A stretch of DNA of 64,000 nt from Ancylobacter sp. Lp-2. Its GTDB lineage: Bacteria; Pseudomonadota; Alphaproteobacteria; Rhizobiales; Xanthobacteraceae. The DNA is taken from positions 62,001-126,000 of the forward strand of contig NZ_JAJALI010000006.1 in assembly GCF_020523795.1 (NCBI RefSeq), written 5' to 3'. Positions 1-64,000 of this stretch are shown one piece after another. The translations under genes and the position numbers were made by a program. The notes under the pieces are model-generated. The model made no database searches, was not told the origin of the DNA, and saw nothing but the letters and a program-made list of their open reading frames with translations. Position 1 is the first letter of the stretch; every line of letters starts with the position of its first letter.

Positions 1-31
1 CGCGCTCCGGCACGCCGTCGGTTCCGCTCAC
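1..31 (-). CDS. possible 5' end of scpB (partial, runs off the window)
   Basis: A GTG codon overlaps the scpA TGA stop (GTGA) and opens a frame reading MSGTDGVPER to the window edge. In most bacteria scpB, the second kleisin-associated partner of SMC, directly follows scpA and is often translationally coupled to it, so position and overlap fit. Ten codons are too few to identify a protein; the call rests on gene order alone. Confidence 0.35.
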   Translation of the reverse strand, partial: MSGTDGVPER

Positions 32-834
32 GGCGCCGTCCCCGGCTCGCGCCCGCGGGGACGGACATAGATCGGCGCAAAGGCCTCGCCCTGCTGCAGG
101 TCGATCAGCCCCTCGCGCACCATTTCCAGCGTGGCGGAGAAGCTGGAGGCGAGCATGGTCGCCCGCATCTTCGGGTCGGCGAACCAGTCGAGCAGCAGGC
201 TGTCGAGCCGCGACCACTCGCCGGCCGGATGCAGCCGGCCGATCATCCGCTCCAGCCGCTCGCGCGCCTCGGCGAGCGGGATGACGTCGCGCGGCGCGAA
301 GCGCACCTGCGACAGCGCCATCTTCTGCCGCTGCGCGCCATAGGCGGCGAGCAAGTCGTACAACGTCGCCTCATAGATCGCCGGCGCCCCACCGATCAGC
401 GGCTCCGGTGCGCCGCGCGCGAACACGTCGTGGCCGATGCGGTCGCGGTTGGCGAGATGGCCGGCGGCGGCGCGGATGCGCTCCAGCCGTTCCAGCCGCG
501 CGGTGAGGTCCTGCGCGAGATCGGCGGCGCTCGGCCCCTCGGCCTTGGGCGGTTCCGGCAGCAGCAGCCGCGATTTCAGGAAGGCGAGCCAGGCCGCCAT
601 GACCAGATAGTCGGCGGCCAGTTCCAGCCGCACCCGGCGCGCCTCCTCGACGAAGCGCAGATATTGCTCGGCGAGTTCGAGGATAGAGATACGCGCCAGA
701 TCCACCTTCTGGGTGCGCGCCAGCGCCAGCAGCAGGTCCAGCGGCCCCTCGAACCCGTCGACATCGACGACGAGCGTACCCTCGCCCGGCATGCGGGCGT
801 CGTCCGCCTCGAAGGCGAGAGAGCTGGGTTCCAT
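28..834 (-). CDS. scpA: segregation and condensation protein A (kleisin), 268 aa
   Basis: ScpA is the kleisin that bridges SMC heads and, with ScpB, forms the chromosome-condensing SMC-ScpAB complex. The family's N-terminal signature is clear: a FEGPLDLLLALARTQKVDL segment near residue 24, followed by a helix leading to YLVMAAWLAFLKSRLLLP near residues 80-100. The C-terminal winged-helix part ends in a region reading IYVRPRG. I chose the ATG giving MEPSSLAF; the longer open frame upstream overlaps nagZ. It lies 32 bp after nagZ and immediately before a possible scpB, the usual alphaproteobacterial order. Confidence 0.95.
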   Translation of the reverse strand: MEPSSLAFEADDARMPGEGTLVVDVDGFEGPLDLLLALARTQKVDLARISILELAEQYLRFVEEARRVRLELAADYLVMAAWLAFLKSRLLLPEPPKAEGPSAADLAQDLTARLERLERIRAAAGHLANRDRIGHDVFARGAPEPLIGGAPAIYEATLYDLLAAYGAQRQKMALSQVRFAPRDVIPLAEARERLERMIGRLHPAGEWSRLDSLLLDWFADPKMRATMLASSFSATLEMVREGLIDLQQGEAFAPIYVRPRGREPGTAP

Positions 835-866
835 GGCGGGCCGTCGGTCGGTTTCAGGTTCAGCGT

Positions 867-1880
867 TCAGGACGCCGCGATCATACCCGAAAACGCAGCG
901 GATTCCTCGCGCGCCGCGACGGGTGCCGCCGGGCGCCAGCTGAGCGCCGCCGCGCAGCGCCGCGCCGCCTCTCCGGCGAGCAGCGGCGTATGCGAGGCCA
1001 CCTCGACCATCTCCTCCATGCGGCCATTGCAATGCAAGGCGAGGTCGCAGCCGGCGGCGAAGGAGGCGCGCGCCCGCTCGGCCAGCGAGCCTGACAGCGC
1101 GCCCATGGAGAGGTCGTCGCTCATCAGCGCGCCATCGAAGCCGATGAAGCCGCGGATTACCTCGTCGATCACCCGCTTCGAGGTGGTCGCCGGGGCATCA
1201 GGGTCGATGGCGGTGTAGACCACATGCGCGGTCATGCCGAGCGGCAGGTCCTTGAGCCGCCGGAATGCCTCGAAATCGGTGGCCTCCAGCTCGGCGCGGG
1301 AGGTCTCGACCACCGGCAGGCTCTCATGGCTGTCGGCGCGGGCGCGGCCATGGCCGGGAATATGCTTGAGGACGGGCAGCACGCCGCGCGCGCCCATGCC
1401 CTCGGCCACCGCACGGGCGAGCCGCGCCACCTGGGCCGGCTCGGCGCCATAGGCGCGGTCGCCGATGATGCCGTGGCCTTCCGGCAGCCGCAGATCGGCG
1501 CAGGGCACGCAATCGACATTGATGCCCAGCGCCGCGAGATCGTCGGCCATGGTGCCGGCATTGGCCCGCGCCGCGCCCTCGGCGGCGGCGTCGCCCGCCT
1601 CGGCCAGGGCGGCGAAGGTGCCGGCCGGCGGATAGGCCGGCCAATGCGGCGGACCGAGCCGCTGCACGCGCCCGCCTTCCTGGTCGATCAGCACCGGCGC
1701 GTCGGCGCGGCCGACCACAGCGCGGAACTCGGCGACCAGCGCCTTCACCTGCTCGGGCGTCTCGACATTGCGGCGGAACAGGATCAGCCCCCACGGCGCC
1801 GCCTCGGCGAAGAAGCGGCGCTCGTCAGGGGTGAGCACGAAGCCGGCGCAGCCGGCGATGAAGGCGCGGGGAGCGGTCAT
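867..1880 (-). CDS. nagZ: beta-N-acetylhexosaminidase NagZ, 337 aa
   Basis: A glycoside hydrolase family 3 cytoplasmic enzyme that removes N-acetylglucosamine from anhydromuropeptides during peptidoglycan recycling. Family signatures are visible: VLIDQEGGRVQRL near residue 80, the catalytic-loop motif KHIPGHG near residue 165, and MSDDLSMGAL carrying the catalytic aspartate near residue 245. The start is the ATG giving MTAPRAF, 14 bp downstream of the SPOR-gene stop. An upstream in-frame extension overlaps that gene and is unlikely. The length is normal for the family, and it is co-oriented with scpA and the SPOR gene. Confidence 0.95.
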   Translation of the reverse strand: MTAPRAFIAGCAGFVLTPDERRFFAEAAPWGLILFRRNVETPEQVKALVAEFRAVVGRADAPVLIDQEGGRVQRLGPPHWPAYPPAGTFAALAEAGDAAAEGAARANAGTMADDLAALGINVDCVPCADLRLPEGHGIIGDRAYGAEPAQVARLARAVAEGMGARGVLPVLKHIPGHGRARADSHESLPVVETSRAELEATDFEAFRRLKDLPLGMTAHVVYTAIDPDAPATTSKRVIDEVIRGFIGFDGALMSDDLSMGALSGSLAERARASFAAGCDLALHCNGRMEEMVEVASHTPLLAGEAARRCAAALSWRPAAPVAAREESAAFSGMIAAS

Positions 1881-1894
1881 GTTCGGCCCGGCGG

Positions 1895-3787
1895 TCAGAG
1901 ACGGGCGACGAAGCAGGAACCGCCCTGCGCCTTCAGCTGCTCGCACAGGTTCACCGCGTCGGCACGGTTGGAGAAGGCGCCGATCTGCGCGCGGTAGGTG
2001 GTGCCGCCGGTCGAGGACACGTCGCCGCGCCGCACCGAGGACGGCTTGCCGCCCAGAATGCTGGGATAGCGCGACAGCGCGTTGCGCAGCATCGCCTGCG
2101 CGTCCGCCTCGCTCGGCACCGAGCCGATCTGCACCACATAGGCGCCGTTGGCGGCCGGCACCGAATTCGCGGCCGCGTTCAGCGTCTGCGTCGGGGTCTG
2201 GGCCGGGGCGGCGGCAACGCGGGTCGGCGGCAGCGGCACGTTCGGCACGATGGACGGCGTGGCGGCCAGCGGCTGCGGATTGGTCGTGACCGGGGCGGCG
2301 GTGCCCGCGCTCAGCGCCACCGGCGCGGTGGCCGTTGGCTGTGGCGATTGCGGGGTGGCGGCCACGGCCCGCGACGGCGTCGGGGCGGGATCGCCCTCGA
2401 CGATGCTGCCGTCGGCGCGCACGGTGAGCGTGCGCACCCGCTTCGGCTCGGTGCCGTTCGGGGCGGTCGCGACCGGGGTGGCGCTCGGCGCCGGGGCGAT
2501 CACTCGCGGCTGCGGCTGGGCGGCCTGCGACATGTCGACCGGCTGCTCCTCGCTCGACACCACCTTCTCGCTACCGGTGGAGGCGGTACCGCCGACGCGG
2601 TCATAGATCAGCTTCTGTCCGTCGGAAACCGCTTCGGTGGTCTGGGTCGGCGCGGGCACCACCTTGTTGGGCGAGGGCTCGGCGCGGATCACCGGCGGCG
2701 CGCTGCCGCCAATGGTGCCGCTACTGCCGCCGCCGCGCAGCATGGCGTAGCCGCCGGCGCCGCCGAGCACCAGCACCGCCAGGGCAGCACCGGCCATCAG
2801 CAGCCGACGACGGCTGCGGCCGGATCCGGCCTCGGCAGGATGGCCATATTCTTCGTCGACCTCGTGGCCATAGCCCTCCTCCTCGCCGGAGGATCGGCCA
2901 TAGTCGTAGACGTCGTCGTCCCGGTCGAGGCCGAGATCGAAGGTGGCGTCGCGGTCCACCGGCGCCGGATTGGCGCGGCTCATCCAGCTCGGCGGCGGCG
3001 CCGCCTCGCCCTCGAAGGCCGGCTCGGCGCGGGCGGGCGCACGCGGTGCGGGAGACGCCATCGGCGCCGGCGCGGCGGGAGCGCGGGGCTCGACCATCGG
3101 CGCCCGAGCGACAGGGGCGGCTTGCGGGGCGACGGGCGCACGCGGAGCCGCCGGGGCAGGAGCCGCCGGGCGCGGCGCGACCGGGCTTGGCGCCTGGGCT
3201 TCGGCGCGCAGCGGCTCGGAACGCACGGGCGCGCTACGGACGGGCTCGGCACGCACCGGCGCGGCGGCGGGACGCACCGGCTCGCGCGCATAGGGATCGG
3301 TAGGCTGGGGCTGGGGCCGGCGCAGGGCGGGATCGACGGCGGGACGCTCGGCCATCTGGCGCTCGACACGCGGAGCCGGCGCCGCAGGAGCGCCGGCGGC
3401 GCGCTGGGCCGATTCGGTATAGACCTCGGCCGCCAGCGCGGCGAAGGAGCCGGGCGCCGGGCGCGACGGCGGCGCGGCGGGCGAAGGCGCCGCCGGGGAA
3501 GGCGCGCGCTGCGGCTGCGGGGCCGGCTGCGCCTGCGGACGCGCGGGCGGCGCCGGCCGGGGCTGGGGCTGGGGCGACTGAGACTGGGCCGGCTGAGACT
3601 GGGGCTGGGCAGCGGGGCGCGGCTGCTGGCGGGGCAGCTCGCGCATCAGCGCCGCGAACTCGTCCTCCTGCGCCATCATGCGGGCGAGTTCGGCCAGCGG
3701 ATCGGCGGCGGTGGACCGTCCCTCGGCCGGGCGCGGGGCGGAACCCGGATCGCTCTGCCGATAACGTGAAGTGCCGTCGTTGATCAT
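1895..3787 (-). CDS. SPOR-domain membrane protein, 630 aa
   Basis: An inner-membrane protein with a long Pro/Ala/Gln-rich N-terminal cytoplasmic region (about residues 50-270), an acidic stretch, one transmembrane helix near residues 329-350 after an RSRRR positive cluster, a Pro/Ala/Thr-rich periplasmic linker, and a C-terminal SPOR domain (about residues 548-630). The SPOR domain contains YVVQIGSVPSEADA and YRAQIGAFSNRADA. SPOR domains bind denuded glycan strands at division septa, so a cell-division or envelope role is likely. The low-complexity region explains the many long open frames on the other strand. It sits between argS and nagZ, an arrangement common in Rhizobiales. Confidence 0.9.
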   Translation of the reverse strand: MINDGTSRYRQSDPGSAPRPAEGRSTAADPLAELARMMAQEDEFAALMRELPRQQPRPAAQPQSQPAQSQSPQPQPRPAPPARPQAQPAPQPQRAPSPAAPSPAAPPSRPAPGSFAALAAEVYTESAQRAAGAPAAPAPRVERQMAERPAVDPALRRPQPQPTDPYAREPVRPAAAPVRAEPVRSAPVRSEPLRAEAQAPSPVAPRPAAPAPAAPRAPVAPQAAPVARAPMVEPRAPAAPAPMASPAPRAPARAEPAFEGEAAPPPSWMSRANPAPVDRDATFDLGLDRDDDVYDYGRSSGEEEGYGHEVDEEYGHPAEAGSGRSRRRLLMAGAALAVLVLGGAGGYAMLRGGGSSGTIGGSAPPVIRAEPSPNKVVPAPTQTTEAVSDGQKLIYDRVGGTASTGSEKVVSSEEQPVDMSQAAQPQPRVIAPAPSATPVATAPNGTEPKRVRTLTVRADGSIVEGDPAPTPSRAVAATPQSPQPTATAPVALSAGTAAPVTTNPQPLAATPSIVPNVPLPPTRVAAAPAQTPTQTLNAAANSVPAANGAYVVQIGSVPSEADAQAMLRNALSRYPSILGGKPSSVRRGDVSSTGGTTYRAQIGAFSNRADAVNLCEQLKAQGGSCFVARL

Positions 3788-3879
3788 GTTAACCGGACCT
3801 GTTGGCTGCGTGCGAACACCCGCCGGCAGGACCGGAGGCGCACTTTAGGAGAAGCGGAGCGAGACCTTACGCAACGCGC

Positions 3880-5646
3880 TCACCGCATTTCTTCGGGAGC
3901 ATCGACCCCGAGGATCGCAAGACCCGAGGCGATGATCAGCGCGACGGCGTGAACAAGCGCCAGCCGCGCATAAGTTGACTTTCGATCATCTTCGATAATG
4001 AAGCGTAAATGTGGCGCGTCTTTGCCGCGATTCCACTGCGCGTGCAGGCCGCTGGCGAGGTCGTAGAGATAGAACGCCACCCGGTGCGGCTCGCGCGCCG
4101 AGGCCGCCTGCTCGACGAGGCGGGGCCAGGCGGCGATCAGCTTGGCGAGCGCGACCTCGCCCTCGTCGCTCAGCCGCGCCAGCTCTTCGCCGGCGAACGC
4201 CGCCGGGTCGGCGGGCAGCTCCGGGAAGGCCGCGCGCGCGTTGCGCAGGATCGACGAGGCCCGCGCATGGGCGTACTGCACGTAGAACACCGGGTTGTCG
4301 CGGCTCTGCTCCATCACCTTGGCGAGGTCGAAGTCGAGCACCGCGTCGTTCTTGCGGTGGATCATCATGAAGCGCACCGCGTCGCGCCCGACTTCATCCA
4401 CCACTTCACGCAATGTCACGAAGGTGCCGGCGCGCTTCGACATCTTCACCGGCTCGCCATTGCGCAAGAGGCGCACCAGCTGGCAGATCTCGACGTCGAG
4501 GCTCCCCTCCCCGCCGGTCGCCGCCTTCACCGCCGCCTGCATGCGCTTGATGTAGCCGCCATGGTCGGCGCCCCACACGTCGATCATCGTGCCGAAGCCG
4601 CGATCGAACTTGTCCTTGTGATAGGCGATGTCAGCGGCGAAATAGGTGTAGGCGCCGTCCGACTTCACCAGCGGCCGGTCGACGTCGTCGCCGAACTGGG
4701 TGGCGCGGAACAGCGTCTGCTCGCGGTCCTCCCAGTCCTCCACCGGCGCGCCCTTGGGCGGCGGCAGGCGGCCGTCATAGACGAGGTCGCGGGCACGCAG
4801 ATCGTCCAGCAGCCGGTCGATGGTCGACGCATTGCCGCCGTTCCGCGCATGCAGCGTCCGCTCGGAGAAGAACACGTCGTGGCGGATGTTCAGCGCCGCG
4901 AGGTCGGCGCGGATCATGTCCATCATCTCGTCGATGGCGACCTTGCGCACCAGCGGCAGCCACTCGTCCTCGCTCTTGTCGAGGAGCGTCTTGCCGTATT
5001 TCACCACGAGGTCGCGTCCGACCGGCACCAGATAGTCGCCGGGATACAGCCCCTCGGGAATGGTGATGGTCTCGCCCAGCGCCTCGCGGTAGCGCAGATA
5101 GGCCGAGCGGGCGAGCACGTCGACCTGCGCGCCGGCGTCGTTGATGTAGTATTCGCGCGCCACCGCGAAGCCCGCGAAGGCGAGCAGATTGGCGAGCGCG
5201 TCGCCGAACACCGCGCCGCGGCAATGGCCGACATGCATCGGCCCGGTCGGGTTGGCGGAAACGTACTCGACGTTCACCGCCCGCGCCGTGCCCATGCCGG
5301 AGCGGCCGAAATCGTCGCCCTGCACCAGCGCCGCCGCGATCACCTGCGGCCAGAAGGCCGGCGACAGCGCGATGTTGATGAAGCCCGGCCCGGCGACGTC
5401 GACCCGCTCGACGTCTTTCACGGCCCGCAACTTGTCGGCGAGCTTCTCGGCCAGCTCGCGCGGCTTCAGGCCGGCGTCCTTGGAGAGCACCATCGCCGCA
5501 TTGGTGGCGAGGTCGCCATGGCTGGGGTCGCGCGGGGGCTCGACCACCACGCGTCGCGCATCGATGCCTCCCGGCAGCACACCTTCCGCCGCCAGCGATT
5601 CCAGCGCGGCGCGGACATGATCGGCGAAGAGGGCATAGAGGTTCAT
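3880..5646 (-). CDS. argS: arginyl-tRNA synthetase, 588 aa
   Basis: A class I aminoacyl-tRNA synthetase that charges tRNA-Arg. The N-terminal Arg-tRNA-synthetase domain contains [17 protein letters not shown]. The HIGH-type signature reads HVGH at residues 138-141, preceded by [11 protein letters not shown]. The KMSK loop reads VKMSKRAGT in the central region, and the C-terminal DALR anticodon-binding domain contains [16 protein letters not shown]. Length is normal. The start is the only ATG before the ANP region. It is transcribed from a roughly 430-bp spacer that contains a near-palindrome listed separately. Confidence 0.97.
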
Positions 5647-5723
5647 GGCGGAAAGCTCCGAAACGGCCGGCCCGGATGGGCCGGGAGCCGGCTAGCGCAG
5701 ATCGGGGGGTAAGTCAAAAAAAC

Positions 5724-5741
5724 TAAGTCAGCGCTTACTTA
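5724..5741. promoter_or_regulatory. 18-bp near-palindrome upstream of argS (TetR-operator-like)
   Basis: The sequence TAAGTCAGCGCTTACTTA differs from its own reverse complement at only one base pair position per arm. It lies about 78 bp upstream of the argS ATG and follows another TAAGTCA 14 bp upstream. GC-centred palindromes with AAGTAAGC-type arms are typical of TetR-family operators. No TetR gene lies in the window. This is a sequence-based suggestion only. Confidence 0.35.
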
Positions 5742-5756
5742 CGGACCCGCTATCCG

Positions 5757-5855
5757 TTCTCCGTCATCCCCGGCGACCGCTGCCCGATCCGGGATCGCGC
5801 GGCAGGTGGAGGGCGATCCTCGCTCTCCGCCGCGCTCCGTCCGGGATGGCAGGCG
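5757..5855. repeat. intergenic GC-rich palindromic element (REP-like)
   Basis: The roughly 430-bp spacer between dgt and argS holds no convincing gene. This part has interrupted inverted repeats: a CATCCCCGG arm near its start, a GATCCGGGATC palindrome inside, and a CCGGGATG arm near its end. Its translation shadows (SRIGQRSPGMT on the minus strand) look like those produced by dispersed extragenic palindromes common in Rhizobiales. The rest of the spacer (about 5856-6077) shows nothing recognisable. One copy cannot prove that it is repetitive. Confidence 0.3.
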
Positions 5856-6077
5856 AAGCCTCGACACAATGGCCCGCGAGGCCCCCCAAGGCGAGCCCTC
5901 CTTGCCGCTTCTCGACGCGGAGAGGTGGCCCACCAAGCGGGTCGGCGAGGAGAGACACCGTTGGGAAGCATCGACGCCCCCTCAACCCGCCCTCTCACTA
6001 TCGGGGTGAGGGTCTCCCCTCCTCGCTTGCGCCTCTCAGGCTACGGCCTCGTTCGAAACGGCGGAGGTTCCCGCCCC

Positions 6078-7256
6078 TCACGCATTCCCGCCGTCGAACA
6101 GCCGCTCATGCTCGGCGAGCGCGTAGCGGTCGGTCTGGCCGGCGATGAAGTCGGCGATGCGCCGCGCCCGCCCGGCCTCGTCGCGCCCGTCCATGCCGGC
6201 GCGCCATTCCACCGGCAGGGTGAAATCGTCAGCCATGTAGGCGCCGAACAGGTCGCGCACCACCTGCCCCGCCGCCTCCATCTCCGCCATCACCCGCGGG
6301 TGGCGGTACATGCGCGGGAACAGGAAATCCTTGATCGCCCGCTCGCCCGTCGCCCGCTCCGCCGAGAAGCCGACCAGCGCCCGCCCCAGCCGGCGCACCG
6401 CGTCGGCGCTGTCCGGCTGCGCGTCCTCGACCCGCCGCCGCGTCTCGCCGACCACGTCCTCGATCAAGAGCGTGATCATCCGCCGGCCGATCTCGTGCAC
6501 CAGGCGCGAACCCGACAGCCCCGGCCAGTCGGCCGCGATGCCGGCGATCACCTCGCCGACCAGCGGCAGCGCCGCCAGTTCCTCCACCGTGAACATGCCG
6601 GCGCGCAGCCCGTCGTCGAGGTCGTGCACGTCATAGGCGATGTCGTCGGCGATGGCGGCGACCTGCGCCTCCGCCGAGGGCCAGCTCCACAGCCACAGAT
6701 CCTGCTTCTCGACATGCACGGCGATGGCATGCGCCAGCGGCTCGCGCCCCTCGCCGGTCAGCGGCCCGTTATGCTTGACGATGCCCTCCAGCGTCTCCCA
6801 GGAGAGGTTCAGCCCGTCGAAGCCGGGGTAGCGGTTCTCCAGCCGCGTCACCACGCGCAGCGACTGCGCATTGTGGTCGAAGCCGCCATAGTCGCGCATG
6901 CAGGCGTCGAGCACCCGCTCGCCGGCATGCGCGAAGGGCGGGTGGCCGAGATCGTGCGCCAGCGCCAGCGTCTCGGCGAGGTCCTCGTCGAGACCCAGCG
7001 CGCGGGCGATCGAGCGCGCCACCTGCACCACCTCCAGCGTGTGGGTCAGCCGGGTGCGGTAATGGTCGCCCTCATGATAGGTGAAGACCTGCGTCTTGTA
7101 GGCCAGCCGGCGAAACGCGCTCGAATGGATGATGCGGTCGGCGTCGCGACGGAAGGCGCTGCGCGAGCCGCTCGCCGGTTCCTCGACGAGGCGGCCACGG
7201 CTTTCCTCGGCGCGGGCGGCCCATGGGGCGCGTGGCTCGGCGGCGGCGAGCGCCAT
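6078..7256 (-). CDS. dgt: dNTP triphosphohydrolase (Dgt family), 392 aa
   Basis: An HD-superfamily hydrolase that removes triphosphate from deoxynucleotides, usually dGTP. The metal-binding HD motif is in [15 protein letters not shown] near residue 120, preceded by [15 protein letters not shown], and a further Asp pair appears in [15 protein letters not shown]. It follows the Dgt type that begins with a [16 protein letters not shown] segment. The length fits the alphaproteobacterial form. It is divergent from erpA, and the 94-bp spacer holds the erpA promoter. Confidence 0.93.
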
Positions 7257-7285
7257 GCGCGGGTCTCCTCTGCGCGTTCGCCCCT

Positions 7286-7314
7286 TTGACTCGGCGGCGT
7301 CAGCACTTAACTAT
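7286..7314 (+). promoter_or_regulatory. candidate sigma-70 promoter of erpA-mtnN
   Basis: TTGACT is followed after 16-17 bp by TAACTA/AACTAT. The start codon of erpA is about 37 bp beyond the -10 element, which leaves a short leader. It lies in the dgt/erpA divergent spacer. Confidence 0.5.
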
Positions 7315-7350
7315 CAAGCCAGTCACATTCAACATCCGAAGGCCGCTCCG

Positions 7351-7716
7351 ATGGCTGACGCCTCTCTCGTTCCCTCCTCCGCCGCCGCCATCACCGATGT
7401 TGCGGTGACGTCGAGCGCCGCACGCCGCATCGCCGAGATCCTCGCCGGCGAGCCGGCCACCAGCATGCTGCGCGTCAGCGTGGAAGGCGGCGGCTGCTCC
7501 GGCTTCCAGTACAAATTCGACATCACCCGCGAGAAGGCCGAGGACGACATCGTCATCGAGAAGGACGGCGCCACGGTCGTGGTCGACCCGGTCTCACTGG
7601 AATACATGTCCGGCTCGCAGCTCGACTTTGTCGACGACCTGATCGGCGCCTCGTTCAAGATCAGCAACCCGCACGCCACCGCGTCGTGCGGCTGCGGCAC
7701 CAGCTTCGCGCTCTGA
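7351..7716 (+). CDS. erpA: iron-sulfur cluster insertion protein ErpA, 121 aa
   Basis: An A-type carrier (HesB/IscA family) that delivers Fe-S clusters to apoproteins. The three cluster-binding cysteines are present in the expected spacing: one in GGGCSGFQY near residue 49 and two in SCGCGTSFAL at the C-terminus. I chose the ATG giving MADASLVPSS because it follows the promoter-like elements; the frame stays open further upstream only inside the promoter and dgt. The stop overlaps the mtnN start (TGATG), so the two are translationally coupled. Confidence 0.95.
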   Translation: MADASLVPSSAAAITDVAVTSSAARRIAEILAGEPATSMLRVSVEGGGCSGFQYKFDITREKAEDDIVIEKDGATVVVDPVSLEYMSGSQLDFVDDLIGASFKISNPHATASCGCGTSFAL

Positions 7717-8477
7717 TGAGCCTCGCCGGGGGAAGGCGCGTCGGCGTGCTCTGCGCGCTTGAGCAGGAAGTCGCCTATCTCCTCGACAATATCGAGCATG
7801 GCGAGACCCACGAGACGGCGGGGATGGCGTTCCATACCGGCCGGCTCGACGGCGAAGCCGTCGTGCTGGCACGGGCCGGCATGGGCAAGGTCAATGCCGC
7901 CATCGCCACCACCCTGCTGATCGAGCGCTTCGGCGCCAGCGCGGTGATGTTCTCCGGCGTTGCCGGCGGGCTCGATCCGGCGCTCGCCATTGGCGACGTG
8001 GTGATCGCCGACCACGTCGTCCAGCACGATCACGGCTATGAGGGGCCGGACGGCTTCGTCGCCTACCAGCACGGCCATCAGCCCTTCTTCAACCCGTTCG
8101 AGGGGCTCGGCCTCTCGCTCGATCCCGCCCTTGCCGGGCGGATCGGCGCGGCTTTGGCCGATTTCGAGCTCTCCCCGCTCGCCGCCACTGGCGGCGCGGT
8201 CCCGCGTATCCATTTCGGCCGCGTGCTCACCGGCGACCAGTTCATCAATAATGAGCAGGTGCGCGAGGCGCTGTTCCGCGAATTGGGTGGCAAGGCCGTC
8301 GAGATGGAAGGCGCTGCCATGGCGCAGGCCTGCGCCGCCTTCGGCGTGCCCTGGGTGGTGATCCGCGCCCTGTCCGACCTCGCCGGGCACAAATCGCACT
8401 TCGACATCCACCGCTTCCTCGACGAAGTCGCGCGCTCCGGCGCCCTCATCGTGCGGCGGCTGCTGCCGGTGGTGTAG
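7716..8477 (+). CDS. mtnN: 5'-methylthioadenosine/S-adenosylhomocysteine nucleosidase, 253 aa
   Basis: A purine-nucleoside phosphorylase-fold hydrolase that cleaves MTA or SAH to adenine and the ribosyl thioether. It has the family start VGVLCALEQEVAYLLDNIE, FSGVAGGLDPALAIGDVVIAD in the middle, GDQFINN, the substrate-binding VEMEGAAMAQAC, and the catalytic Asp in IRALSDLAG. The ATG overlaps the erpA stop codon. An upstream in-frame start inside erpA is less likely. Pairing with erpA in one transcript is inferred from the overlap. Confidence 0.92.
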   Translation: MSLAGGRRVGVLCALEQEVAYLLDNIEHGETHETAGMAFHTGRLDGEAVVLARAGMGKVNAAIATTLLIERFGASAVMFSGVAGGLDPALAIGDVVIADHVVQHDHGYEGPDGFVAYQHGHQPFFNPFEGLGLSLDPALAGRIGAALADFELSPLAATGGAVPRIHFGRVLTGDQFINNEQVREALFRELGGKAVEMEGAAMAQACAAFGVPWVVIRALSDLAGHKSHFDIHRFLDEVARSGALIVRRLLPVV

Positions 8478-8479
8478 AG

Positions 8480-8496
8480 CCTGCCCACTGGGCAGG
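8480..8496 (+). terminator. short hairpin after mtnN
   Basis: CCTGCCC-ACT-GGGCAGG begins 3 bp after the mtnN stop, a perfect 7-bp stem. There is no T-tract, so it may be a weak terminator or a 3' stabilising stem. It lies between the mtnN end and the convergent small membrane gene. Confidence 0.4.
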
Positions 8497-8552
8497 ACCT
8501 CGCACGACGATCGAGGAGCGTGCTTCGACGAGCCGAGGCCGCCGCGCCGGGC

Positions 8553-8720
8553 TCAACGTCGGCGGGCCGCCAGCCGCTCGGCTATCGCGCCGCCGAATGC
8601 CGGCAGCACGCCGAACAGCAGCAATTGCGGCATGCCGGTTATCGCCAGCCCGGCGGACAGCGCGAAAGCCGCGACCAGCCCCAGCGCCACACCCACCACA
8701 TAGGTTCCATATCCGCCCAT
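8553..8720 (-). CDS. small membrane protein, 55 aa, unknown
   Basis: It starts at the ATG giving MGGYGTYVVG because an AAAGGAG ribosome site lies 8 bases upstream; a longer in-frame start lacks this. The product has two short hydrophobic stretches (about residues 5-25 and 30-45) ending in an EERL/RRR-type basic tail, so a small two-helix inner-membrane protein is likely. No family recognised. It is followed upstream on the same strand by another tiny membrane gene. Confidence 0.6.
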   Translation of the reverse strand: MGGYGTYVVGVALGLVAAFALSAGLAITGMPQLLLFGVLPAFGGAIAERLAARRR

Positions 8721-8808
8721 CCGCAGCGCTCCTTTCCCGTGTTCGTCCTCCACACCGCAGTCACCGGAGAATGCCCGTCGATCCCCCGCGGGATGATCGC
8801 CGCTCCGT

Positions 8809-8994
8809 TCAGCCCCGCGACGCCGACCGGCTGCCCCAGAAGAGGCTGGCGCCGGCGAGGGCCACTGCGTAGATCACGACCTGGTAGGGCTGCGTATTGG
8901 TCGACGGCGAGAATGTCTCGAACAGCCACCACATCGCGAAGCCGCCGGCCAGCGCGGCGGCGAACACCTTGGCGAATCTCGGCAGCAGCCGCAT
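8809..8994 (-). CDS. small membrane protein, 61 aa, unknown
   Basis: The ATG giving MRLLPRFAKVF is preceded by GAAAGG at a good distance, whereas the longer open frame upstream has no such site. It has two hydrophobic segments (about residues 8-25 and 37-53) and a conserved-looking WWLFETFSPS turn between them. The same layout as the next small gene suggests a pair of two-helix membrane proteins. No function can be assigned. Confidence 0.6.
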   Translation of the reverse strand: MRLLPRFAKVFAAALAGGFAMWWLFETFSPSTNTQPYQVVIYAVALAGASLFWGSRSASRG

Positions 8995-9194
8995 CGATTG
9001 CCTTTCGGAAGGACGGGCGTTGACCATAGGCCCGGCAGGCGCGCCGCCACAAGTCGGCGGACAGTCCCGCGGCCCCTCGGCAGCGGGCGCCGTCCTTACG
9101 CATCCCTTATCTCGCCAACGCCTCTTCCGCATCGAAAGTTGACGCGACATTCCCGACATTGGGGCACGGCCGATCCCGGCGAATGGAGCCCTCC

Positions 9195-9305
9195 ATGTTC
9201 ATGGCCACCTTGCGTTCGGTGCTGGCGCACCTGTTCCACAGCCTCGACCGCCAGCCGGACGACGGCGGCACCCCGGTCCACCATCCCGCGCGCGCCCGCC
9301 GGTGA
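9195..9305 (+). CDS. possible 36-aa ORF upstream of xthA
   Basis: A GGAG site 7 bases before an ATG opens a frame of 36 codons, beginning MFMATLRSVLAHLFHSL (an amphipathic helix) and ending in an arginine-rich tail. It ends 78 bp before xthA. It could be a short leader or chance; nothing identifies it. Confidence 0.25.
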   Translation: MFMATLRSVLAHLFHSLDRQPDDGGTPVHHPARARR

Positions 9306-9383
9306 GGGCGCGATTGCACCGCGCCGGCCGAGCCGGCATGCTGGCGCCGATTCAAGACCCGAGACAAAGCGGATATCTCGCGC

Positions 9384-10178
9384 ATGCGCATCGCCACCTG
9401 GAACGTCAACTCCGTCCGGCTGCGGCTCGACAACACGCTGGCCTGGCTCGCCGAGCGCCAGCCGGACGTGGTCTGCCTGCAGGAGATCAAGTGCCAGGAC
9501 GATCAGTTCCCGCGCGAGGCCTTCGAGGCCGCCGGCTACAATGTCGCCGTGCACGGGCAGAAGAGCTACAACGGCGTCGCCGTGCTCTCCCGCCTGCCCT
9601 TCGACGAGGTGACGACCGGCCTGCCCGGCGATGGCGACGACGTGCAGTCGCGCTTCATCGAGGTGGTGGTCTCGCGCCCCGGCGGCGGCGTGGTGCGGGT
9701 CTGCGGCATCTACCTGCCCAATGGCAACCCGCCCGACGACCCCACGAAATACCCCTACAAGCTCGCCTGGATGGCGCGGCTGAAGGCGCATATCGCCGCC
9801 CGTCTGGAGCTTGAGGAGCCGCTCATCGTCGCCGGCGACTACAACGTCATCCCCGAGCCGGAGGATGCCGCCCATCCGGAGATGTGGGTGCGCGATGCGC
9901 TGTTCCTGCCCCGCACCCGCGCAGCCTTCCGCGCCATCGAGAATCTCGGCCTCACCGACGCGGTGCGGGCGTCGAGCGACGCGGCGGGGCTGTACACCTT
10001 CTGGGACTATCAGGCCGGGGCCTGGCAGAAGAACAACGGCATCCGCATCGACCACCTGCTGCTGTCACCGCAGGCCGCCGACCTCCTCAAGGGCGTCGGC
10101 ATCGACAAGCATGTGCGCAGCTGGGAGAAGCCCTCCGACCATGTCCCGGTCTGGGCGGATCTCGATATCGCCGCGTAG
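9384..10178 (+). CDS. xthA: exodeoxyribonuclease III, 264 aa
   Basis: An AP endonuclease/3'-5' exonuclease of the endonuclease/exonuclease/phosphatase superfamily, used in base-excision repair. Metal and catalytic motifs are present: WNVNSVR at the start, CLQEIKCQ with the metal-binding Glu near residue 35, YLPNGNP, GDYNVIPEPED near residue 150, and the C-terminal SDHVPVWADL with the catalytic His. Length is typical. Convergent with the AraC gene. Confidence 0.95.
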   Translation: MRIATWNVNSVRLRLDNTLAWLAERQPDVVCLQEIKCQDDQFPREAFEAAGYNVAVHGQKSYNGVAVLSRLPFDEVTTGLPGDGDDVQSRFIEVVVSRPGGGVVRVCGIYLPNGNPPDDPTKYPYKLAWMARLKAHIAARLELEEPLIVAGDYNVIPEPEDAAHPEMWVRDALFLPRTRAAFRAIENLGLTDAVRASSDAAGLYTFWDYQAGAWQKNNGIRIDHLLLSPQAADLLKGVGIDKHVRSWEKPSDHVPVWADLDIAA

Positions 10179-10203
10179 GGGGCCGCCGTCCGGCAAGGTA
10201 ACC

Positions 10204-10219
10204 GGCCCCTTCAGGGGCC
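10204..10219. terminator. hairpin between convergent xthA and araC-type genes
   Basis: GGCCCC-TTCA-GGGGCC forms a perfect 6-bp GC stem. It overlaps the last codons of the AraC-type gene and lies 26 bp after xthA. It has no T-tract on either side, so any terminator role is uncertain. Confidence 0.3.
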
Positions 10220-11131
10220 CCGCCGCAACTGCCCTCTCGCCGACCCCTCGCCGGCCGTTCCTGTGAGTGCGAGCCATCTTCCCGGCGTCATGCCGAACGC
10301 GCTCTTGAAGTGGCGGGTGAAGTGGCTCTGGTCGGCGAAGCCTGACGCACTGGCGGTTTCCGAGAGGCTCAGCCCCTCCCCGATCAGCGCGCGCGCCTTT
10401 TCCAGCCGGCGCATGACGAGATAGCGGTGCGGGCTGGTGCCGAGCATCACCCGGAAATGGCGGGCGAGCGCATACCGGTCCAGGCCGCTGATCCGCTCCA
10501 GCTCGTCGGAGGAGACCGGCCGGTCGCTGTTGTCGTGCAGGAATTCCCGGCACCTCGTCACCGCACCATGGGCGACGAATCCCCCTTTCGCCCCCTCCGT
10601 ATCAGCGTGCAGCCAGAGCCGATCCGCGAGCCGGGCGAGAAGATCGTCCCAGGCGAGGTCGGAGGGCTCGCCCTCCAGATCGCCCAGCGCCTCCAGAAGC
10701 CCCCGCCGAAGCTCATCGTCCCGCAGGACCGGGCTTGGCACGAAAGGCAGGCGACGACGCCCGCCCGCCGCCTCGATCACCCGCTCGGGCGGCAGATAGA
10801 GCATCCGGTAGCGCAGGCCCAGCTCCGTCCCAGCCGCCCCGTCATGCAGTTCGTCGGGGTGGAGGACGATGATCTGGCCCGGCAGGCTGAAACGCGTCTC
10901 GCCTCGGTAGCGGAACGTCTGCACGCCCGATAGCGTGACGCCGAGCGCATAGGTATCGTGGCGGTGAGGCGAATAGCCGTTGCCCCGGAAGCGGGCCTCG
11001 ATCCGCTCGATGCCCCGCGTGGCGGGCGCCTGCACGATGCCGTCGAATCCGCACGAACCTTCAAGACCCGGCTCACGGTTCGACGCTAGGGATGCCCCTC
11101 CGATCAAACAGCTCGTGGATGCCTTCCCCAT
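10211..11131 (-). CDS. AraC-family transcriptional regulator, about 306 aa
   Basis: The N-terminal part has the cupin-like effector-binding domain of AraC proteins (PHRHDTYALGVTLSG ... LPGQIIVLHPDELHDG, about residues 50-105). The C-terminal part has the double helix-turn-helix (SSDELERISGLDRYALARHF and SETASASGFADQSHFTRHFK). The start is uncertain: the ATG used here overlaps the divergent DUF2000 start codon, and a start nearer the effector domain without an ATG is possible. It probably regulates itself and the facing DUF2000 gene. Confidence 0.85.
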   Translation of the reverse strand: MGKASTSCLIGGASLASNREPGLEGSCGFDGIVQAPATRGIERIEARFRGNGYSPHRHDTYALGVTLSGVQTFRYRGETRFSLPGQIIVLHPDELHDGAAGTELGLRYRMLYLPPERVIEAAGGRRRLPFVPSPVLRDDELRRGLLEALGDLEGEPSDLAWDDLLARLADRLWLHADTEGAKGGFVAHGAVTRCREFLHDNSDRPVSSDELERISGLDRYALARHFRVMLGTSPHRYLVMRRLEKARALIGEGLSLSETASASGFADQSHFTRHFKSAFGMTPGRWLALTGTAGEGSARGQLRRGP

Positions 11132-11537
11132 GTTCGATACCAAGGTCACGATTGTGCTGCGAGACGATCTCGCGGCCTGGCAGGAACTGAACGTCACGGC
11201 GTTCCTGAGTTGCGGCATCGCCGCTCAGTTTCCCGAGATCATCGGCAAAGCGTACCGTGACGCCGCCGGCCACGTCTACAACCCGCTCTCGATCCAGCCG
11301 ATGGTGATCATGGCGGCGGATCAGGAGACCCTTCGCACCATCCACAGGCGGTCGCTGGAACGCCAGGTCACCACCTCGCTCTACATCGAGGAGATGTTCG
11401 CCACCGGGCACGACGAAGCGAACCGGGCGACCTTTTCCATGTTCGACCCGTCGACCGCCAAGGTGGTTGGAATAGCCCTGCGCGCGGAACGCAAGATCGT
11501 CGACAAGATCGCCAAGGGCGCGAAGCTTCACGGCTGA
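11130..11537 (+). CDS. DUF2000-family protein, 135 aa
   Basis: The product begins MFDTKVTIVLRDDLAAWQ and contains NVTAFLSCGIAAQ and YNPLSIQPMVIMAAD, which I recognise as the DUF2000 family, small proteins of unknown biochemical role with a fold related to peptidyl-tRNA hydrolase 2. There is no signal peptide or membrane segment. It faces the AraC-type gene, and their ATGs share two bases. That layout is usual for a regulator and its target, although overlapping starts leave no room for a normal promoter between them. Confidence 0.75.
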   Translation: MFDTKVTIVLRDDLAAWQELNVTAFLSCGIAAQFPEIIGKAYRDAAGHVYNPLSIQPMVIMAADQETLRTIHRRSLERQVTTSLYIEEMFATGHDEANRATFSMFDPSTAKVVGIALRAERKIVDKIAKGAKLHG

Positions 11538-11934
11538 TCGGCCGGCGAACCCACCGCCGCGCCGTCCGCCGCGACCGGCGCGGCCCGCCCACCACGCGAT
11601 GCAGGCGTCCGCAAGCCGGGCGCGGGCGGCATCGGTCCAGCCGGGAGACGGCCCAAGGGGGGGGCGTCCGGAGCGGCACCAAGGCGGCCTGTGGTTCGAA
11701 AGGTCGAAGAGCGGCATGTGCGTCCCACCCCGCGCCTCGGGCGATCGGGGGCGCCCCCTGGCCGGCGCCCGGCGCCGATGCGGCCGCCAAGGACCCGGCA
11801 GGCCCGGCGCGCCGTCTTCGGCGCGACGACGTCCTTTCGGGTCGCAAAAGGCCGCCGGATTCGCGATGCTCGCGCCCCGGCATACCGCCGGTCAGTCGAC
11901 AAAATGAAACGGAACTGTAAGTCAGAAGAGGCGC
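11538..11934. other. intergenic spacer without a recognised gene
   Basis: It is very GC-rich, with a run of eight G residues. Open frames on both strands are arginine- and proline-rich shadows without ribosome sites. Its right end has TAAGTCAG and GCGCTTACTT separated by 5 bp, echoing the near-palindrome upstream of argS and overlapping the exoR stop. Confidence 0.5.
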
Positions 11935-12768
11935 TTACTTCTCGACCTTCATGTATTGCTCGAGATAGACCAGCGCCATGGAGCGCTCATCCGACGTCGC
12001 GCCAGCGAACGCGTCGTCATAGAGATCGACCACCCATTTGTCGTTCGGGCCGGCCGCCGCGTCGCGCGCCATCGTCAGCCACATCAGGCCACGCGCCGCC
12101 TGGCGGGGAATGCCGTCCTCGCCCTTCACCAAGAGCCCGCCCAGCGCCGCCTGCGCCTGGTACTGGCCCTTATGGGCGGCAAGGCCGAGCCAGCGGGCGG
12201 CGAAGCGCAGGTCGCGGTTGACGCCGACGCCGTCGATATACAGCCGCGCCAGGTGGTACTGCGCCTCCGGGTCGCCGAAATACGACGCCGCATAGGCGAA
12301 CATGTCGCGCGCCCGGTTGGGGTCGCGCCGCACCTTGCTGTTGGGAATGCCGACCAGATAGTAGCTGCCCAGCGCCACGAAGGCGTCGGCGACGAAACGG
12401 GCCTGCGGCGTCGACGGGTTGTCGTCCGCATGCATGTTGGCGATCTGGGTGAAGTATTCGAACGCCTTGATGTCGTTGCGCTCGACGCCTTCGCCGTCGG
12501 CATACATGCGCCCGAGCTTCCACTGGGCGCCGGCATGGCCCTGGTCGGCGGCATAGCGCAGGGAATCGATGCCCTTCTCGGTCTCGCCCGAGCGCAGCGC
12601 CTGGGTGCCGAAGCGCACGGCTTCGTCGAGCGGACGCGGGGCCGACACCGCTCCATTGCCGGAATCGGGGCTGCCGTCGAAGGCATAGGCCCTCGACAAC
12701 GCCGCCGATAGCGGCATCAGTGCCGTCGCGACGACGGCTATGAGGGCCAGACGGTCAAATATCCGCAT
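11935..12768 (-). CDS. exoR: ExoR, periplasmic Sel1-repeat regulator, 277 aa
   Basis: In rhizobia ExoR is a periplasmic protein that holds the ExoS/ChvI sensor system off and so represses exopolysaccharide synthesis. This protein has an N-terminal signal sequence (MRIFDRLALIAVV...) followed by several Sel1-like repeats: SLRYAADQGHAGAQWKLGRM, AYAASYFGDPEAQYHLARLY and WLGLAAHKGQYQAQAALGG. The length and repeat layout match rhizobial ExoR. The start overlaps the 3' end of ilvD by 14 bp. The ExoS/ChvI genes are not in the window. Confidence 0.85.
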   Translation of the reverse strand: MRIFDRLALIAVVATALMPLSAALSRAYAFDGSPDSGNGAVSAPRPLDEAVRFGTQALRSGETEKGIDSLRYAADQGHAGAQWKLGRMYADGEGVERNDIKAFEYFTQIANMHADDNPSTPQARFVADAFVALGSYYLVGIPNSKVRRDPNRARDMFAYAASYFGDPEAQYHLARLYIDGVGVNRDLRFAARWLGLAAHKGQYQAQAALGGLLVKGEDGIPRQAARGLMWLTMARDAAAGPNDKWVVDLYDDAFAGATSDERSMALVYLEQYMKVEK

Positions 12769-14482
12769 AGCATTGTGTCTCGGCTGCGCCGCCGGGATGG
12801 GTCACCGCGCCCAGACGGGCGGGTCCCACGGCCTGCGCGAACTTCCAGATGGCCCCCGAGCCGACGGAAGACGGACGCGGCTGCCACTGCGCGCGACGCG
12901 CGGCCAGCTCCTCGTCCGAAAGAGCAACCTCCAGCCGTCCCTCGACGGCGTCGATGGTGATGATGTCGCCGTCGCGGATCAGCCCGATCGGCCCGCCCAC
13001 AGCCGCCTCCGGCCCGACATGGCCGACGCAGAAGCCGCGCGTAGCGCCGGAGAAGCGGCCATCGGTGATCAGCGCCACCTTGTCGCCGGCGCCCTGCCCG
13101 TAAAGGGCGGCGGTGGTCGACAGCATCTCGCGCATGCCCGGACCGCCCTTGGGGCCCTCATAGCGGATCACCAGCACCTCGCCGTCCTTGTAGGCGCGCT
13201 TGGTGACGGCCTCGAAGCAGGCTTCCTCGCCGTCGAAGCAGCGGGCGGGGCCGGTGAACTTCAGGTTCTTCATGCCCGCCACCTTCACGATGGCGCCGTC
13301 CTCGGCGAGGTTGCCGGACAGGCCGACCACGCCGCCGGTGACGGTGATCGGGTCGTTGGCCGGGCGCACCACGTCCTGGTGCGGGTTCCATTTCACCGAG
13401 GCGAGGTTCTCGGCGATGGTCCGGCCGGTCACGGTCAGGCAGTCGCCATGCAGGTAGCCATGGTCGAGCAGCGTCTTCATCAGCAGCGGGATGCCGCCGA
13501 CCTCGAACATGTCCTTGGCGACATAGCGCCCGCCCGGCTTCAGGTCGGCGATATAGGGGGTGCGCTTGAAGATCTCGGCGACGTCGAACAGGTCGAACTT
13601 GATGCCGCATTCATGCGCGATGGCCGGCAGATGCAGGCCGGCATTGGTCGAGCCGCCCGAGGCCGCCACCACGGTCGCGGCGTTCTCCAGGGCCTTGCGG
13701 GTGACGATGTCGCGCGGGCGGATATTGCGGGCGATGAGCTCCATCACCTGCTCGCCGGCGGCCATGCAGAACTTGTCGCGGATCTCGTAGGGCGCCGGCG
13801 CGCCGGCCGAATAGGGCAGCGCGAGGCCGATCGCCTCGGAGACGGTCGCCATGGTGTTGGCGGTGAACTGGGCGCCGCAGGCCCCGGCCGAGGGGCAGGC
13901 CACCTGCTCGATCTCGTCGAGGTCCTCGTCGGACATCAGCCCGACCGAATGCTTGCCGACCGCCTCGAACATGTCCTGCACGGTCACCGGCTGGCCGCGG
14001 AACGAGCCGGGCAGGATCGAGCCGCCATAGATGAAGATCGACGGCACGTTCAGCCGCACCATCGCCATCATCATGCCGGGCAGCGACTTGTCGCAGCCGG
14101 CGAGGCCGACGAGGGCGTCATAGGCATGGCCGCGAATGGTGAGCTCGACCGAGTCGGCGATCACCTCGCGCGAGGCCAGCGACGCCTTCATGCCGTCATG
14201 GCCCATGGCGATGCCGTCGGTGACGGTGATGGTGCAGAATTCGCGCGGGGTGCCGGCGGCGCTCGCGACGCCCTTCTTCACCGCCTGCGCCTGGCGCATC
14301 AGCGAGATGTTGCAGGGAGCCGCCTCGTTCCAGCACGACGCCACGCCCACCAGCGGCTGGTGAATCTGCTCGCGGGTGAGGCCCATCGCGTAGAGGTAGG
14401 AACGGTGCGGCGCGCGCGCCGGCCCTTCCGTCACGTGACGGCTGGGCAGATTCCTTTTATCGATGAGCGTCTTGACGTCCAT
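12755..14482 (-). CDS. ilvD: dihydroxy-acid dehydratase, 575 aa
   Basis: An Fe-S enzyme that dehydrates 2,3-dihydroxy-acids in valine, leucine and isoleucine synthesis. The cluster-binding cysteines lie in VASCWNEAAPCN, LAGCDKSLPGMMMAMVRL and CPSAGACGAQFTANTM. The C-terminal half contains ITDGRFSGATRGFCVGHVGPEA. Length matches the shorter bacterial form. It overlaps exoR, so the two may share a transcript. About 390 bp of upstream spacer contains no other gene. Confidence 0.96.
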   Translation of the reverse strand: MDVKTLIDKRNLPSRHVTEGPARAPHRSYLYAMGLTREQIHQPLVGVASCWNEAAPCNISLMRQAQAVKKGVASAAGTPREFCTITVTDGIAMGHDGMKASLASREVIADSVELTIRGHAYDALVGLAGCDKSLPGMMMAMVRLNVPSIFIYGGSILPGSFRGQPVTVQDMFEAVGKHSVGLMSDEDLDEIEQVACPSAGACGAQFTANTMATVSEAIGLALPYSAGAPAPYEIRDKFCMAAGEQVMELIARNIRPRDIVTRKALENAATVVAASGGSTNAGLHLPAIAHECGIKFDLFDVAEIFKRTPYIADLKPGGRYVAKDMFEVGGIPLLMKTLLDHGYLHGDCLTVTGRTIAENLASVKWNPHQDVVRPANDPITVTGGVVGLSGNLAEDGAIVKVAGMKNLKFTGPARCFDGEEACFEAVTKRAYKDGEVLVIRYEGPKGGPGMREMLSTTAALYGQGAGDKVALITDGRFSGATRGFCVGHVGPEAAVGGPIGLIRDGDIITIDAVEGRLEVALSDEELAARRAQWQPRPSSVGSGAIWKFAQAVGPARLGAVTHPGGAAETQCYADI

Positions 14483-14875
14483 TTTCGAAGTACTTTCCCG
14501 GCAGAAGCGGAATTCTGTGATCCCGCATCCTAGGCACGACTATCCACTGTCTTCGGGTCGGATTTCGTGCCGGTTTGTGGCGGCTTCGCGGCGTCGCGGG
14601 TCCCGGTTCCGCTTATGGTTGCGAATGCGTGACACTGTTGCACATCTGTCACGACCGGCGGTAGCATCAAACGCCCTCGCCGCCGCCCCGGCTGTGCTTA
14701 GGCTTAAGGCTTTCCTGCCATCCGCCGCCGGTGTCCGGGTGAAGGCCGCCGCCGGAAACCGGGGACGCCGCGTCGCCCGAAAATCGCCCGTCATCAGCCT
14801 GTCACCAGCGATGCGGAAGGGAGAGAGGCGTATAATGGCGCCATGACGGTGCCCGGAACGAAATGGGGATCAGAC
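14483..14875. other. spacer upstream of ilvD, no gene seen
   Basis: It presumably holds the ilvD promoter. A TGACACTG/TGTCACG pair near its centre is a loose inverted repeat. I see no leader peptide rich in branched-chain codons and no riboswitch-like fold that I could defend. Confidence 0.4.
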
Positions 14876-15073
14876 ATGTCGAGCGGCAACATCGTGGAAC
14901 GACTGCGGGCGATGGCGACGAATCTCGACGGCTTCCCCCGCGACAAGATCGAGGACGAGCTGTCCGAGGCCGCCGACGTCATCGAGCGGCTGCGCGCCGA
15001 GCTCGACAAGTACCTGCCGCCGGTCGACGCACCCGTCGCCCCGCCACTGTCGCCCCCGGCCCACGGCGGCTGA
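14876..15073 (+). CDS. small coiled-coil protein, 65 aa, unknown
   Basis: MSSGNIVERLRAMATNL begins after a GGGGATC site; an ATG 33 bp upstream is an alternative. Residues 5-45 form a charged amphipathic helix with heptad-like leucines (DELSEAADVIERLRAELDKYL). The tail is Pro/Ala-rich. It resembles short conserved alphaproteobacterial hypothetical proteins, but I cannot give a function. It is the only plus-strand gene between ilvD and mgtC. Confidence 0.6.
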   Translation: MSSGNIVERLRAMATNLDGFPRDKIEDELSEAADVIERLRAELDKYLPPVDAPVAPPLSPPAHGG

Positions 15074-15112
15074 GTCGGCCTCATTCCCCGGCCAATGGCG
15101 GCCGGGCCCGCC

Positions 15113-15826
15113 TCACTCGCCGGCGCTGCGGAACCAGTGCGCCGAGGAGATGTCGGGCAGACCGCGCAGCTGCGTCACCAGCGCGTCGAGTTCGTCCTTG
15201 CGGGCGGTCGTCGAGACCAGCCGTGCGGTGATCTCCACCATCGCGTTGGGCCGCTCCGCCGCCTCGATGTCGGCGGCGGGATAGGCGGCGGCGTCGAGCA
15301 TCTCGGTCAGCCGCGCCTGCACCGCCGTCGCCTCGACCAGCGGGCCGAGCACGATGACCTCGTAGCTGCCCTCGACCTCCTCGCCCTGTGGCAGCCGCTC
15401 CAGCCGGCGCACCAGCGGGCGCAGCAGCGTGTTGCCGGCGAGCACGAACACGGTGAGCGCCACCGACTGGGCGATGAGGTCGGCGCCCGCGCAGGCGCCG
15501 ACCGCCGCCGAGCACCACAGCGTCGCGGCGGTGTTGAGCCCGCTGACATGCGGGCCGTCCTTCATGATGACGCCGGCGCCGAGGAAGCCGATTCCCGACA
15601 CCACATAGGCGATCACCCGCACCGCGCCGCCGGCGCCGTCGAGATGCATGGCCATGTCGACGAACTGGCAGGCGCCGATGGCCACCAGCACATTGGTGCG
15701 CAGCCCGGCGATGCGCTGGCGGTATTGCCGCTCGGCGCCGATCAGCGTGCCCATCGCGAAGGCGACGACGAGGCTGATCAGCGTGCTGGCGAAGTCGGCG
15801 GCCTGGAACGAGGCGATGAACGGCAT
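15113..15826 (-). CDS. MgtC/SapB-family membrane protein, 237 aa
   Basis: The N-terminal about 140 residues carry the MgtC signature: four to five hydrophobic helices with GTLIGAERQYRQRIAGLRTN, VSGIGFLGAGVIMK and LNTAATLWCSAAVGACAG. The C-terminal part (about residues 155-237) is an ACT-like regulatory domain. The family is linked to magnesium limitation and to control of the F1Fo-ATPase in pathogens. Start choice: the ATG giving MPFIASF has a GGAG site 6 bases upstream; the ATG 12 bp earlier does not. Confidence 0.85.
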   Translation of the reverse strand: MPFIASFQAADFASTLISLVVAFAMGTLIGAERQYRQRIAGLRTNVLVAIGACQFVDMAMHLDGAGGAVRVIAYVVSGIGFLGAGVIMKDGPHVSGLNTAATLWCSAAVGACAGADLIAQSVALTVFVLAGNTLLRPLVRRLERLPQGEEVEGSYEVIVLGPLVEATAVQARLTEMLDAAAYPAADIEAAERPNAMVEITARLVSTTARKDELDALVTQLRGLPDISSAHWFRSAGE

Positions 15827-16513
15827 CAGGGTCTCCATCGCTCCGCGGGGACGACGGCCGCCATCCCCTGTCTCCGTCGCGCATTCGGCACCGGAGGATC
15901 GTTCCACCGGCCTGTCCGGCCTCTAGAACCTGCTTGCATGACGGCTCGATGACGCCGAGCCCCGCCCCCGGCCTGCCTCCCCCGACGCCCGCCGCCGACG
16001 CGCCGGTCGGTCGCCCGGCAAGGCCACCTGCGCGGCACTCCCGCACCTCGTGGAAACAGCCGCGTCCAGCCGGACGTCCCCTGGCGGCATGGGAAGCGCC
16101 GCCGCCGCTCTTCGGGACGACACGCGTCCTCCTGCCAGACCAAGGTGCTGCCGGATCAAGGTGCTGCTAGGTCGAGATCCTGCCAGGCGACGTTCTTCGT
16201 GCGCCCCGGCCCGACCGCAGGGCGCCGACAACGCGCCCCTCGGCCGCGGCGCGTCCGGCACGGGCGCGCGCCCTCCCCGGCGCCGAACCCGGCTATTGCC
16301 GCCGTTCGGCATGCGAGAGGCCGGAACCGGATGCGCTCGGTCTTGGCGGGAGGGATCGGGCCGGATCCTCGCAGCACCCCAACCCGACGCCCCTCGCCCG
16401 CCGGCTCGCGAAGCGGCCGGCAAGCGGAGACGCCGGCGGATTGCGCCGCCCTCGCCTCACTCGCCGGTCACGGCCTTCACCGCCACACCCGGCGGGCACC
16501 GCCCGCCAGCGCG
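15827..16513. other. 687-bp spacer between mgtC-like gene and valS, no gene seen
   Basis: Open frames here are low-complexity shadows. Near 16140-16190 the motif AAGGTGCTGC/TAGGTCGAGATCCTGCC occurs as imperfect short repeats (CAAGGTGCTGCCGGAT then CAAGGTGCTGCTAGG). It could hold the mgtC leader, but no recognisable magnesium riboswitch or uORF is evident. Confidence 0.4.
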
Positions 16514-19351
16514 TCAGCCCATCCGGCCGAGCCGGCCGAGCGCGTCGCGGATCTTGGCGGCGCGGGCCTGGGCGGCGTCGCGGCGCTCGCGCTGCTCCTC
16601 GATCACCTCTTCCTTGGCGCGGGCGATGAAGTCGGGGTTGCCGAGCTTCTTCTCGATCTTGTCGAGCTCGTCCTGCGTCTTGCCCATTTCCTTGCCGAGC
16701 CGCGCCACTTCGGCCTCCATGTCGATGATGCCGGCAAGCGGCAGCGCCGCCGTCTCGCCCTGCACCACCACCTGCACCGCGCCGGCCGGCGCCGCGTCGG
16801 CGAAGCTCACCTCGGAAAGCCGCGCGAGACGGGTCAGCGCGTCCATCCACACCTCGGTGCGGGTCTGGGTCAGGCTGGAAGCCTCGACCAGCACCAGCGG
16901 GATCTGCGCCCCGGCCGGCACGTTCATCTCGGCACGCACCGAGCGGATCTCGGTCACCAGGTCGATCAGCCAGCCGATCTCCTCGGCCGCCGCCGGCGCC
17001 TTCAGGCCGGCCAGCTTCGGCCATTGGGTCAGCGCCAGCATGGCCGGGCGCCGCCCGCCCTCGCCGGCGGTGAGCTTCCACAGCTCCTCGGTGAGGAATG
17101 GCATGAAGGGGTGCAGCAGCTTGAGGATCTCGTCGAGCACGAAGGCGGTGGTCGCCCGCGTCTCCGCCTGCCAGGGGTTCTCGGCGTTCATGAACACCGG
17201 CTTGGCGAGTTCGAGATACCAGTCGCAGAAGATGTTCCACACGAAGCGGTAGGCCGCGCCGGCCGCGTCGTTGAAGCGGTAGGCCTCGATGGCGGCGGTG
17301 ATCTCCTCGTTGGCGCCCTGCAGCTCGCTGAGGATCCAGCGGTTCACCGCCAGTTCCACCTTCTTCGGGTCGTAGGTCGGCACCCGCGTGCAGCCGTTCA
17401 TCTCGGCGAAGCGGGCGGCGTTCCACAGCTTGGTCGCGAAGTTGCGGTAGCCCTCGACGCGTGAGGTCGCCAGCTTGATGTCGCGTCCCTGCGCGGCCAT
17501 CGCGGCGAGGGTGAAGCGCAGCGCGTCGGCGCCATATTCCTCGATCAGCGACAGGGGGTCGATGACGTTGCCCTTGGACTTCGACATCTTGGCGCCCTTC
17601 TCGTCGCGGACGAGGGCGTGGATGTAGACGTCCTTGAACGGGATCTCGCCGTCCATGAAGTGAATGCCCATCATCATCATCCGGGCGACCCAGAAGAAGA
17701 TGATGTCGAAGCCGGTGATCAGCACCGTGGTCGGGTAGAAGCGCTCCACTTCGCGGGTCTGGTCCGGCCAGCCCAGCGTCGAGAACGGCCACAGCGCCGA
17801 GGAGAACCAGGTGTCGAGCACGTCCTCGTCGCGGGTGATCAGCGCGCCGGCCTTGTCCGGGTGCTTGGCGTAGTCCTGCGCCTCGGCATCGGTAATGATG
17901 CCGGCCTGCACGCAATGGGCGAGCGCGCTCGCGAGAGCCGCCTCCTCGGTCTCCTCGACGAAGACGGTGCCATCCGGCCCGTACCAGGCCGGGATCTGGT
18001 GGCCCCACCACAGCTGGCGCGAGATGCACCAGGGCTGGATGTTCTCCAGCCACTCGAAATAGGTCTTCTCCCAGTTCTTCGGGATGAAGCTGGTGCGCCC
18101 GTCGCGCACCGCCTTCAGCGCCGGCTGAGCCAGCGTGTGGGCGTCGACATACCACTGGTCGGTGAGCCAGGGCTCGATGACGACGTTGGAGCGGTCGCCA
18201 TGCGGCACCATGTGGCCGTGCGGCTCGATCTTGTCGAGCAACCCGCGCTCCTCCATCAGGGCGACGATGGCCTTGCGCGCCGCCTCGCGGCTCTGGCCGT
18301 GCAGCGCCAGCACCGCCTCAAGGTCGGCGCCGTCGGCGGCCCCTTCCAGGAACTCGGCATTGCCCGACAGGACGAGCCGCGCCTCGGCGTCGAGCACGTT
18401 GATCATCGGCACGCCTGCCCGCTTGCCGACCTCGAAGTCGTTGAAGTCGTGTGCCGGGGTGATCTTCACCGCGCCGGTGCCCTTGGTCGGGTCGGAATAG
18501 GTGTCGGCGACGATGGGAATGAGACGGCCGACCAGCGGCAGCCGCACCTTGGCGCCGGCGGCGACGAGGCCGAGATAGCGGGTGTCCTCGGGATGCACCG
18601 CCACCGCGGTGTCGCCGAGCATGGTCTCCGGCCGGGTCGTCGCGACGACGATGTAGTCGCGCGTCTCGTACTCGGTCGCCTTGCCCGCCTCGTCGAAGGC
18701 GATCGGGTGCTCATAGGTCACGCCGCCGGCGAGCGGATAGCGGAAGTGCCAGAGATGGCCCTTCACCTCGACCTGAACCACCTCGAGGTCGGAGATCGCC
18801 GACTGGAACTTCGGGTCCCAGTTGACCAGCCGCTTGTCCTTGTAGATCAGCCCCTGCTTGTAGAGCCGCACGAACACCTTCAGGACCGCGCGCGACAGCC
18901 CCTCATCCATGGTGAAGCGCTCGCGCGACCAGTCGCAGGAGGCGCCGAGGCGCTTCAGCTGGTTGATGATGGTGCCGCCGGATTCTTCCTTCCACGCCCA
19001 GACGCGCTCGACGAAGGCCGCGCGGCCCATGTCGCGGCGGCCGGGCTGCTGGCGCTCGGCGAGCTGGCGCTCGACCACCATCTGGGTGGCGATGCCGGCA
19101 TGGTCGGTACCGACCTGCCACAGCACGTCCTTGCCGCGCATGCGCTCGAAGCGGCAGAGCACGTCCTGCAGCGTGTTGTTGAGCGCATGCCCCATATGGA
19201 GCGAGCCGGTGACGTTAGGCGGCGGGATGACGATGCAGTAGGGCTCGGCCCCTACCCGCTCGGGACGGCCGGCCTTGAAGGCATCGGCGTCGAGCCATGC
19301 CTGGTAGATGCGGCCTTCGACGGCGGCGGGATCGAACCTGTTGTCGAGCAT
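16514..19351 (-). CDS. valS: valyl-tRNA synthetase, 945 aa
   Basis: A class Ia synthetase that charges tRNA-Val and edits mischarged threonine. The HIGH motif reads HMGH at residues 52-55 after PPPNVTGSL. The KMSKS motif reads [15 protein letters not shown] near residue 587. The editing domain has [19 protein letters not shown]. The C-terminal coiled-coil arm typical of ValS ([20 protein letters not shown]) is present. Length is normal. It follows popZ, as in many Rhizobiales. Confidence 0.97.
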
Positions 19352-19650
19352 GTCGGCTCCGGGGCACCACGGGAAACGGTGCGACAGAAAGCGGAGCGGG
19401 CGCCCTAAGTCAATATTCAGCTGGTTATCGGGCAGACGACCGGAAGCTCCCGGAAATTCCCGCGAGAGATTCCGGCGACTTCACCGTGCCGCCCCGGCGG
19501 CAAGGCAGGGTGACGCAGGGCCGCGACACCGGGCGATCCCGGGCCATCGATCCGAGCCGCCGGAAACCCGGATGACCGGGAGGCCGGACCCGACGAACGC
19601 AGGACCGCGCCGGGCACCCGGACGGACCGGGAAGCCCGTGCCCGCCGGCC
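19352..19650. other. spacer between popZ and valS with many CCGG-centred inverted repeats
   Basis: No gene is supported. It contains several short interrupted palindromes such as CCCGGAAATTCCCG and GGGCGATCCCGGGCC, which could form RNA stems between the two genes. Confidence 0.35.
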
Positions 19651-20484
19651 TCACTGGCCGTGACGCGCCACGCGCTCGATCTCGGCGCGCACCAGCCGCT
19701 CCACCAGCTCCGGCAGGTTCTCGTCCAGCCAGCTGCGCAGCATCGGCCGCAGCGCATCGGTGACCACGTCTTCCATCGAGCGGGTGTTGGAAGCGACGGT
19801 GCGGGACAGCGCGCCGAAGGAGCTCGCCACCGATTCGCCGGCGGCGCCGGACACCAGGCGGTTCGGCCGGCTGTCGGCCTCGGCGAGCGCCGCGCGGGCC
19901 ATCAGCGAGCGCGGCTCCGCACGCGCGGTCTCGACGAACGGCGTGTCCTCGGCGGTGCGGCGCTCGGCGAGCGTGGAATTGAGACGCGACGAAACCACGG
20001 CGGGCTTGGCTTGCACCTGCATATCGGCAGTCTCCGGGAAGGCTTTGGGGGCGAGGGATTCGACGGATCGGGTCACGGCGGCCATGACCTGCGCATGCAA
20101 ACTTCCAGCCAGGCCATCGAGTTCCGCATGCACGGCGCGCTCGACGCTGCTGGAAGGCTCGGCCCGTGCCGGGAGCGGCGCGGGCGCGGCGGCCGGCTCG
20201 GCCTCGCGCGGGAGCGGCGGCGCGGCGGCGCGCGGGGCGGCGGGATCGAGGGGAGCCACGGTCTCCTGCGGCTCCACGGCAACTGGCACCGCCTCGTCGG
20301 GAACCGGCTGCGGCGTGAGGGCGACGTCCGGCGCGCCCTCGTCTTCCGGGGCTTCCACCACCTCGACGAGGCTGACGGCCCGCGCCGCCTCGCTCTCGCC
20401 CGTCACGTCGTCGGAGATGATCCGCCTGATCGAGGCGAGGATCTCATCCATCGACGGCTCGTTCGCCCTCGCACTTACCGACAT
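19651..20484 (-). CDS. popZ: PopZ-type polar organising protein (DUF2497), 277 aa
   Basis: PopZ forms a space-filling matrix at the pole that captures the chromosome origin via ParB. The N-terminal signature EPSMDEILASIRRIISDD and a C-terminal oligomerisation helix region (SMEDVVTDALRPMLRSWLDENL ... VRAEIERVAR) are joined by a Pro/Ala/Glu-rich acidic linker, the standard PopZ layout. An ATG 9 bp upstream, with AAGGA just before it, is an alternative start. It is adjacent to valS, a conserved neighbourhood. Confidence 0.88.
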   Translation of the reverse strand: MSVSARANEPSMDEILASIRRIISDDVTGESEAARAVSLVEVVEAPEDEGAPDVALTPQPVPDEAVPVAVEPQETVAPLDPAAPRAAAPPLPREAEPAAAPAPLPARAEPSSSVERAVHAELDGLAGSLHAQVMAAVTRSVESLAPKAFPETADMQVQAKPAVVSSRLNSTLAERRTAEDTPFVETARAEPRSLMARAALAEADSRPNRLVSGAAGESVASSFGALSRTVASNTRSMEDVVTDALRPMLRSWLDENLPELVERLVRAEIERVARHGQ

Positions 20485-20719
20485 GCGCTGCATCCGATCC
20501 TTGAAACGCGTACTCACACGATCAGCGGATCTGCTGATCCGACGAATCATACCTTAATACTTTGTAAACATGCCACTAGCGCCAATGTCGCGCCAACAAG
20601 CCGCCGCCGGCTTGTGGATGACTGGCCGAAACCGCCCCCGTCCCCAGCGGCATCTCGCGCTCATTCCTGCCGGCCACCGGCGGCAAGGCGCCACCCGCGA
20701 CCGCGCACGGGACCTCCGG

Positions 20720-21652
20720 TCAGGCGCGATCCCGCCACGCACCCGGTCGGGAAATCCGCTCGCGAAAATAGTTCTGGTCTTCTTCCCCCGCCACCCCGAA
20801 GGAGAAGTCGGTAGCCGCCCTCTCTCTCACTAGCACGACCTCCGCGCGACCCTTTAAGTCGGGAAATATGGTGCGGTAGTCGATATCCAAACCGATAAAG
20901 ACCTTAATATCCTCGTAAGTGACGAATCCACTGCCCATATCGACACCAACAGCCGGAAGCTCAAAAACTATATCAAGTATCTGGCCTGCCCCGATGACTG
21001 TCGAGACCTTTTTCTGGGTCCAATTCATTTTAACCCATCCAGATCCCTCCCTAAAAATCGCATTAAACTTGTAGTACTCAATAAATGCCGGCGTACTCCC
21101 GCAGTTCCGGAACAAAAAACTTACGCCCATCGGCCTCGAGGGCCGCTGATCGACAACCACATCCTCGAAGACGAGATAGGCGCGCAGCTCCGTCCGGGCC
21201 ACCTTCTCGCTGAGCTCGACCGCGCGCATGGCCGCCCGGTTCGCCTCCCGGCTGAGCCACAGCGCCACCACCACCGCCACCGTGCCGACCAGCGACAGCA
21301 CCGCCCCGGCCAGCGCGAAGGCCCCCTGCCACCAGCTGATATCGACCAGTTGCCGGGTCGAGTCCGCCATCGACTGCTGGGCGGCAAGGTCGCTCGCCTC
21401 GCGTCGGCGACTCTCCTCGTCGGCGCGCTCGGCCCGCTCGGCATCGGCGAGGTCCTCGACGACCTGAACCCGCAAAGCCGCGCCGTCCCGGACGCCCCGC
21501 ACCGTGACGCCCGGCTCGGCCGGCGCCGGCATGGAGGTTCCCATGCCGGCACCGGCGGTCGGCCCGGTCGCGGATTCGGCCGCCCGCGCCGGCGAGCCGA
21601 CCAGCAGCGCGGCGACGGCGGCAGCGGCCATCCGGGCGCGAACGGACATCAT
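20720..21652 (-). CDS. membrane protein of unknown function, about 310 aa, GC-discordant C-terminal half
   Basis: It has a signal-like N-terminus (MMSVRARMAAAAVAALLV...AR-A), then a charged helical stretch rich in Ala/Glu/Arg (about residues 55-95), then a strong transmembrane helix in the region WWQGAFALAGAVLSLVGTVAVVVALW, then a soluble C-terminal domain of about 170 residues beginning LRAYLVFEDVVVD. The coding sequence for that last domain is only about 42-43 percent GC by hand count in two 60-bp samples, against about 60-70 percent upstream. No family recognised; this single-helix protein with a beta-rich C-terminal domain resembles uncharacterised phage or island-borne membrane proteins only in layout. 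Confidence 0.65.
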   Translation of the reverse strand: MMSVRARMAAAAVAALLVGSPARAAESATGPTAGAGMGTSMPAPAEPGVTVRGVRDGAALRVQVVEDLADAERAERADEESRRREASDLAAQQSMADSTRQLVDISWWQGAFALAGAVLSLVGTVAVVVALWLSREANRAAMRAVELSEKVARTELRAYLVFEDVVVDQRPSRPMGVSFLFRNCGSTPAFIEYYKFNAIFREGSGWVKMNWTQKKVSTVIGAGQILDIVFELPAVGVDMGSGFVTYEDIKVFIGLDIDYRTIFPDLKGRAEVVLVRERAATDFSFGVAGEEDQNYFRERISRPGAWRDRA

Positions 21653-22022
21653 GATGCGGGCATCGCCATGGAATCGGCCGTGGAATCGAGTGATGCGGCC
21701 ACTTTCCGGCGCTCCGCGGGGGAAGGTCAAGGCCGGCGGCGCGGCCTCCTTCCGCCGCCCTTGGCAACGACACCCCCATGTGGCTCGACGTCCGCCGCCC
21801 GCATACGGCGACGACGGCGCCCCCGGAGTGCCGCCCCGAACCGCCGCGCCCGAACCATCAACCTGGAACGCCGCCCCCGGGGCGCCATCTGCGGCTCGAA
21901 GCTGCGATGCGCCTCGGAAGCGGCGCCCCGGAACGTCATCCGTCCCTCCCTGCCGCGTCCTCTGCGCCCCGCTTTACCGCCCGCCGCTTTCCCGCCGCCG
22001 CCTTGCCGAGCCGCCTCGCCTC

Positions 22023-22880
22023 CCCCACGGGCGGCCCTCCGGCGCGCCCGGCGCGAGCCCCGCTCCGGCCCCTCGCGATCTCGATGGTGGTGGCGCGTCG
22101 GGTTGCCGGCGGCGAGCTTCTGGCGCGGCGCGGTGGAGTTGGGCTCCGCCGCCGCCGACGGCACCGGAGATGAGGCACCGCCTTGCCCCGTTCCGCTCTT
22201 CCCGGCCCGGCCGGCCCGGCCCGCCTTGTCGGGTCACTTTGCCCAGTCCCGCCGTCCCGCCCTTCCTCACCCGGCCCACCTTCCCGGCTCCCCCCACCGC
22301 GCCCTCGCTTCCCCGCGGGCGGCCCTTCGGCGCGCCCGGCGCGAGCCCTGCTCCAGCCCCTCGCGATCTCGATGGTGGCGGCGCGTCGGGTTGCCGGCGG
22401 CGAGCTTCGGGCGCGGCGCGGTGGAGTTGGACTCCGCCGCCGCCGACGGCACCGGAGATGAGGCACCGCCTTGCCCCGTTCCGCTCTTCCCGGCCCGGCC
22501 GGCCCGGCCCGCCTTGTCGGGTCACTTTGCCCAGTCCCGCCGTCCCGCCCTTCCTCACCCGGCCCACCTTCCCGGCTCCCCCCACCGCGCCCTCGCTTCC
22601 CCGCGGGCGGCCCTTCGGCGCGCCCGGCGCGAACCCTGCTCCAGCCCCTCGCGATCTCGATGGTGGCGGCGCGTCGGGTTGCCGGCGGCGAGCTTCGGGC
22701 GCGGCGCGGTGGAGTTGGACTCCGCCGCCGATGGCACCGGAGATGAGGCCCCGCCTTGCCCCGTTCCGCTCTTCCCGGCCCGGCCCGCCTTGTCGAGCCC
22801 ACTTTGCCCGGTCCCGCCGTCCCGCCCTTCCTCACCCGGCCCCACCTTCCCGGCTCGGCCCGCCGTCCCCGTCGCCGCCC
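22023..22880. repeat. three tandem copies of a 288-bp unit
   Basis: The block reading CCCCGCGGGCGGCCCTTCGG recurs at 22311 and 22599, and as CCCCACGGG... at 22023, so the period is 288 bp. Copies 1 and 2 are almost identical, with their second halves identical by eye. Copy 3 lacks a 3-bp and an about 9-bp segment, and its end diverges. The period is divisible by three, so long open frames run through the block on both strands, but they are arginine/proline-rich, lack ribosome sites and show no domain. The preceding 21653-22022 also holds no recognised gene. The plus strand is strongly pyrimidine-biased within the unit. Confidence 0.9.
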
Positions 22881-22889
22881 GCCAAACGA

Positions 22890-22916
22890 AAATGCCCGGC
22901 ACGAGGCCGGGCATTT
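22890..22916 (-). terminator. rho-independent terminator of the tolC-type gene
   Basis: A perfect 11-bp inverted repeat, AAATGCCCGGC/GCCGGGCATTT with a 5-base loop, lies 37 bp after the tolC stop. On the minus strand the stem ends in TTTTCG. Confidence 0.85.
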
Positions 22917-22953
22917 CCATCGTCGATTGCAGGACGCCGGAACGGCGCCGGCG

Positions 22954-24369
22954 TCACTGCCCGCCGGGGGTGCGCACGCCGATCCAGGCATCGCGCACCT
23001 GGTCGTAATGGATCTTCGGGTTGTAGGTGGCCACCTTCAGCCGCAGCTTGGCGGAGTTGAGGTCGCCGATCGCCGACAGCACCGCATAGGAGGCGACCAC
23101 CCGGTCGCGCTGGGCGATGACCAGGCTGGCGCGGGCGTTGAACAGCGCCGTCTGCGCGTTCAGCACGTCGAGCGTGGTGCGCTGGCCGACGCGCCACTCC
23201 TCGCGCACGCCGCGCAGCGCGATCTCGTTGGCGGCGACCGAGGCCTGCGCCGATTCGATGGCGTCCTTCGACGCCACCAGCGCGCCCCAGTACTGCACGA
23301 CATTCGCCCGCACCTGGTCGCGGTTCACGTCGACCTCGATGCGCGACTGGCTGAGCAGTTCCTTGCTCTGCCGGATGGTCGCGAACTCGCCGCCGCCCTG
23401 GTAGATCGGCACCGAGAGGTTCAGCGTCGCGGCGGCGCTGGTGGCCCGCTCGGCGGTCGAGGACGAGTTGTAGTTGGAGGCCGCCGCGCCGTTCAGGGTC
23501 AGCTGCGGCGACAGCGCCGATTCGGCCACCTTCACGTTCGACATCGAGGCGTCGACCGCGAATTCGGCCGCCTTCACCGCCGGATGATGGCCGAGGCCCA
23601 GCTGGATCGCGGCGTCGACATTCTTCGGCAGCATCGGGTCGATCGGCCGGCCCGGCGACAGCTTGACCGCCTTCAGCCCCGTCACCTGGAAGAACACCGC
23701 CTGCGAGGTGGTCAAGTTGGACTGCGCCTGCGACAGCAGACTCTGGGCGTTGGCGACGGAGGCCTCGGCCTGGGCGACGTCGGTGCGGGTGATCTCGCCG
23801 ACGGCGAAGCGGTCGCGCGCCGCACGCAGTTCTTCCTGCAGTGCCGCCAGGTTCTGCTTCTGCAGCTCCACCAGCGCCGAGTTCTGCAGCACGTTCATAT
23901 AGGCGGTCACGCCGTCGAGCAGCACCAGCTGCTCGGTGTTGCGCAGCAATTCGCGCTGGCCCCTCACCTGCGATTCGGCGCCACGCACCGAATTCGCGGT
24001 GCGCAGCCCATCATAGATGGTCTGGCTGATGGTGATGCCGAATCCCGAGGGAAACAGCCGGCTGTTGCTGATCGTGTTGCCGTTGTTCAGGAGCGCGGCG
24101 GCGCTGCCCGAGGAAACGCGCGTCTCCGACCATTGGGCGCCGATGCTGGCGCTGCCGAACACCTGCGGGCGATAGCCGCCCAGCGCGATCGGCACATATT
24201 CGTCGGTGGCGCGGGTGGCGGCACGCTGTGAATTCAACGTCGGGTTGCCGCTATAGGCCGAGACCAGAGCCTGATCGAGCGTCTGAGCTGCGGCCGGAAG
24301 CGACGTTCCAATGACGAAAACGGCGATCGCGGACGCGACCAGCCTGCCCCCGGTAGCATCAAGCCACAT
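22954..24369 (-). CDS. tolC: TolC-family outer-membrane efflux protein, 471 aa
   Basis: An outer-membrane channel subunit that works with inner-membrane pumps or type I secretion systems. It has a signal peptide ending ...SLPAAAQ, then TLDQALVSAYSGNPTLNSQRA, two structural repeats rich in coiled-coil (RAARDRFAVGEITRTDVAQA and the C-terminal GVREEWRVGQRTTLDVLNAQ). The second is the classic TolC motif. I chose the ATG giving MWLDATGG, preceded by CAGGGG. No pump genes sit beside it, so it is a stand-alone gene as in other Rhizobiales. Confidence 0.92.
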   Translation of the reverse strand: MWLDATGGRLVASAIAVFVIGTSLPAAAQTLDQALVSAYSGNPTLNSQRAATRATDEYVPIALGGYRPQVFGSASIGAQWSETRVSSGSAAALLNNGNTISNSRLFPSGFGITISQTIYDGLRTANSVRGAESQVRGQRELLRNTEQLVLLDGVTAYMNVLQNSALVELQKQNLAALQEELRAARDRFAVGEITRTDVAQAEASVANAQSLLSQAQSNLTTSQAVFFQVTGLKAVKLSPGRPIDPMLPKNVDAAIQLGLGHHPAVKAAEFAVDASMSNVKVAESALSPQLTLNGAAASNYNSSSTAERATSAAATLNLSVPIYQGGGEFATIRQSKELLSQSRIEVDVNRDQVRANVVQYWGALVASKDAIESAQASVAANEIALRGVREEWRVGQRTTLDVLNAQTALFNARASLVIAQRDRVVASYAVLSAIGDLNSAKLRLKVATYNPKIHYDQVRDAWIGVRTPGGQ

Positions 24370-24547
24370 GCTCAAACCCCTGCACAACGCGCGACTAGAA
24401 CGGAACCAGCTACCATCGGCTGATTCTCATCTATGTATGACGGACTGTCAGAATAAGAGGAGGAAGAGGAGCTGTGAACCGGGAGTAACGGGCTGGAACC
24501 ATTTTGCCGGGGGCCGCGGCAGATCAGCCACAGCCCCGCGCAAAGGC

Positions 24548-25210
24548 TTAGAATACAAAGGCCGGCGCCGCCTCGAAACCCGGCAACGTGGGCACGGCGG
24601 CATCGAAGACGATACGTGAGCCGATACCGCCGGGGGTGTTGGTGAACACCGTGGCGCGGCCGGCGCGCCCCCGCCCGATCACCGCAACGAGTCGGCCACC
24701 CGGCTTCAGCTGGGAGAGCAGCGCCTTGGGCGCCTCGTCGACCGAACCGTTCAGCAGAATCGCGTCATAGGGCGCCTCGGCCGGCCAGCCGGCGGTCAGC
24801 GTTCCCTTTACATAGGCGGCGTTCAGCAGGCCGAGTTCGGTGAGCACGCCGGCCCCCTGGTCGGCCAGCTCGGCATCCTCTTCCAGCGAGACCACCTGGC
24901 CGGCGAGCTTGGCCAGCACCGCGGTGGAGTAGCCGGTGGCGGCGCCGACATCGAGCACCAGGTCGCCCTCGCCGATCTCGGCCGCCTGCAGCAGCTTGGC
25001 GAGCACCATCGGCTCCATGAGATAGCGGGAGGGCGCGCCCTCCTTCACCAGCAGATCGTCGTCGATATAGGCGAAGTTGCGCAGCGCGGCGGGAACGAAG
25101 CGCTCGCGCGGCGTCTCCATCATGGCGGCGACGATCTTGAGATCGGTCACGTCATTTGCCCGTACCTGCGCATCGACCATGGCACGGCGCATCTCAGCGA
25201 AATCGATCAT
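24548..25210 (-). CDS. protein-L-isoaspartate O-methyltransferase family, 220 aa
   Basis: A SAM-dependent methyltransferase of the Pcm family, which repairs isoaspartyl residues. It has the N-terminal Pcm segment DFAEMRRAMVDAQVRANDVTD, the substrate-binding RERFVPAALRNFAYIDDDL, and the SAM-binding LDVGAATGYSTAVLAKLAG near residue 85. The common alphaproteobacterial form upstream of tolC has this length. The ATG giving MIDFAEMR is the natural start; a longer frame reads through the promoter region. Confidence 0.88.
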   Translation of the reverse strand: MIDFAEMRRAMVDAQVRANDVTDLKIVAAMMETPRERFVPAALRNFAYIDDDLLVKEGAPSRYLMEPMVLAKLLQAAEIGEGDLVLDVGAATGYSTAVLAKLAGQVVSLEEDAELADQGAGVLTELGLLNAAYVKGTLTAGWPAEAPYDAILLNGSVDEAPKALLSQLKPGGRLVAVIGRGRAGRATVFTNTPGGIGSRIVFDAAVPTLPGFEAAPAFVF

Positions 25211-25659
25211 TCTGGCGCAATCCCGACTACGTTCCCCGGAAACGCCGCCGAGGTTCCTGCGGGCAAGGCTCCCCACCCTGTTTCCCGCCCTCGCGCGGCC
25301 AGTCATGAGTAGTGCGACGCACGCCGGCTTGGCAAGCGTTCTTAAGGCGAGGCGTCTCAAGACAAGGGTTCATAGGTGGAACTCGCGCCCGCGCGCTCCA
25401 TTACACGACGCCAAAAGAGACCGCCCTCGGCCCCTCCTCCGCCCGATCGTCCACCGGTTGGCGAGGTTGCTCCCATCATACACCTCACCGCACCGCATCG
25501 GCCCCGCCCGCCACGCCGGCAGGATCGTTCCCATCGTCCACCGCACTGCACAGCGCCGGGGACGAGCGGCCATCCTCCGTTGCCGTCCGCGAGCGGCTCT
25601 GTTATGAGGCGCCTCGGCTGCAAGGCGAACGCCTCTTCGGAGCGCGCTTCGCCGTCTGC
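25211..25659. other. spacer between pcm-type gene and tRNA-Cys
   Basis: No gene is supported. It contains two imperfect copies of CCCATCrTmCACC about 50 bp apart and, near its right end, the candidate tRNA promoter listed separately. Confidence 0.4.
25580..25608 (+). promoter_or_regulatory. candidate sigma-70 promoter of tRNA-Cys
   Basis: TTGCCG and TATGAG are separated by 17 bp. The mature tRNA begins about 51 bp after the -10 element. Confidence 0.4.
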
Positions 25660-25733
25660 GGCCACGTGGCGGAGTGGTTACGCAGCGGACTGCAAATCCG
25701 CGTACGGGGGTTCGATTCCCTCCGTGGCCTCCA
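25660..25733 (+). tRNA. tRNA-Cys (anticodon GCA)
   Basis: A full cloverleaf can be drawn. The 7-bp acceptor stem is GGCCACG with CGTGGCC, the D-arm contains GGAGTGGTTA, the anticodon loop reads CTGCAAA (GCA at 25692-25694), and the T-arm contains GGTTCGATTCC. The 3' discriminator T is followed by an encoded CCA. Confidence 0.97.
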
Positions 25734-25739
25734 ATAGCG

Positions 25740-25779
25740 CACGCGCCGCCGAGACGCCGAAAGGCACCGGCGGCGCGTG
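25740..25779 (+). terminator. strong hairpin after tRNA-Cys
   Basis: A perfect 12-bp inverted repeat, CACGCGCCGCCG ... CGGCGGCGCGTG, with a 16-base loop, begins 7 bp after the tRNA. It is followed by TTGCG rather than a T-run. It probably ends or protects the tRNA transcript. Confidence 0.5.
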
Positions 25780-25946
25780 TTGCGCCCACAACAGGGAGTA
25801 GCGGGTGGAAGGCCCGCGAAGCTCGATCGTTTGACAATGCTGGTTGATCGTCGTTGATGAAACCTCGTCGCTGAAGCCGCCCCCGCGGACAGCGTGCGGG
25901 GCTATGCGCGTTTCACGCCGGTCGCCCGCTTTAAAGGAACTGCTTG

Positions 25947-27752
25947 ATGGTGCCGACGAAACTGGCCAATGCGTTTCGCAACATGATCAGCCCGGACACC
26001 CGGGACACGGTCAAGCGACTGTTCATGAGCGATGGCCGGCGCCACTGGAAGGGCTATGCTCTCTCCTTCCTGTTCATGGGTATCATGGCCGGCACGACCT
26101 CCGGCCTCGCCTACATCATGGGCGACGTGATCAACAAGATCTTCGTCCAGCAGAATTCCGCCGCCGTCTGGATCATGTCCGGAATCGTGCTGGCGCTGAG
26201 CGTTATCAAGGGCTTCGCGACCTACGGGCAGGCGGTGACGCTGGCGCGCGTCGGCAACCGCATCGTCGCCGACAACCAGAAGCGCGTGCTCGACCGCCTG
26301 CTGTCTCAGGATCTGCGCTTCTTCGCTCAGACCCAGACCGCCGAACTGATGATGCGGTTCAACGCCGGCGCCGAGGGCGCGCGCAACGTGCTGAACCTCA
26401 TCATCACCAGCCTCGGCCGCGACCTGCTCTCGGTGATCGGCCTCACCGCGGTGATGATCATCCAGGACCCGTTCATGGCGGTGATCGGGCTGATCGTCAT
26501 GCCGATCGCGGTCGGCGGTGTGCGTAGCTTGATCCGCAAGGTGCAGAAGATCTTCACCCGCGAGTTCCACTCGGCGATCCAGATCATGGGGCAGTCGCTG
26601 GAGGCCTTCCAGGGCATCCGCACCATCAAGTCCTTCAATCTGGAGCCGAACGTCCAGTTCCGGCTGAACGACCGCATCGACGCGCTGGAGAAGGCGTCGA
26701 ACCGCATGGTGCGTGCCCAGTCCCAGTCCGGCCCGCTCATGGAGGCGCTGGGCGGCGTCGCCGTCGGCCTCGTCATCATGTATGCCGGCTACAGCGTGCT
26801 GCATGGCGGGCGCACCCCCGGCGAGTTCTTCTCGGTGATCACCGCGCTGCTGCTCAGCTACGAGCCGGCCAAGCGGCTCGCCCGGCTGAACATCGACCTC
26901 ACGGGGCACCTGCTGGCGGCGCGCATGCTGTTCCAGATTCTCGACCTCAAGCCGACGGAGCAGGATCCCCCCGGCACGCCGGAGTTGAAGCTGGCGCCGA
27001 ATGGCGGCCGCATCGAGTTCGACGACGTCTTCTTCGGCTACCGCCCGGAGGAGCCGGTGCTGAAGGGCCTCAGCTTCGTCGCCGAGGCCGGCAAGACCAC
27101 GGCGCTGGTCGGCCTGTCGGGCGGCGGCAAGAGCACGGTGATGAACCTCATCGAGCGCTTCTACGACATCACCTCGGGCACCATCGCCGTCGACGGGCAG
27201 AAGCTCGAGCACGTCACCCGCCGCTCGGTGCGCGACCAGGTGGCCTTCGTGAGCCAGGACGTGTTCCTGTTCGCGGGCACCGTCTACGACAACATCCTCG
27301 CCGGCCGGCTCGACGCCACCCAGGAGGAGGTCGTGGAGGCCGCGCGCGCCGCGCATGCGCACGACTTCATCTCCGGCTTCGCCAACGGCTACGACACGGC
27401 GGTGGGCGAGCACGGCGCGCAGCTTTCGGGCGGTCAGCGCCAGCGCATCGCCATCGCCCGCGCCTTCCTCAAGAACGCGCCTATCCTGCTGCTGGACGAA
27501 GCCACCGCCGCGCTCGATTCGGAATCCGAAGCCGAGGTGCAGAAGGCGCTGCGCTCGCTGCAGATGCACCGCACGACGCTGGTGATCGCCCATCGCCTGC
27601 AGACCGTCGTCAACGCCGACCGCATCTGCGTCATCGAGGACGGGCGCGTGGTGGAAAGCGGCCGGCACGATGAGTTGATCGCCCGCCGCGGCCGCTATTT
27701 CGGCTTTCACCAGTTGCAGTTTAACGGCCAGGACGAGCGCCTCAGCGCCTGA
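25947..27752 (+). CDS. ABC exporter, fused membrane and ATPase domains (MsbA-like), 601 aa
   Basis: A half-transporter that works as a homodimer. Residues about 40-330 form a six-helix exporter domain. The ATPase domain has Walker A GLSGGGKST near residue 389, Q-loop VSQDVFLF, signature LSGGQRQR, Walker B ILLLDEATAALD and switch His in VIAHRL. The layout resembles MsbA and other lipid or drug exporters; the substrate cannot be read from sequence. Start: ATG with AAGGA upstream; a TTG one codon earlier is possible. It lies between two tRNA genes with a hairpin after it. Confidence 0.92.
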   Translation: MVPTKLANAFRNMISPDTRDTVKRLFMSDGRRHWKGYALSFLFMGIMAGTTSGLAYIMGDVINKIFVQQNSAAVWIMSGIVLALSVIKGFATYGQAVTLARVGNRIVADNQKRVLDRLLSQDLRFFAQTQTAELMMRFNAGAEGARNVLNLIITSLGRDLLSVIGLTAVMIIQDPFMAVIGLIVMPIAVGGVRSLIRKVQKIFTREFHSAIQIMGQSLEAFQGIRTIKSFNLEPNVQFRLNDRIDALEKASNRMVRAQSQSGPLMEALGGVAVGLVIMYAGYSVLHGGRTPGEFFSVITALLLSYEPAKRLARLNIDLTGHLLAARMLFQILDLKPTEQDPPGTPELKLAPNGGRIEFDDVFFGYRPEEPVLKGLSFVAEAGKTTALVGLSGGGKSTVMNLIERFYDITSGTIAVDGQKLEHVTRRSVRDQVAFVSQDVFLFAGTVYDNILAGRLDATQEEVVEAARAAHAHDFISGFANGYDTAVGEHGAQLSGGQRQRIAIARAFLKNAPILLLDEATAALDSESEAEVQKALRSLQMHRTTLVIAHRLQTVVNADRICVIEDGRVVESGRHDELIARRGRYFGFHQLQFNGQDERLSA

Positions 27753-27768
27753 AGATATCCACATGCAT

Positions 27769-27798
27769 GCCGGATGCGACTTCACAAACGCATCCGGC
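27769..27798 (+). terminator. perfect inverted repeat after the ABC exporter gene
   Basis: GCCGGATGCG and CGCATCCGGC flank a 10-base loop, 16 bp after the stop codon. It may act as a terminator. Its right arm lies inside the spacer of the tRNA-Asn promoter, so it could also be an operator. Confidence 0.5.
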
Positions 27799-27809
27799 GT
27801 TGCTATAGG
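27781..27809 (+). promoter_or_regulatory. candidate sigma-70 promoter of tRNA-Asn
   Basis: TTCACA and TATAGG are separated by exactly 17 bp. The tRNA begins about 38 bp after the -10 element. Confidence 0.55.
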
Positions 27810-27846
27810 GGCGCCCATGAAGTGACGGCGACGTGGTCGCCTCCTT

Positions 27847-27922
27847 TCCCTGATAGCTCAGTTGGTAGAGCGTTCGACTGTTAATCGAATGGTCGCAGGT
27901 TCGAGTCCTGCTCAGGGAGCCA
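27847..27922 (+). tRNA. tRNA-Asn (anticodon GTT)
   Basis: A complete cloverleaf: acceptor TCCCTGA with TCAGGGA, D-arm GCTCAGTTGGTAGAGC, anticodon loop CTGTTAA (GTT at 27880-27882), T-arm GCAGGTTCGAGTCCTGC, and encoded CCA. An integrase remnant follows 183 bp downstream, which suggests this tRNA has served as an attachment site. Confidence 0.97.
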
Positions 27923-28105
27923 TCACCTTCTTCTCAGGTGATTTCAGTCACTCTCATCCAGCGTCATGAGCGATCGAAATCGCTGGCAAATCCGCCCGCG
28001 CAATCTCGCAGGCACGCAATTCGCCTCATCCGATATCGCCGCATCTCACGATTCTGTTGGCCTTGATGTTGGCTCCGGGCCTGTGTTTGCTGGCCTCAGG
28101 TGGCA

Positions 28106-28598
28106 GTGGGGACGGCGATCGTGGACTTATCGGATACGGCGTGCCGAGCCGCGAAGGGGCGAGAGAGCGAATACAAGCTCTCCGCTGGCGGTGGCTCTAT
28201 CTCCTGGTGAAGCCCAACGGCGCCCGATTGTGGAATCAGGCGTATCGGTTCGCGGGAAAGCATAAGAAGCTCTCCCATGGCCCCCATCCGATTGTGGCGC
28301 TCTCCGAAGCGCGGCGCCTTCGTGACGACGCCAAGAGGTCGTTGGCCTCAGGGGTCGATCCCGGAGCCAACAAGAAGGCGGAGAAGGTAGCCGCCGGCAG
28401 CATCCGAGAACACCTTCGGCGCCGGCGCCGACGAGCAGATCGAGAGAAGCACCAAGGAAGGTCGGGCAGACGCCACCCTGCAGAAGGCTGACTGGCTTCT
28501 CAGGACGATCGCCGCTCCCCTGACCAAGCGCCTATCCCGGACTTCACGCCCGTCGAGCTCTCCTAGACGTCCTGCGCGACGTGGAGGCCCTCTTCTAG
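28106..28598 (+). pseudogene. degenerate tRNA-type integrase (DUF4102 N-terminus), several frameshifts
   Basis: Three frames together spell the N-terminal part of a P4-type tyrosine integrase. The first reads LSDTACRAAKG...YKLSAGGG. After a one-base loss near 28190 the next reads LYLLVKPNGARLW, YRFAGKHKKLSHG and SEARRLRDDAKRSLASGVDP. From about 28400 a third reads NTFGAGADE, GRADATLQKADWLL and APLTKR, and a last scrap reads LDVLRDVEA. The catalytic C-terminal half is absent. It therefore cannot encode an active recombinase. Its place and orientation right after tRNA-Asn fit an old integration event. I found no copy of the tRNA 3' end further along that would mark a right attachment site. Confidence 0.85.
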
Positions 28599-28707
28599 GG
28601 TGAGAAACCCCGTGATCATCCGCCCGCCTATGCCGGCCGCCACATGGAAAAAACCGACACCCGTCATGCAGGGCGGGTACCGCGGCAGCGGGTTAGTCCA
28701 CTGGTGC

Positions 28708-29376
28708 CTATCGAGGCGCTCCATCGTCCCTCACACCTCCCGCCTGCGACATCTTTCGGCTGAAGATCGCCGCACCTCCCAGGAAGAGAACCGCCGTGCC
28801 GAGGTTCCATCCCAGGACCATCGCGGTCGCATCGAGTGGGTGGAACATCGAAAGAGCGGTCGCGGTGATGGCCGAGACGGCGAGACTCCCCATCAGGATG
28901 ACCGATGTCGGCCGCAGCGCCGCCGCATAGCGCAACATCGCCAGCATCAGCAGCGAAAGTGGCAGGCTGGTCAGGACCAGCGTGGCGAGGCAGCCGGAAG
29001 CGGCTTCGACCGTGATAGCGCCCGGCGGCACCGGCACCCAGCCGGCGAAGCACTGGTAGCCGATGGTCGACAGCCAGACGATAAGCGGCGGTGCCGGTAG
29101 GAGAAGCCATCCGCGCGACCGGTCAGGCAGGCTCACGAAGAAGGTGGCGATGGTCGCCAGGATGCCGGTCAGGAGCGACGAGATCATGTTGATGGCGAAC
29201 ACGGCATCTTGCATGCGCTCGGCAAATTGCGGCCGCACGCCATGGCTGATCGTCATCAGCCCCATGATCACAGCAGCGAGCAGGAGCCAGCCCAGAGCGC
29301 GAACCAGCGGCGGGCGAAGGCGTTTCACCGCGGGTGCGTTGGTGGCGAGCGAGCGGATCAGATCGGACGTGTCCAT
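28708..29376 (-). CDS. nrsF: NrsF-family anti-sigma factor (DUF1109), 222 aa
   Basis: A six-helix inner-membrane protein; hydrophobic segments lie at about residues 28-43, 62-82, 91-106, 125-148, 158-176 and 187-204. In Caulobacter NrsF holds the ECF factor SigF inactive, and two conserved cysteines are needed for release under chromate or cadmium stress. Cysteines occur here at positions 109 and 129. The start overlaps the sigma-gene stop (TGATG) with GGAGG upstream, so the pair is made together. The product begins MDTSDLIRSLATNA, the DUF1109 start. Confidence 0.85.
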   Translation of the reverse strand: MDTSDLIRSLATNAPAVKRLRPPLVRALGWLLLAAVIMGLMTISHGVRPQFAERMQDAVFAINMISSLLTGILATIATFFVSLPDRSRGWLLLPAPPLIVWLSTIGYQCFAGWVPVPPGAITVEAASGCLATLVLTSLPLSLLMLAMLRYAAALRPTSVILMGSLAVSAITATALSMFHPLDATAMVLGWNLGTAVLFLGGAAIFSRKMSQAGGVRDDGAPR

Positions 29377-30026
29377 CACCAATCCCTCCGGTCCGAAAGC
29401 AGGGACCGCAAATTCCGTAGCGCCCGATGGGTCGCCATTTTCAGCGACGCGATCGACAGTCCCGTCGCCTCGGAGGCTTCCTTCAGGGACATTTCCCTGA
29501 GCTTGAGCAGATCGATGGCGGTTCGCTGGATCGGGGGAAGGCCACCGAGAGCCTCCGTCAGCCCATCCTTGTCGAGCGCGTCATCGCGGCTGTCGGACGC
29601 GACGATGGTTGCCTCATGTTCGACGGTGAGCGGGGCCTCGCGCAACACCTGCCGGCCTCGCCGACGCAGGCGGTCAATGGCACGGCGATTGGCGATGCCG
29701 ACCAGCCAGGGACCGAACGGACGTGCGGGATCGTAGGTGTGCCGGATCGTATGAAGGGTCAGCAAGATGTCCTGCACGGTATCTTCGATATCCCAAGGGT
29801 CCTTGTGCCATCGCCTGACCAGTGACCTGAGATAGGGCGCGATCTCCTGAAGGAGGCGAAGATAGGCGACATTATCGCCGTCCTGCGCCCGCGCCATGAG
29901 AATCGACCAGTCGAGATCGCGGGAGGCCGCGGCCTCCGGTGACCGCGACGCGCTCTTGGCGTCCTCTCCGGTCGCTTCGCCCTCCGTGGCCACCAGCGTC
30001 AGGCGCCGCCGCCGGTCATGCTCCAT
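29376..30026 (-). CDS. sigF: ECF sigma factor, SigF type, 216 aa
   Basis: Region 2 is visible as YLRLLQEIAPYLRSLVRRW, then DIEDTVQDILLTLHTIRHTYDP, and ends PWLVGIANRRAIDRLRRRGR. Region 4 has LPPIQRTAIDLLKLREMSLKEASEATGLS and the recognition helix KMATHRALRNLR. Pairing with nrsF and the buf genes matches the Caulobacter SigF system. Start choice: GGAGG lies 7 bases upstream of the ATG giving MEHDRRRR, whereas upstream ATGs lack such a site. The chosen start codon lies inside a hairpin listed separately. Confidence 0.9.
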   Translation of the reverse strand: MEHDRRRRLTLVATEGEATGEDAKSASRSPEAAASRDLDWSILMARAQDGDNVAYLRLLQEIAPYLRSLVRRWHKDPWDIEDTVQDILLTLHTIRHTYDPARPFGPWLVGIANRRAIDRLRRRGRQVLREAPLTVEHEATIVASDSRDDALDKDGLTEALGGLPPIQRTAIDLLKLREMSLKEASEATGLSIASLKMATHRALRNLRSLLSDRRDW

Positions 30027-30047
30027 CTCGACACCTCCGCGAGATGG
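30023..30047 (-). promoter_or_regulatory. hairpin that pairs the sigF start codon and exposes its ribosome site in the loop
   Basis: On the transcript, CCAUCUCG pairs perfectly with CGAGAUGG across a 9-base loop CGGAGGUGU. The AUG of sigF is in the 3' arm and the GGAGG ribosome site is in the loop. This geometry would lower translation of the sigma factor unless opened. It is a reading of the sequence, not a tested element. Confidence 0.5.
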
Positions 30048-30098
30048 GGCATGCGCGTGCGCCATCGCTCCGGGGCCCGATATGGAGGCCACGGCGCA

Positions 30099-30611
30099 TC
30101 ATCGCGCCGCCTCTGGCGAATCCAATCGGACGTCACCCTTGGCGATCCAGTGGTCGATGGAGACGACACCGGGACCAATCGCGATGATGCTTAGGGCCAA
30201 AGCGGCCCAATACAGGTGGAAATTGGCCCAGCCATCGGGGAACACCAACTGGATCACGCCGGTCATGACCAATAGGCCGAGCGCGGCAAGGCGCGTTCCG
30301 AGGCCGACGATGAGCAGAATGGGCAGCACGATCTCGGCGGCCGCCGTCGCCAGCGCCAGCTGATCGGGCGCGGGAAACGCATACTCGCCGCCGAAGACAT
30401 GCAGCCTGAACTGCTCCTCGAACAGGAATTGCGTTCCCGCCGACAGGGACAGGAAGCCATCCCATCGCGTCAGGCCGGAACGGAGGAAGGGAAGCGCCAG
30501 GGCAACGCGCGACACCGGAGGTGCGAGGTGCCGCGCGACAGCTTCCATCTCGAGATATAGGTGACGGACCGTTGAAAACGTTTGGTTCCACACCGTTGGC
30601 GACGTGCTCAT
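30099..30611 (-). CDS. bufD: DoxX-family membrane protein (BufD-like), 170 aa
   Basis: A four-helix inner-membrane protein: about residues 30-45, 72-100, 105-122 and 130-150, with the DoxX features FLRSGLTRWDGF near the first helix and LPILLIVGLGTRLAALGLL. DoxX proteins accompany bufferin operons as the fourth gene and are thought to take part in redox chemistry. The start overlaps the bufC stop (ATGA) and has a GGAGGGGG ribosome site. Confidence 0.85.
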   Translation of the reverse strand: MSTSPTVWNQTFSTVRHLYLEMEAVARHLAPPVSRVALALPFLRSGLTRWDGFLSLSAGTQFLFEEQFRLHVFGGEYAFPAPDQLALATAAAEIVLPILLIVGLGTRLAALGLLVMTGVIQLVFPDGWANFHLYWAALALSIIAIGPGVVSIDHWIAKGDVRLDSPEAAR

Positions 30612-31462
30612 GCCGCCCCCTCCGAGCGTGCCGGCCGCACGTCGTAGCCGACGATCACGTTTGCCTCGATCATGCCTCGCAGCGCAATCGCGAGATCGAA
30701 GCACGGGCTGGCGAACAGCCCTTCCTTCATGGCTTCGACGATCGGCGCCCCCGCCCGCAGTGCTTCCATGAAGGCGGCAGCGCCCGCCGGAAGACGCCGG
30801 ATCTCGACCTCTGTCTCGGGCCGGGCGACGAGCGCGTCTTCTCCACCCGCATCGAGAGCGACGGTCCCGGCATCGTCGCCCCCCACATTTGCCTGCCAGA
30901 TGCTCACGATCGGAAAGGCCGACCGGACGATGCGGACGGTGGGGTGGAGCGTCAGTCGCATTGTCAGGACATCGCCCGGCGGCACCTGGCCGAGAGCGGA
31001 GGGTGACAGCGGCGAGGCTTCGGCCGCGTGATAGGCCTCCACCCACGCCCGCTCAAGACGCGCGACATCGGGGAGGTAGGCAAGCACGGCGGCGGGCTCG
31101 AAGCGGGCGATGAAGGCGGGAAAGCCGGCCCCATAGTCGAGCATGATCGGAGATACCGGGGGCTCCGCCACGACATGGAGGCTTGCCATGGCGGCGAAGA
31201 ATTCCTCGCCGACCAGGCGACGGGCCACCGGATAGGCCGCCTTCAGCGTCTCGATCAGCCCGACGACGACATTGTTTCGGTAGACCGCGAAGCGCCTCTC
31301 GCTGGGCCGCCCGTCGGGACCGACCAGGCCGGCCGGCGCTGGCCTGACCGGATCGAGGATCGCACGAGCGAAGTCAGCCTGTCGGGCGGCGAACCCGTGC
31401 ATGACGGAAGCCTGCTCGCTGCCTTCAAGAGAAAACACCGGGATGCCGGTCGCCCCGATCAT
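30608..31462 (-). CDS. bufC: DUF2063 protein (BufC-like MNIO partner), 284 aa
   Basis: It has the DUF2063 core: RRFAVYRNNVVVGLIETLK, AYPVARRLVGEEFFAAMA and YLPDVARLERAWVEAYHA. In bufferin systems BufC is the partner that brings the precursor peptide to the MNIO enzyme BufB. I chose the ATG that overlaps the preceding stop (ATGA). An ATG 60 bp further in, giving MHGFAARQADFARAIL, is where the conserved domain begins. Confidence 0.88.
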   Translation of the reverse strand: MIGATGIPVFSLEGSEQASVMHGFAARQADFARAILDPVRPAPAGLVGPDGRPSERRFAVYRNNVVVGLIETLKAAYPVARRLVGEEFFAAMASLHVVAEPPVSPIMLDYGAGFPAFIARFEPAAVLAYLPDVARLERAWVEAYHAAEASPLSPSALGQVPPGDVLTMRLTLHPTVRIVRSAFPIVSIWQANVGGDDAGTVALDAGGEDALVARPETEVEIRRLPAGAAAFMEALRAGAPIVEAMKEGLFASPCFDLAIALRGMIEANVIVGYDVRPARSEGAA

Positions 31463-32448
31463 CGATGCCTCTCTCGACCGGGACGCCCGACCACATTGGT
31501 CCAGAAGGTTCGGAGGCTGTCGACGCCGCCGGCCGTCGAACTCCACAGGGTCGCGTCGCCGACCAGCAAGGTGCCAGCGAACGCATCCGGTTTCGATTGC
31601 AGCAAGGCATCGAAGGTCGCGCGGCCGCCGGCCGTGAAGGGATGGGGCGGAGCCGCGAGATCGATCTTCTGGCGCGCCAGCACGTCGAGCGTCGCGACGG
31701 CCCCGGCCATGCGCTCGAAATGCGGCAGATGCGCATGAAGATTGAAGGTGGGAACGCCCGAAAGCAGGTGGAAACGATCGAGAGACACGTCCACGTCGAT
31801 CGGCGACGGGGTGCCATCCGGCTCGGCGGCGGGACGCAATCCGAACCGGTTTTCGACCGGAATACCCAGACCGGCGAGCAACGAACGTCCGAACCCGCCA
31901 AATCCCTGTCGCGGCGGGATGGTCTTATCGCCGTGATGCAGGAAATCCGCAACCTGCCGGGCGACGAACTCCTCATGCGAATCCGGCTCCTCCTCGCCGA
32001 TGTCGTGATGGGGGCCGACGAACAGCAGGTGATCCGGCACGGAAAGGAAGGAGCGGACGAAATCGACCTCGGCCGGACTTGCCTGCTGCCGGGTTCGCAG
32101 GGAATCGAAGCTGATGACGATCAGCGTATCGATGTCTTCGAGCGCTTCCCGCGCCAGCGGCACGAGCCGGCCATCGCCGCCGACGCGCTCGATCTCCACG
32201 ACCGGATGCCCGGTGATCGCCTCTCCGAGCTTCACGAACGCGGCGAAATTCTGCCTCATGATGTGATCGAGAAAACCGGCGATACCCTGGTCGAAGCGCG
32301 ACGGATCGCTCAGTTCCTCGAAGCGCGGATACAGCATGCGGCGGCTTTCGAAGAGCGCTGGAAACCGGTTCTCGATGACATCGAGCGGCACTCCAGTCTC
32401 TTCCGGCCGGCTCCAGGCATAATAGACGGCAACTCTGCGCGCCGGCAT
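31459..32448 (-). CDS. unrecognised 329-aa protein inserted in the bufferin operon
   Basis: I do not recognise a family. The protein looks soluble: no signal peptide and no membrane helix. It begins MPARRVAVYYAWSRPEE. Notable stretches are a beta-strand followed by Asp (DIDTLIVISFDSLR near residue 103), LLFVGPHHDIGEEE near residue 140, FLHHGDKTIPPRQGFGGFG near residue 170, and FNLHAHLPHFERM near residue 243, so histidines and acidic residues cluster at possible metal sites. The alternating strand-helix start could be a Rossmann-like or glutamine-amidotransferase-like fold. It starts 17 bp after bufB with a GGAGGA site, and its stop overlaps the bufC start. It is thus an integral operon member, likely acting on the bufferin peptide, its metal or its processing. 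Confidence 0.8.
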   Translation of the reverse strand: MPARRVAVYYAWSRPEETGVPLDVIENRFPALFESRRMLYPRFEELSDPSRFDQGIAGFLDHIMRQNFAAFVKLGEAITGHPVVEIERVGGDGRLVPLAREALEDIDTLIVISFDSLRTRQQASPAEVDFVRSFLSVPDHLLFVGPHHDIGEEEPDSHEEFVARQVADFLHHGDKTIPPRQGFGGFGRSLLAGLGIPVENRFGLRPAAEPDGTPSPIDVDVSLDRFHLLSGVPTFNLHAHLPHFERMAGAVATLDVLARQKIDLAAPPHPFTAGGRATFDALLQSKPDAFAGTLLVGDATLWSSTAGGVDSLRTFWTNVVGRPGRERHR

Positions 32449-32465
32449 GCGATCTTCCTCCGGGT

Positions 32466-33365
32466 TCAGTGTGCGTGGTTCAGGGCCGGCGTGCGTCGCC
32501 GCCCGCCGTCAATGTCGGCCATGAGGCGTTCCGCACGCTCCGCTTCGGCCTTCAGCACCGGCCAATCGGGCACGTTGGCGTCCCACTCGATCAGGGTCGG
32601 GACCGGGCCGATCCGCTCGATGGTGTGGGCGAACAGCCCCCAGACGGTTTCGTCGACCGGGCGATCATGGGCATCGATCAGCAAGGGACGGCCTTCTTCA
32701 TCGGCATCGGGCGCGAAGCCCGCCAGATGGATCTCCTGCACGTGGGAGAGCGGGTAGGCATCGAGATAGGCGATCGGGTCCCAGTCCTGATTGGTACAGG
32801 CGACGTGGACATTGTTGACATCGAGCAGGAGGCAGCACCCGGTCCGGCGCGCGATCTCGGCTATGAAGTCGGTCTCGCCCCATGTGTTCTCGGCGAACGC
32901 CAGATAGGTGGACGGATTCTCCAGCAGCATCCGGCGCCCGAGCGCCTCCTGCACCTGATCGACATGCTCGACAACGCGCGCCAGGGTCTCATTCGTGTAG
33001 GGCAGAGGAAGCAGGTCGTTCAGGAAACCGGCCTCGTGGCTCGACCAGGCAAGGTGCTCGGAGAACAGCTCCGGCGAATAGCGCTCGACCAACTGCCTCA
33101 GGCGGGCCAGATGATCGCTGTCGAGGGGCCGGTCTGCGCCGATAGACAGCCCGACGCCGTGCAGCGACAGCGGATAGCGTTCGCGGATGGCGGACAGGTA
33201 GCGATGCGGAGGCCCGCCGGCGCCCATGTAGTTCTCGGCATGGACCTCGAAGAAACCGATATCGGGCGACGTCTCCAGGATCGTCGTGTAGTGCTCGGCC
33301 TTCAGACCGACGCCGGCTCGCCTCGGCATGGAGGTCGGGGAAAGCTTCGAAGCCACTTCCGGCAT
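32466..33365 (-). CDS. bufB: DUF692 multinuclear non-heme iron oxidative enzyme (BufB-like), 299 aa
   Basis: MNIO enzymes are TIM-barrel iron oxidases that modify cysteines of precursor peptides; BufB makes thiooxazoles in bufferins. Family motifs include FFEVHAENYMG, SLHGVGLSIG, SEHLAWSSH, LLENPSTYLAF, LLDVNNVHVAC, EIHLAGF and LIEWDANVP, which supply the His/Glu/Asp metal ligands in the family. The start is the ATG giving MPEVASKL, with GAGGTG upstream; an ATG 21 bp earlier is less well placed. A hairpin separates it from the precursor gene. Confidence 0.93.
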   Translation of the reverse strand: MPEVASKLSPTSMPRRAGVGLKAEHYTTILETSPDIGFFEVHAENYMGAGGPPHRYLSAIRERYPLSLHGVGLSIGADRPLDSDHLARLRQLVERYSPELFSEHLAWSSHEAGFLNDLLPLPYTNETLARVVEHVDQVQEALGRRMLLENPSTYLAFAENTWGETDFIAEIARRTGCCLLLDVNNVHVACTNQDWDPIAYLDAYPLSHVQEIHLAGFAPDADEEGRPLLIDAHDRPVDETVWGLFAHTIERIGPVPTLIEWDANVPDWPVLKAEAERAERLMADIDGGRRRTPALNHAH

Positions 33366-33396
33366 GATGTTCACCTCGGACGACACTGAGGGAAAT

Positions 33397-33420
33397 GGCC
33401 GGGCCCTTGCGGACCCGGCC
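33397..33420 (-). terminator. intercistronic hairpin between bufA and bufB
   Basis: The minus-strand RNA folds GGCCGGGUCC with GGGCCCGGCC around a GCAA tetraloop: ten pairs with one G-U. AUUUCCC follows, not a long U-run. It lies 10 bp after the bufA stop. It may reduce read-through or protect bufA mRNA so that more peptide than enzyme is made. Confidence 0.6.
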
Positions 33421-33430
33421 GAGTGGTCGA

Positions 33431-33763
33431 TCAGGCCTTGGGCTTGAGGCTGCCCATGCCGTTCGGCGTGGAGATCGCCGTGCAGGTGCCGGTCGGCACC
33501 AGCTTGAAGGCGTTGCCCTGGTAGTCGGTGGTGCTAGTGCCCGCGCAGGTGGTGCCGGCACCGGCGTAGCAGTCGTTCTGCCCCTTGAGCGCGACGCCGA
33601 AGCAGGGCTGGACCGCGCCGGACTTCACCTTCACGGTGTTCTCGGCCTGGGTCTTCTTCTGCTGCGCCGTGAACTCCTGCGCATTCGCCGGAACGACGGC
33701 GAGAGTACCGAAGGCGGCGGCGAAGGCGCCGGCAACCAGAGTGGACATCAGACGATCGGACAT
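33431..33763 (-). CDS. bufA: bufferin-type precursor peptide (DUF2282), 110 aa
   Basis: A small secreted protein with a signal peptide ([14 protein letters not shown] ... VPANA, cut before Q29 or so) and four cysteines at 54, 65, 73 and 94 in [24 protein letters not shown] and PTGTCTA. This is the DUF2282 pattern of BufA1, whose modified cysteines bind copper in the periplasm. AGGAGA lies 7 bases before the ATG. It is first in the operon and has the SigF-like promoter. The unmodified product alone would not be expected to chelate in the same way. Confidence 0.9.
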
Positions 33764-33843
33764 ATTGGTTCTCCTGAAAATTGGGCCCGCAAGCCTCTTG
33801 CTGCTGGCGAGTGGCGGCGGTTTTCGTCGCGCCTGTAGAGTGG

Positions 33844-33869
33844 TTCGTCGGGGGATCCTCCGAGGTCAC
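33844..33869 (-). promoter_or_regulatory. SigF-like promoter of the bufferin operon
   Basis: Read on the minus strand, GTGACC is followed after exactly 16 bp by CGAA. The motif published for Caulobacter SigF, from memory, is GTAACC-N16-CGAA, so this differs by one base. The bufA start is about 80 bp downstream of the -10 element. Confidence 0.6.
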
Positions 33870-33921
33870 TCTGCTTCGGAGAAATTTTCGGCGGCCACTT
33901 GGGATCGCTATCCCGTCTTGC

Positions 33922-34230
33922 TCAAGCGGCGGGTTTGGAGGCGACCACTGCACTCGGATGCAGTTCCGGTTCGACCGCCAACAGTTCGGGCACGGTGGCG
34001 AAGATCTGGCTCGCCGCGCTGCCGGACATGTGGGTGTCGAGGCTTGCCTCGCTGTCGAACAGGTCGACGAGGAAGATCTTGTCGACGTCCGTATGCGATC
34101 GCAGCACAAGCCAGAGCGTCGTGCCCGCCTCCGCCTCCACTGCCGGCAGTGCGTCCGCGATCCGCCTGGCGGCCTCCTCACCCAGGCCCGGCCTGGCCTT
34201 GAACACGACGACACCTGCTATTCTTGTCAT
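33922..34230 (-). CDS. antibiotic-biosynthesis-monooxygenase-fold (ABM) protein, 102 aa
   Basis: A small ferredoxin-like alpha/beta protein beginning MTRIAGVVVFKARPG, with AAGTTLWLVLRSHTD and FLVDLFDSEASLDTHM, the ABM/quinol monooxygenase pattern. Such proteins oxidise quinols or detoxify electrophiles. The start is the ATG with GAGGA upstream rather than the longer frame. It faces the GlxA-type gene and lies upstream of the bufferin promoter, so it is not part of that operon by position. Confidence 0.8.
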   Translation of the reverse strand: MTRIAGVVVFKARPGLGEEAARRIADALPAVEAEAGTTLWLVLRSHTDVDKIFLVDLFDSEASLDTHMSGSAASQIFATVPELLAVEPELHPSAVVASKPAA

Positions 34231-34307
34231 GGATGCAATCCTCTCTGTCGCTTGGACTGCGCGGCTATTGGGCCTCGCCAATGGAGGTTCGCCGCGAGGC
34301 CCGCAGA

Positions 34308-34464
34308 GGTAACGCAGCGACCGGTTTCAGATCCGGATCGCCGTCGCGTTGGCGGAGCCACACCGGCCGGCCAGTTCCGGCGGCATGATGACCGGAGAGA
34401 TTATCTTTGACGGCATGGGTTTCTCTGCGTTGACCGGATGAGGCTCGGTCAACGGTAACGCAGC
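34308..34464. repeat. pair of 11-bp direct repeats in the ABM/GlxA divergent spacer
   Basis: GGTAACGCAGC occurs at 34308-34318 and at 34454-34464. Each copy is about 70-80 bp upstream of one of the two divergent start codons. They may be sites for the adjacent AraC-family regulator. Confidence 0.4.
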
Positions 34465-34531
34465 CCTCGCTTTGTCGGAGGGTGGCGGACTAGACTATGA
34501 AGGAGCAAAAGCCGCCACGAGGCTCCATGCC

Positions 34532-35497
34532 ATGAACATTGTCGTCATCGGCATCGACGGATGCCTTGCGTCCGGCTTTCTCGGCTTCGTCGATGTGCTG
34601 TCTCTCGCGAGGGACGTCATCGCCAACCACGCCGGCGAGGTGCCCTTCAAAATCCTGACGGCGAGTGGGGATGGAAGGCCCGTGACGGACGGTCATGGCC
34701 GGCGGCTGGAGGTCGATGCCCGCCTCGACGACATCCCGTCCGCTTCCGCCGTTCTCGTGCCGGGACAGGTCCCGCAGGGGCTCAAGCTGCCGGACATGTC
34801 GGACTTCAAGCCGGTCGCCGAATGGATCCGCTACCAGCACGCGCGTGGTTCTCTTGCCTGCGGTTCCTGCGGCGGGGTCTATTTGCTCGGCGAGGCAGGT
34901 TTGTTGAACGACCGTCGCTGCACCACGACGTGGTGGCTGCACGACGAGTTGAGGCGCCGTTATCCTCGGGCAGACGCGGCTTGGGGCGGTGCGCTCACCG
35001 ACGATGGCGGTGTCATCACCGCCGGCGGTGCCCTGTCATGGACAGACATATCGCTGCACGTCGTGAGAATCCTCTGCGGATCCGAGGCCGCGCGTATCGC
35101 CGCCGACTTCGCCGTGGTGGACACGACGCCATCGAGCCAGGCTGTCTACATCCCGGCCGGTCATCTCGCCGAATCCAACCCGTTCCTGCTGGAGGCCGAG
35201 CGCGCCGTCCGACATGTTCGCGGCCGGCGGATAACGACGAGCGAACTGGCGGGACGGTTGGCGCTCTCGGAACGCACGCTGCACAGACGCCTGCAATCCC
35301 TCGCCGGTGAAGCGCCGAAGCGTTTCATCGACAGGGTTCGTTTCGAGATGGCGCGGACCATGCTCGACGCAGGATCGATGAGCATCAAGCAGATCGCCCT
35401 CGCCACAGGCTTCGAGGACGACAGCAGCTTCAGGAAGAGCTTCAAGCAGTTTGCCCAAATGACGCCGACGGCCTATCGGGCAAGGATCCGAATATAA
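34532..35497 (+). CDS. GlxA-family regulator (DJ-1/PfpI domain plus AraC HTH), 321 aa
   Basis: The N-terminal 175 residues form an amidotransferase-like DJ-1/PfpI sensor domain with LACGSCGGVYLLGEAGLL at the nucleophile elbow. Residues about 210-321 hold the AraC double HTH: ITTSELAGRLALSERTLHRRL and SIKQIALATGFEDDSSFRKSF, ending MTPTAYRAR. The ATG giving MNIVVIGIDG is used, because upstream in-frame codons lack a ribosome site. It probably controls the facing ABM gene. Confidence 0.88.
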   Translation: MNIVVIGIDGCLASGFLGFVDVLSLARDVIANHAGEVPFKILTASGDGRPVTDGHGRRLEVDARLDDIPSASAVLVPGQVPQGLKLPDMSDFKPVAEWIRYQHARGSLACGSCGGVYLLGEAGLLNDRRCTTTWWLHDELRRRYPRADAAWGGALTDDGGVITAGGALSWTDISLHVVRILCGSEAARIAADFAVVDTTPSSQAVYIPAGHLAESNPFLLEAERAVRHVRGRRITTSELAGRLALSERTLHRRLQSLAGEAPKRFIDRVRFEMARTMLDAGSMSIKQIALATGFEDDSSFRKSFKQFAQMTPTAYRARIRI

Positions 35498-35507
35498 GAA
35501 AATCGGC

Positions 35508-35597
35508 CTTCTCGCCGGCACGAGGATCGCGATACCGGAAGGCGCGCGAGCCATCGAGACGCTTGAAGCCGGCGACCTCGTCCGCACCCTTGATGGC
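35508..35597 (+). pseudogene. Hint-domain (Hedgehog/intein-type) gene fragment
   Basis: Starting 10 bp after the GlxA stop, the plus frame reads LLAGTRIAIPEGARA then IETLEAGDLVRTLDG. The order GTRIA-x-P-x-G-x-x-x-IE-x-L-x-x-GDLV-x-T-x-DG is the start of Hint_2 domains. The usual Cys-first residue and everything upstream are missing, and no continuation is recognisable. The opposite strand also has an open frame here, so the call is tentative. Confidence 0.45.
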
Positions 35598-35762
35598 GCG
35601 GCAGACGATCTCCACCACCTTCACCGATCCGATGAAGGAGGTGGAAATCCCGAACCCGATCCGGCGGACTGCGAGAGGAACGGACCCCGACCAGGAAATG
35701 CCAAGGTCGAGCGATGGCCGTCGCCCACCGAGCCGTGGGGACAAGCCCGGTTCGGTATCGAC

Positions 35763-36683
35763 CTATTTCCAGATCGGGTTGGACCAGGCGCTGCGGCCGG
35801 TGTCGTCGACGACGATGACGCGCAGCCACGGGCTCGCCGCAAGCGGCGCCAGCGAGACGCGGGTGCGGGTGATCGCGATGCCGCTGCTGTGGCTCATCAG
35901 ATAACCCTGCCCGACGACGAGCACGCGCGAGGCCGGCGAGCACCGCACCTCGACATGGTCGGCGGCGACCTCGATGTCGTCGATGCGCGGGCCCTGCGTC
36001 GAGTAGAAGTGCCCCAGCTTGAGCGCGTCGAGAATTGCTTCGGGGCTCCGGTCCGCCGCCTTCAGCTCGACCCAGCCGCCACCGAAATCGGCAGCCTTAA
36101 AATGCGCGTCGTCGCAGGCATAGGTGGTCAGGCGGTAGCCTTTGTCGAGCAGGCCGTCGAGCAGATAGGCGCCATACCCCTTGTCGTGCATGACATGGCA
36201 GCCGTGATTGTAGATCTCCACCGAGTGGGCGGCGTCGACCAGCGTCTCGGCGTCAGCGAGCGACAGGCTGTACCAGCCGGGATGGGCGATGCCCACGAAG
36301 GCACCGGCCGCCCTCGCGCGGCGGGCGAGCGCCGGCCCGTCTTCGTCCGGCGAGGTCGGCGCGAAGTCGAGCGGCAAGCCGACGGCGACGAGGTGCCAGA
36401 GCTCGCTCACCTCGGTGCGCGGCGCGTGGATCTCCGCGCCCGGCAGCAGGGTGAACTCCGCGTCGCCGAAGGCGCGCGTATCGGTCACCGGGAAGCCGAA
36501 CCGCTCCAGGAAGTGATCGGTGATCGACAGGAAGTCGTAGCCGGCGTCGCGGTAGGTGCGGATCACCTCCTCGACCGAGCGCGCGCCGTCCGAGCGGGTG
36601 GTGTGCGTGTGGATGTTGCCGCGCAGGAAGCGACCGGGCATGGAAAAGGGAGCGATGCTGCCCATGGCGATGTCTCGTTGCAT
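35763..36683 (-). CDS. PHP-domain metal-dependent phosphoesterase, 306 aa
   Basis: The PHP signature is clear: GNIHTHTTRSDGARSVEEV, LSITDHF, LPGAEIHA, AHPGWY and CDDAH, giving the His/Asp/Glu cluster that binds two or three metals. These enzymes hydrolyse phosphate mono- or diesters, and related ones act on glycerophosphodiesters and cyclic phosphates. It is the last gene after an importer and HAD phosphatase, 15 bp downstream of the HAD stop, so it probably processes the imported compound. No signal peptide. Confidence 0.85.
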   Translation of the reverse strand: MQRDIAMGSIAPFSMPGRFLRGNIHTHTTRSDGARSVEEVIRTYRDAGYDFLSITDHFLERFGFPVTDTRAFGDAEFTLLPGAEIHAPRTEVSELWHLVAVGLPLDFAPTSPDEDGPALARRARAAGAFVGIAHPGWYSLSLADAETLVDAAHSVEIYNHGCHVMHDKGYGAYLLDGLLDKGYRLTTYACDDAHFKAADFGGGWVELKAADRSPEAILDALKLGHFYSTQGPRIDDIEVAADHVEVRCSPASRVLVVGQGYLMSHSSGIAITRTRVSLAPLAASPWLRVIVVDDTGRSAWSNPIWK

Positions 36684-36698
36684 GAGGGGTGGAAGGGC

Positions 36699-37391
36699 TC
36701 AGGCGCCGGCGGTGGCGGTGGCGGCAAGGCCGGCCGACAGCCCCGGCAGGGCCGCGAGCTGGGAATGATCGGTCAGGATGCGGTAGGCGCCGAGCGCCAG
36801 CAGGCGCTGATCATGCCCGGGCAGGATATGGCTTCCGCCACAGAAGCCGATGACGCGCATGCCCGCCGCCCGCGCCGCCGTGACGCCGGTAACGCTGTCT
36901 TCGATCACCAGGCACCTGTCGGCCGGCACCCCGCCCATGGCACGGGCGGCGTGCAGGAACAGGTCGGGAGCCGGCTTGCCCCGCGCCACATCATCGGCGC
37001 TGAACACCCTCCCCTCCACCAGCGGCGTGAGGCCGGTGGTGGCGAAGGTCCGGCGCAGCCGGTCGTGGCCGCTGTTCGAGGCGACGCAATAGGGGCGATC
37101 GAGGCCGAGGAGCAGTTCCGGGACGCCGGCGATCGGCTGTAATCGGGTGGTAAAGGCATCGTCGAGCCGGACGGCGAGGTCCGCCTCGAAATCCGTCGGC
37201 AATGCGACACCATGCCGGTCCTCGAGCTTGCGTCGCACCGTCATCGCGTCGTGACCGACGAGGGAGGCGAGCACCTCATCCGTCGACATCGTCAGCCCGA
37301 TGCTTGAAAGCGTCGCAGACGTCATCTGCGCGGCGAGGATTTCGCTGTCGACGAGGACGCCGTCGCAGTCAAAGATAATGAGATCGATCAA
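36699..37391 (-). CDS. HAD-superfamily phosphatase/phosphomutase, 230 aa
   Basis: Motif I is DCDGVLVDSE, motif II lies in CVASNSG, and motif III/IV in RGKPAPDLFLHAARAMG and CLVIEDSVTGVTAARAAGM. The cap is the small helical type of the beta-phosphoglucomutase/GPP subfamily. It likely dephosphorylates a sugar phosphate. It follows the substrate-binding gene after a hairpin and precedes the PHP gene. Confidence 0.85.
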   Translation of the reverse strand: MIDLIIFDCDGVLVDSEILAAQMTSATLSSIGLTMSTDEVLASLVGHDAMTVRRKLEDRHGVALPTDFEADLAVRLDDAFTTRLQPIAGVPELLLGLDRPYCVASNSGHDRLRRTFATTGLTPLVEGRVFSADDVARGKPAPDLFLHAARAMGGVPADRCLVIEDSVTGVTAARAAGMRVIGFCGGSHILPGHDQRLLALGAYRILTDHSQLAALPGLSAGLAATATAGA

Positions 37392-37410
37392 GGCGCTACC
37401 CTGCTGAAGG

Positions 37411-37436
37411 CGCCGCGCGTGGCCTCACGCGCGGCG
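37411..37436 (-). terminator. intercistronic hairpin between importer binding-protein gene and HAD gene
   Basis: A perfect 11-bp stem, CGCCGCGCGTG with CACGCGCGGCG around GCCT. There is no T-run after it on the minus strand, so partial termination or mRNA stabilisation is more likely than full termination. Confidence 0.45.
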
Positions 37437-37457
37437 AAGTCCTGATGGAAACGGCGA

Positions 37458-38744
37458 TCACTTCGGCAGAAGCGCGTTGGTCTCGCTGGTCAGCTTGGCG
37501 ACGCCGTCTTCCGGGGTGATATCCCCCCGCATCACCTGCCCGATGATGTCGCGCTGGGTGCGCCAGATCTTCACGCCATTGGTGCCGGGATAGCCACCCC
37601 ACGGCGCCGCGCGGGAAATTTGCTTGATGCTGGTGTACCAGTTCGGGTTCTCGTCATAGAACTTGCCGAGATATTCCGGTGCCAGCGCCGCCTTGTTGGT
37701 CGGCATGTAGCCCGAGCCGAGCACGGCGATGGTCTGGCCTTCGGCGCTGGTGGCGAACTTGATGTATTCCCACGCCGCGTCCTGCTTCGCCTTGTCCTTG
37801 GACAGGATCATCATCGCGTTGCCACCGGTCGGCACGACGCCCTTGTCGAGGTTCGACACCGGGTAGGTCGACGACATCAGCTTGAAGCGGGTGCCGATCA
37901 GATCGGAGAAGCCGCGCGCGCTGTTCGGCGAGGCGAAGATGATGCCGAGCTTGCCGGCGGCGAATTGCTGGCGGGACTGCTCATAGTCGCGCGGCACCAT
38001 CTTGCCGTCGGTGACAATGCTGCGGGCCAGCTTCAGCGCGGTAAGGCCGGAGCCGTTGTCGAAGGCGACGGTCTTGTTGTCGTCCTTCATGACCGCCTCG
38101 CCCTGCTGGAGGATCAGCGAGCGCCACAGCCAATCGTCCGGCCAGGCATGGATGTCGTAGGCCATGCCGTCGACATCGCCGCCGAGCGCCTTGATCCTGG
38201 CGCCGAGCGCGACCATGTCCGCCCAGTTGGTCGGGAAATGCTCGGGATCGCTGCCGGCCTGCTTCACCAGATCGGCGTTGTAGAACACGATCGGCGTAGA
38301 GGCGTTGAAGCCGATGCCGTACTGCTTGCCGTCCACCTTGCCGAGATTGAGGATCGACGGCTCGTAGTTGGTGCTGACCCAGCCCTCGCCTTCCTTGGCG
38401 ATGTAGCCGTCCAGGGTGATGACCTGGCCGCGCTTCTGGAGCTGGTGCACGACTTCCGGCAGCAGGTGATAGCCGGAGTGATACACGTCCGGCAGGTTGT
38501 TGGTGATCGCCTCGCGCAGCAGCGCCTGGTGCTGCTCGTCATAGCTCGGCAAGGCGTTGCGGAACTTGATGACGATGTCCGGGTGCGCCTTCATGAAGGC
38601 GGCGGCGACCTGCTCGTGAAAGACGTTGTGGGCCGGCATGAAATGCTCGACCTCGATGACGATCGGGTCCGCATGGGCGGCGGACGCGCCGAGCCAGGCG
38701 GCGGCGCCGATCAGGGCGGCCTGCATAAGGGGCTTCATGGTCAT
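37458..38744 (-). CDS. extracellular solute-binding protein (UgpB-like, family 1), 428 aa
   Basis: A periplasmic receptor for an ABC importer. Signal peptide MTMKPLMQAALIGAAAWLGASAAHA, then mature protein starting DPIVIEVEHFMPAHNVFHEQ. Features of sugar or glycerol-3-phosphate binding proteins: LREAITNNLPDVYHSGYHLLPE, GIGFNASTPIVFYNADLVKQAG, TGGNAMMILSKDKAKQDAAWEYIKF and WGGYPGTNG. UgpB resemblance is moderate; the true ligand is unknown. It is followed by the HAD and PHP genes and preceded by the permeases. Confidence 0.9.
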   Translation of the reverse strand: MTMKPLMQAALIGAAAWLGASAAHADPIVIEVEHFMPAHNVFHEQVAAAFMKAHPDIVIKFRNALPSYDEQHQALLREAITNNLPDVYHSGYHLLPEVVHQLQKRGQVITLDGYIAKEGEGWVSTNYEPSILNLGKVDGKQYGIGFNASTPIVFYNADLVKQAGSDPEHFPTNWADMVALGARIKALGGDVDGMAYDIHAWPDDWLWRSLILQQGEAVMKDDNKTVAFDNGSGLTALKLARSIVTDGKMVPRDYEQSRQQFAAGKLGIIFASPNSARGFSDLIGTRFKLMSSTYPVSNLDKGVVPTGGNAMMILSKDKAKQDAAWEYIKFATSAEGQTIAVLGSGYMPTNKAALAPEYLGKFYDENPNWYTSIKQISRAAPWGGYPGTNGVKIWRTQRDIIGQVMRGDITPEDGVAKLTSETNALLPK

Positions 38745-38863
38745 CTCTTTCGGGAGGCGGTTGCGTGGCGGGCGGTGTCGACAGAAAAGGGTGAGAAGGT
38801 GTGCGGGCAGGCTACGGGGCCACGATCACGGGCCCCGTCTCGGTCCGCGACGAGGGGCGCGGC

Positions 38864-39718
38864 TCACTTCACGCCGGTCATGGTCACGCCCTGCACGAAG
38901 TGGCGCTGGGCGAACAGGAAGAGCACGGTCAGCGGGGCCGTCAGCAGAGTCGCGGCGGCCATCAGCGTGCCGAAGCTGGAGCCGATATCGGGATCGTTGA
39001 AGTACATCATGCCGAGCGGCGGCGGCGCGAGCTCCGGGCTCGTCACCACGACCAGCGGCCAGTAGAGGTCGTTCCAGTGCGCGGTCACCGAGAAGACCGC
39101 GAAGGCGGCGATGGCCGGGCCGGCACTCGGCACGACGATCCGCCACAGGATCTCCATCTCGCCCATGCCGTCCAGCCGCGCCGCGTGGATGACGTCGTCG
39201 GGAAAGGAGCGGAACACCTGGCGGAACAGGAAGATGGCGAAGACCGACAGGAAGAACGGCAGCATCAGCGCGAAATAGCTGTCGAGCGTGCCGGTGAAGG
39301 CCAGCGTCATGTAGAGCGGCAGCGCCGGCACCTGGACCGGGACGCACAGCGCGAACAGCACCAGCGCGAACAGCAGGCCACGGCCGCGGAACTCGTATTT
39401 CGCCAGGGCATAGGCGCAGGGAATGGCGGTCAGCAGTTGCACGGCGAGAATGCCGGCGCAGATGACGGCGCCGTTGAGCATGAAGCGCAGCAGCGGCGCC
39501 TTGCCGAACGCCGCGCGGAAATTGTCGAGGCCGACGAAGGTCTGCGGCAGCCAGTGGAAGGTCGGCGAGAACACTTCCTGCGACGGCCGGAAGGCGGTCA
39601 GCAACATCCAGTAGAACGGAAACAGCATCGCGAAGGCGCATAGCAGCAGGAAAGCATGCATGGCCAGCTGGCCGGGCGTCAGCCCCGACCGGGAGAGCAA
39701 GGAACCATGGCGCGCCAT
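38864..39718 (-). CDS. ABC importer permease (UgpE/MalG-like), 284 aa
   Basis: Six membrane helices. The first follows MARHGSLLSRSGLTPGQLA. The cytoplasmic EAA loop reads DDVIHAARLDGMGEMEILWRIVVP, which contacts the ATPase. The ATG overlaps the upstream permease stop (TGATGG), so the two permeases are translationally coupled. The C-terminal HFVQGVTMTGVK is typical of UgpE/MalG relatives. Confidence 0.92.
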   Translation of the reverse strand: MARHGSLLSRSGLTPGQLAMHAFLLLCAFAMLFPFYWMLLTAFRPSQEVFSPTFHWLPQTFVGLDNFRAAFGKAPLLRFMLNGAVICAGILAVQLLTAIPCAYALAKYEFRGRGLLFALVLFALCVPVQVPALPLYMTLAFTGTLDSYFALMLPFFLSVFAIFLFRQVFRSFPDDVIHAARLDGMGEMEILWRIVVPSAGPAIAAFAVFSVTAHWNDLYWPLVVVTSPELAPPPLGMMYFNDPDIGSSFGTLMAAATLLTAPLTVLFLFAQRHFVQGVTMTGVK

Positions 39719-40644
39719 CAGTAATGCACCTTCCGTTCGAGCACCTTGGCCTGGATCAGCGACAGCAGCAGGATGATGCCGAGGAAGACGACGGTGATGG
39801 CCGAGGCAAGGCCGATGCGCATGTACTGGAAGCCTTCGAGATAATTGACGTAGAGCAGCACATCGCTCGCCCCCTGCGGTCCACCGCGGGTCAGCACGGC
39901 GACGGTGTCGAACACCTTGAAGGCTGTTATCGAGGTGGTGATGATGACGAACATGGTGGTCGGCCCGAGCATGGGCAGCGTCACCGTGAAGAAGCGCCCG
40001 ATCGGCGTGTCGATGCCGTCGACGGCGGCGGCCTCGTAGAGCTCCTGCGGGATCGCGGTGAGGCCGGCGCTGAACAGCACCATGTTGAAGCCGGCCAGCG
40101 ACCAGACGCCGATGATGGCGAGCGCCGGCATCACCAGCGACGGTTCGCCGAAGAATTCGAGCGCCGGCAGGCCGAGAGTGGTTAGCAGGTGATTGACCGG
40201 GCCGATCGTGCCGTGGAGCAGGTATTTCCACACGGTGGCCATGGCGATGAGCGTCGAGGTCACCGGCAGGAAGAACGCGACCTGATAGAAGCCGCGGCCA
40301 TGCCGGAGACCGTTGACCATCACCGCAAGGGCGAGGCCGATGACCACCGAGGCGGGAACCACCAGCGCGACGTAGTAGAGCGTGTTGAGCAGCGCGCGCC
40401 AGAAGCCCGCATCCCTCCACAGCGTGGTGTAGTTGTCGAGGCCGAGGAAGGAAAACTCCAGCGCGCCGAGCTCGTAGTCGGTGAAGCTCATGGCGATCAT
40501 CACCATGATCGGCAGCAGCAGGGTGCCGAGCAGCAGGATGACCGACGGAACGGCGAACCAATAGGCGACCGCGGGCGAAATCGTGGCGCCGAGGCGTCGC
40601 CGGCCGGCAGGGACGCGCGCAGCGGATGACAGGGCCATCGTCAT
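39718..40644 (-). CDS. ABC importer permease (UgpA/MalF-like), 308 aa
   Basis: Six membrane helices beginning AVAYWFAVPSVILLLGTLLL. The EAA loop reads ELYEAAAVDGIDTPIGRFFTVTLP. The central GLDNYTTLWRD segment is typical of MalF/UgpA relatives. It lies 2 bp downstream of the ATPase gene and overlaps the next permease, so all three are one unit. Confidence 0.92.
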   Translation of the reverse strand: MTMALSSAARVPAGRRRLGATISPAVAYWFAVPSVILLLGTLLLPIMVMIAMSFTDYELGALEFSFLGLDNYTTLWRDAGFWRALLNTLYYVALVVPASVVIGLALAVMVNGLRHGRGFYQVAFFLPVTSTLIAMATVWKYLLHGTIGPVNHLLTTLGLPALEFFGEPSLVMPALAIIGVWSLAGFNMVLFSAGLTAIPQELYEAAAVDGIDTPIGRFFTVTLPMLGPTTMFVIITTSITAFKVFDTVAVLTRGGPQGASDVLLYVNYLEGFQYMRIGLASAITVVFLGIILLLSLIQAKVLERKVHY

Positions 40645-40646
40645 GC

Positions 40647-41849
40647 TCAGGCGCCCATCAGCGCGCGGCTGGACGTGTAGGTCACGTTACCGGCCGAGGG
40701 CTCGTCCCGGAGCGGCATCAGCCGCTTGCCATCGGCGCCGAACATCAGCGCTGCGGTGGCACGCGCACCGAACATCAGGCTGGCCTCCAGCCGGCCGGCC
40801 ATCCGCAAGGCGTCGAAATCCATGGCGGAGACACGCGCCGTAAAGCTCCGCTGGTCGTCGCCGGCGTGCCGCATGTGCAGCAGCACGTCATGGCCGAGAC
40901 GCTCGATCCTCTGGAGGCGACCGTCGACGACGATGTCGGACGAACCGTCGCCGATGGCGAGGGTTTCGGGCCGCAGGCCGATGGTCAGCCCGCCGGTCAT
41001 GCCCACCCGCAGCGGCGTGGCGCGCCCGGCGAGGGTGACATAGCCCCGCGGATCGGCGCGGCCCGGCAGGAGGTTGATCTCCGGGCTTCCGATGAAGCGG
41101 GCGACGCGCACGTCGGACGGGTTGGAGTAGATCTCGGCCGGCGGGGCGACCTGAACGATCTCGCCATCCATCATCAGCGCCACGCGACTGGACATGGTCA
41201 TCGCCTCGACCTGATCGTGCGTGACATAGATGAACGTCGCACCGAGACGCCGGTGCAACTCCGAGAGCTCGCCGCGCATGTGCACACGCAGGCGCGCATC
41301 GAGGTTGGACAGCGGCTCGTCCATCAGGAAGACGCGCGGCTGGCGCACCATGGCGCGCGCCAGCGCCACACGCTGGCGCTGGCCACCCGAAAGCTGGGCC
41401 GGCCGACGGTCGAGCAGCGCCTCGATTTCCACCTGCGCCGCCACCTGCTTGACGGCCGCGTCGATACCGGCCCGGACGGTTTTCTGTCCCGGCATCAGCG
41501 ACCCAAGGACTGGCAGGCGCGCCAGGCTGTTCAGCCGCCGGGCCTTCAGCGGCGTGGCGATGTTGTCGTGCACGCTCATATGCGGGTAGAGCGCGTAGCT
41601 CTGGAACACCATCGCGACGTCACGCGCCCTGGGAGGCAAGTGGTCGACCGCAGCGCCGTCGATATGGATGGAGCCGCCATCCTGGGGGATCAGCCCGGCG
41701 AGGATACGCAACAAGGTGGACTTTCCGCAGCCAGAAGGCCCGACGAGAGTGAGGAACTCACCGGCCGCGACATCCACGGACACGCCCTTCAGCATCCTCG
41801 CGGCGCCGAAGCTCTTTTCGATGGACGAAATGGAAACGGTCGCCGTCAT
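40647..41849 (-). CDS. ABC importer ATPase (UgpC/MalK-like), 400 aa
   Basis: Walker A GPSGCGKST, Q-loop VFQSYALYPHMSV, signature LSGGQRQRVALARA, Walker B VFLMDEPLSNLD and switch His VTHDQVEAMTM. An about 30-residue insertion before the signature helix (KARRLNSLARLPVLGSLMPGQ) is longer than in MalK. The C-terminal OB-fold domain contains GSPEINLLPG and IGLRPETLAI. The first gene of the importer operon, with palindromic sites just upstream. Confidence 0.92.
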   Translation of the reverse strand: MTATVSISSIEKSFGAARMLKGVSVDVAAGEFLTLVGPSGCGKSTLLRILAGLIPQDGGSIHIDGAAVDHLPPRARDVAMVFQSYALYPHMSVHDNIATPLKARRLNSLARLPVLGSLMPGQKTVRAGIDAAVKQVAAQVEIEALLDRRPAQLSGGQRQRVALARAMVRQPRVFLMDEPLSNLDARLRVHMRGELSELHRRLGATFIYVTHDQVEAMTMSSRVALMMDGEIVQVAPPAEIYSNPSDVRVARFIGSPEINLLPGRADPRGYVTLAGRATPLRVGMTGGLTIGLRPETLAIGDGSSDIVVDGRLQRIERLGHDVLLHMRHAGDDQRSFTARVSAMDFDALRMAGRLEASLMFGARATAALMFGADGKRLMPLRDEPSAGNVTYTSSRALMGA

Positions 41850-41884
41850 GTTCTGCCCCGCCGTGTTCGAGCGGGAACCTGACG

Positions 41885-41906
41885 GAATTTTATTTCATTC
41901 GAATGA
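41885..41906. promoter_or_regulatory. candidate RpiR operator upstream of the importer operon
   Basis: GAATTTTATTTC has inverted GAA/TTC ends around an AT core, and directly overlaps a perfect 12-bp palindrome TCATTCGAATGA. AT-rich GAAAT/TTTC dyads are typical of MurR/RpiR operators. It lies about 36-57 bp before the ATPase start, and the RpiR gene is the neighbour. Confidence 0.45.
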
Positions 41907-41954
41907 CAGGGGTGGAGCAAAACTCCACGGCAACGATGCCCGCTTTTCGCGCGA

Positions 41955-42764
41955 TCATCCGGCGGCGATGGCGCCGGCCAGTGCTTCCAGGACGAAAATC
42001 TTGGCGGGTACTGCCGCCATTTCCCCACCGGTCGGCGGCGGATCGACGGCGGCGGCCAGCAGCACCGCATCGGCGCTTTGCGTCAGCGGGCTGTTGGCCC
42101 GGCTGGTCACCGCCAGCGTGAAGGCGCCGGCCGCCCGGGCGCCGCTGAGGAAACGGATGGTATCCGGCGTCAATCCCAGCTCGGAGATCCCGATCGCCAC
42201 GCACCCGGCGTCGAACCTCGTCATCACCTCATGGGCGAGTGTCGCATCCTGGAACGCCTGGGCGATGAGGCCGACGCGCATGAGCCGATAGGCCGCCATT
42301 TCGGCCACGATGCCCGATACGCCCACCCCGAAGATATCGATGCGCCGACTTTTCTTGAGCTGGGCGGCGACCCGAATCAGCAGGTCGGGATCGAGATGTT
42401 GCGCCGTGCTGTTAATGGCGTTGCTGAGCCGACCGGCGAGCGGTGTCAATCCACCGACATTGGACACCCGCTTGAGCCGCACCGTCCGCTGGCTGGCGAG
42501 TTCGGCGGTCAGGGCGATCTTGAGGTCACGGTAGCCGGCATAGCCGAGATGCTTGCAGAACCGCACCACGCTGGCATCGCCGGTTTGCGCCAGCACCGCC
42601 AGTTCCGCGAGCGAGGAGCGTACGACGCGCTCGGGATTGTCGAGAATATATTTGCCGATGCGCGACAACGCCTCCGGCATGCCGTCGATCGCCTGCCGCA
42701 TGCGAGGGAGGCTCGGCGCCCCGAATGTTCCGCGCGGGTCTTCTGAAGATGCTTTCAGTGGCAT
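41955..42764 (-). CDS. MurR/RpiR-family transcriptional regulator, 269 aa
   Basis: The N-terminal HTH_6 domain has SRIGKYILDNPERVVRSSL, ELAVLAQTGDASVVRFCKHLGY and RDLKIALTAEL. The C-terminal SIS sugar-phosphate-binding domain has RRIDIFGVGVSGIVAEMAAYRLMRVG and IGISELGLTPDTIRFLSGARAAGAFT. Such proteins bind phosphosugars and switch catabolic operons. I used the ATG giving MPLKASSEDP; the longer frame is unlikely. It lies directly upstream of, and co-oriented with, the Ugp-like importer. Confidence 0.9.
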   Translation of the reverse strand: MPLKASSEDPRGTFGAPSLPRMRQAIDGMPEALSRIGKYILDNPERVVRSSLAELAVLAQTGDASVVRFCKHLGYAGYRDLKIALTAELASQRTVRLKRVSNVGGLTPLAGRLSNAINSTAQHLDPDLLIRVAAQLKKSRRIDIFGVGVSGIVAEMAAYRLMRVGLIAQAFQDATLAHEVMTRFDAGCVAIGISELGLTPDTIRFLSGARAAGAFTLAVTSRANSPLTQSADAVLLAAAVDPPPTGGEMAAVPAKIFVLEALAGAIAAG

Positions 42765-42887
42765 CGAGGCTATCTTGCTGCCGGCTTGGCGATGACGAAA
42801 CGGGAGTGGGAGCGTGAAGCTTCCCGAAACCGTTGTCCAGAATGGGCGGCAGGATTGCAGGCGTTTCTGACGGGCGCCTGTTGACGC

Positions 42888-42923
42888 GCCCCCACCGCCG
42901 CACGCCGTGAGGCGGCGGGGGGC
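42888..42923 (-). terminator. GC-rich hairpin after the ten-gene catabolic operon
   Basis: CCCCC-A-CCGCC pairs with GGCGG-C-GGGGG around an 11-base loop, with one A-C mismatch. It lies 13 bp after the alpha/beta hydrolase stop. There is no T-run, so the terminator role is tentative. Confidence 0.35.
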
Positions 42924-42935
42924 CATCGGACGCAG

Positions 42936-43733
42936 CTAGCGGGCGGCGGCCGAGAGGAAGTCGCCAACCTGCCGCGCGAAGGCGTCGGCGCGCGTGCGCG
43001 GGTAGAAATGCCCGCCGTCGAGTGCCACGAGTTCCGCACCGGTTATGGCTCCGGCAATGCGCTCGGATTGCCCGAACGGGATCATCTCGTCATCCCGCGC
43101 TCCCACGACCAGCGTCGGCGCGGTGATGCGGCCGAGATCGGCCGCCCGGTCATAGGCGAGCAGCATGCGGATGCGCGCAGCGGTCACCGCCAGCGGCGCC
43201 AGCGCCTCGCCTGCCCGGCCGACGGCGGCATCAAGTTCGGCTTCATGCGCCGCGATCCAATCGGCATCATAGCCGAGCACATGGGTGAAGGCCTGATAGA
43301 TGTCCGGGCGGTTGGCTTCCAGCAAGGCGAGCCGCGCCTCGAACAGCGTGCGGAACCGTGCATCCGGGCCGGGCCAGCTCCCCGAAATGACGATCCGTCC
43401 GACCCGTTCGGCCGCGTCGAGGGCGAGCGTCTGCACCACGGCGCCGCCGGTGGAATGGCCGACCAGATGGGCGTGCGCGCACCCCTCCCTGTCCATGATC
43501 TCCGTGACGTCGCAGGCGATACGCTCGACCGTATAAGGGCCTTCCGGCCGGTCGCTGCGACCGGCCCCCCGGTGGTCGACGAGGATGAGCCGGAAGCGCA
43601 CCTCCAGCCGTTCGGCGACCGGCCCCCAGAAGCGACCGTCGCCACCAAGCCCGGGAATGAGCACCACGGGCGCGCCGCTGCCGCGCACATCGTAATGCAC
43701 GCGGCAACCATCGGACGCGGTCATCAGCGGCAT
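42936..43733 (-). CDS. alpha/beta hydrolase, 265 aa
   Basis: The catalytic triad is visible: nucleophile Ser in GHSTGG near residue 93, Asp in VVGARDDEMIPFG, and His in LDGGHFYPR. The oxyanion region is LIPGLGGDGRFW. It is the last gene of the operon, 9 bp after the Ser/Cys racemase-family gene. It resembles 3-oxoadipate enol-lactonase-type hydrolases, so an ester or lactone intermediate is possible; the substrate is not identifiable. Confidence 0.88.
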   Translation of the reverse strand: MPLMTASDGCRVHYDVRGSGAPVVLIPGLGGDGRFWGPVAERLEVRFRLILVDHRGAGRSDRPEGPYTVERIACDVTEIMDREGCAHAHLVGHSTGGAVVQTLALDAAERVGRIVISGSWPGPDARFRTLFEARLALLEANRPDIYQAFTHVLGYDADWIAAHEAELDAAVGRAGEALAPLAVTAARIRMLLAYDRAADLGRITAPTLVVGARDDEMIPFGQSERIAGAITGAELVALDGGHFYPRTRADAFARQVGDFLSAAAR

Positions 43734-43742
43734 GACAGCTCC

Positions 43743-44792
43743 TCAGATCGGCTGTTCGCCGGTATAGCCCGGCCAGGTGTCGCCGAGCCGGTAGCCGTCC
43801 GGGAACGGGTCGGTGGGGTCGAGCACATATTGGTGGAAGGCGGTGATCCAGGCCGGCCCGGTGATGGTCGGCAGCACCGCCGGCACGCCGGCAAGCTCGG
43901 TGGTGCCGCGCAGCCGGCCGATGAACTCGGTACCGATCAGCGAGCGATGGGTGAAGCGCTCGCCGACCTGCAACAGGCCGCGCGCGTGCAGCACCGCCAG
44001 GCGGGCGCTGGTGCCGGTGCCGCAGGGCGAGCGGTCGTGCCGGCCGGGCGAGACGATGACGGTGTTCTTGGAGGCGAGCCCGTCGGCGGTCCGCTCCAGC
44101 GGGCCGGCGAACATCGTCTGGTTGATGGTGTGGATCTCCGGATTCTCCGGGTGCACCGCCGGAATCTGCTCGGCCGCCGCCTTCTTGATGCGCTCGCCGA
44201 CCTCGACCAGTTCGCCCGCCTCCTTGAGGTCGAGCGAATAGCCGAGGCTCGCCGCGTCGACGATGGCGTAGATCATGCCGCCATAGGCGACATCGACATT
44301 GATCGTGCCGAGGCCCGGCACGTCCACCTTGGCATCGAGCGCGAAGACGAAGCCGGGGACGTTGTCGAAGGTGACGTTGACGCATTTGCCATCGCGGCAC
44401 TCGGCCGAGACCTTCACGAGGCCCGCCGGCGCCTCCATCACCAGATGGGTGACCGGCTCCTGCATCGGGATCATGCCGGTCTCGAGCAGCACGGTGACGG
44501 TGCAGATCGTGTTGGTGCCGGACATCGGCACGTAATAGTCCGACTCGATGATGACAAAGCCGGCATCCGCCTCCGGCCGCGTCGGCGGCAGCACGAGGTT
44601 CACGCATTGCGAGACGCGCCCGCGCGGCTCGTTCAGCAGGAACCGGCGCAGCTCGTCGCGATGCGCCTGCACATACTGCATCTTCTCGAACATGGTCTTG
44701 CCGGGGACGTCGAGCACGCCCCCGGTGATGACCTCGTTGAGCTCGCCGGCCGCATGGGCGCCGACCACGGTGATCATGCGGCTGAAGCGCAT
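43743..44792 (-). CDS. proline-racemase-superfamily enzyme, Ser/Cys type, 349 aa
   Basis: The superfamily interconverts or dehydrates proline derivatives with two acid/base residues. Here the first position is Ser91 in YVPMSGTNTI rather than Cys in the usual MCGHGTI, while the second is Cys257 in RSPCGTGTS. Ser/Cys members have been reported among hydroxyproline epimerases and related enzymes. Start chosen by GAGGAG before the ATG giving MRFSRMIT. It shares the operon with a second family member, so the two likely act on different stereoisomers or steps. Confidence 0.85.
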   Translation of the reverse strand: MRFSRMITVVGAHAAGELNEVITGGVLDVPGKTMFEKMQYVQAHRDELRRFLLNEPRGRVSQCVNLVLPPTRPEADAGFVIIESDYYVPMSGTNTICTVTVLLETGMIPMQEPVTHLVMEAPAGLVKVSAECRDGKCVNVTFDNVPGFVFALDAKVDVPGLGTINVDVAYGGMIYAIVDAASLGYSLDLKEAGELVEVGERIKKAAAEQIPAVHPENPEIHTINQTMFAGPLERTADGLASKNTVIVSPGRHDRSPCGTGTSARLAVLHARGLLQVGERFTHRSLIGTEFIGRLRGTTELAGVPAVLPTITGPAWITAFHQYVLDPTDPFPDGYRLGDTWPGYTGEQPI

Positions 44793-44802
44793 CGCTCTCT
44801 CC

Positions 44803-45711
44803 TCACGCCGCGCTGCGCTGCGAGGCGGCAAGCGCCGCCACGGTCGCCTCGATCACGCCAAGCACCCGCTCGCGCTCGGCGCCGACCAGCGGCAGCCGCG
44901 GCGCACGCACCCATTCCGGCGCGCCATACACCACCTTCTCGGCGAGCTTGATGTACTGCACCAGCTTCACGTCGGTATCGAGGTGGAAGGCGGGGGTGAG
45001 GATGCGGTACAGCGCCCGCGCCTCGTCGAACTTGCCGGCCTTGCACAGGTTGAACAGCCGGACGCATTCCGCCGGCCAGGCATTGGTCATGCCCGACACC
45101 CAGCCGGTAACGCCGAGCGCGGCGCTTTCCAGCAGCAGGTCGTCGACGCCGCAGAACACCGAGAAGCGGTCGCCGCACTCATTATAGAGGTCGGTGACGC
45201 GGCGGATGTCGCCGGTCTCTTCCTTGATGCAGACGATGTTCTTCACGTCGGCGAGGTCGTTGAGGATCGCCGGGGTGACGTCGACGCCATAGGCGATCGG
45301 GTTGTTGTAGATCATGATCGGCAGGCCGCAGCCGGTGCCGAGCGTGCGGTACCAGGCCGCCGTCTCGCGCGGGTCGCTCTTGTAGGCGATGGAGGGGAAC
45401 GCCATCAGCCCCTCGGCGCCGAGCTTCTCATAGTGGCGGGCCGAGGCGAGTGCATCGGCCATGCCGACATGGGCGAGGCCGGAGAGCAGCGGCACGCGGC
45501 CGGCCACGACTTCCTTGGCGGCGAGGATGACGGATTCGCGCTCGGCGGCGGTGAGCGAGGCATTCTCACCCAGCATCGGCAGCACGATGACGCCCGAGAC
45601 GCCGCTCTTGATCAGCCGGTCGATGCTGGACTGGGTGGCGGCGAGGTCGACGCTCTCGTCCTGCTTCAGCTTGGTGGTGACGGCGGGAAAGACTCCGGTC
45701 CAGCGGGTCAT
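44803..45711 (-). CDS. DapA-family (dihydrodipicolinate synthase-like) lyase/deaminase, 302 aa
   Basis: A Schiff-base TIM barrel with catalytic Lys163 in CIKEETGD, Tyr135 in YNNP, and LGENASLTAAER as the substrate-loop region. In hydroxyproline clusters a DapA-family enzyme deaminates pyrroline-4-hydroxy-2-carboxylate to alpha-ketoglutarate semialdehyde (LhpC/HypD). That is a reasonable guess here, but aldolases of the same family cannot be excluded. It lies 8 bp after the B12-binding gene. Confidence 0.85.
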   Translation of the reverse strand: MTRWTGVFPAVTTKLKQDESVDLAATQSSIDRLIKSGVSGVIVLPMLGENASLTAAERESVILAAKEVVAGRVPLLSGLAHVGMADALASARHYEKLGAEGLMAFPSIAYKSDPRETAAWYRTLGTGCGLPIMIYNNPIAYGVDVTPAILNDLADVKNIVCIKEETGDIRRVTDLYNECGDRFSVFCGVDDLLLESAALGVTGWVSGMTNAWPAECVRLFNLCKAGKFDEARALYRILTPAFHLDTDVKLVQYIKLAEKVVYGAPEWVRAPRLPLVGAERERVLGVIEATVAALAASQRSAA

Positions 45712-45719
45712 GGCGTTTC

Positions 45720-47495
45720 CTATGGCGTGGGTGAGGCGTTGGCGAGGGTGGCAAGAAGGCTCGTGAGGTCGTCCGGCGTGTCGCAGGGCACGACGTCGAT
45801 GCGGCGGATATCGTCGCGGACATCGACCGGCAGGCCGGAATTGCTGTCGTCCGGCACCTGGTTGAGCCGGCCGCCGATGCAAACCGGCAGGTCGGCGCCG
45901 GCACGGGCGAGCGCCTCCTTGACCTCGCGCGCATAGCGCAGCGCGACGCCGTTATAGGTGCTGATGGCGATCAGGTCGGACTTCGCCGCCAGCGCGGCGG
46001 CGACGAGATCGTCGGCATCGACCGAGGTGCCGCCATCGACCACCTCGACGCCGAGATGATCCAGCGTGCGGGCGATGAGGTTCTTGCCGTGCTCATGCAC
46101 GTCGCTCGACGCCACGCAGGCGACCGGGCGCCAGCCGGCAATGCGGGCGACGGCCTCGGGCGGCACGCGCGCGGCCCAGGCGCGGGCGTCGTGCTCCAGC
46201 TCCTCCACCCATTCGGCGAGCGCCACCGAGCGACGGCCGCTCCAGGCGGCGGCATCCGGCTCGCCGGCGCCGAAGGCCGCCTCCAGCCGCTTCGGGCCGA
46301 TGGCACGCAGCGCGAACATCAGCTCGGCCGCATCGGCAGTATCGATGCCGGCCTCGGCCAGCCCGGCCAGCGTACGCGAGGCGAAGAGCCGTCCGCCCTC
46401 CACCAGCCGGTCGGCGAGCGCATCGACGGGGGCGAGGTCGATCAGCCCGGCTGAGGCGCAGGCGTGCTCGGCGAGGCGATGAGCGAACAGCTGCGCGTCG
46501 ATGATCTCGTCGATGTCGGGGATGCGTTCGTTCTCGGTCACCGGCACCGGATTGATCGCATGGCCCGAATGGGCGCGCGCGAGCGCCCAGATATCGGCCT
46601 GCAAATAGCTGGCGAGGCTGGCATAATTGCCGGCCGGCGTGGATTTATAGCTCACCGTGTTGCCGAAGATCATGGTGCCCGGCGTATCCATCACCTTCGC
46701 CAGCGCCGCGTGGAACGCCATCCGCACCAGCGGCGCGGTGAAATGGTGGCCGAAGCAGTGCGAGAGCCGCGCGCCGATCAGCGTCTCGACGATGTGCTTT
46801 TCGACCAGCACCATGCCGAGCGCCGAGCTCATGTCGGAGAACAGCCCGGCAAAGCCGTCGTCGAGATTGGAATGCACCAGCACCTCCACCGGCTGTGCGG
46901 CGATGAGGCCGAGCGCGGTGACGGTGGCATGGGTAGTGGCGACATCGTCGTCCCAGTCCGGCAGGCGGAAGGTGAAATACTGGCCGAGATTGCCGATGGC
47001 GGTAGCGCCCGCCGCCAGCGCGCCCTTGGTGTTGTCCAGCGCGCCGGGCAGGCCGAGCATGAAGTCGCCGAAATGCGCCGCCGCCGGAGCGGCATTGGTG
47101 ATGCGGGCGAAGCTTTCCGCCCCCTCCAGCACGATGCCGGTGCCGCGCCGGCTACCCTTCCTCAGTTCGGGCGGGTAGCCCATCGACATATCGAGGGTGA
47201 TGCCGAAGCGGTCGACCCGCGCGCCCTGCCGGGCGGCAGCCGCATGCACCTCGGCGATGGCGGTCACGGTGCGCTCGACGCTGCGAAAGCCGATATGGGC
47301 GTGCTGCATGATGCGCCCGGCCGCCGCCTCGCGACGCTTGTAGTCCGCCTCGCTGGCGACGCCTTGCGCATCGAGGAAGGCGTTACGGCCAACCGTCCAG
47401 TCCCGCGCCAGCGCCCGCCCCTCCGCGACGAGGTCGCGCCCCGGCCGGAGCGTCGGCGGGATCAGCTGGTCGCGGGGCGGGAGGGACGCGGTCAC
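45720..47495 (-). CDS. cobalamin-binding mutase-like protein, 591 aa
   Basis: The C-terminal about 130 residues are a B12-binding domain of the base-off/His-on type: D465-V-H467-E-H-G470 is the DxHxxG motif, followed by DLIAISTYNGVA and LPVCIGGRL. The N-terminal about 440 residues look like a TIM-barrel mutase subunit (DRFGITLDMSMGYPP, LEGAESFARIT, ALGLIAAQPVEVLVHSN, FGHHFTAPLVRMAF). It could be a carbon-skeleton mutase related in layout to glutamate/methylaspartate mutase, but I cannot name its reaction. Start: GTG with GGAG 6 bases upstream, 11 bp after the NIPSNAP stop; the longer frame overlaps that gene. Confidence 0.75.
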   Translation of the reverse strand: MTASLPPRDQLIPPTLRPGRDLVAEGRALARDWTVGRNAFLDAQGVASEADYKRREAAAGRIMQHAHIGFRSVERTVTAIAEVHAAAARQGARVDRFGITLDMSMGYPPELRKGSRRGTGIVLEGAESFARITNAAPAAAHFGDFMLGLPGALDNTKGALAAGATAIGNLGQYFTFRLPDWDDDVATTHATVTALGLIAAQPVEVLVHSNLDDGFAGLFSDMSSALGMVLVEKHIVETLIGARLSHCFGHHFTAPLVRMAFHAALAKVMDTPGTMIFGNTVSYKSTPAGNYASLASYLQADIWALARAHSGHAINPVPVTENERIPDIDEIIDAQLFAHRLAEHACASAGLIDLAPVDALADRLVEGGRLFASRTLAGLAEAGIDTADAAELMFALRAIGPKRLEAAFGAGEPDAAAWSGRRSVALAEWVEELEHDARAWAARVPPEAVARIAGWRPVACVASSDVHEHGKNLIARTLDHLGVEVVDGGTSVDADDLVAAALAAKSDLIAISTYNGVALRYAREVKEALARAGADLPVCIGGRLNQVPDDSNSGLPVDVRDDIRRIDVVPCDTPDDLTSLLATLANASPTP

Positions 47496-47506
47496 GGTGA
47501 TCTCCG

Positions 47507-47821
47507 TCAGCGCATGGGCGAGAGCGGCGTCGGCGCCAATATCCGCGTCTGCTGGCTCTGGATCATGCCCTTGATGGCGGCGAGATAATCCTGCCACGGC
47601 CCATGAGCGAGCATCTTCGCCCGGCGCGCCTCGCGGTCGGCCATGCTGTCGTAGCGCCAGAGCGCGACGACATGGTTCAGCTCGCCGATCTCGGTGACGA
47701 AATGGCCGACGAATTCACCAAGGAACTGCTTCTGGATGTCGAGGCCGAGCGTCTCGTAGGTCTTGATGAAGTCGCCCATCCGGCCGGGCACGATGTGGTA
47801 GTCGCGTTCCTCAAGGATCAT
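47507..47821 (-). CDS. NIPSNAP-family protein, 104 aa
   Basis: A single ferredoxin-like domain with the NIPSNAP pattern: EERDYHIVPGRMGDFIKTYETLG, GHFVTEIGELNHVVALWRYDS and ADREARRAKM. Bacterial members are often encoded beside catabolic enzymes and their activity is unknown. It is tightly placed between the Cys/Cys racemase-family gene and the B12-binding gene. Confidence 0.88.
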   Translation of the reverse strand: MILEERDYHIVPGRMGDFIKTYETLGLDIQKQFLGEFVGHFVTEIGELNHVVALWRYDSMADREARRAKMLAHGPWQDYLAAIKGMIQSQQTRILAPTPLSPMR

Positions 47822-47839
47822 GGCTCGCTTCTCCCTGCC

Positions 47840-48841
47840 TCACGCCAGCTGGAAGCCGAAGGCGAGCGGGTCGCGCTCGTCGACGGTGATGGTGTTGTGG
47901 CCGTAGACCCGTGCCCAGCCGCCGATGCTGGGGCGGATAGCTGAGCGCCCGGCGACCTCGGCCGCACTTTCCACCCGGCCGTGGAACAGCGTGCCGATGA
48001 TGCTCTCATGCACGAACTCGTCGCCGACCTTCAAAAGGCCCTTGGCGACGCGCTGCGCCATGCGCGAGGAGGTACCGGTGCCGCAGGGCGACCGGTCGAT
48101 GCCCTTGTCGCCGTAGAACACGGCGTTGCGGGCATGCGCCTCGGGGTTCTTCGGCCCGTCCGCCCACATCACATGGCTGACGCCGTTGATGCGCGGATCC
48201 TCCGGATGCACCGGCGCCACCGCCTTCTGCACCGCCGCCCGCACGACCGGGCTCCATTTCAGGATGTCCTCGGCGCTCATGCCATCGAGGCCGGTCCAGT
48301 TCTTCTGCGGCTCGACGATGGCGTAGTAGTTGCCGCCATAGGAGACATCGACCACCAGTTCGCCGAAGCCGGGAATGTCGACCGTGACGCCTTCGGCATG
48401 CAGGTAGCTCGGAATGTTGAACAGCCGCACCTGGTCGACGAAGCGGCCATTGCGGGTGTACTCGACCTCGACCTTGCCGGCCGGCACTTCCAGCGACAGC
48501 CGACCTTCGACGCGCGGCACCACGAAGCCCTGCTCCAGCGCCACGGTGACGGTGCCGATGGTGCCATGGCCGCACATGGGCAGGCAGCCGGACACCTCGA
48601 TGAACAGCACGCCCAGCTCGCAATCCTCCCGCGAGGGCGGATAGAGAATCGAGCCGGACATCACGTCATGGCCGCGCGGCTCGAACATCAGCGCCTTGCG
48701 TACCCAGTCATGGTCGCGCAGGAAAATCTGCCGCTTCTCGGCCATCGGCACATTGGGCAGCAGCGGCGCGCCGCCGGCGACCACGCGCACCGGATTGCCG
48801 CAAGTGTGGGCGTCGACGCAGAGGAAAGTGTGCGGGTTCAT
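47840..48841 (-). CDS. 4-hydroxyproline 2-epimerase/proline-racemase family, Cys/Cys type, 333 aa
   Basis: Catalytic pair Cys90 in LPMCGHGTI and Cys253 in RSPCGTGTS, with the substrate region DVSYGGNYYAIV and FHGRVE. This is the canonical epimerase layout and length (HypE/LhpA about 310-335 aa). It would turn an L-imino acid into the D-form for the FAD dehydrogenase encoded 17 bp upstream in the operon. The exact substrate (4-hydroxyproline, proline or a relative) is not decided by sequence. Confidence 0.88.
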   Translation of the reverse strand: MNPHTFLCVDAHTCGNPVRVVAGGAPLLPNVPMAEKRQIFLRDHDWVRKALMFEPRGHDVMSGSILYPPSREDCELGVLFIEVSGCLPMCGHGTIGTVTVALEQGFVVPRVEGRLSLEVPAGKVEVEYTRNGRFVDQVRLFNIPSYLHAEGVTVDIPGFGELVVDVSYGGNYYAIVEPQKNWTGLDGMSAEDILKWSPVVRAAVQKAVAPVHPEDPRINGVSHVMWADGPKNPEAHARNAVFYGDKGIDRSPCGTGTSSRMAQRVAKGLLKVGDEFVHESIIGTLFHGRVESAAEVAGRSAIRPSIGGWARVYGHNTITVDERDPLAFGFQLA

Positions 48842-48858
48842 GACGGGCTCGGCGCTCT

Positions 48859-50085
48859 CTAGTTGAAGCGTTGGATGGCGAACGGCGTGACGTCGACAGA
48901 GGTGGGCCGGCCAGCGACCAGTTCGGCGATCAGGCGGCCGGTGGTCGGGCCGAAGGTGAGGCCGGTATGGCCGTGCCCGAAGGCGTAGAAGACATCGTCG
49001 CGCGTCGGCGAGCGACCGATCACGGGGAGCGAATCCGCCGTGGTCGGGCGGTGGCCCATCCAGCGCGTGCCGCCCTGTGTGTTCAGCCCCGGCAGGAAGC
49101 GCCGGCCGAGCTCCGCCAGCGCGTCGGAGCGCGCATAGTTCGGCGCCACGTCCAGCCCGGCGAACTCCGCCGCGCCGCCGATGCGCAGCCCGGTGGCGAT
49201 GGGGGTGGCGACGAAGGAACGCTCGGCGAAGATCACCTCGCGGGACAGCGAGACGCCGGGAGACGGCAGCGTGGTATTGTAGCCGCGCTCGCTCTCGATC
49301 AGCGCACGGTCGCCGATCGTCCGGGCGAGCCGTCCGGACCAGGCGCCGCCCGCCACCACCAGCCGCTCGAAACCGATGCGGCGGCCATCCTTCGTCAGCA
49401 CCTCGCGACCGGCGATGCCGGCCGCCTCGCCGGTGACGAAGGTCACGCCGCGCGCCTCAAGATGAACGCGCAGCCGGTCGACGATGCGCTTCGGGTCGGA
49501 AACGTTCGACCATTGCGGGGTCATGATCGCGTGACGGATGCTGCTCGCGAGCGCCGGCTCCATCCGCCGCGCCTCCTCGCCGCTCATTTCCTCGCAGACG
49601 AGCCCGTGCTGGCGGCGCAGCCTGTGGAAGCGCATATCCGCCTCGAAGCCCTCGCGCGTCTCATAGACCCAGAGCGCTCCGACGCGGTGCAGGTCGCCCG
49701 TCAGGTCGAGTTCGGCGAGCAGTGGCAGCAGGTCGTCATAGGTGCGGGCCGACAGCGTGGCGAGCGAGGCGGCGATCGCCTCCACCCGGTCCCAGCGCCC
49801 TTCCTTCAGGAACCGCAGCAGCCAGGGCACCAGCTTCGGGAAATGACGGAAGCGCAGCGACAGCGGCCCCAGCGGGTCGAACAGCCAGCCCGGCACCTTC
49901 CAGGCGAGGCCGGGCACCGAGGCCGGGATGATCTCGGTGACGCCGATGCCGGCGGCATTGCCGAAGGAGCACTTGTCCCCCGGCGGGTCGCGGTCGAGCA
50001 CCGAGACTTCGTGCCCTTCCGCGCGCAGCGCATGCGCACAGGAGAGACCGACGATACCGGCGCCGATGACGAGAATGCGCGACAT
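48859..50085 (-). CDS. FAD-dependent D-amino-acid dehydrogenase (DadA/LhpB-like), 408 aa
   Basis: A DAO-family oxidoreductase. The dinucleotide-binding motif is VIGAGIVGLSCAHAL, with DRDPPGDKCSFGNAAGIG following. C-terminal family motifs are WMGHRPTTADSLPVIG and FYAFGHGHTGLTFGPTTG. In hydroxyproline pathways the cognate enzyme oxidises D-hydroxyproline to a pyrroline carboxylate. It is placed between the AspDH-like and epimerase genes with short gaps (15 and 17 bp). Confidence 0.9.
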   Translation of the reverse strand: MSRILVIGAGIVGLSCAHALRAEGHEVSVLDRDPPGDKCSFGNAAGIGVTEIIPASVPGLAWKVPGWLFDPLGPLSLRFRHFPKLVPWLLRFLKEGRWDRVEAIAASLATLSARTYDDLLPLLAELDLTGDLHRVGALWVYETREGFEADMRFHRLRRQHGLVCEEMSGEEARRMEPALASSIRHAIMTPQWSNVSDPKRIVDRLRVHLEARGVTFVTGEAAGIAGREVLTKDGRRIGFERLVVAGGAWSGRLARTIGDRALIESERGYNTTLPSPGVSLSREVIFAERSFVATPIATGLRIGGAAEFAGLDVAPNYARSDALAELGRRFLPGLNTQGGTRWMGHRPTTADSLPVIGRSPTRDDVFYAFGHGHTGLTFGPTTGRLIAELVAGRPTSVDVTPFAIQRFN

Positions 50086-50100
50086 GCCGGGCTGCGTCCT

Positions 50101-50919
50101 TCAAATGACCAGTGGATCGAAATGGCGCCGCACCGCCGCGACAAGACTGAGCGCGGTAAGGACGGACGTCTTGGGATTGTCCGGCGACGGCCGGTTGGTA
50201 AAGCGCATCGCGGCACGGCCGGCCGGGCTCTCCACCGTGATCTCGTGCGTGTTGCTCGTCACCGCCGGATCGGCGACGACGCTGACGCCCGCAAGAGCCG
50301 GGCCGACGGCGAGTGCCACGGTGAGCCCGGCATTGAGATTGCGCGGGTAGCGCGCCGCCGCCTCGGCGGCACCGCCCTCGAACAGCACCACTTCCGCGGC
50401 CAGCGACACCGGATCGTGGCCGAGCGCGCGCAGTTCCTCGCTCCACGCCGCCGGCGGCTTGCGCGAGATGTAGCGCACCCGCGCATCCGGGAGGCCGGCT
50501 ATGGCGGCGAGGTAGTCGAGCCCGCCAATGGCGCCGGCCGGCACGACGAGGCGCGCCCCGCTGGTCGCCGCGGCAAGGGTAAGCCGGTGCAGCAGCCCGT
50601 CATCGGCGAGCGCGCCGGTCGAGGCGACGACGAGGCTGATGCCGGCCTCCAGCAGCGCCGGTCCGTACTCAGCGACGGCGCCCTGCCCCGCCGCCTCGAC
50701 CACCAGGGCCGGGCGAGCGGCAATCAGTGCCTCCAGCGTATCGACCGCGTCGACCCCCGCCAGCAGCGCACCATCCCCCCGCCGCAGCACCGTGAGGCGA
50801 TAGGCCGGGTCGGCGCCGAGCGTCGCCGCCAGCGCACGGCCGATGGCGCCGAAGCCGATCAGGCCGATAGGGCGCTGGCCGACATGGCGCGGACAAGCCG
50901 GGTCGCGCGGCGCACTCAT
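50101..50919 (-). CDS. L-aspartate dehydrogenase-family enzyme (DUF108), 272 aa
   Basis: Rossmann motif IGLIGFGAIGRALA near residue 18. The DUF108/NadX landmarks VVEAAGQGAVAEYG, VVASTGALADDGLL, VVPAGAIGGLDYL, RYPRNLNAGLTVALAV and FTNRPSPDNPKTSVLTALS are in order. The family oxidises L-Asp to iminoaspartate with NAD(P). In this operon it more likely acts on a substrate analogue or supplies an imino acid. It overlaps no gene but lies 4 bp after the SDR stop. Confidence 0.88.
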   Translation of the reverse strand: MSAPRDPACPRHVGQRPIGLIGFGAIGRALAATLGADPAYRLTVLRRGDGALLAGVDAVDTLEALIAARPALVVEAAGQGAVAEYGPALLEAGISLVVASTGALADDGLLHRLTLAAATSGARLVVPAGAIGGLDYLAAIAGLPDARVRYISRKPPAAWSEELRALGHDPVSLAAEVVLFEGGAAEAAARYPRNLNAGLTVALAVGPALAGVSVVADPAVTSNTHEITVESPAGRAAMRFTNRPSPDNPKTSVLTALSLVAAVRRHFDPLVI

Positions 50920-50923
50920 GGCC

Positions 50924-51676
50924 TCACCAGGCCGACATGCCGCCATCGACGGTGAACATCGCACCGGTGGCGAAGGAGGCCTCGTCGGAGGCGAGCCAGA
51001 GGATGGCGCTGGCGATCTCGACCGGCTGGGCCCAGCGATTGATCGGCGACCGCGCCTTCAGCTTGGCCTTGAAGGTCTCGGGATCGGGATGGTTGGCGAC
51101 CATCTTCTCGAAATAGCTCGACCAGGTGACGCCCGGCGCGACGCAGTTCACCCGGATGTTCTGCTCGGCATGGTCGAGCGCCATCGCCTTGGTCAGCGCC
51201 GCGACGCCGCCCTTGGAGGCGACATAGGCGGCGCGGTCGAAGATGCCGACGGTGGCGACGTTGGAGGCGGTGTTGACGATGGTGCCGCCGCCCTGCGCCG
51301 CCATCGCCGGGATGGCATGCTTGCAGCAGAGGAAGACGCCCTTGAGATTGACCGCCATCAGCGCGTCCCAGTCGGCCTCCTCGGTATTTACAACCGTGCC
51401 CGGAATACCGTAGCCCGCATTGTTGGCGAGGATGTCGAGGCGACCGAAACGCTCTACGGCGGTATCGATCATCCGCTTCACATCGTCGTTGCGGCTGACG
51501 TCGACCGCCATGGCGATGGCGTTCGGGCCCAGGCGCTCGGCGACCTGGGCGGCACCCTCGCCGTTGCGGTCGGCCAGCAGGACGCGGGCACCTTCCCGCA
51601 CGAACAGTTCGGCTGCCGCCTCACCGATCCCGGCGGCGGAGCCGGTGATGATGGCGGCTTTGTCTTTGAGACGCAT
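50924..51676 (-). CDS. short-chain dehydrogenase/reductase, 250 aa
   Basis: Classical SDR: TGSAAGIG cofactor motif, NNAGYG, NTASNVAT with the catalytic Ser region, and YVASKGG with Tyr/Lys. The C-terminal MFTVDGGMSAW is typical. Oxidises or reduces a hydroxy/keto group of an unknown substrate. Second gene of the ten-gene operon. Confidence 0.9.
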   Translation of the reverse strand: MRLKDKAAIITGSAAGIGEAAAELFVREGARVLLADRNGEGAAQVAERLGPNAIAMAVDVSRNDDVKRMIDTAVERFGRLDILANNAGYGIPGTVVNTEEADWDALMAVNLKGVFLCCKHAIPAMAAQGGGTIVNTASNVATVGIFDRAAYVASKGGVAALTKAMALDHAEQNIRVNCVAPGVTWSSYFEKMVANHPDPETFKAKLKARSPINRWAQPVEIASAILWLASDEASFATGAMFTVDGGMSAW

Positions 51677-51731
51677 GGAATCCTCGACAGTCAGGAAGGG
51701 GTCGCCTCCGGCCGGCAGGCGGCCGAAGGGC

Positions 51732-52274
51732 TCACGGCCGGCGCTGGTCGGTCGGCTGGGCGGCGAAGACGGTGTCGCGCTCGATCTGCAGCACGTTTTC
51801 CGGACGCGGGAACGGCTCGGGCGCCGGCTCGCCGGGCTGGCGGTCCCGGCCGATCAGGCGGAAGAAGTCCTCCAGCCCGTTCGGCACGATGAGCCAGGTC
51901 CAGAGGATGTCGCCCTCGCCCTCGTTGATGAACATGTGCCGGCGGTTGCGGCCGATGAAGAAGGCCGAGCCCGGCAGCATCGGATGGTCGACGCCGTCGA
52001 TCACGGCACGCCCCTTGCCACTGACGACGAAGATGACCTCCTCGTTCCGATCATGGGCATGTTCGCGCACATAGCCGCCCGGCGGCACCGTCTGCGTCCC
52101 GAAGCCGATGGGAAACTCCATCGGCACGACATGCGGGGCGAAGATCACGTCGATATGGCCATTGGCAGGCACCGGCTGCCAGTAGCTGATCGCCTCGCCC
52201 GGCTGCTTGATCAGCACGTCGCCGACATGGGTCGCCGTGCCCGCCTGGGAAGTTGCGTCCGCTTGTTCCGACAT
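51732..52274 (-). CDS. cupin-domain protein, 180 aa
   Basis: A single cupin with GGYVREHAHDRNEEVIFVVSGKG (motif 1 with His/His/Glu) and PGSAFFIGRNRRHMFINEG (motif 2). Metal-binding dioxygenase or isomerase activity is possible. It is the first gene of the operon, facing the GntR gene across 170 bp that hold the operators. The 5' leader has a small CTCTCT-CCGC-AGAGAG hairpin. Confidence 0.88.
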   Translation of the reverse strand: MSEQADATSQAGTATHVGDVLIKQPGEAISYWQPVPANGHIDVIFAPHVVPMEFPIGFGTQTVPPGGYVREHAHDRNEEVIFVVSGKGRAVIDGVDHPMLPGSAFFIGRNRRHMFINEGEGDILWTWLIVPNGLEDFFRLIGRDRQPGEPAPEPFPRPENVLQIERDTVFAAQPTDQRRP

Positions 52275-52305
52275 GGGTCTGCTCCGCTCTCTCCGCAGAG
52301 AGGAT

Positions 52306-52320
52306 TGAATACAATATTCA
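52306..52320. promoter_or_regulatory. GntR operator 1 (cupin-operon side)
   Basis: TGAATA-CAA-TATTCA is an inverted repeat 32 bp upstream of the cupin start. It matches the arms of operator 2. GntR/FCD regulators bind dyads of this size. A half-site TGAATACAAA also lies 45 bp before the binding-protein gene at 53162-53171. Confidence 0.65.
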
Positions 52321-52380
52321 GGCTAGACCTCGAAAAATTGGAATGAAAGACCAAAAAATAAGCATTTATGAGATAAATAT

Positions 52381-52395
52381 GCCTATTAAATAGGC
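52381..52395. promoter_or_regulatory. 15-bp palindrome between the two GntR operators
   Basis: GCCTATT-A-AATAGGC is a perfect 7-bp-arm dyad in the AT-rich centre of the divergent spacer. The half-sites differ from the GntR operators, so it could serve another regulator. Confidence 0.4.
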
Positions 52396-52411
52396 TTGTT
52401 GATCTTCATCA

Positions 52412-52430
52412 ATTGAATATCGTATTCAAT
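52412..52430. promoter_or_regulatory. GntR operator 2 (regulator side)
   Basis: ATTGAATA-TCG-TATTCAAT is a perfect 8-bp-arm dyad ending 14 bp before the GntR start codon. Autoregulation is likely. Confidence 0.7.
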
Positions 52431-52444
52431 ATGGAGCGAATGGA

Positions 52445-53131
52445 ATGATCGCGAAAGTCGGCCGCCAGTCGTTGACGGATCAGATCGTCACCGAATTGCG
52501 GCATCAGATCATCACGGGCCAGCTGGCCGAGGGCGCACCCCTGCGCCAGGAGAAGCTGGCCGCCGAGCTGGGGGTTTCCCGCGTCCCGTTGCGCGAGGCG
52601 ATCCGCCAGCTGGAGGCCGAAGGCCTCGTGGTGTCGGAACTGCACAAGGGGACCGTGGTCTCCTCCCTGTCGCTGGAGGAGATCGAGGAACTGTTCGAGA
52701 TCCGCATGCGCATGGAGACCTGGCTGTTCGAAGCGGCCATTCCGCACATGACGGAAGAGGATTTCGTCCTGGCCGAGACCGTCACCGACGAGGCCATGGC
52801 GAGCGGCAGCGTGGAGAACTGGGGCGAGCTCAACTGGCGCTTCCACGAGGCGCTGTATCGCCCGAGCGGCCACATGATCGCGCTGCGGCTGCTGCGCACC
52901 GTGCATGACAACGCCAACCGCTACGTGAACCTGCAGATCGCGGTGGCGGAGGATGTGGAGCGCGAGCTTCAGGACCATCGCGCGCTCATCGCCTTCGCCC
53001 GACTCGGCGACATCCGCCGGGGTAGCGACACGCTGCGGGCGCATATCCAGCGCGTCTCGCGCAACCTCATCGCGTCGCTGGCCGAAGGGCGGCGGGGCAA
53101 AGCGCGCAACGTCGCGCGCAACATCGCTTGA
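52445..53131 (+). CDS. GntR-family regulator, FCD type, 228 aa
   Basis: The winged HTH reads LTDQIVTELRHQIITGQL then KLAAELGVSRVPLREAIRQLEAEGLV. The FCD effector domain has EIRMRMETWLFEAA, NWRFHEALY and the HRALIAFARLGD region, with metal-type His and Asp. Such regulators usually sense the substrate of the neighbouring pathway. Operators on both sides of the divergent spacer fit control of the cupin operon, itself, and the Liv importer. Confidence 0.92.
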   Translation: MIAKVGRQSLTDQIVTELRHQIITGQLAEGAPLRQEKLAAELGVSRVPLREAIRQLEAEGLVVSELHKGTVVSSLSLEEIEELFEIRMRMETWLFEAAIPHMTEEDFVLAETVTDEAMASGSVENWGELNWRFHEALYRPSGHMIALRLLRTVHDNANRYVNLQIAVAEDVERELQDHRALIAFARLGDIRRGSDTLRAHIQRVSRNLIASLAEGRRGKARNVARNIA

Positions 53132-53207
53132 AGACCAGGCTGCCGGCGCGTGTTGGCACCCTGAATACAAACGGTCCGAAACGGACCCCGGAGAGAAGGG
53201 AACTGAC

Positions 53208-54314
53208 ATGCGTTTGAAGAACATGCTCTGCGCTGCCGTTGCCATGGCGGCGCTGACCGGAGCCGCGCAGGCCGACATCCTCATCGGCACGGCCGGGCCG
53301 ACCACCAATGCCGAGGCGCTGTTCGGCACCACCTGGCAGAACGGCATGGACCTCGCCATCCGCGAGGCGAATGCGGCCGGCGGCGTCCAGGGACAGAAGC
53401 TCGTCCTCGTGCGCGACGACGATGGCGGCGATCCCAAGCAGGGCACGCTGATCGCCCAGAAGCATTGCGACACGGCCGGAATGCTCGGCGTGGTCGCCAA
53501 CTTCAACTCGGGCGTCACCATCCCCTCGTCGGACATCTATAATCGCTGCGGCATGCCGCAGGTGACCAACGCCTCCAACCCGAAGGTCACCAAGGCCGGC
53601 TACAAGAACCTGTTCCGCCCGATCGCCAACGACTTGTCGCAGGGCGGCGCGCCGGCCGAATACGCGCTGACCAAGCTCGGCGCCAAGAAGGCCGCCGTGG
53701 TCCACGACAAGCAGGCCTTCGGCCAGGGCGTCGCCGAAGTGTTCCGCGACACCTTCACCAAGGGCGGCGGCACCGTCACCTCCTTCTCCGGCATCGCCCA
53801 GACGGATGTGGACTTCAGCGCGCTGCTCTCCTCGATCCGCGCCGAGAACCCGGACGTGATCTATTTCGGCGGCGTCATGCCGGCGGTCGGCCTGTTCGTG
53901 AAGCAGGCGCGCGAGCTCGGCATCAAGGCGACCTTCTTCGCCGCCGACAGCGCCTTCACGCCGGACTTCATCGCCGGCGCCGGCCATGCCTCGGAAGGCG
54001 CGGTGGTGTCGTTCCAGGCGCCGCCCTATGACTCGTCGCCGGCACTCAAGAAGTTCGCCGCCGACTACAAGGCCGCCTTCGGCGAGGAGCCGGGCCCGTA
54101 CTCCGCCTATGGCTATGTCGAAGCCAGCATCATCATCGAGGCGATGAAGAAGGCCCCTGCCCCGCTGACCCGCGCCGGCATCGTCTCCGAGATCGCCAAG
54201 AGCGACTTCGACGGCATCGTCGGCCACGTCTCCTTCACGCCGGAAGGTGAGCTGCAGAAGCCCTTCCTGTTCCTCTACGGGGTGAAGGACGGCAAGTTCG
54301 GCCTCGTCAAGTAA
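53208..54314 (+). CDS. branched-chain-amino-acid-type ABC binding protein, 368 aa
   Basis: A periplasmic Leu/Ile/Val-type receptor with signal peptide MRLKNMLCAAVAMAALTGAAQA. The mature part starts DILIGTAGPTTNAEALFG and has GGVQGQKLVLVRDDDGGDPKQG, AEYALTKLGAKKAAVVHDKQAFGQG and ARELGIKATFFAADSA. The ligand is probably the amino or imino acid degraded by the divergent operon. GGAGAGAAGGG precedes the ATG. A strong hairpin follows the gene. Confidence 0.93.
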   Translation: MRLKNMLCAAVAMAALTGAAQADILIGTAGPTTNAEALFGTTWQNGMDLAIREANAAGGVQGQKLVLVRDDDGGDPKQGTLIAQKHCDTAGMLGVVANFNSGVTIPSSDIYNRCGMPQVTNASNPKVTKAGYKNLFRPIANDLSQGGAPAEYALTKLGAKKAAVVHDKQAFGQGVAEVFRDTFTKGGGTVTSFSGIAQTDVDFSALLSSIRAENPDVIYFGGVMPAVGLFVKQARELGIKATFFAADSAFTPDFIAGAGHASEGAVVSFQAPPYDSSPALKKFAADYKAAFGEEPGPYSAYGYVEASIIIEAMKKAPAPLTRAGIVSEIAKSDFDGIVGHVSFTPEGELQKPFLFLYGVKDGKFGLVK

Positions 54315-54377
54315 GACCCGGTTTCCGGTTCTGCTGCTCCTGCTTCACGATCCGGTCCCCTCCGCCGTGAAGCCACT

Positions 54378-54424
54378 GGGTCCGGCGCGATGCGCCCCTG
54401 CATCCCCGCGCCGGACCCCTTTTC
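54378..54424 (+). terminator. attenuator/terminator between binding-protein gene and livH
   Basis: GGGTCCGGCGCG pairs perfectly with CGCGCCGGACCC (12 bp) across a 17-base loop and is followed by CTTTTCG. It would cut down transcription into the permease genes, so that receptor exceeds transporter. Confidence 0.8.
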
Positions 54425-54454
54425 GCTCGACCCCGGAAGCAACGGAAGGCTGCC

Positions 54455-55396
54455 ATGGGCGCCCTGATTCTTCAGCAGATCATCAACGCCCTCACCGTCG
54501 GATCGATCTACGCGCTCATCGCGCTCGGTTACACGATGGTCTATGGCGTGCTGCGTCTCATCAATTTCGCCCATAGCGAGCTGTTCACCGCCGGCGCCTT
54601 CATCGGCCTCGCGCTTGCCGGCGCGCTCGGCGTGGCCGGCCACCCGACCGGCGGGCTGCTCGTCGGCTTCATCACCTTCGTGCTGATCGGCCTCGCCGGC
54701 GTCAGCGTCGAGATCGTCGCCTACCGGCCGCTGCGCGGCACCTCGCGCCTCGCGCCGATGCTCTCGGCGCTCGGCATGGCGGTGGTGATCCAGAACGCGG
54801 TGATGCTGATCGGTGGCCGCCGACCGCTGATCTACCCGTCCTTCCTGCCCAGCGGCGTGATCGACACGTTCGGCGCCATCATCACCTACAAGCAGATCAC
54901 CATCTTCCTCGTCGCCGTGATCCTGATGATCGGCCTTGAGCTGTTCGTGAACCGCACCAATCTCGGCGTGCGCATCCGCGCCGTGGCGGAGAATGCCGAG
55001 ACCGCCTCGCTGGTCGGCATCAACCCGAACATGGCCATCTCGCTGATCTTCTTCATCGGCCCGGGCCTCGGCGCCGTCGCCGGCATCCTCTATTCGTCCT
55101 TCTACGGCGTGGCGACCTTCACCATGGGGTTCGTCATCGGCATGAAGGCCTTCACCGCGGCGATCCTCGGCGGCATCGGCTCGATCCCCGGCGCGGTGCT
55201 CGGCGGCTTCCTGCTGGGCTTCATCGAGACCTTCGCCACCGCGTGGATGCCGGTGCTCACCGGCGGCCTGATCGGCACCGAATATCGCGACATCTTCGCC
55301 TTCTCCGTGCTGGTCCTGATCCTGCTGTTCCGGCCCGCCGGCCTGCTCGGCGAGCACGTCAGCGAAGAAACCATGGTGTACAAGAGTGACTTCTGA
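54455..55396 (+). CDS. livH: branched-chain amino acid ABC permease LivH, 313 aa
   Basis: Eight or so membrane helices with the LivH motifs LIALGYTMVYGVLRLINFAH, TNLGVRIRAVAENAETASLVGI and GMKAFTAAILGGIGSIPGAVLGG. It sits at the head of the Liv transporter genes after the hairpin. The start is the ATG giving MGALILQQIINALTVG, with GGAAG upstream. Confidence 0.95.
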   Translation: MGALILQQIINALTVGSIYALIALGYTMVYGVLRLINFAHSELFTAGAFIGLALAGALGVAGHPTGGLLVGFITFVLIGLAGVSVEIVAYRPLRGTSRLAPMLSALGMAVVIQNAVMLIGGRRPLIYPSFLPSGVIDTFGAIITYKQITIFLVAVILMIGLELFVNRTNLGVRIRAVAENAETASLVGINPNMAISLIFFIGPGLGAVAGILYSSFYGVATFTMGFVIGMKAFTAAILGGIGSIPGAVLGGFLLGFIETFATAWMPVLTGGLIGTEYRDIFAFSVLVLILLFRPAGLLGEHVSEETMVYKSDF

Positions 55397-55406
55397 GGCA
55401 TCGCAC

Positions 55407-56423
55407 ATGGAAAGCCCCGCCCGCGCGGCGGCGCCCGCCTCGGGAGCCGCCGCCCCCCGCAAGCTCTGGCCCGGCGCGCTGGCGATGCTGGCCGTGCCGG
55501 TCCTGCTCCTCATCTTCGGGCCGCATCTGCCGTCCTACCCGCTGCGCATCCTCGACATGATCCTGCTCTATGCCGTGCTTGGCCTGGGGCTGAACATCAT
55601 CGTCGGCTATGCTGGCCTGCTCGATCTCGGCTATGTCGCCTTCTACGCCATCGGCGCCTATTCCTGGGCGCTGCTGGCCTCCGGCCAGTTCGACATCCAC
55701 CTGCCCTTCGCGCTGGTGCTGCTGATCGGGGCGAGCCTCGCCGGCCTCGCGGGTATCCTGCTCGGTATCCCCGTGCTGCGCCTGCGCGGCGACTATCTCG
55801 CCATCGTCACGCTGGGCTTCGGCGAGATCATCCGCGTGCTGATGAACAATCTCGACCGCGTCACCAACGGCCCGCAGGGCATTGCGCGCATCGACGAGGC
55901 GCATCTGTTCGGCTGGACGCTGAGCACGCCGGACGACTTCCTCTATCTCCTCGTCGCCATGCTGGTGGTGGTGTTCCTGTTCGTCTGGCGCATCCAGGAA
56001 AGCGCGCTCGGCACCGCCCTGTCCGCCGTGCGCGAGGACCAGGACGCCGCGCGCGGCTGCGGCATCAACACCACCCGCGTGAAGCTGGTCGCGTTCGCCT
56101 TCAGCGCCTTCATCGGCGGCGGCTGCGGCGTGGTGTTCGCCGCCATGCAGCGCTTCGTCAGCCCGGAGAGCTTCACCTTCTGGGAATCGCTGGTCATCGT
56201 GCTGGTGATCGTGGTGGGCGGCCTCGGCAATCCGTTCGGCGCGCTGCTCGGCGCGACGCTGCTGATCCTGCTGCCGGAATTGCTGCGCGCCTATGCCGAT
56301 TACCGGCTGCTGTTCTACGGGATGGCGCTGGTGGTCATCATCCTCGCCCGCCCGCGCGGCCTGATCAGCCGGCAATACGGGCCGAGTTGGCTGATGCGCC
56401 GGCTGGGAGGCGGCAAATGCTGA
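55407..56423 (+). CDS. livM: branched-chain amino acid ABC permease LivM, 338 aa
   Basis: LivM motifs LGLGLNIIVGYAGLLDLGYVAFYAIGAY, LRLRGDYLAIVTLGFGEIIR and LSAVREDQDAARGCGINTTR are present, in a membrane protein of about ten helices. The N-terminal 25 residues are an Ala/Pro-rich cytoplasmic tail. I used the ATG giving MESPARAA with GAGG upstream. Its stop overlaps the livG start. Confidence 0.95.
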   Translation: MESPARAAAPASGAAAPRKLWPGALAMLAVPVLLLIFGPHLPSYPLRILDMILLYAVLGLGLNIIVGYAGLLDLGYVAFYAIGAYSWALLASGQFDIHLPFALVLLIGASLAGLAGILLGIPVLRLRGDYLAIVTLGFGEIIRVLMNNLDRVTNGPQGIARIDEAHLFGWTLSTPDDFLYLLVAMLVVVFLFVWRIQESALGTALSAVREDQDAARGCGINTTRVKLVAFAFSAFIGGGCGVVFAAMQRFVSPESFTFWESLVIVLVIVVGGLGNPFGALLGATLLILLPELLRAYADYRLLFYGMALVVIILARPRGLISRQYGPSWLMRRLGGGKC

Positions 56424-57152
56424 CATTCGACCACGTCACCAAGCGGTTTGGCGAACTGGCGGCCATCGACGACGTCTCCTTCGAGGTGAAGCCTGGCATC
56501 ATCACCGCGGTCATCGGGCCCAATGGCGCCGGCAAGTCGACCCTGGTCAACATGGCCGCCGGCTCCTACGGCGTCACCTCGGGGCGCATCCTCGTCGATG
56601 GCGTCGAGCTGCAGAAGCTGCCGAAACACCGCATCGCCCATGCCGGGCTGTCGCGTACCTACCAGAACATCCGCCTGTTCGACGGCATGAGCGTGGTGAA
56701 GAACCTCGAAGTGGCGCTGGTGCCGCCGCGCGTCGGCAGCCTCATCGCCAACACCTTCGGGCTGAGCGGCCGCGCCGCCGCCGAGGAGCGCCGCGCCCGC
56801 TGCCACGCGGTGTTGGAGCGGCTGGGGCTGGCCGCCCATGCCGAGCGGCAGGCCGGCAGCCTCGCCTATGGCCAGCAGAAACTGGTCGAGCTCGCCCGCG
56901 CCATCGTCGCCGAGCCGCGCGTGCTGCTGCTCGACGAGCCGGCCGCCGGCCTCAACCATGGCGAGACCGAGCAGCTCAAGCAGCACATCCTCGCGCTGCG
57001 CTCCCCGGACCTCGCCATGGTCCTCATCGAACACGACATGAAGCTGATCATGTCGATCTCGGACATCATCGTCGTGATGAATCGCGGGCAGCTGCTGGCG
57101 CAGGGCACCGCCGCCGAGATCCGGTCCAACACCGAAGTGCAGGAGGCGTATC

Positions 57153-57923
<771 letters not shown>

Positions 57924-57965
57924 CTCGCCCCGCCCGGGGCGCCGCGCATTGAGACGGAGAGCGTG

Positions 57966-58736
57966 ATGTATCATCTCGACGGGCGCGTCGCCCTCGTCAC
58001 CGGCGGGGCGGTCGGCATCGGGCGCGGCATCGCCACCCGCCTCGCCGAGGAGGGCTGCGACATCGCCATTCTCGACCTCGACGCGGCCGGGGCAGAGGAG
58101 ACCGCCAGCATGGTGCGCGCGCTCGGGCGCCGGGCGCTAGCGCTGCCGGTCGACGTCGCCGACCACACGGCGGTGGATGCCGCCGTCGCACAGGTCCGCG
58201 CGGCATTCGGGCCCGTCGACATCGCGGTGAACAATGCCGCGATCACCGCCGTCGGCAAGGTTGTCGACATCGACGCCGCCGCCTGGAAGCGGGTGTTCGC
58301 CATCAACACCGACAGCGTGTTCCATGTCGCCAAGGCCGTGCTGCCGGACATGATTGAGCGGCGCGCCGGGCGCATCGTCAACATCGCCTCCTGGTTCGGC
58401 AAGATCGGCAAGCCGAGCTACGGCGCCTATTCCGCCTCCAAGGCGGCGGTGATCGCCTTCACCCAGTCGCTGGCGGCCGAGGTGGCGCCGCTCGGCGTCA
58501 ACGTCAACGCGGTCTGCCCCGGCTCCATCGTCGGCACGCGGATGCGCGACGATGCCGACCGGATGTCGCGTGAGCAGGGCCTGCCCACCGCCAAGGAGCG
58601 CGAGCACATGATCCCGATCGGCCGCGTCGGCGTGCCCGACGACATCGCCCGGGTGGTCGCCTTCCTCGCCTCCGACGAATCCGCCTACATGACCGGCCAG
58701 GCGATCAACGTCACCGGCGGCTTGTGGATGAACTGA
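57966..58736 (+). CDS. short-chain dehydrogenase/reductase, 256 aa
   Basis: SDR motifs TGGAVGIGRGIA, NNAAIT, NIASWFGK and YSASKAA, with C-terminal GQAINVTGGLWMN. It is co-oriented with the Liv genes, so its substrate may be imported by them or made from it. A GTG one codon earlier is an alternative start. Convergent with the HAD gene 16 bp downstream. Confidence 0.9.
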   Translation: MYHLDGRVALVTGGAVGIGRGIATRLAEEGCDIAILDLDAAGAEETASMVRALGRRALALPVDVADHTAVDAAVAQVRAAFGPVDIAVNNAAITAVGKVVDIDAAAWKRVFAINTDSVFHVAKAVLPDMIERRAGRIVNIASWFGKIGKPSYGAYSASKAAVIAFTQSLAAEVAPLGVNVNAVCPGSIVGTRMRDDADRMSREQGLPTAKEREHMIPIGRVGVPDDIARVVAFLASDESAYMTGQAINVTGGLWMN

Positions 58737-58752
58737 GCCCCCGCTTCGCCTT

Positions 58753-59463
58753 CTATCGCGCGACGAAGTCGAGGAAACCCGACAGGTCGCGATGGCGCGG
58801 CACGTCGGCCGGAAAATAGTCCGGCGCGCCTTCCGCGACGATGGCGAGGAAGGGAATGCCCAGTTCCACCGCCGCGTCGAACTCGGTGCGCGCATCGCCC
58901 ACCGCCAGCACCTCGCCCGCCGCGAGATTTTCATCGGCGAGGATGCGGCGGAACTCCGGCAGCTTGAACCGGGGCGTGCCAGCGACCGACGTGAAGAACC
59001 CGTCCAGACCGCGCCGCACCAGCAGTGCCCGCAGCGCGATCTCGGGCATGCCGGAGACGAGATGCAGCGGCAATCGCCCGTGAAGCACTGCAAGCACCTG
59101 CTCCGCGCCGGGAATGAACGGCGCCTCCATCATCGCCGTGTCGATGAGTTCGGCAAACCGTCGGCACAGTGCGTCGAGCGCGGGCGGATCGCCCGGCCGG
59201 CCGAACAGCTCGCGCTCGTAATGGGCGAACTTGTCCCGGCGTCCGATGCCGCCATGCCGATCCTGATAGGCGACGACCTCGGCGAGCTTCTCCTCCGCCT
59301 CGCCCGCGTAGCAATCGGCGAAGGCCTGCGTCTTCAGCCGCGCGGAATCGAGGATGACGCCGTCGAAATCGAAGATGATCGCCTGCGGGCGAATGTCAGT
59401 CCCTCGATGCGAACCGTCTCGCTGCAAGCCCTCTGGGTACAAGCCGTCGTCTCCCTTTGACAC
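58753..59463 (-). CDS. HAD-superfamily hydrolase, about 236 aa, start uncertain
   Basis: Motif I DFDGVILDSARLK near residue 32, motif II LVSGMPE, motif III PRFKLPEF, and motif IV GDARTEFDAAVELGI. A HAD subfamily close to phosphoglycolate phosphatase and phosphonatase-type enzymes. The GTG used has no good ribosome site; a TTG 21 bp further in, after AAGGGAG, may be the true start. The function is a phosphatase of unknown substrate. Confidence 0.8.
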   Translation of the reverse strand: MSKGDDGLYPEGLQRDGSHRGTDIRPQAIIFDFDGVILDSARLKTQAFADCYAGEAEEKLAEVVAYQDRHGGIGRRDKFAHYERELFGRPGDPPALDALCRRFAELIDTAMMEAPFIPGAEQVLAVLHGRLPLHLVSGMPEIALRALLVRRGLDGFFTSVAGTPRFKLPEFRRILADENLAAGEVLAVGDARTEFDAAVELGIPFLAIVAEGAPDYFPADVPRHRDLSGFLDFVAR

Positions 59464-59588
59464 ATCGCGCGGGCCGCCACCCGCCTTATGACATCGATGC
59501 CGTCCACTACCAATTCCGAACGCCGACAGGATGGTGAGACGAGCGGTTTCCCGGTAGGTTGAGGGAACGGACTTACGAGGATCGGGGC

Positions 59589-60014
59589 ATGGACGTAGCA
59601 GGCGAACCAGGGCGCATGGCGGGGCTTCCCTCGTCGCTTGCCGGGACGCGCCATCTCCGCGCTTCCCCCGTGCGCCCCGCCCCGCGCCGCGCCGGCGGCG
59701 GATGGCGCCAGCTCTGGCCGGCAGTCGCGCTGCTCGTGGTCAGCACCTCGGTCATCAGCCTGACGATGCTCACCGCGAAGGCCTCCACCGAGCATGTCGC
59801 CGTCGTGGTGCCGCCCTGGTACGGCGCCCGCGAGGCGATGGAGCTGGTCGGCCGTGCCGGCGGGCGGGTCATCGAGATGGGCCGGTTCGACAGCATGGTG
59901 GTTGCGACCCATGGCGAGGCCGACACACAGCAGCGTTTTCTCGACGCCTTGCGCAGCGAGGGCGCCTGGCTCACGCTGGACGCCGGCGCGCTACGCGGGT
60001 GCGCCACGCAGTAG
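59589..60014 (+). CDS. single-helix anchored protein, 141 aa, unknown
   Basis: A basic Pro/Arg-rich N-terminal region is followed by a single transmembrane helix (about residues 41-62: WPAVALLVVSTSVISLTMLTA), then a soluble domain VVVPPWYGAREAMELVGRAGG ... RVIEMGRFDSMVVATHG. The N-terminal region is cytoplasmic and the domain probably periplasmic. No family recognised. The ATG giving MDVAGEPG with GGGG upstream is used; an in-frame codon 30 bp earlier is possible. Next to the sensor kinase gene on the same strand. Confidence 0.6.
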   Translation: MDVAGEPGRMAGLPSSLAGTRHLRASPVRPAPRRAGGGWRQLWPAVALLVVSTSVISLTMLTAKASTEHVAVVVPPWYGAREAMELVGRAGGRVIEMGRFDSMVVATHGEADTQQRFLDALRSEGAWLTLDAGALRGCATQ

Positions 60015-60021
60015 TTTTGTT

Positions 60022-60054
60022 CTTTTCGGTAGCAACTTCCGCGCTTTTCAGTAG
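60022..60054 (+). promoter_or_regulatory. two direct repeats upstream of the hybrid kinase gene
   Basis: CTTTTCGGTAG and CTTTTCAGTAG start 22 bp apart, two turns of DNA, in an AT-rich stretch between the anchored protein and the kinase. They are possible sites for a response regulator. Confidence 0.4.
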
Positions 60055-60129
60055 TGAATTTTCCGTACGGTGCCGGCCGGACATGACAGGGCCCGCCCTG
60101 CACCGTGAATTCCTTGTGAGACCGCCCCC

Positions 60130-63021
60130 ATGATCGAGATCGACCGCCTGCGGGTCCGCTTCGGCTATCTGCTGCTCGCGCTGCTCTGGCTGCATGTGCC
60201 CGTGGCCATGGCCATCGCCTACGCCGTCGGAGTGGCGATGACGCCGCCAGCGCTGATCGCCGCCGGGCTGGCCGGCGCCTACACGGTCTCCTGGCTGGTC
60301 TACGGGGTGGAGCCCGTCACCCGCTATGTGTCGGCGGTCGCGCTCATGGGCATGCCGTCGCTATTCGTCTTCCTGCTGGCCGGGCATGGCTGGCAGATGG
60401 ACCTGCACATGTATTTCTTCGCCTCGCTGGCGCTGATGATCGGCTGGTGCGACTGGCGCGCCATCCTCATGGCCGCGGTCGCGGTGGCCGTGCACCATCT
60501 CACGCTCAACTTGCTGTTTCCCGCCGCCGTATTCCCGGCCGGGCAGGACCTCTCGCGCGTCTGGCTGCATGCCGGCATCGTCGCCTTCCAGACTGCGATC
60601 CTCGTCTGGATCTGCGAGATGCTGGTCGGCGGCTTCTCCCGCATCCAGGCGATGAGCGACGAGATCATGCTCAGCAACGAGACGCTCGAGCAGCGCGTGG
60701 AGGAGCGCACCCGCGAGGCTCAGGCCGCCAATGCCGCCAAGGGCCTGTTCCTGGCCAATATGAGCCACGAGATCCGCACGCCGATGAACGCCATTCTCGG
60801 CTTCACCCATCTGGCGCTGCGCGGCGAGGTGCCGCCCAAACAGCACGAGTATCTCAACAAGATCAAGCAGGCGAGCACGGCGCTGCTCGGCCTGATCAAC
60901 GACATCCTCGACTTCTCGAAGATCGAGGCCGGCAAGCTGGTGCTGGAGAAGTCCTGCTTCGACATCCGCGAGGAGGTCGAGGCCACCGTCGACATCGCCG
61001 GGCTGAAGGCAGCCGAGAAGCGGGTGGCGATCAACGTCACCTTCCAGCCCAACGTGCCGGACATGGTGGTCGGCGACGCGCTGCGTCTCAACCAGGTCAT
61101 CCTCAACCTGGTCGGCAACGCGGTGAAGTTCACCGATCGCGGCGAGGTGCAGGTCGCCGTCCGCCGGCTGCCCGACACCACCCCGTCCGACGTGGTGCTG
61201 GAAATCGCGGTGCGTGATACCGGCATCGGCATGGACGCCGAGCAGCAGGCCAACCTGTTCCGCTCCTTCGCCCAGGCCGACAGCTCGACGACCCGCAAGT
61301 TCGGCGGCACCGGGCTCGGCCTCGCCATCACCCGGCAGTTGGTGGAGCTGATGGGCGGCACGATCGGCGTCGAGAGCACGCAGGGCAAGGGCAGCGTGTT
61401 CACCGTCACGATCCGCCTGGAGGAAGGCTTTGCCCAGCCCGCCAAGGTGGTGGAGTTCCCGCCCGCGCTGCTGAACCTGCGGGTGCTGATCGTCGACGAC
61501 AATCCCGGTGCGCGGGAGATCCTGCACGCCATCTTCACCGGCTGGTCGCTGCAGACCGACCTCGCCGCCTCCGCGCCGGAGGCGCTGGCCGCGCTGGAGG
61601 CCGCCGCGACGCAGGGCACGCCCTACGACCTGCTGCTGGTCGACTGGAAGATGCCGACGATGAGCGGCGTCGATCTGGTGCGCGAGCTGGAGCGCACGCC
61701 CACCCTCACCCGGCTGCCGGTGGCGCTGATGGTCAGCGCCTATGCGCGGGAGGACGCCATGGCGGCGGCGCGCAATGCCGGCGTCGCCGCCTTCCTGGTC
61801 AAGCCGATCGATCCGCGCATGCTGCTCGACACCATCGTCGACCTGTTCCGGCCGAAGAGCGAAGCGGAGCTGAACGCGCCTTCCGGCCTCGACACCGCCG
61901 GCGGCATTCCGGCGGTGTCGGCCGGCGTGCGCGGCGCGCGGGTGCTGCTGGTCGAGGACAACGAGATCAACAGCGAGGTCGCCTTCGAGATCCTGACCGA
62001 CGGTGGATTGCTGGTGGAGTTGGCTGGCAACGGACGCATCGCCTGCGAGATGGTGCTCGACGCCGGCCGGCACTACGACGCGGTGCTGATGGACGTGCAG
62101 ATGCCGGAGATGGACGGCTACGAAGCCACCCGGCGCATCCGCCGGACCATCCCGTCGAGCCAGCTGCCGATCATCGCCATGACCGCCCATGCCTATGAGC
62201 GTGAGCGCCAGGCCTGCCTGGAGGCCGGGATGGACGATCACATCGCCAAGCCGGTCGACCCGCCACTGCTCATCGGCACCCTCGATCGCTGGATCCTCCG
62301 GCATCGCGACGGCGTGCGGCGCACGACGGCGGACGCGCCGGCGGCATCGCAGCCCCCCGTCGTTGCAGCGGCGGAAGCGCCCCGGGCGCCGGCCGGGCTG
62401 CCCGACATGCTGCCGCCCTTCGACATCGCCACCGCGCTCAACCGGGTGAACGGCAAGCGCCCGCTGCTCATGCGGCTGATCATCGGCTTCGGCGAGAAGA
62501 ATGCCGGCACCGTCGCCACCCTGCGCCAGCAGATCGCCAAGGGCGAGTTCGACGAGGCCCGGCGGCTGGCGCACACGCTGAAGGGAGTGGCCGGTTCGCT
62601 GGAGCTGCGCCATGTCAGCGAAGCGGCCCGTCAGGCCGAGGACGCGCTGGCGCATCGCGAGACCGACAGGCTGGGCCCGCTGGTGGCCCGCCTCGACGAG
62701 GCCATGCAGCCCGCGCTGGCCGCGGCCCGCTCGCTCAGCCCCGCCGAGGAGGCGCCAGCGCCGGCTGTGGCGGCGGCCCTCCCCCCACAGGTGCGGTTCG
62801 ACGACACGGCACGCGAACTGCTGGCCACGCTGACCACCCAGCTCGAGCGGCGCAGCATGGGCGCGCGCAAGACCTTCGAGCGGCTGGACCACGCCGTCGG
62901 CCCCGGCACGGCACTGCTGGAGCCGCTGAAGGCCGCCGTGAACAGCCTTGACTTCAATGCCGCGCTGGCCTTCTCACACCAGATTGCCGAGCGGATGGCG
63001 AATGAGGAGAGCCGATCTTGA
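60130..63021 (+). CDS. hybrid sensor histidine kinase, TM-HisKA-HATPase-REC-REC-HPt, 963 aa
   Basis: About six membrane helices fill residues 10-180; [15 protein letters not shown], a DWR and an HHL-x-LN motif look like a conserved membrane sensor. The HisKA domain has phospho-His213 in [10 protein letters not shown], and HATPase has [15 protein letters not shown] and GTGLGLAI. The first receiver has Asp505 in LLLVDWKMP, the second Asp655 in [15 protein letters not shown]-terminal HPt domain carries His815 in [15 protein letters not shown]. This is a complete internal phosphorelay. It overlaps the GGDEF gene by the TTGA/TGA junction. Confidence 0.93.
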
Positions 63022-63935
63022 ACGAGCGCCAATCGGTGCTGATCGTTGACGATGAGGTCTCGAACATCGAGATTCTGTCGGCCGCGCTGGAAGACGACTA
63101 CGAAATCTACTTCGCGACGTCCGGCGCCGAGGCGATCGATGTCGCGCGTACCAACCTGCCCGATCTCATCCTGCTCGACGTGCTGATGCCCGGGCTCGAC
63201 GGCTACGAGGTGTGCAGCCTCCTCAAGGCCGACCCGATCATCGGCGACGTGCCGATCATCTTCACCACGGCGCTCGGTGACCGGGACGCGGAAGTGCGCG
63301 GCCTGATGCTCGGCGCCATCGACTACATCACCAAGCCGATCAGTCCGGTCGCGGTGCGGGCGCGCGTGCGCAACCATCTCGACATGAAGCGCATGCGCGA
63401 CCAGCTGGCCGAGATGGCGGTCACCGACGCGCTCACCGGCCTCGGCAACCGGCGCCGGCTGGAGCGGGCGCTCGACCAGGACACGCTGCGGCTCGCCACC
63501 AGCGGCGCGCTGCTGTCGCTCGTCTTCGTCGATATCGACTTCTTCAAGCGCTACAACGATTCCTACGGCCACACCGCTGGCGACCGCTGCCTCTCCATGG
63601 TGGCGGCCGCGCTCAAGCGGACGATGAACCGCGCGGCGGATGTCGCCGTCCGCTATGGCGGCGAGGAATTCGCCTGCGTGCTGCCGGAATGCTCGCATGA
63701 GGAGGCAATGGAGGTCGCGCACCAGATCCATCGGCGCGTCCAACTGCTCGACATCCCGCACAAGACCTCGGACACCGCCTCCTTCGTCACGGTGAGCGTC
63801 GGCGTGGCCACCGCCGCCTGTGCGCTCGGCGCTTCTCCCGAGGCCTGGGTGCGGGCCGCCGACGAGCAGCTCTATCTCGCGAAATCCGCCGGCCGGAACC
63901 AGGTGCTCGGAACGCAGTTCGTCCTGGCGGTGTAG
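63018..63935 (+). CDS. response regulator with GGDEF diguanylate cyclase (PleD-like), 305 aa
   Basis: An N-terminal receiver domain has phospho-acceptor Asp54 in [16 protein letters not shown] and a helix linker to the GGDEF domain. The signature reads YGGEEF near residue 214, an active form, and an RxxD (RAAD) lies 5 residues before it, the c-di-GMP product-inhibition site. The TTG start has AGGAG upstream and overlaps the kinase stop, so the two are co-translated and likely partners. The receiver would gate c-di-GMP output of the kinase. Confidence 0.93.
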
Positions 63936-64000
63936 CCGTCCGTCCCGTGCCGGCTCACCGAGCGAGGCGCCGCGCCTTCCATTCGGGCGATGATCCGCCC
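63936..64000. other. window end, no feature seen
   Basis: No gene or terminator is recognisable in the last 65 bases. Confidence 0.5.

What the first reader, a model, noticed from the sequence alone, without database searches (positions are those of the whole stretch)
31459..32448. Unrecognised gene inserted between bufB and bufC of a bufferin operon
Seen: a 329-aa frame with a GGAGGA ribosome site, 17 bp after bufB and overlapping the bufC start (ATGA), so it is a coding member of the operon. Known: characterised bufferin loci have precursor, MNIO enzyme, DUF2063 partner and DoxX in this order without such a gene. Inference: a new accessory step in making, exporting or sensing a metal-binding peptide. 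The His and acidic clusters (HHD, HHGD, HAHLPHFE) suggest a metal enzyme.
Basis: partly seen in the sequence, partly recalled or inferred. Interest (0 to 1): 0.8.

Follow-up and report, generated by a model that had tools for sequence, protein, structure and literature searches.

The report
Extra gene in a bufferin operon
A copper-stress peptide operon carries an extra gene of unknown function; the gene has been noticed in print before, but here it turns out to travel with one special form of the peptide and to have relatives beside peroxidase genes.

Summary
Window 31459-32448 (-) encodes a 329-aa protein ("X") 17 nt after bufB, overlapping bufC by ATGA, in a full Buf1 operon. X has no family match but 1,906 relatives. 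In 32 of 37 genome loci it sits in a buf operon (one is a remnant). It is not wholly unrecognised: PMC12452194 (section 18) describes "adjamnio-VI" proteins encoded at this position, function unknown.

Added here: (1) a predicted class-I glutamine-amidotransferase-like fold, with seven invariant His and no invariant Cys. (2) X travels with one BufA subtype, marked by an N-terminal extension (FTxAQKKIQAEHTxLVKSGKVEPC): 18 of 18 and 4 of 4 subtype-bearing genomes of two genera have X. Five operons without X have an alignable but Met-rich extension. (3) Relatives of about 40% identity sit beside DyP peroxidases in Nostoc and Streptomyces.

Against a bufferin role: three genomes have X-family genes but no MNIO enzyme, and X is a remnant in one otherwise open operon. 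Best guess: a metal-binding accessory factor for this bufferin subtype (0.4); chief rival: a separate stress enzyme (0.35).

The parts
31459..32448 (-). gene X (329 aa), predicted class-I GATase-like fold, conserved His/Asp motifs; matches 'adjamnio-VI' by position
   Evidence: PMC12452194 section 18
32466..33386 (-). bufB, MNIO bufferin maturase (ORF from first GTG; the family match starts at residue 24, so the true start may lie later)
   Evidence: NF050167 MNIO_BufB 394.2 bits over cut-off 310; PF05114 360 bits
33431..33763 (-). bufA1, DUF2282 bufferin precursor (110 aa): signal peptide-like start (by eye), 4 Cys, N-terminal extension [24 protein letters not shown] before the first Cys, Tyr after the second Cys
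   Evidence: PF10048 78 bits
30608..31462 (-). bufC, DUF2063 partner protein (284 aa), start overlaps the X stop (ATGA)
   Evidence: PF09836 89.4 bits
30099..30611 (-). doxX, start overlaps the bufC stop (ATGA)
   Evidence: PF07681 53.6 bits (translated from 30614); start read
29376..30032 (-). ECF sigma factor of the buf1 operon (start uncertain)
   Evidence: PF04542 and PF08281
28708..29382 (-). nrsF-type anti-sigma factor (start uncertain)
   Evidence: PF06532 NrsF 86.9 bits
33922..34233 (-). ABM-type (antibiotic biosynthesis monooxygenase) small protein upstream of bufA, same strand; found upstream of bufA in 7 of the 8 alphaproteobacterial X+ loci
   Evidence: PF03992 26.8 bits over cut-off 23.1

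Best explanation
X is an accessory factor of one subtype of Buf1 bufferin operon. SHOWN: it is an operonic gene, it belongs to a large unnamed family, and it is co-inherited with bufferins that carry a particular N-terminal extension. PREDICTED: a class-I glutamine-amidotransferase-like fold. INFERRED: it is cytosolic (no signal peptide seen by eye). INFERRED: the invariant His/Asp residues, which fall mainly in loops that follow core strands, form a metal site in place of the amidotransferase Cys. INFERRED: before Sec export, X acts on or binds the extended BufA1 together with BufB-BufC, as a tailoring or hydrolytic enzyme or as a metal-handling partner, in a lineage whose sister operons use a Met-rich extension instead.
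Against: Three genomes with X-family genes have no MNIO (PF05114) match: G785 and G787, with orphan copies of the buf-type X (G787 is a MAG), and G429, with the more distant type. R. leguminosarum L037 and L145 keep only an X remnant while the other buf genes are open and the BufA motif is kept. Relatives of ~40% identity lie in DyP cassettes without a bufferin seen nearby. Six orphan X genes lie among the buf-linked X rows. Two of three orphan-X genomes that do have an MNIO (G786, G788) showed no X-type BufA in the loci read. Being Met-free is not by itself special: other X- BufAs have different, mostly Met-free N-terminal stretches of PLTKAE type (L073, L097, L106; 6 of 12 second-tier loci), so the link is to the QKKIQA motif. 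Co-inheritance in one operon needs no physical contact. No metal, substrate or product has been seen. The second X model has mean pLDDT 55-69 over residues 21-50 and 67 over 171-180, which holds the HHGD motif.
Confidence: 0.4

Rival explanations
1. X is a self-sufficient cytosolic enzyme for a metal- or peroxide-linked metabolite. It joined the buf1 operon for co-regulation and does not touch the bufferin.
For: Relatives in Nostoc and Streptomyces lie with a DyP-type peroxidase and a ~180-aa unnamed protein. Distant relatives of that ~180-aa protein sit with a peroxidase and a gene annotated as catalase family in Sphingomonas, Deinococcus and R. rosettiformans. Orphan X copies persist, and three genomes with X-family genes have no MNIO match. 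X is a remnant in L037 and L145 with the rest open.
Against: It does not by itself explain why X follows the BufA subtype so closely in two genera, also when unlinked in G784. The cassette is not universal: L048 shows no peroxidase gene beside X and L044 has a decarboxylase.
Confidence: 0.35
2. X is a maturation or scaffold protein for BufB-BufC (for example loading iron into the MNIO enzyme, or holding the precursor), not an enzyme on the peptide.
For: It lies between the genes of the two partner proteins; bufB and X overlap by 4 nt in 11 of 31 loci. Its His/Asp conservation suits metal binding. The nearest folds include the IFT52 N-terminal domain and chains of oligosaccharyltransferase complexes, non-enzymatic as far as I recall.
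Against: Most BufB enzymes do without it: 110 of 398 phylum-sample genomes have BufB over the cut-off, and of these only the window's own has X.
Confidence: 0.15
3. X is a passenger without a role in bufferin biology, kept by operon linkage.
For: Remnants exist (L037, L145); neighbouring BufB lineages lack it.
Against: 54 invariant columns down to 36% identity; kept in five proteobacterial families (labels) with patchy occurrence; the BufA subtype goes with it.
Confidence: 0.05

Closest known systems
adjamnio-VI proteins (Antoine et al. 2025, PMC12452194)
   Same: Gene between the MNIO and PME-type 1 genes of otherwise classical buf1 operons; no Pfam signature; function unknown, authors suggest possible extra modification enzymes
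   Different: The main text has no occurrence of amidotransferase, ThuA, extension, peroxidase, Met-rich or methionine, so no fold, BufA subtype or peroxidase link is given there. Their supplementary alignment could not be compared.
ThuA-like / class-I glutamine amidotransferase-like fold (1t0b, 4e5v, IFT52 5fms, 8b6l chain N)
   Different: No sequence match in Pfam, NCBIfam or PDB sequences beyond chance; no invariant Cys; own His/Asp motifs; identity 6-10%
DyP-peroxidase cassette of Nostoc and Streptomyces plasmids
   Same: Contains a 36-41% identical X homologue that shares the 54 invariant residues
   Different: Partners are a DyP peroxidase and a ~180-aa unnamed protein, not a bufferin
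Standard Buf1 bufferin operon (Caulobacter type)
   Same: bufA-bufB-bufC-doxX core, here with sigma and NrsF
   Different: The standard operon lacks X. The window's own genome has a second BufB at G000:C11 whose BufA lacks the extension and where no X was found

Membership tests
Buf1 bufferin operon | DUF2282 precursor with signal-like N-terminus and four Cys | tested here: met
   PF10048 78 bits; four Cys in the sequence; signal peptide judged by eye
Buf1 bufferin operon | MNIO_BufB over the curated cut-off | tested here: met
   394.2 bits against 310
Buf1 bufferin operon | DUF2063 (PME-type 1) partner and DoxX | tested here: met
   PF09836 and PF07681 over cut-off
Buf1 bufferin operon | thiooxazole product that binds copper | not testable with these tools
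   needs biochemistry
adjamnio-VI | gene between the MNIO and PME-type 1 genes of a buf1 operon | tested here: met
   definition
adjamnio-VI | no Pfam signature | tested here: met
   0 families at E<=1
adjamnio-VI | sequence match to the published cluster VI alignment (Fig. S3) | not testable with these tools
ThuA family | match to a ThuA profile | tested here: not met
   no Pfam match and one chance NCBIfam hit (E 0.24) at E<=1; no ThuA among the 11 Pfam families matched by any of 53 relatives at E<=5
ThuA family | GATase1-like fold | tested here: met
class-I glutamine amidotransferase | conserved nucleophile Cys | tested here: not met
   no Cys among the invariant or nearly invariant columns of 53 sequences; HHD follows strand 141-146
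DUF4350 | Pfam PF14258 match | tested here: inconclusive
   3 of 53 members, best E 0.022, window protein none
known anti-phage systems | PADLOC model match | tested here: not met
   0 at E<=0.1

The most novel reading that the evidence does not exclude
X and the QKKIQA-type N-terminal extension of its bufferin form a lock-and-key pair: X is a third maturation component that installs, trims or metal-loads something on the extension. The lineage has thereby swapped a Met-rich, presumably Cu(I)-binding, N-terminus for an X-dependent one, giving bufferins a second functional module besides the thiooxazoles.
Probability: 0.12. Interest if true: 0.7.

Novelty: new variant of a known kind. Interest (0 to 1): 0.5.

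Why it matters
Bufferins are described as large RiPP families with a four-gene core in which additional conserved genes are extremely rare (PMC12452194 section 14). A branch with an extra conserved protein and a co-inherited precursor subtype offers a compact, testable case of how these metal-binding peptides gain extra functions. It also gives a starting point (fold, conserved residues, X+ and X- neighbour operons) for a family that has a name but no proposed mechanism.

Tried and rejected
Sequence-level filing of X failed: Pfam, NCBIfam, PADLOC, PDB sequences and a profile of 53 relatives gave nothing beyond chance. A profile search of viral contigs found no relative. The Tyr after the second Cys of BufA was first taken as an X-linked mark, then dropped: L053, L085, L115 and L141 have it without X, while L112 (X-) and L147 (X+) have Phe. 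'Met-free extension' alone was dropped as the mark of X: PLTKAE-type, mostly Met-free N-termini occur in X- BufAs. Two more X- BufAs have long, unlike N-termini with some Met (one of two in L127; L158 of genome G784); they are not among the five Met-rich ones, which I chose because they align with the X-type extension. Direction of change (X gained with loss of Met, or the reverse) could not be settled: four Met-rich operons form a clade (94/87) beside most X+ rows, but the Dyella, L154 and L085 rows are unresolved, and L053 lies among X+ rows.

Samples: the 56 X- loci are those returned as loci, not a random draw; 7 of them had no DUF2282-type BufA detected, hence 49. L019 has no visible BufA (contig edge). 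L037, L031 and L023 were left out, and L031. Of the order sample (216 of 397 genomes with a match) only the 30 loci returned were examined for X; only the window's own had it. Match lists are capped; the X-type matches stand at the top (184-227 bits, next 88.5). Of 8 plasmid records with buf-type X over most of the query (H1-H8), two Caballeronia ones had no BufA match in the listed rows; one was opened (L146) and has X without buf genes within 4 kb, the other was not opened. The X-bufC distances printed depend on poorly chosen start codons and were not used. The 'pdb_via' list re-ranks Foldseek hits only, so other folds are not excluded. Paper search matched the word buffering and was useless; searches for ThuA with zinc and for DyP with catalase-related allene oxide returned nothing. 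No sigma-70 promoter was found in 28500-34300; ECF promoters were not tested.

Full report
OBSERVATION. The 329-aa frame at 31459-32448 (-) is real and placed as described. In one search the bufB stop and the X start are 17 nt apart, GGAGGA precedes the ATG by 7 nt, and the X stop overlaps the bufC start as ATGA. Flanking genes were confirmed with profiles: BufA DUF2282 78 bits, BufC DUF2063 89 bits, DoxX 54 bits, sigma factor and NrsF, and MNIO_BufB 394 bits over a cut-off of 310. The doxX start also overlaps the bufC stop as ATGA.

WHAT X IS BY SEQUENCE. X has no Pfam match at E<=1, one chance NCBIfam hit at E 0.24, no PDB sequence match at E<=10 and no PADLOC match. It has 1,906 relatives at E<=1e-3 among the 7,999 candidates scored; of the 120 listed, those with a name are called hypothetical protein. 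A Nostoc relative as query gave 5,875 among 7,439 candidates.

PRIOR ART. Of PMC12452194 I saw the outline and abstract, sections 14, 18 and 21 in full and passages. [quoted passage not shown] section 14 says that additional conserved genes are found in extremely low proportions, which agrees with the rarity found here. X fits adjamnio-VI by position and by lack of a Pfam signature; its identity with that cluster is inferred, since the supplementary alignment could not be opened. The word adjamnio occurs in that one paper of the library only. Searches on bufferins, MNIO, DUF692, DUF2063, DUF2282 and related words listed no other paper whose listing points to this gene; of PMC13097082 I saw passages only, of the others the listing only.

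DISTRIBUTION. A scan of genome contigs with alignment A1 gave 37 loci. Homology to the window's own genes places X next to bufB and bufC in 32 of 37; L037 among these has only a remnant of X, and L019 starts at a contig edge so that bufA is not seen. By the labels the hosts are Xanthobacteraceae, Rhizobiaceae, Burkholderiaceae, Rhodanobacteraceae and Pseudomonadaceae. L018, L021, L022, L030 and L033 have X without buf genes in the stretch held. In the 31 loci with intact X the bufB-X spacing is -8 to +54 nt, with a 4-nt overlap in 11. X is rare: 2 of 61 near relatives, the window's genome included, while 38 of 61 have BufB over the cut-off. In a phylum sample 2 of 398 genomes have X and 110 of 398 have BufB over the cut-off. 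Of those two X genomes one is the window's own and the other (G429) has no MNIO match. The window's genome has a second BufB at G000:C11, where BufA lacks the extension, and only one X in all.

COUPLING TO A BUFFERIN SUBTYPE. BufAs from X+ operons (32 sequences, the window included, L037 with its remnant included) all carry about 24 residues between signal peptide and first Cys, typically EFTAAQKKIQAEHTALVKSGKVEP. 47 of 49 BufAs from X- operons have a gap at the core of this stretch. The two exceptions, L053 and L085, plus L112 and L115 and the Nitrobacter plasmid locus L141, have an alignable but Met-rich extension, for example MTKEQMMKKQEMTKKEVKSGKMEM. In the 24 residues before the first Cys, 33 of 33 X+ BufAs have no Met and these five have 5, 6, 6, 6 and 6. 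Two limits apply. The five were chosen because they align. And X- BufAs can have other N-terminal stretches: a PLTKAE type, mostly Met-free, in L073, L097 and L106 and in 6 of 12 second-tier loci, and unlike long ones in L127 and L158. So the mark of X is the QKKIQA-type motif, not the mere presence of an extension or the absence of Met.

FURTHER TESTS OF THE COUPLING. In the genus of P. xenovorans 19 of 144 genomes have X, and 18 of 144 have a BufA matching the X-type at 184-227 bits, with the next match at 88.5 bits. All 18 are among the 19. One search read the motif in all 18 loci (0 Met each, X homologue present in each) and found neither X nor the motif in the 12 second-tier loci fetched. 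The exception is G785, with orphan X, no BufA match and no MNIO match. In a Dyella genus X and X-type BufA occur in the same 4 of 20 genomes (motif). In plasmids, all 6 records with a BufA match covering at least 80% of the query also hold X or a remnant; conversely, two Caballeronia plasmids with X showed no BufA match in the listed rows, and the one opened (L146) has X alone. In Variovorax genome G784 X is unlinked (L018), yet a buf operon without X elsewhere has the X-type BufA (L154). Against this, orphan-X genomes G786 and G788 showed no X-type BufA in the loci read. Because these organisms share ancestry and operons move as units, the counts are not independent events. BufB trees put X+ rows mostly together, with the Met-rich rows among or beside them, and distance matrices correlate (r 0.76-0.90, 28 loci), so linkage alone could produce much of the pattern; the unlinked G784 case is the only one I have that linkage does not explain.

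RELATIVES OUTSIDE BUF OPERONS. Plasmid hits at 37-45% identity were opened, six of the eight Nostoc and Streptomyces records and one Rhizobium. In Nostoc (L042, L043, L047) the order is ~180-aa protein, DyP-type peroxidase, X homologue; in Streptomyces L041 and L046 it is ~180-aa protein, X homologue, peroxidase, and L045 looks alike though its record is not annotated. The peroxidase scores 91.7 bits in L042 and 113.3 in L041 to TIGR01413 (cut-off 100.5), and its PDB relatives include an ancestral D-type DyP. Relatives of the ~180-aa protein at 68% identity or more occur in 8 plasmid records, the same Nostoc and Streptomyces records that carry X homologues. Its distant relatives (24-31%) lie beside a peroxidase and a gene annotated as catalase family in the three records opened, L142, L143 and L144; only the one in L144 passes Pfam's catalase cut-off. 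In R. leguminosarum pSK02 (L044) the homologue follows a tyrosine-decarboxylase-like gene. In genome G429 (L048) it follows a protein that resembles the ~180-aa one by eye, with no peroxidase beside it. In the unrooted X tree the 16 outside rows form one side of a branch (100/99) and the six orphans lie among the buf-linked rows, L022 and L033 possibly at their base.

MECHANISM. Shown: operonic gene, family, co-inheritance with a BufA subtype. Predicted: fold. Inferred: cytosolic location (no signal peptide apparent by eye; not computed), metal site, action on extended BufA. The best explanation is an accessory maturation or metal-handling factor for the extended bufferin (0.4). The chief rival is a separate stress enzyme that shares regulation (0.35), which the orphan copies, MNIO-free genomes and peroxidase cassettes favour. 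That Met-rich stretches bind Cu(I) is general knowledge recalled, not tested here.

VERDICT. The gene is real, conserved and unexplained; its presence in buf operons is already in print. The coupling to a bufferin subtype, the predicted fold and the peroxidase-linked relatives appear to be additions, as far as the searches named above can show.

Noticed in passing
window 33922-34233 (-) and loci L001, L011, L024, L028, L031, L034, L037: An ABM-type small protein gene lies upstream of bufA in 7 of 8 alphaproteobacterial X+ loci (L006, with a short contig, is the exception). The ~180-aa protein beside X homologues in Nostoc and Streptomyces looks, by eye, like a similar dimeric alpha/beta barrel.
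   Followed up: partly
L001, L006, L011, L024, L028, L031, L034, L037 against the other 24 X+ loci: Sigma factor and NrsF genes follow doxX in all 8 alphaproteobacterial X+ loci and were found in none of the other 24 (some contigs are short).
   Followed up: no
L041, L042, L043, L046, L047, L142, L143, L144: A peroxidase module (DyP plus ~180-aa unnamed protein) has an X homologue in Nostoc and Streptomyces and a gene annotated as catalase family in the Sphingomonas, Deinococcus and R. rosettiformans records opened.
   Followed up: partly
L037, L145, L148: R. leguminosarum loci keep the buf operon with X reduced to a remnant (L037, L145); in L148 several genes of the operon are split between frames, perhaps sequencing error.
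   Followed up: partly
L113, L114, L116, L117, L118, L127: Several buf operons of the window's order have two different DUF2282 precursors before bufB.
   Followed up: no
L053, L085, L112, L115, L141: Buf1 precursors with a Met-rich N-terminal extension (5-6 Met in 24 residues), in operons without X; possibly an additional Cu(I) site.
   Followed up: partly
L073, L097, L106, L189, L191, L194, L195, L196, L198: Another Buf1 precursor type with a PLTKAE-like N-terminal stretch before the first Cys, in operons where no X was found.
   Followed up: no
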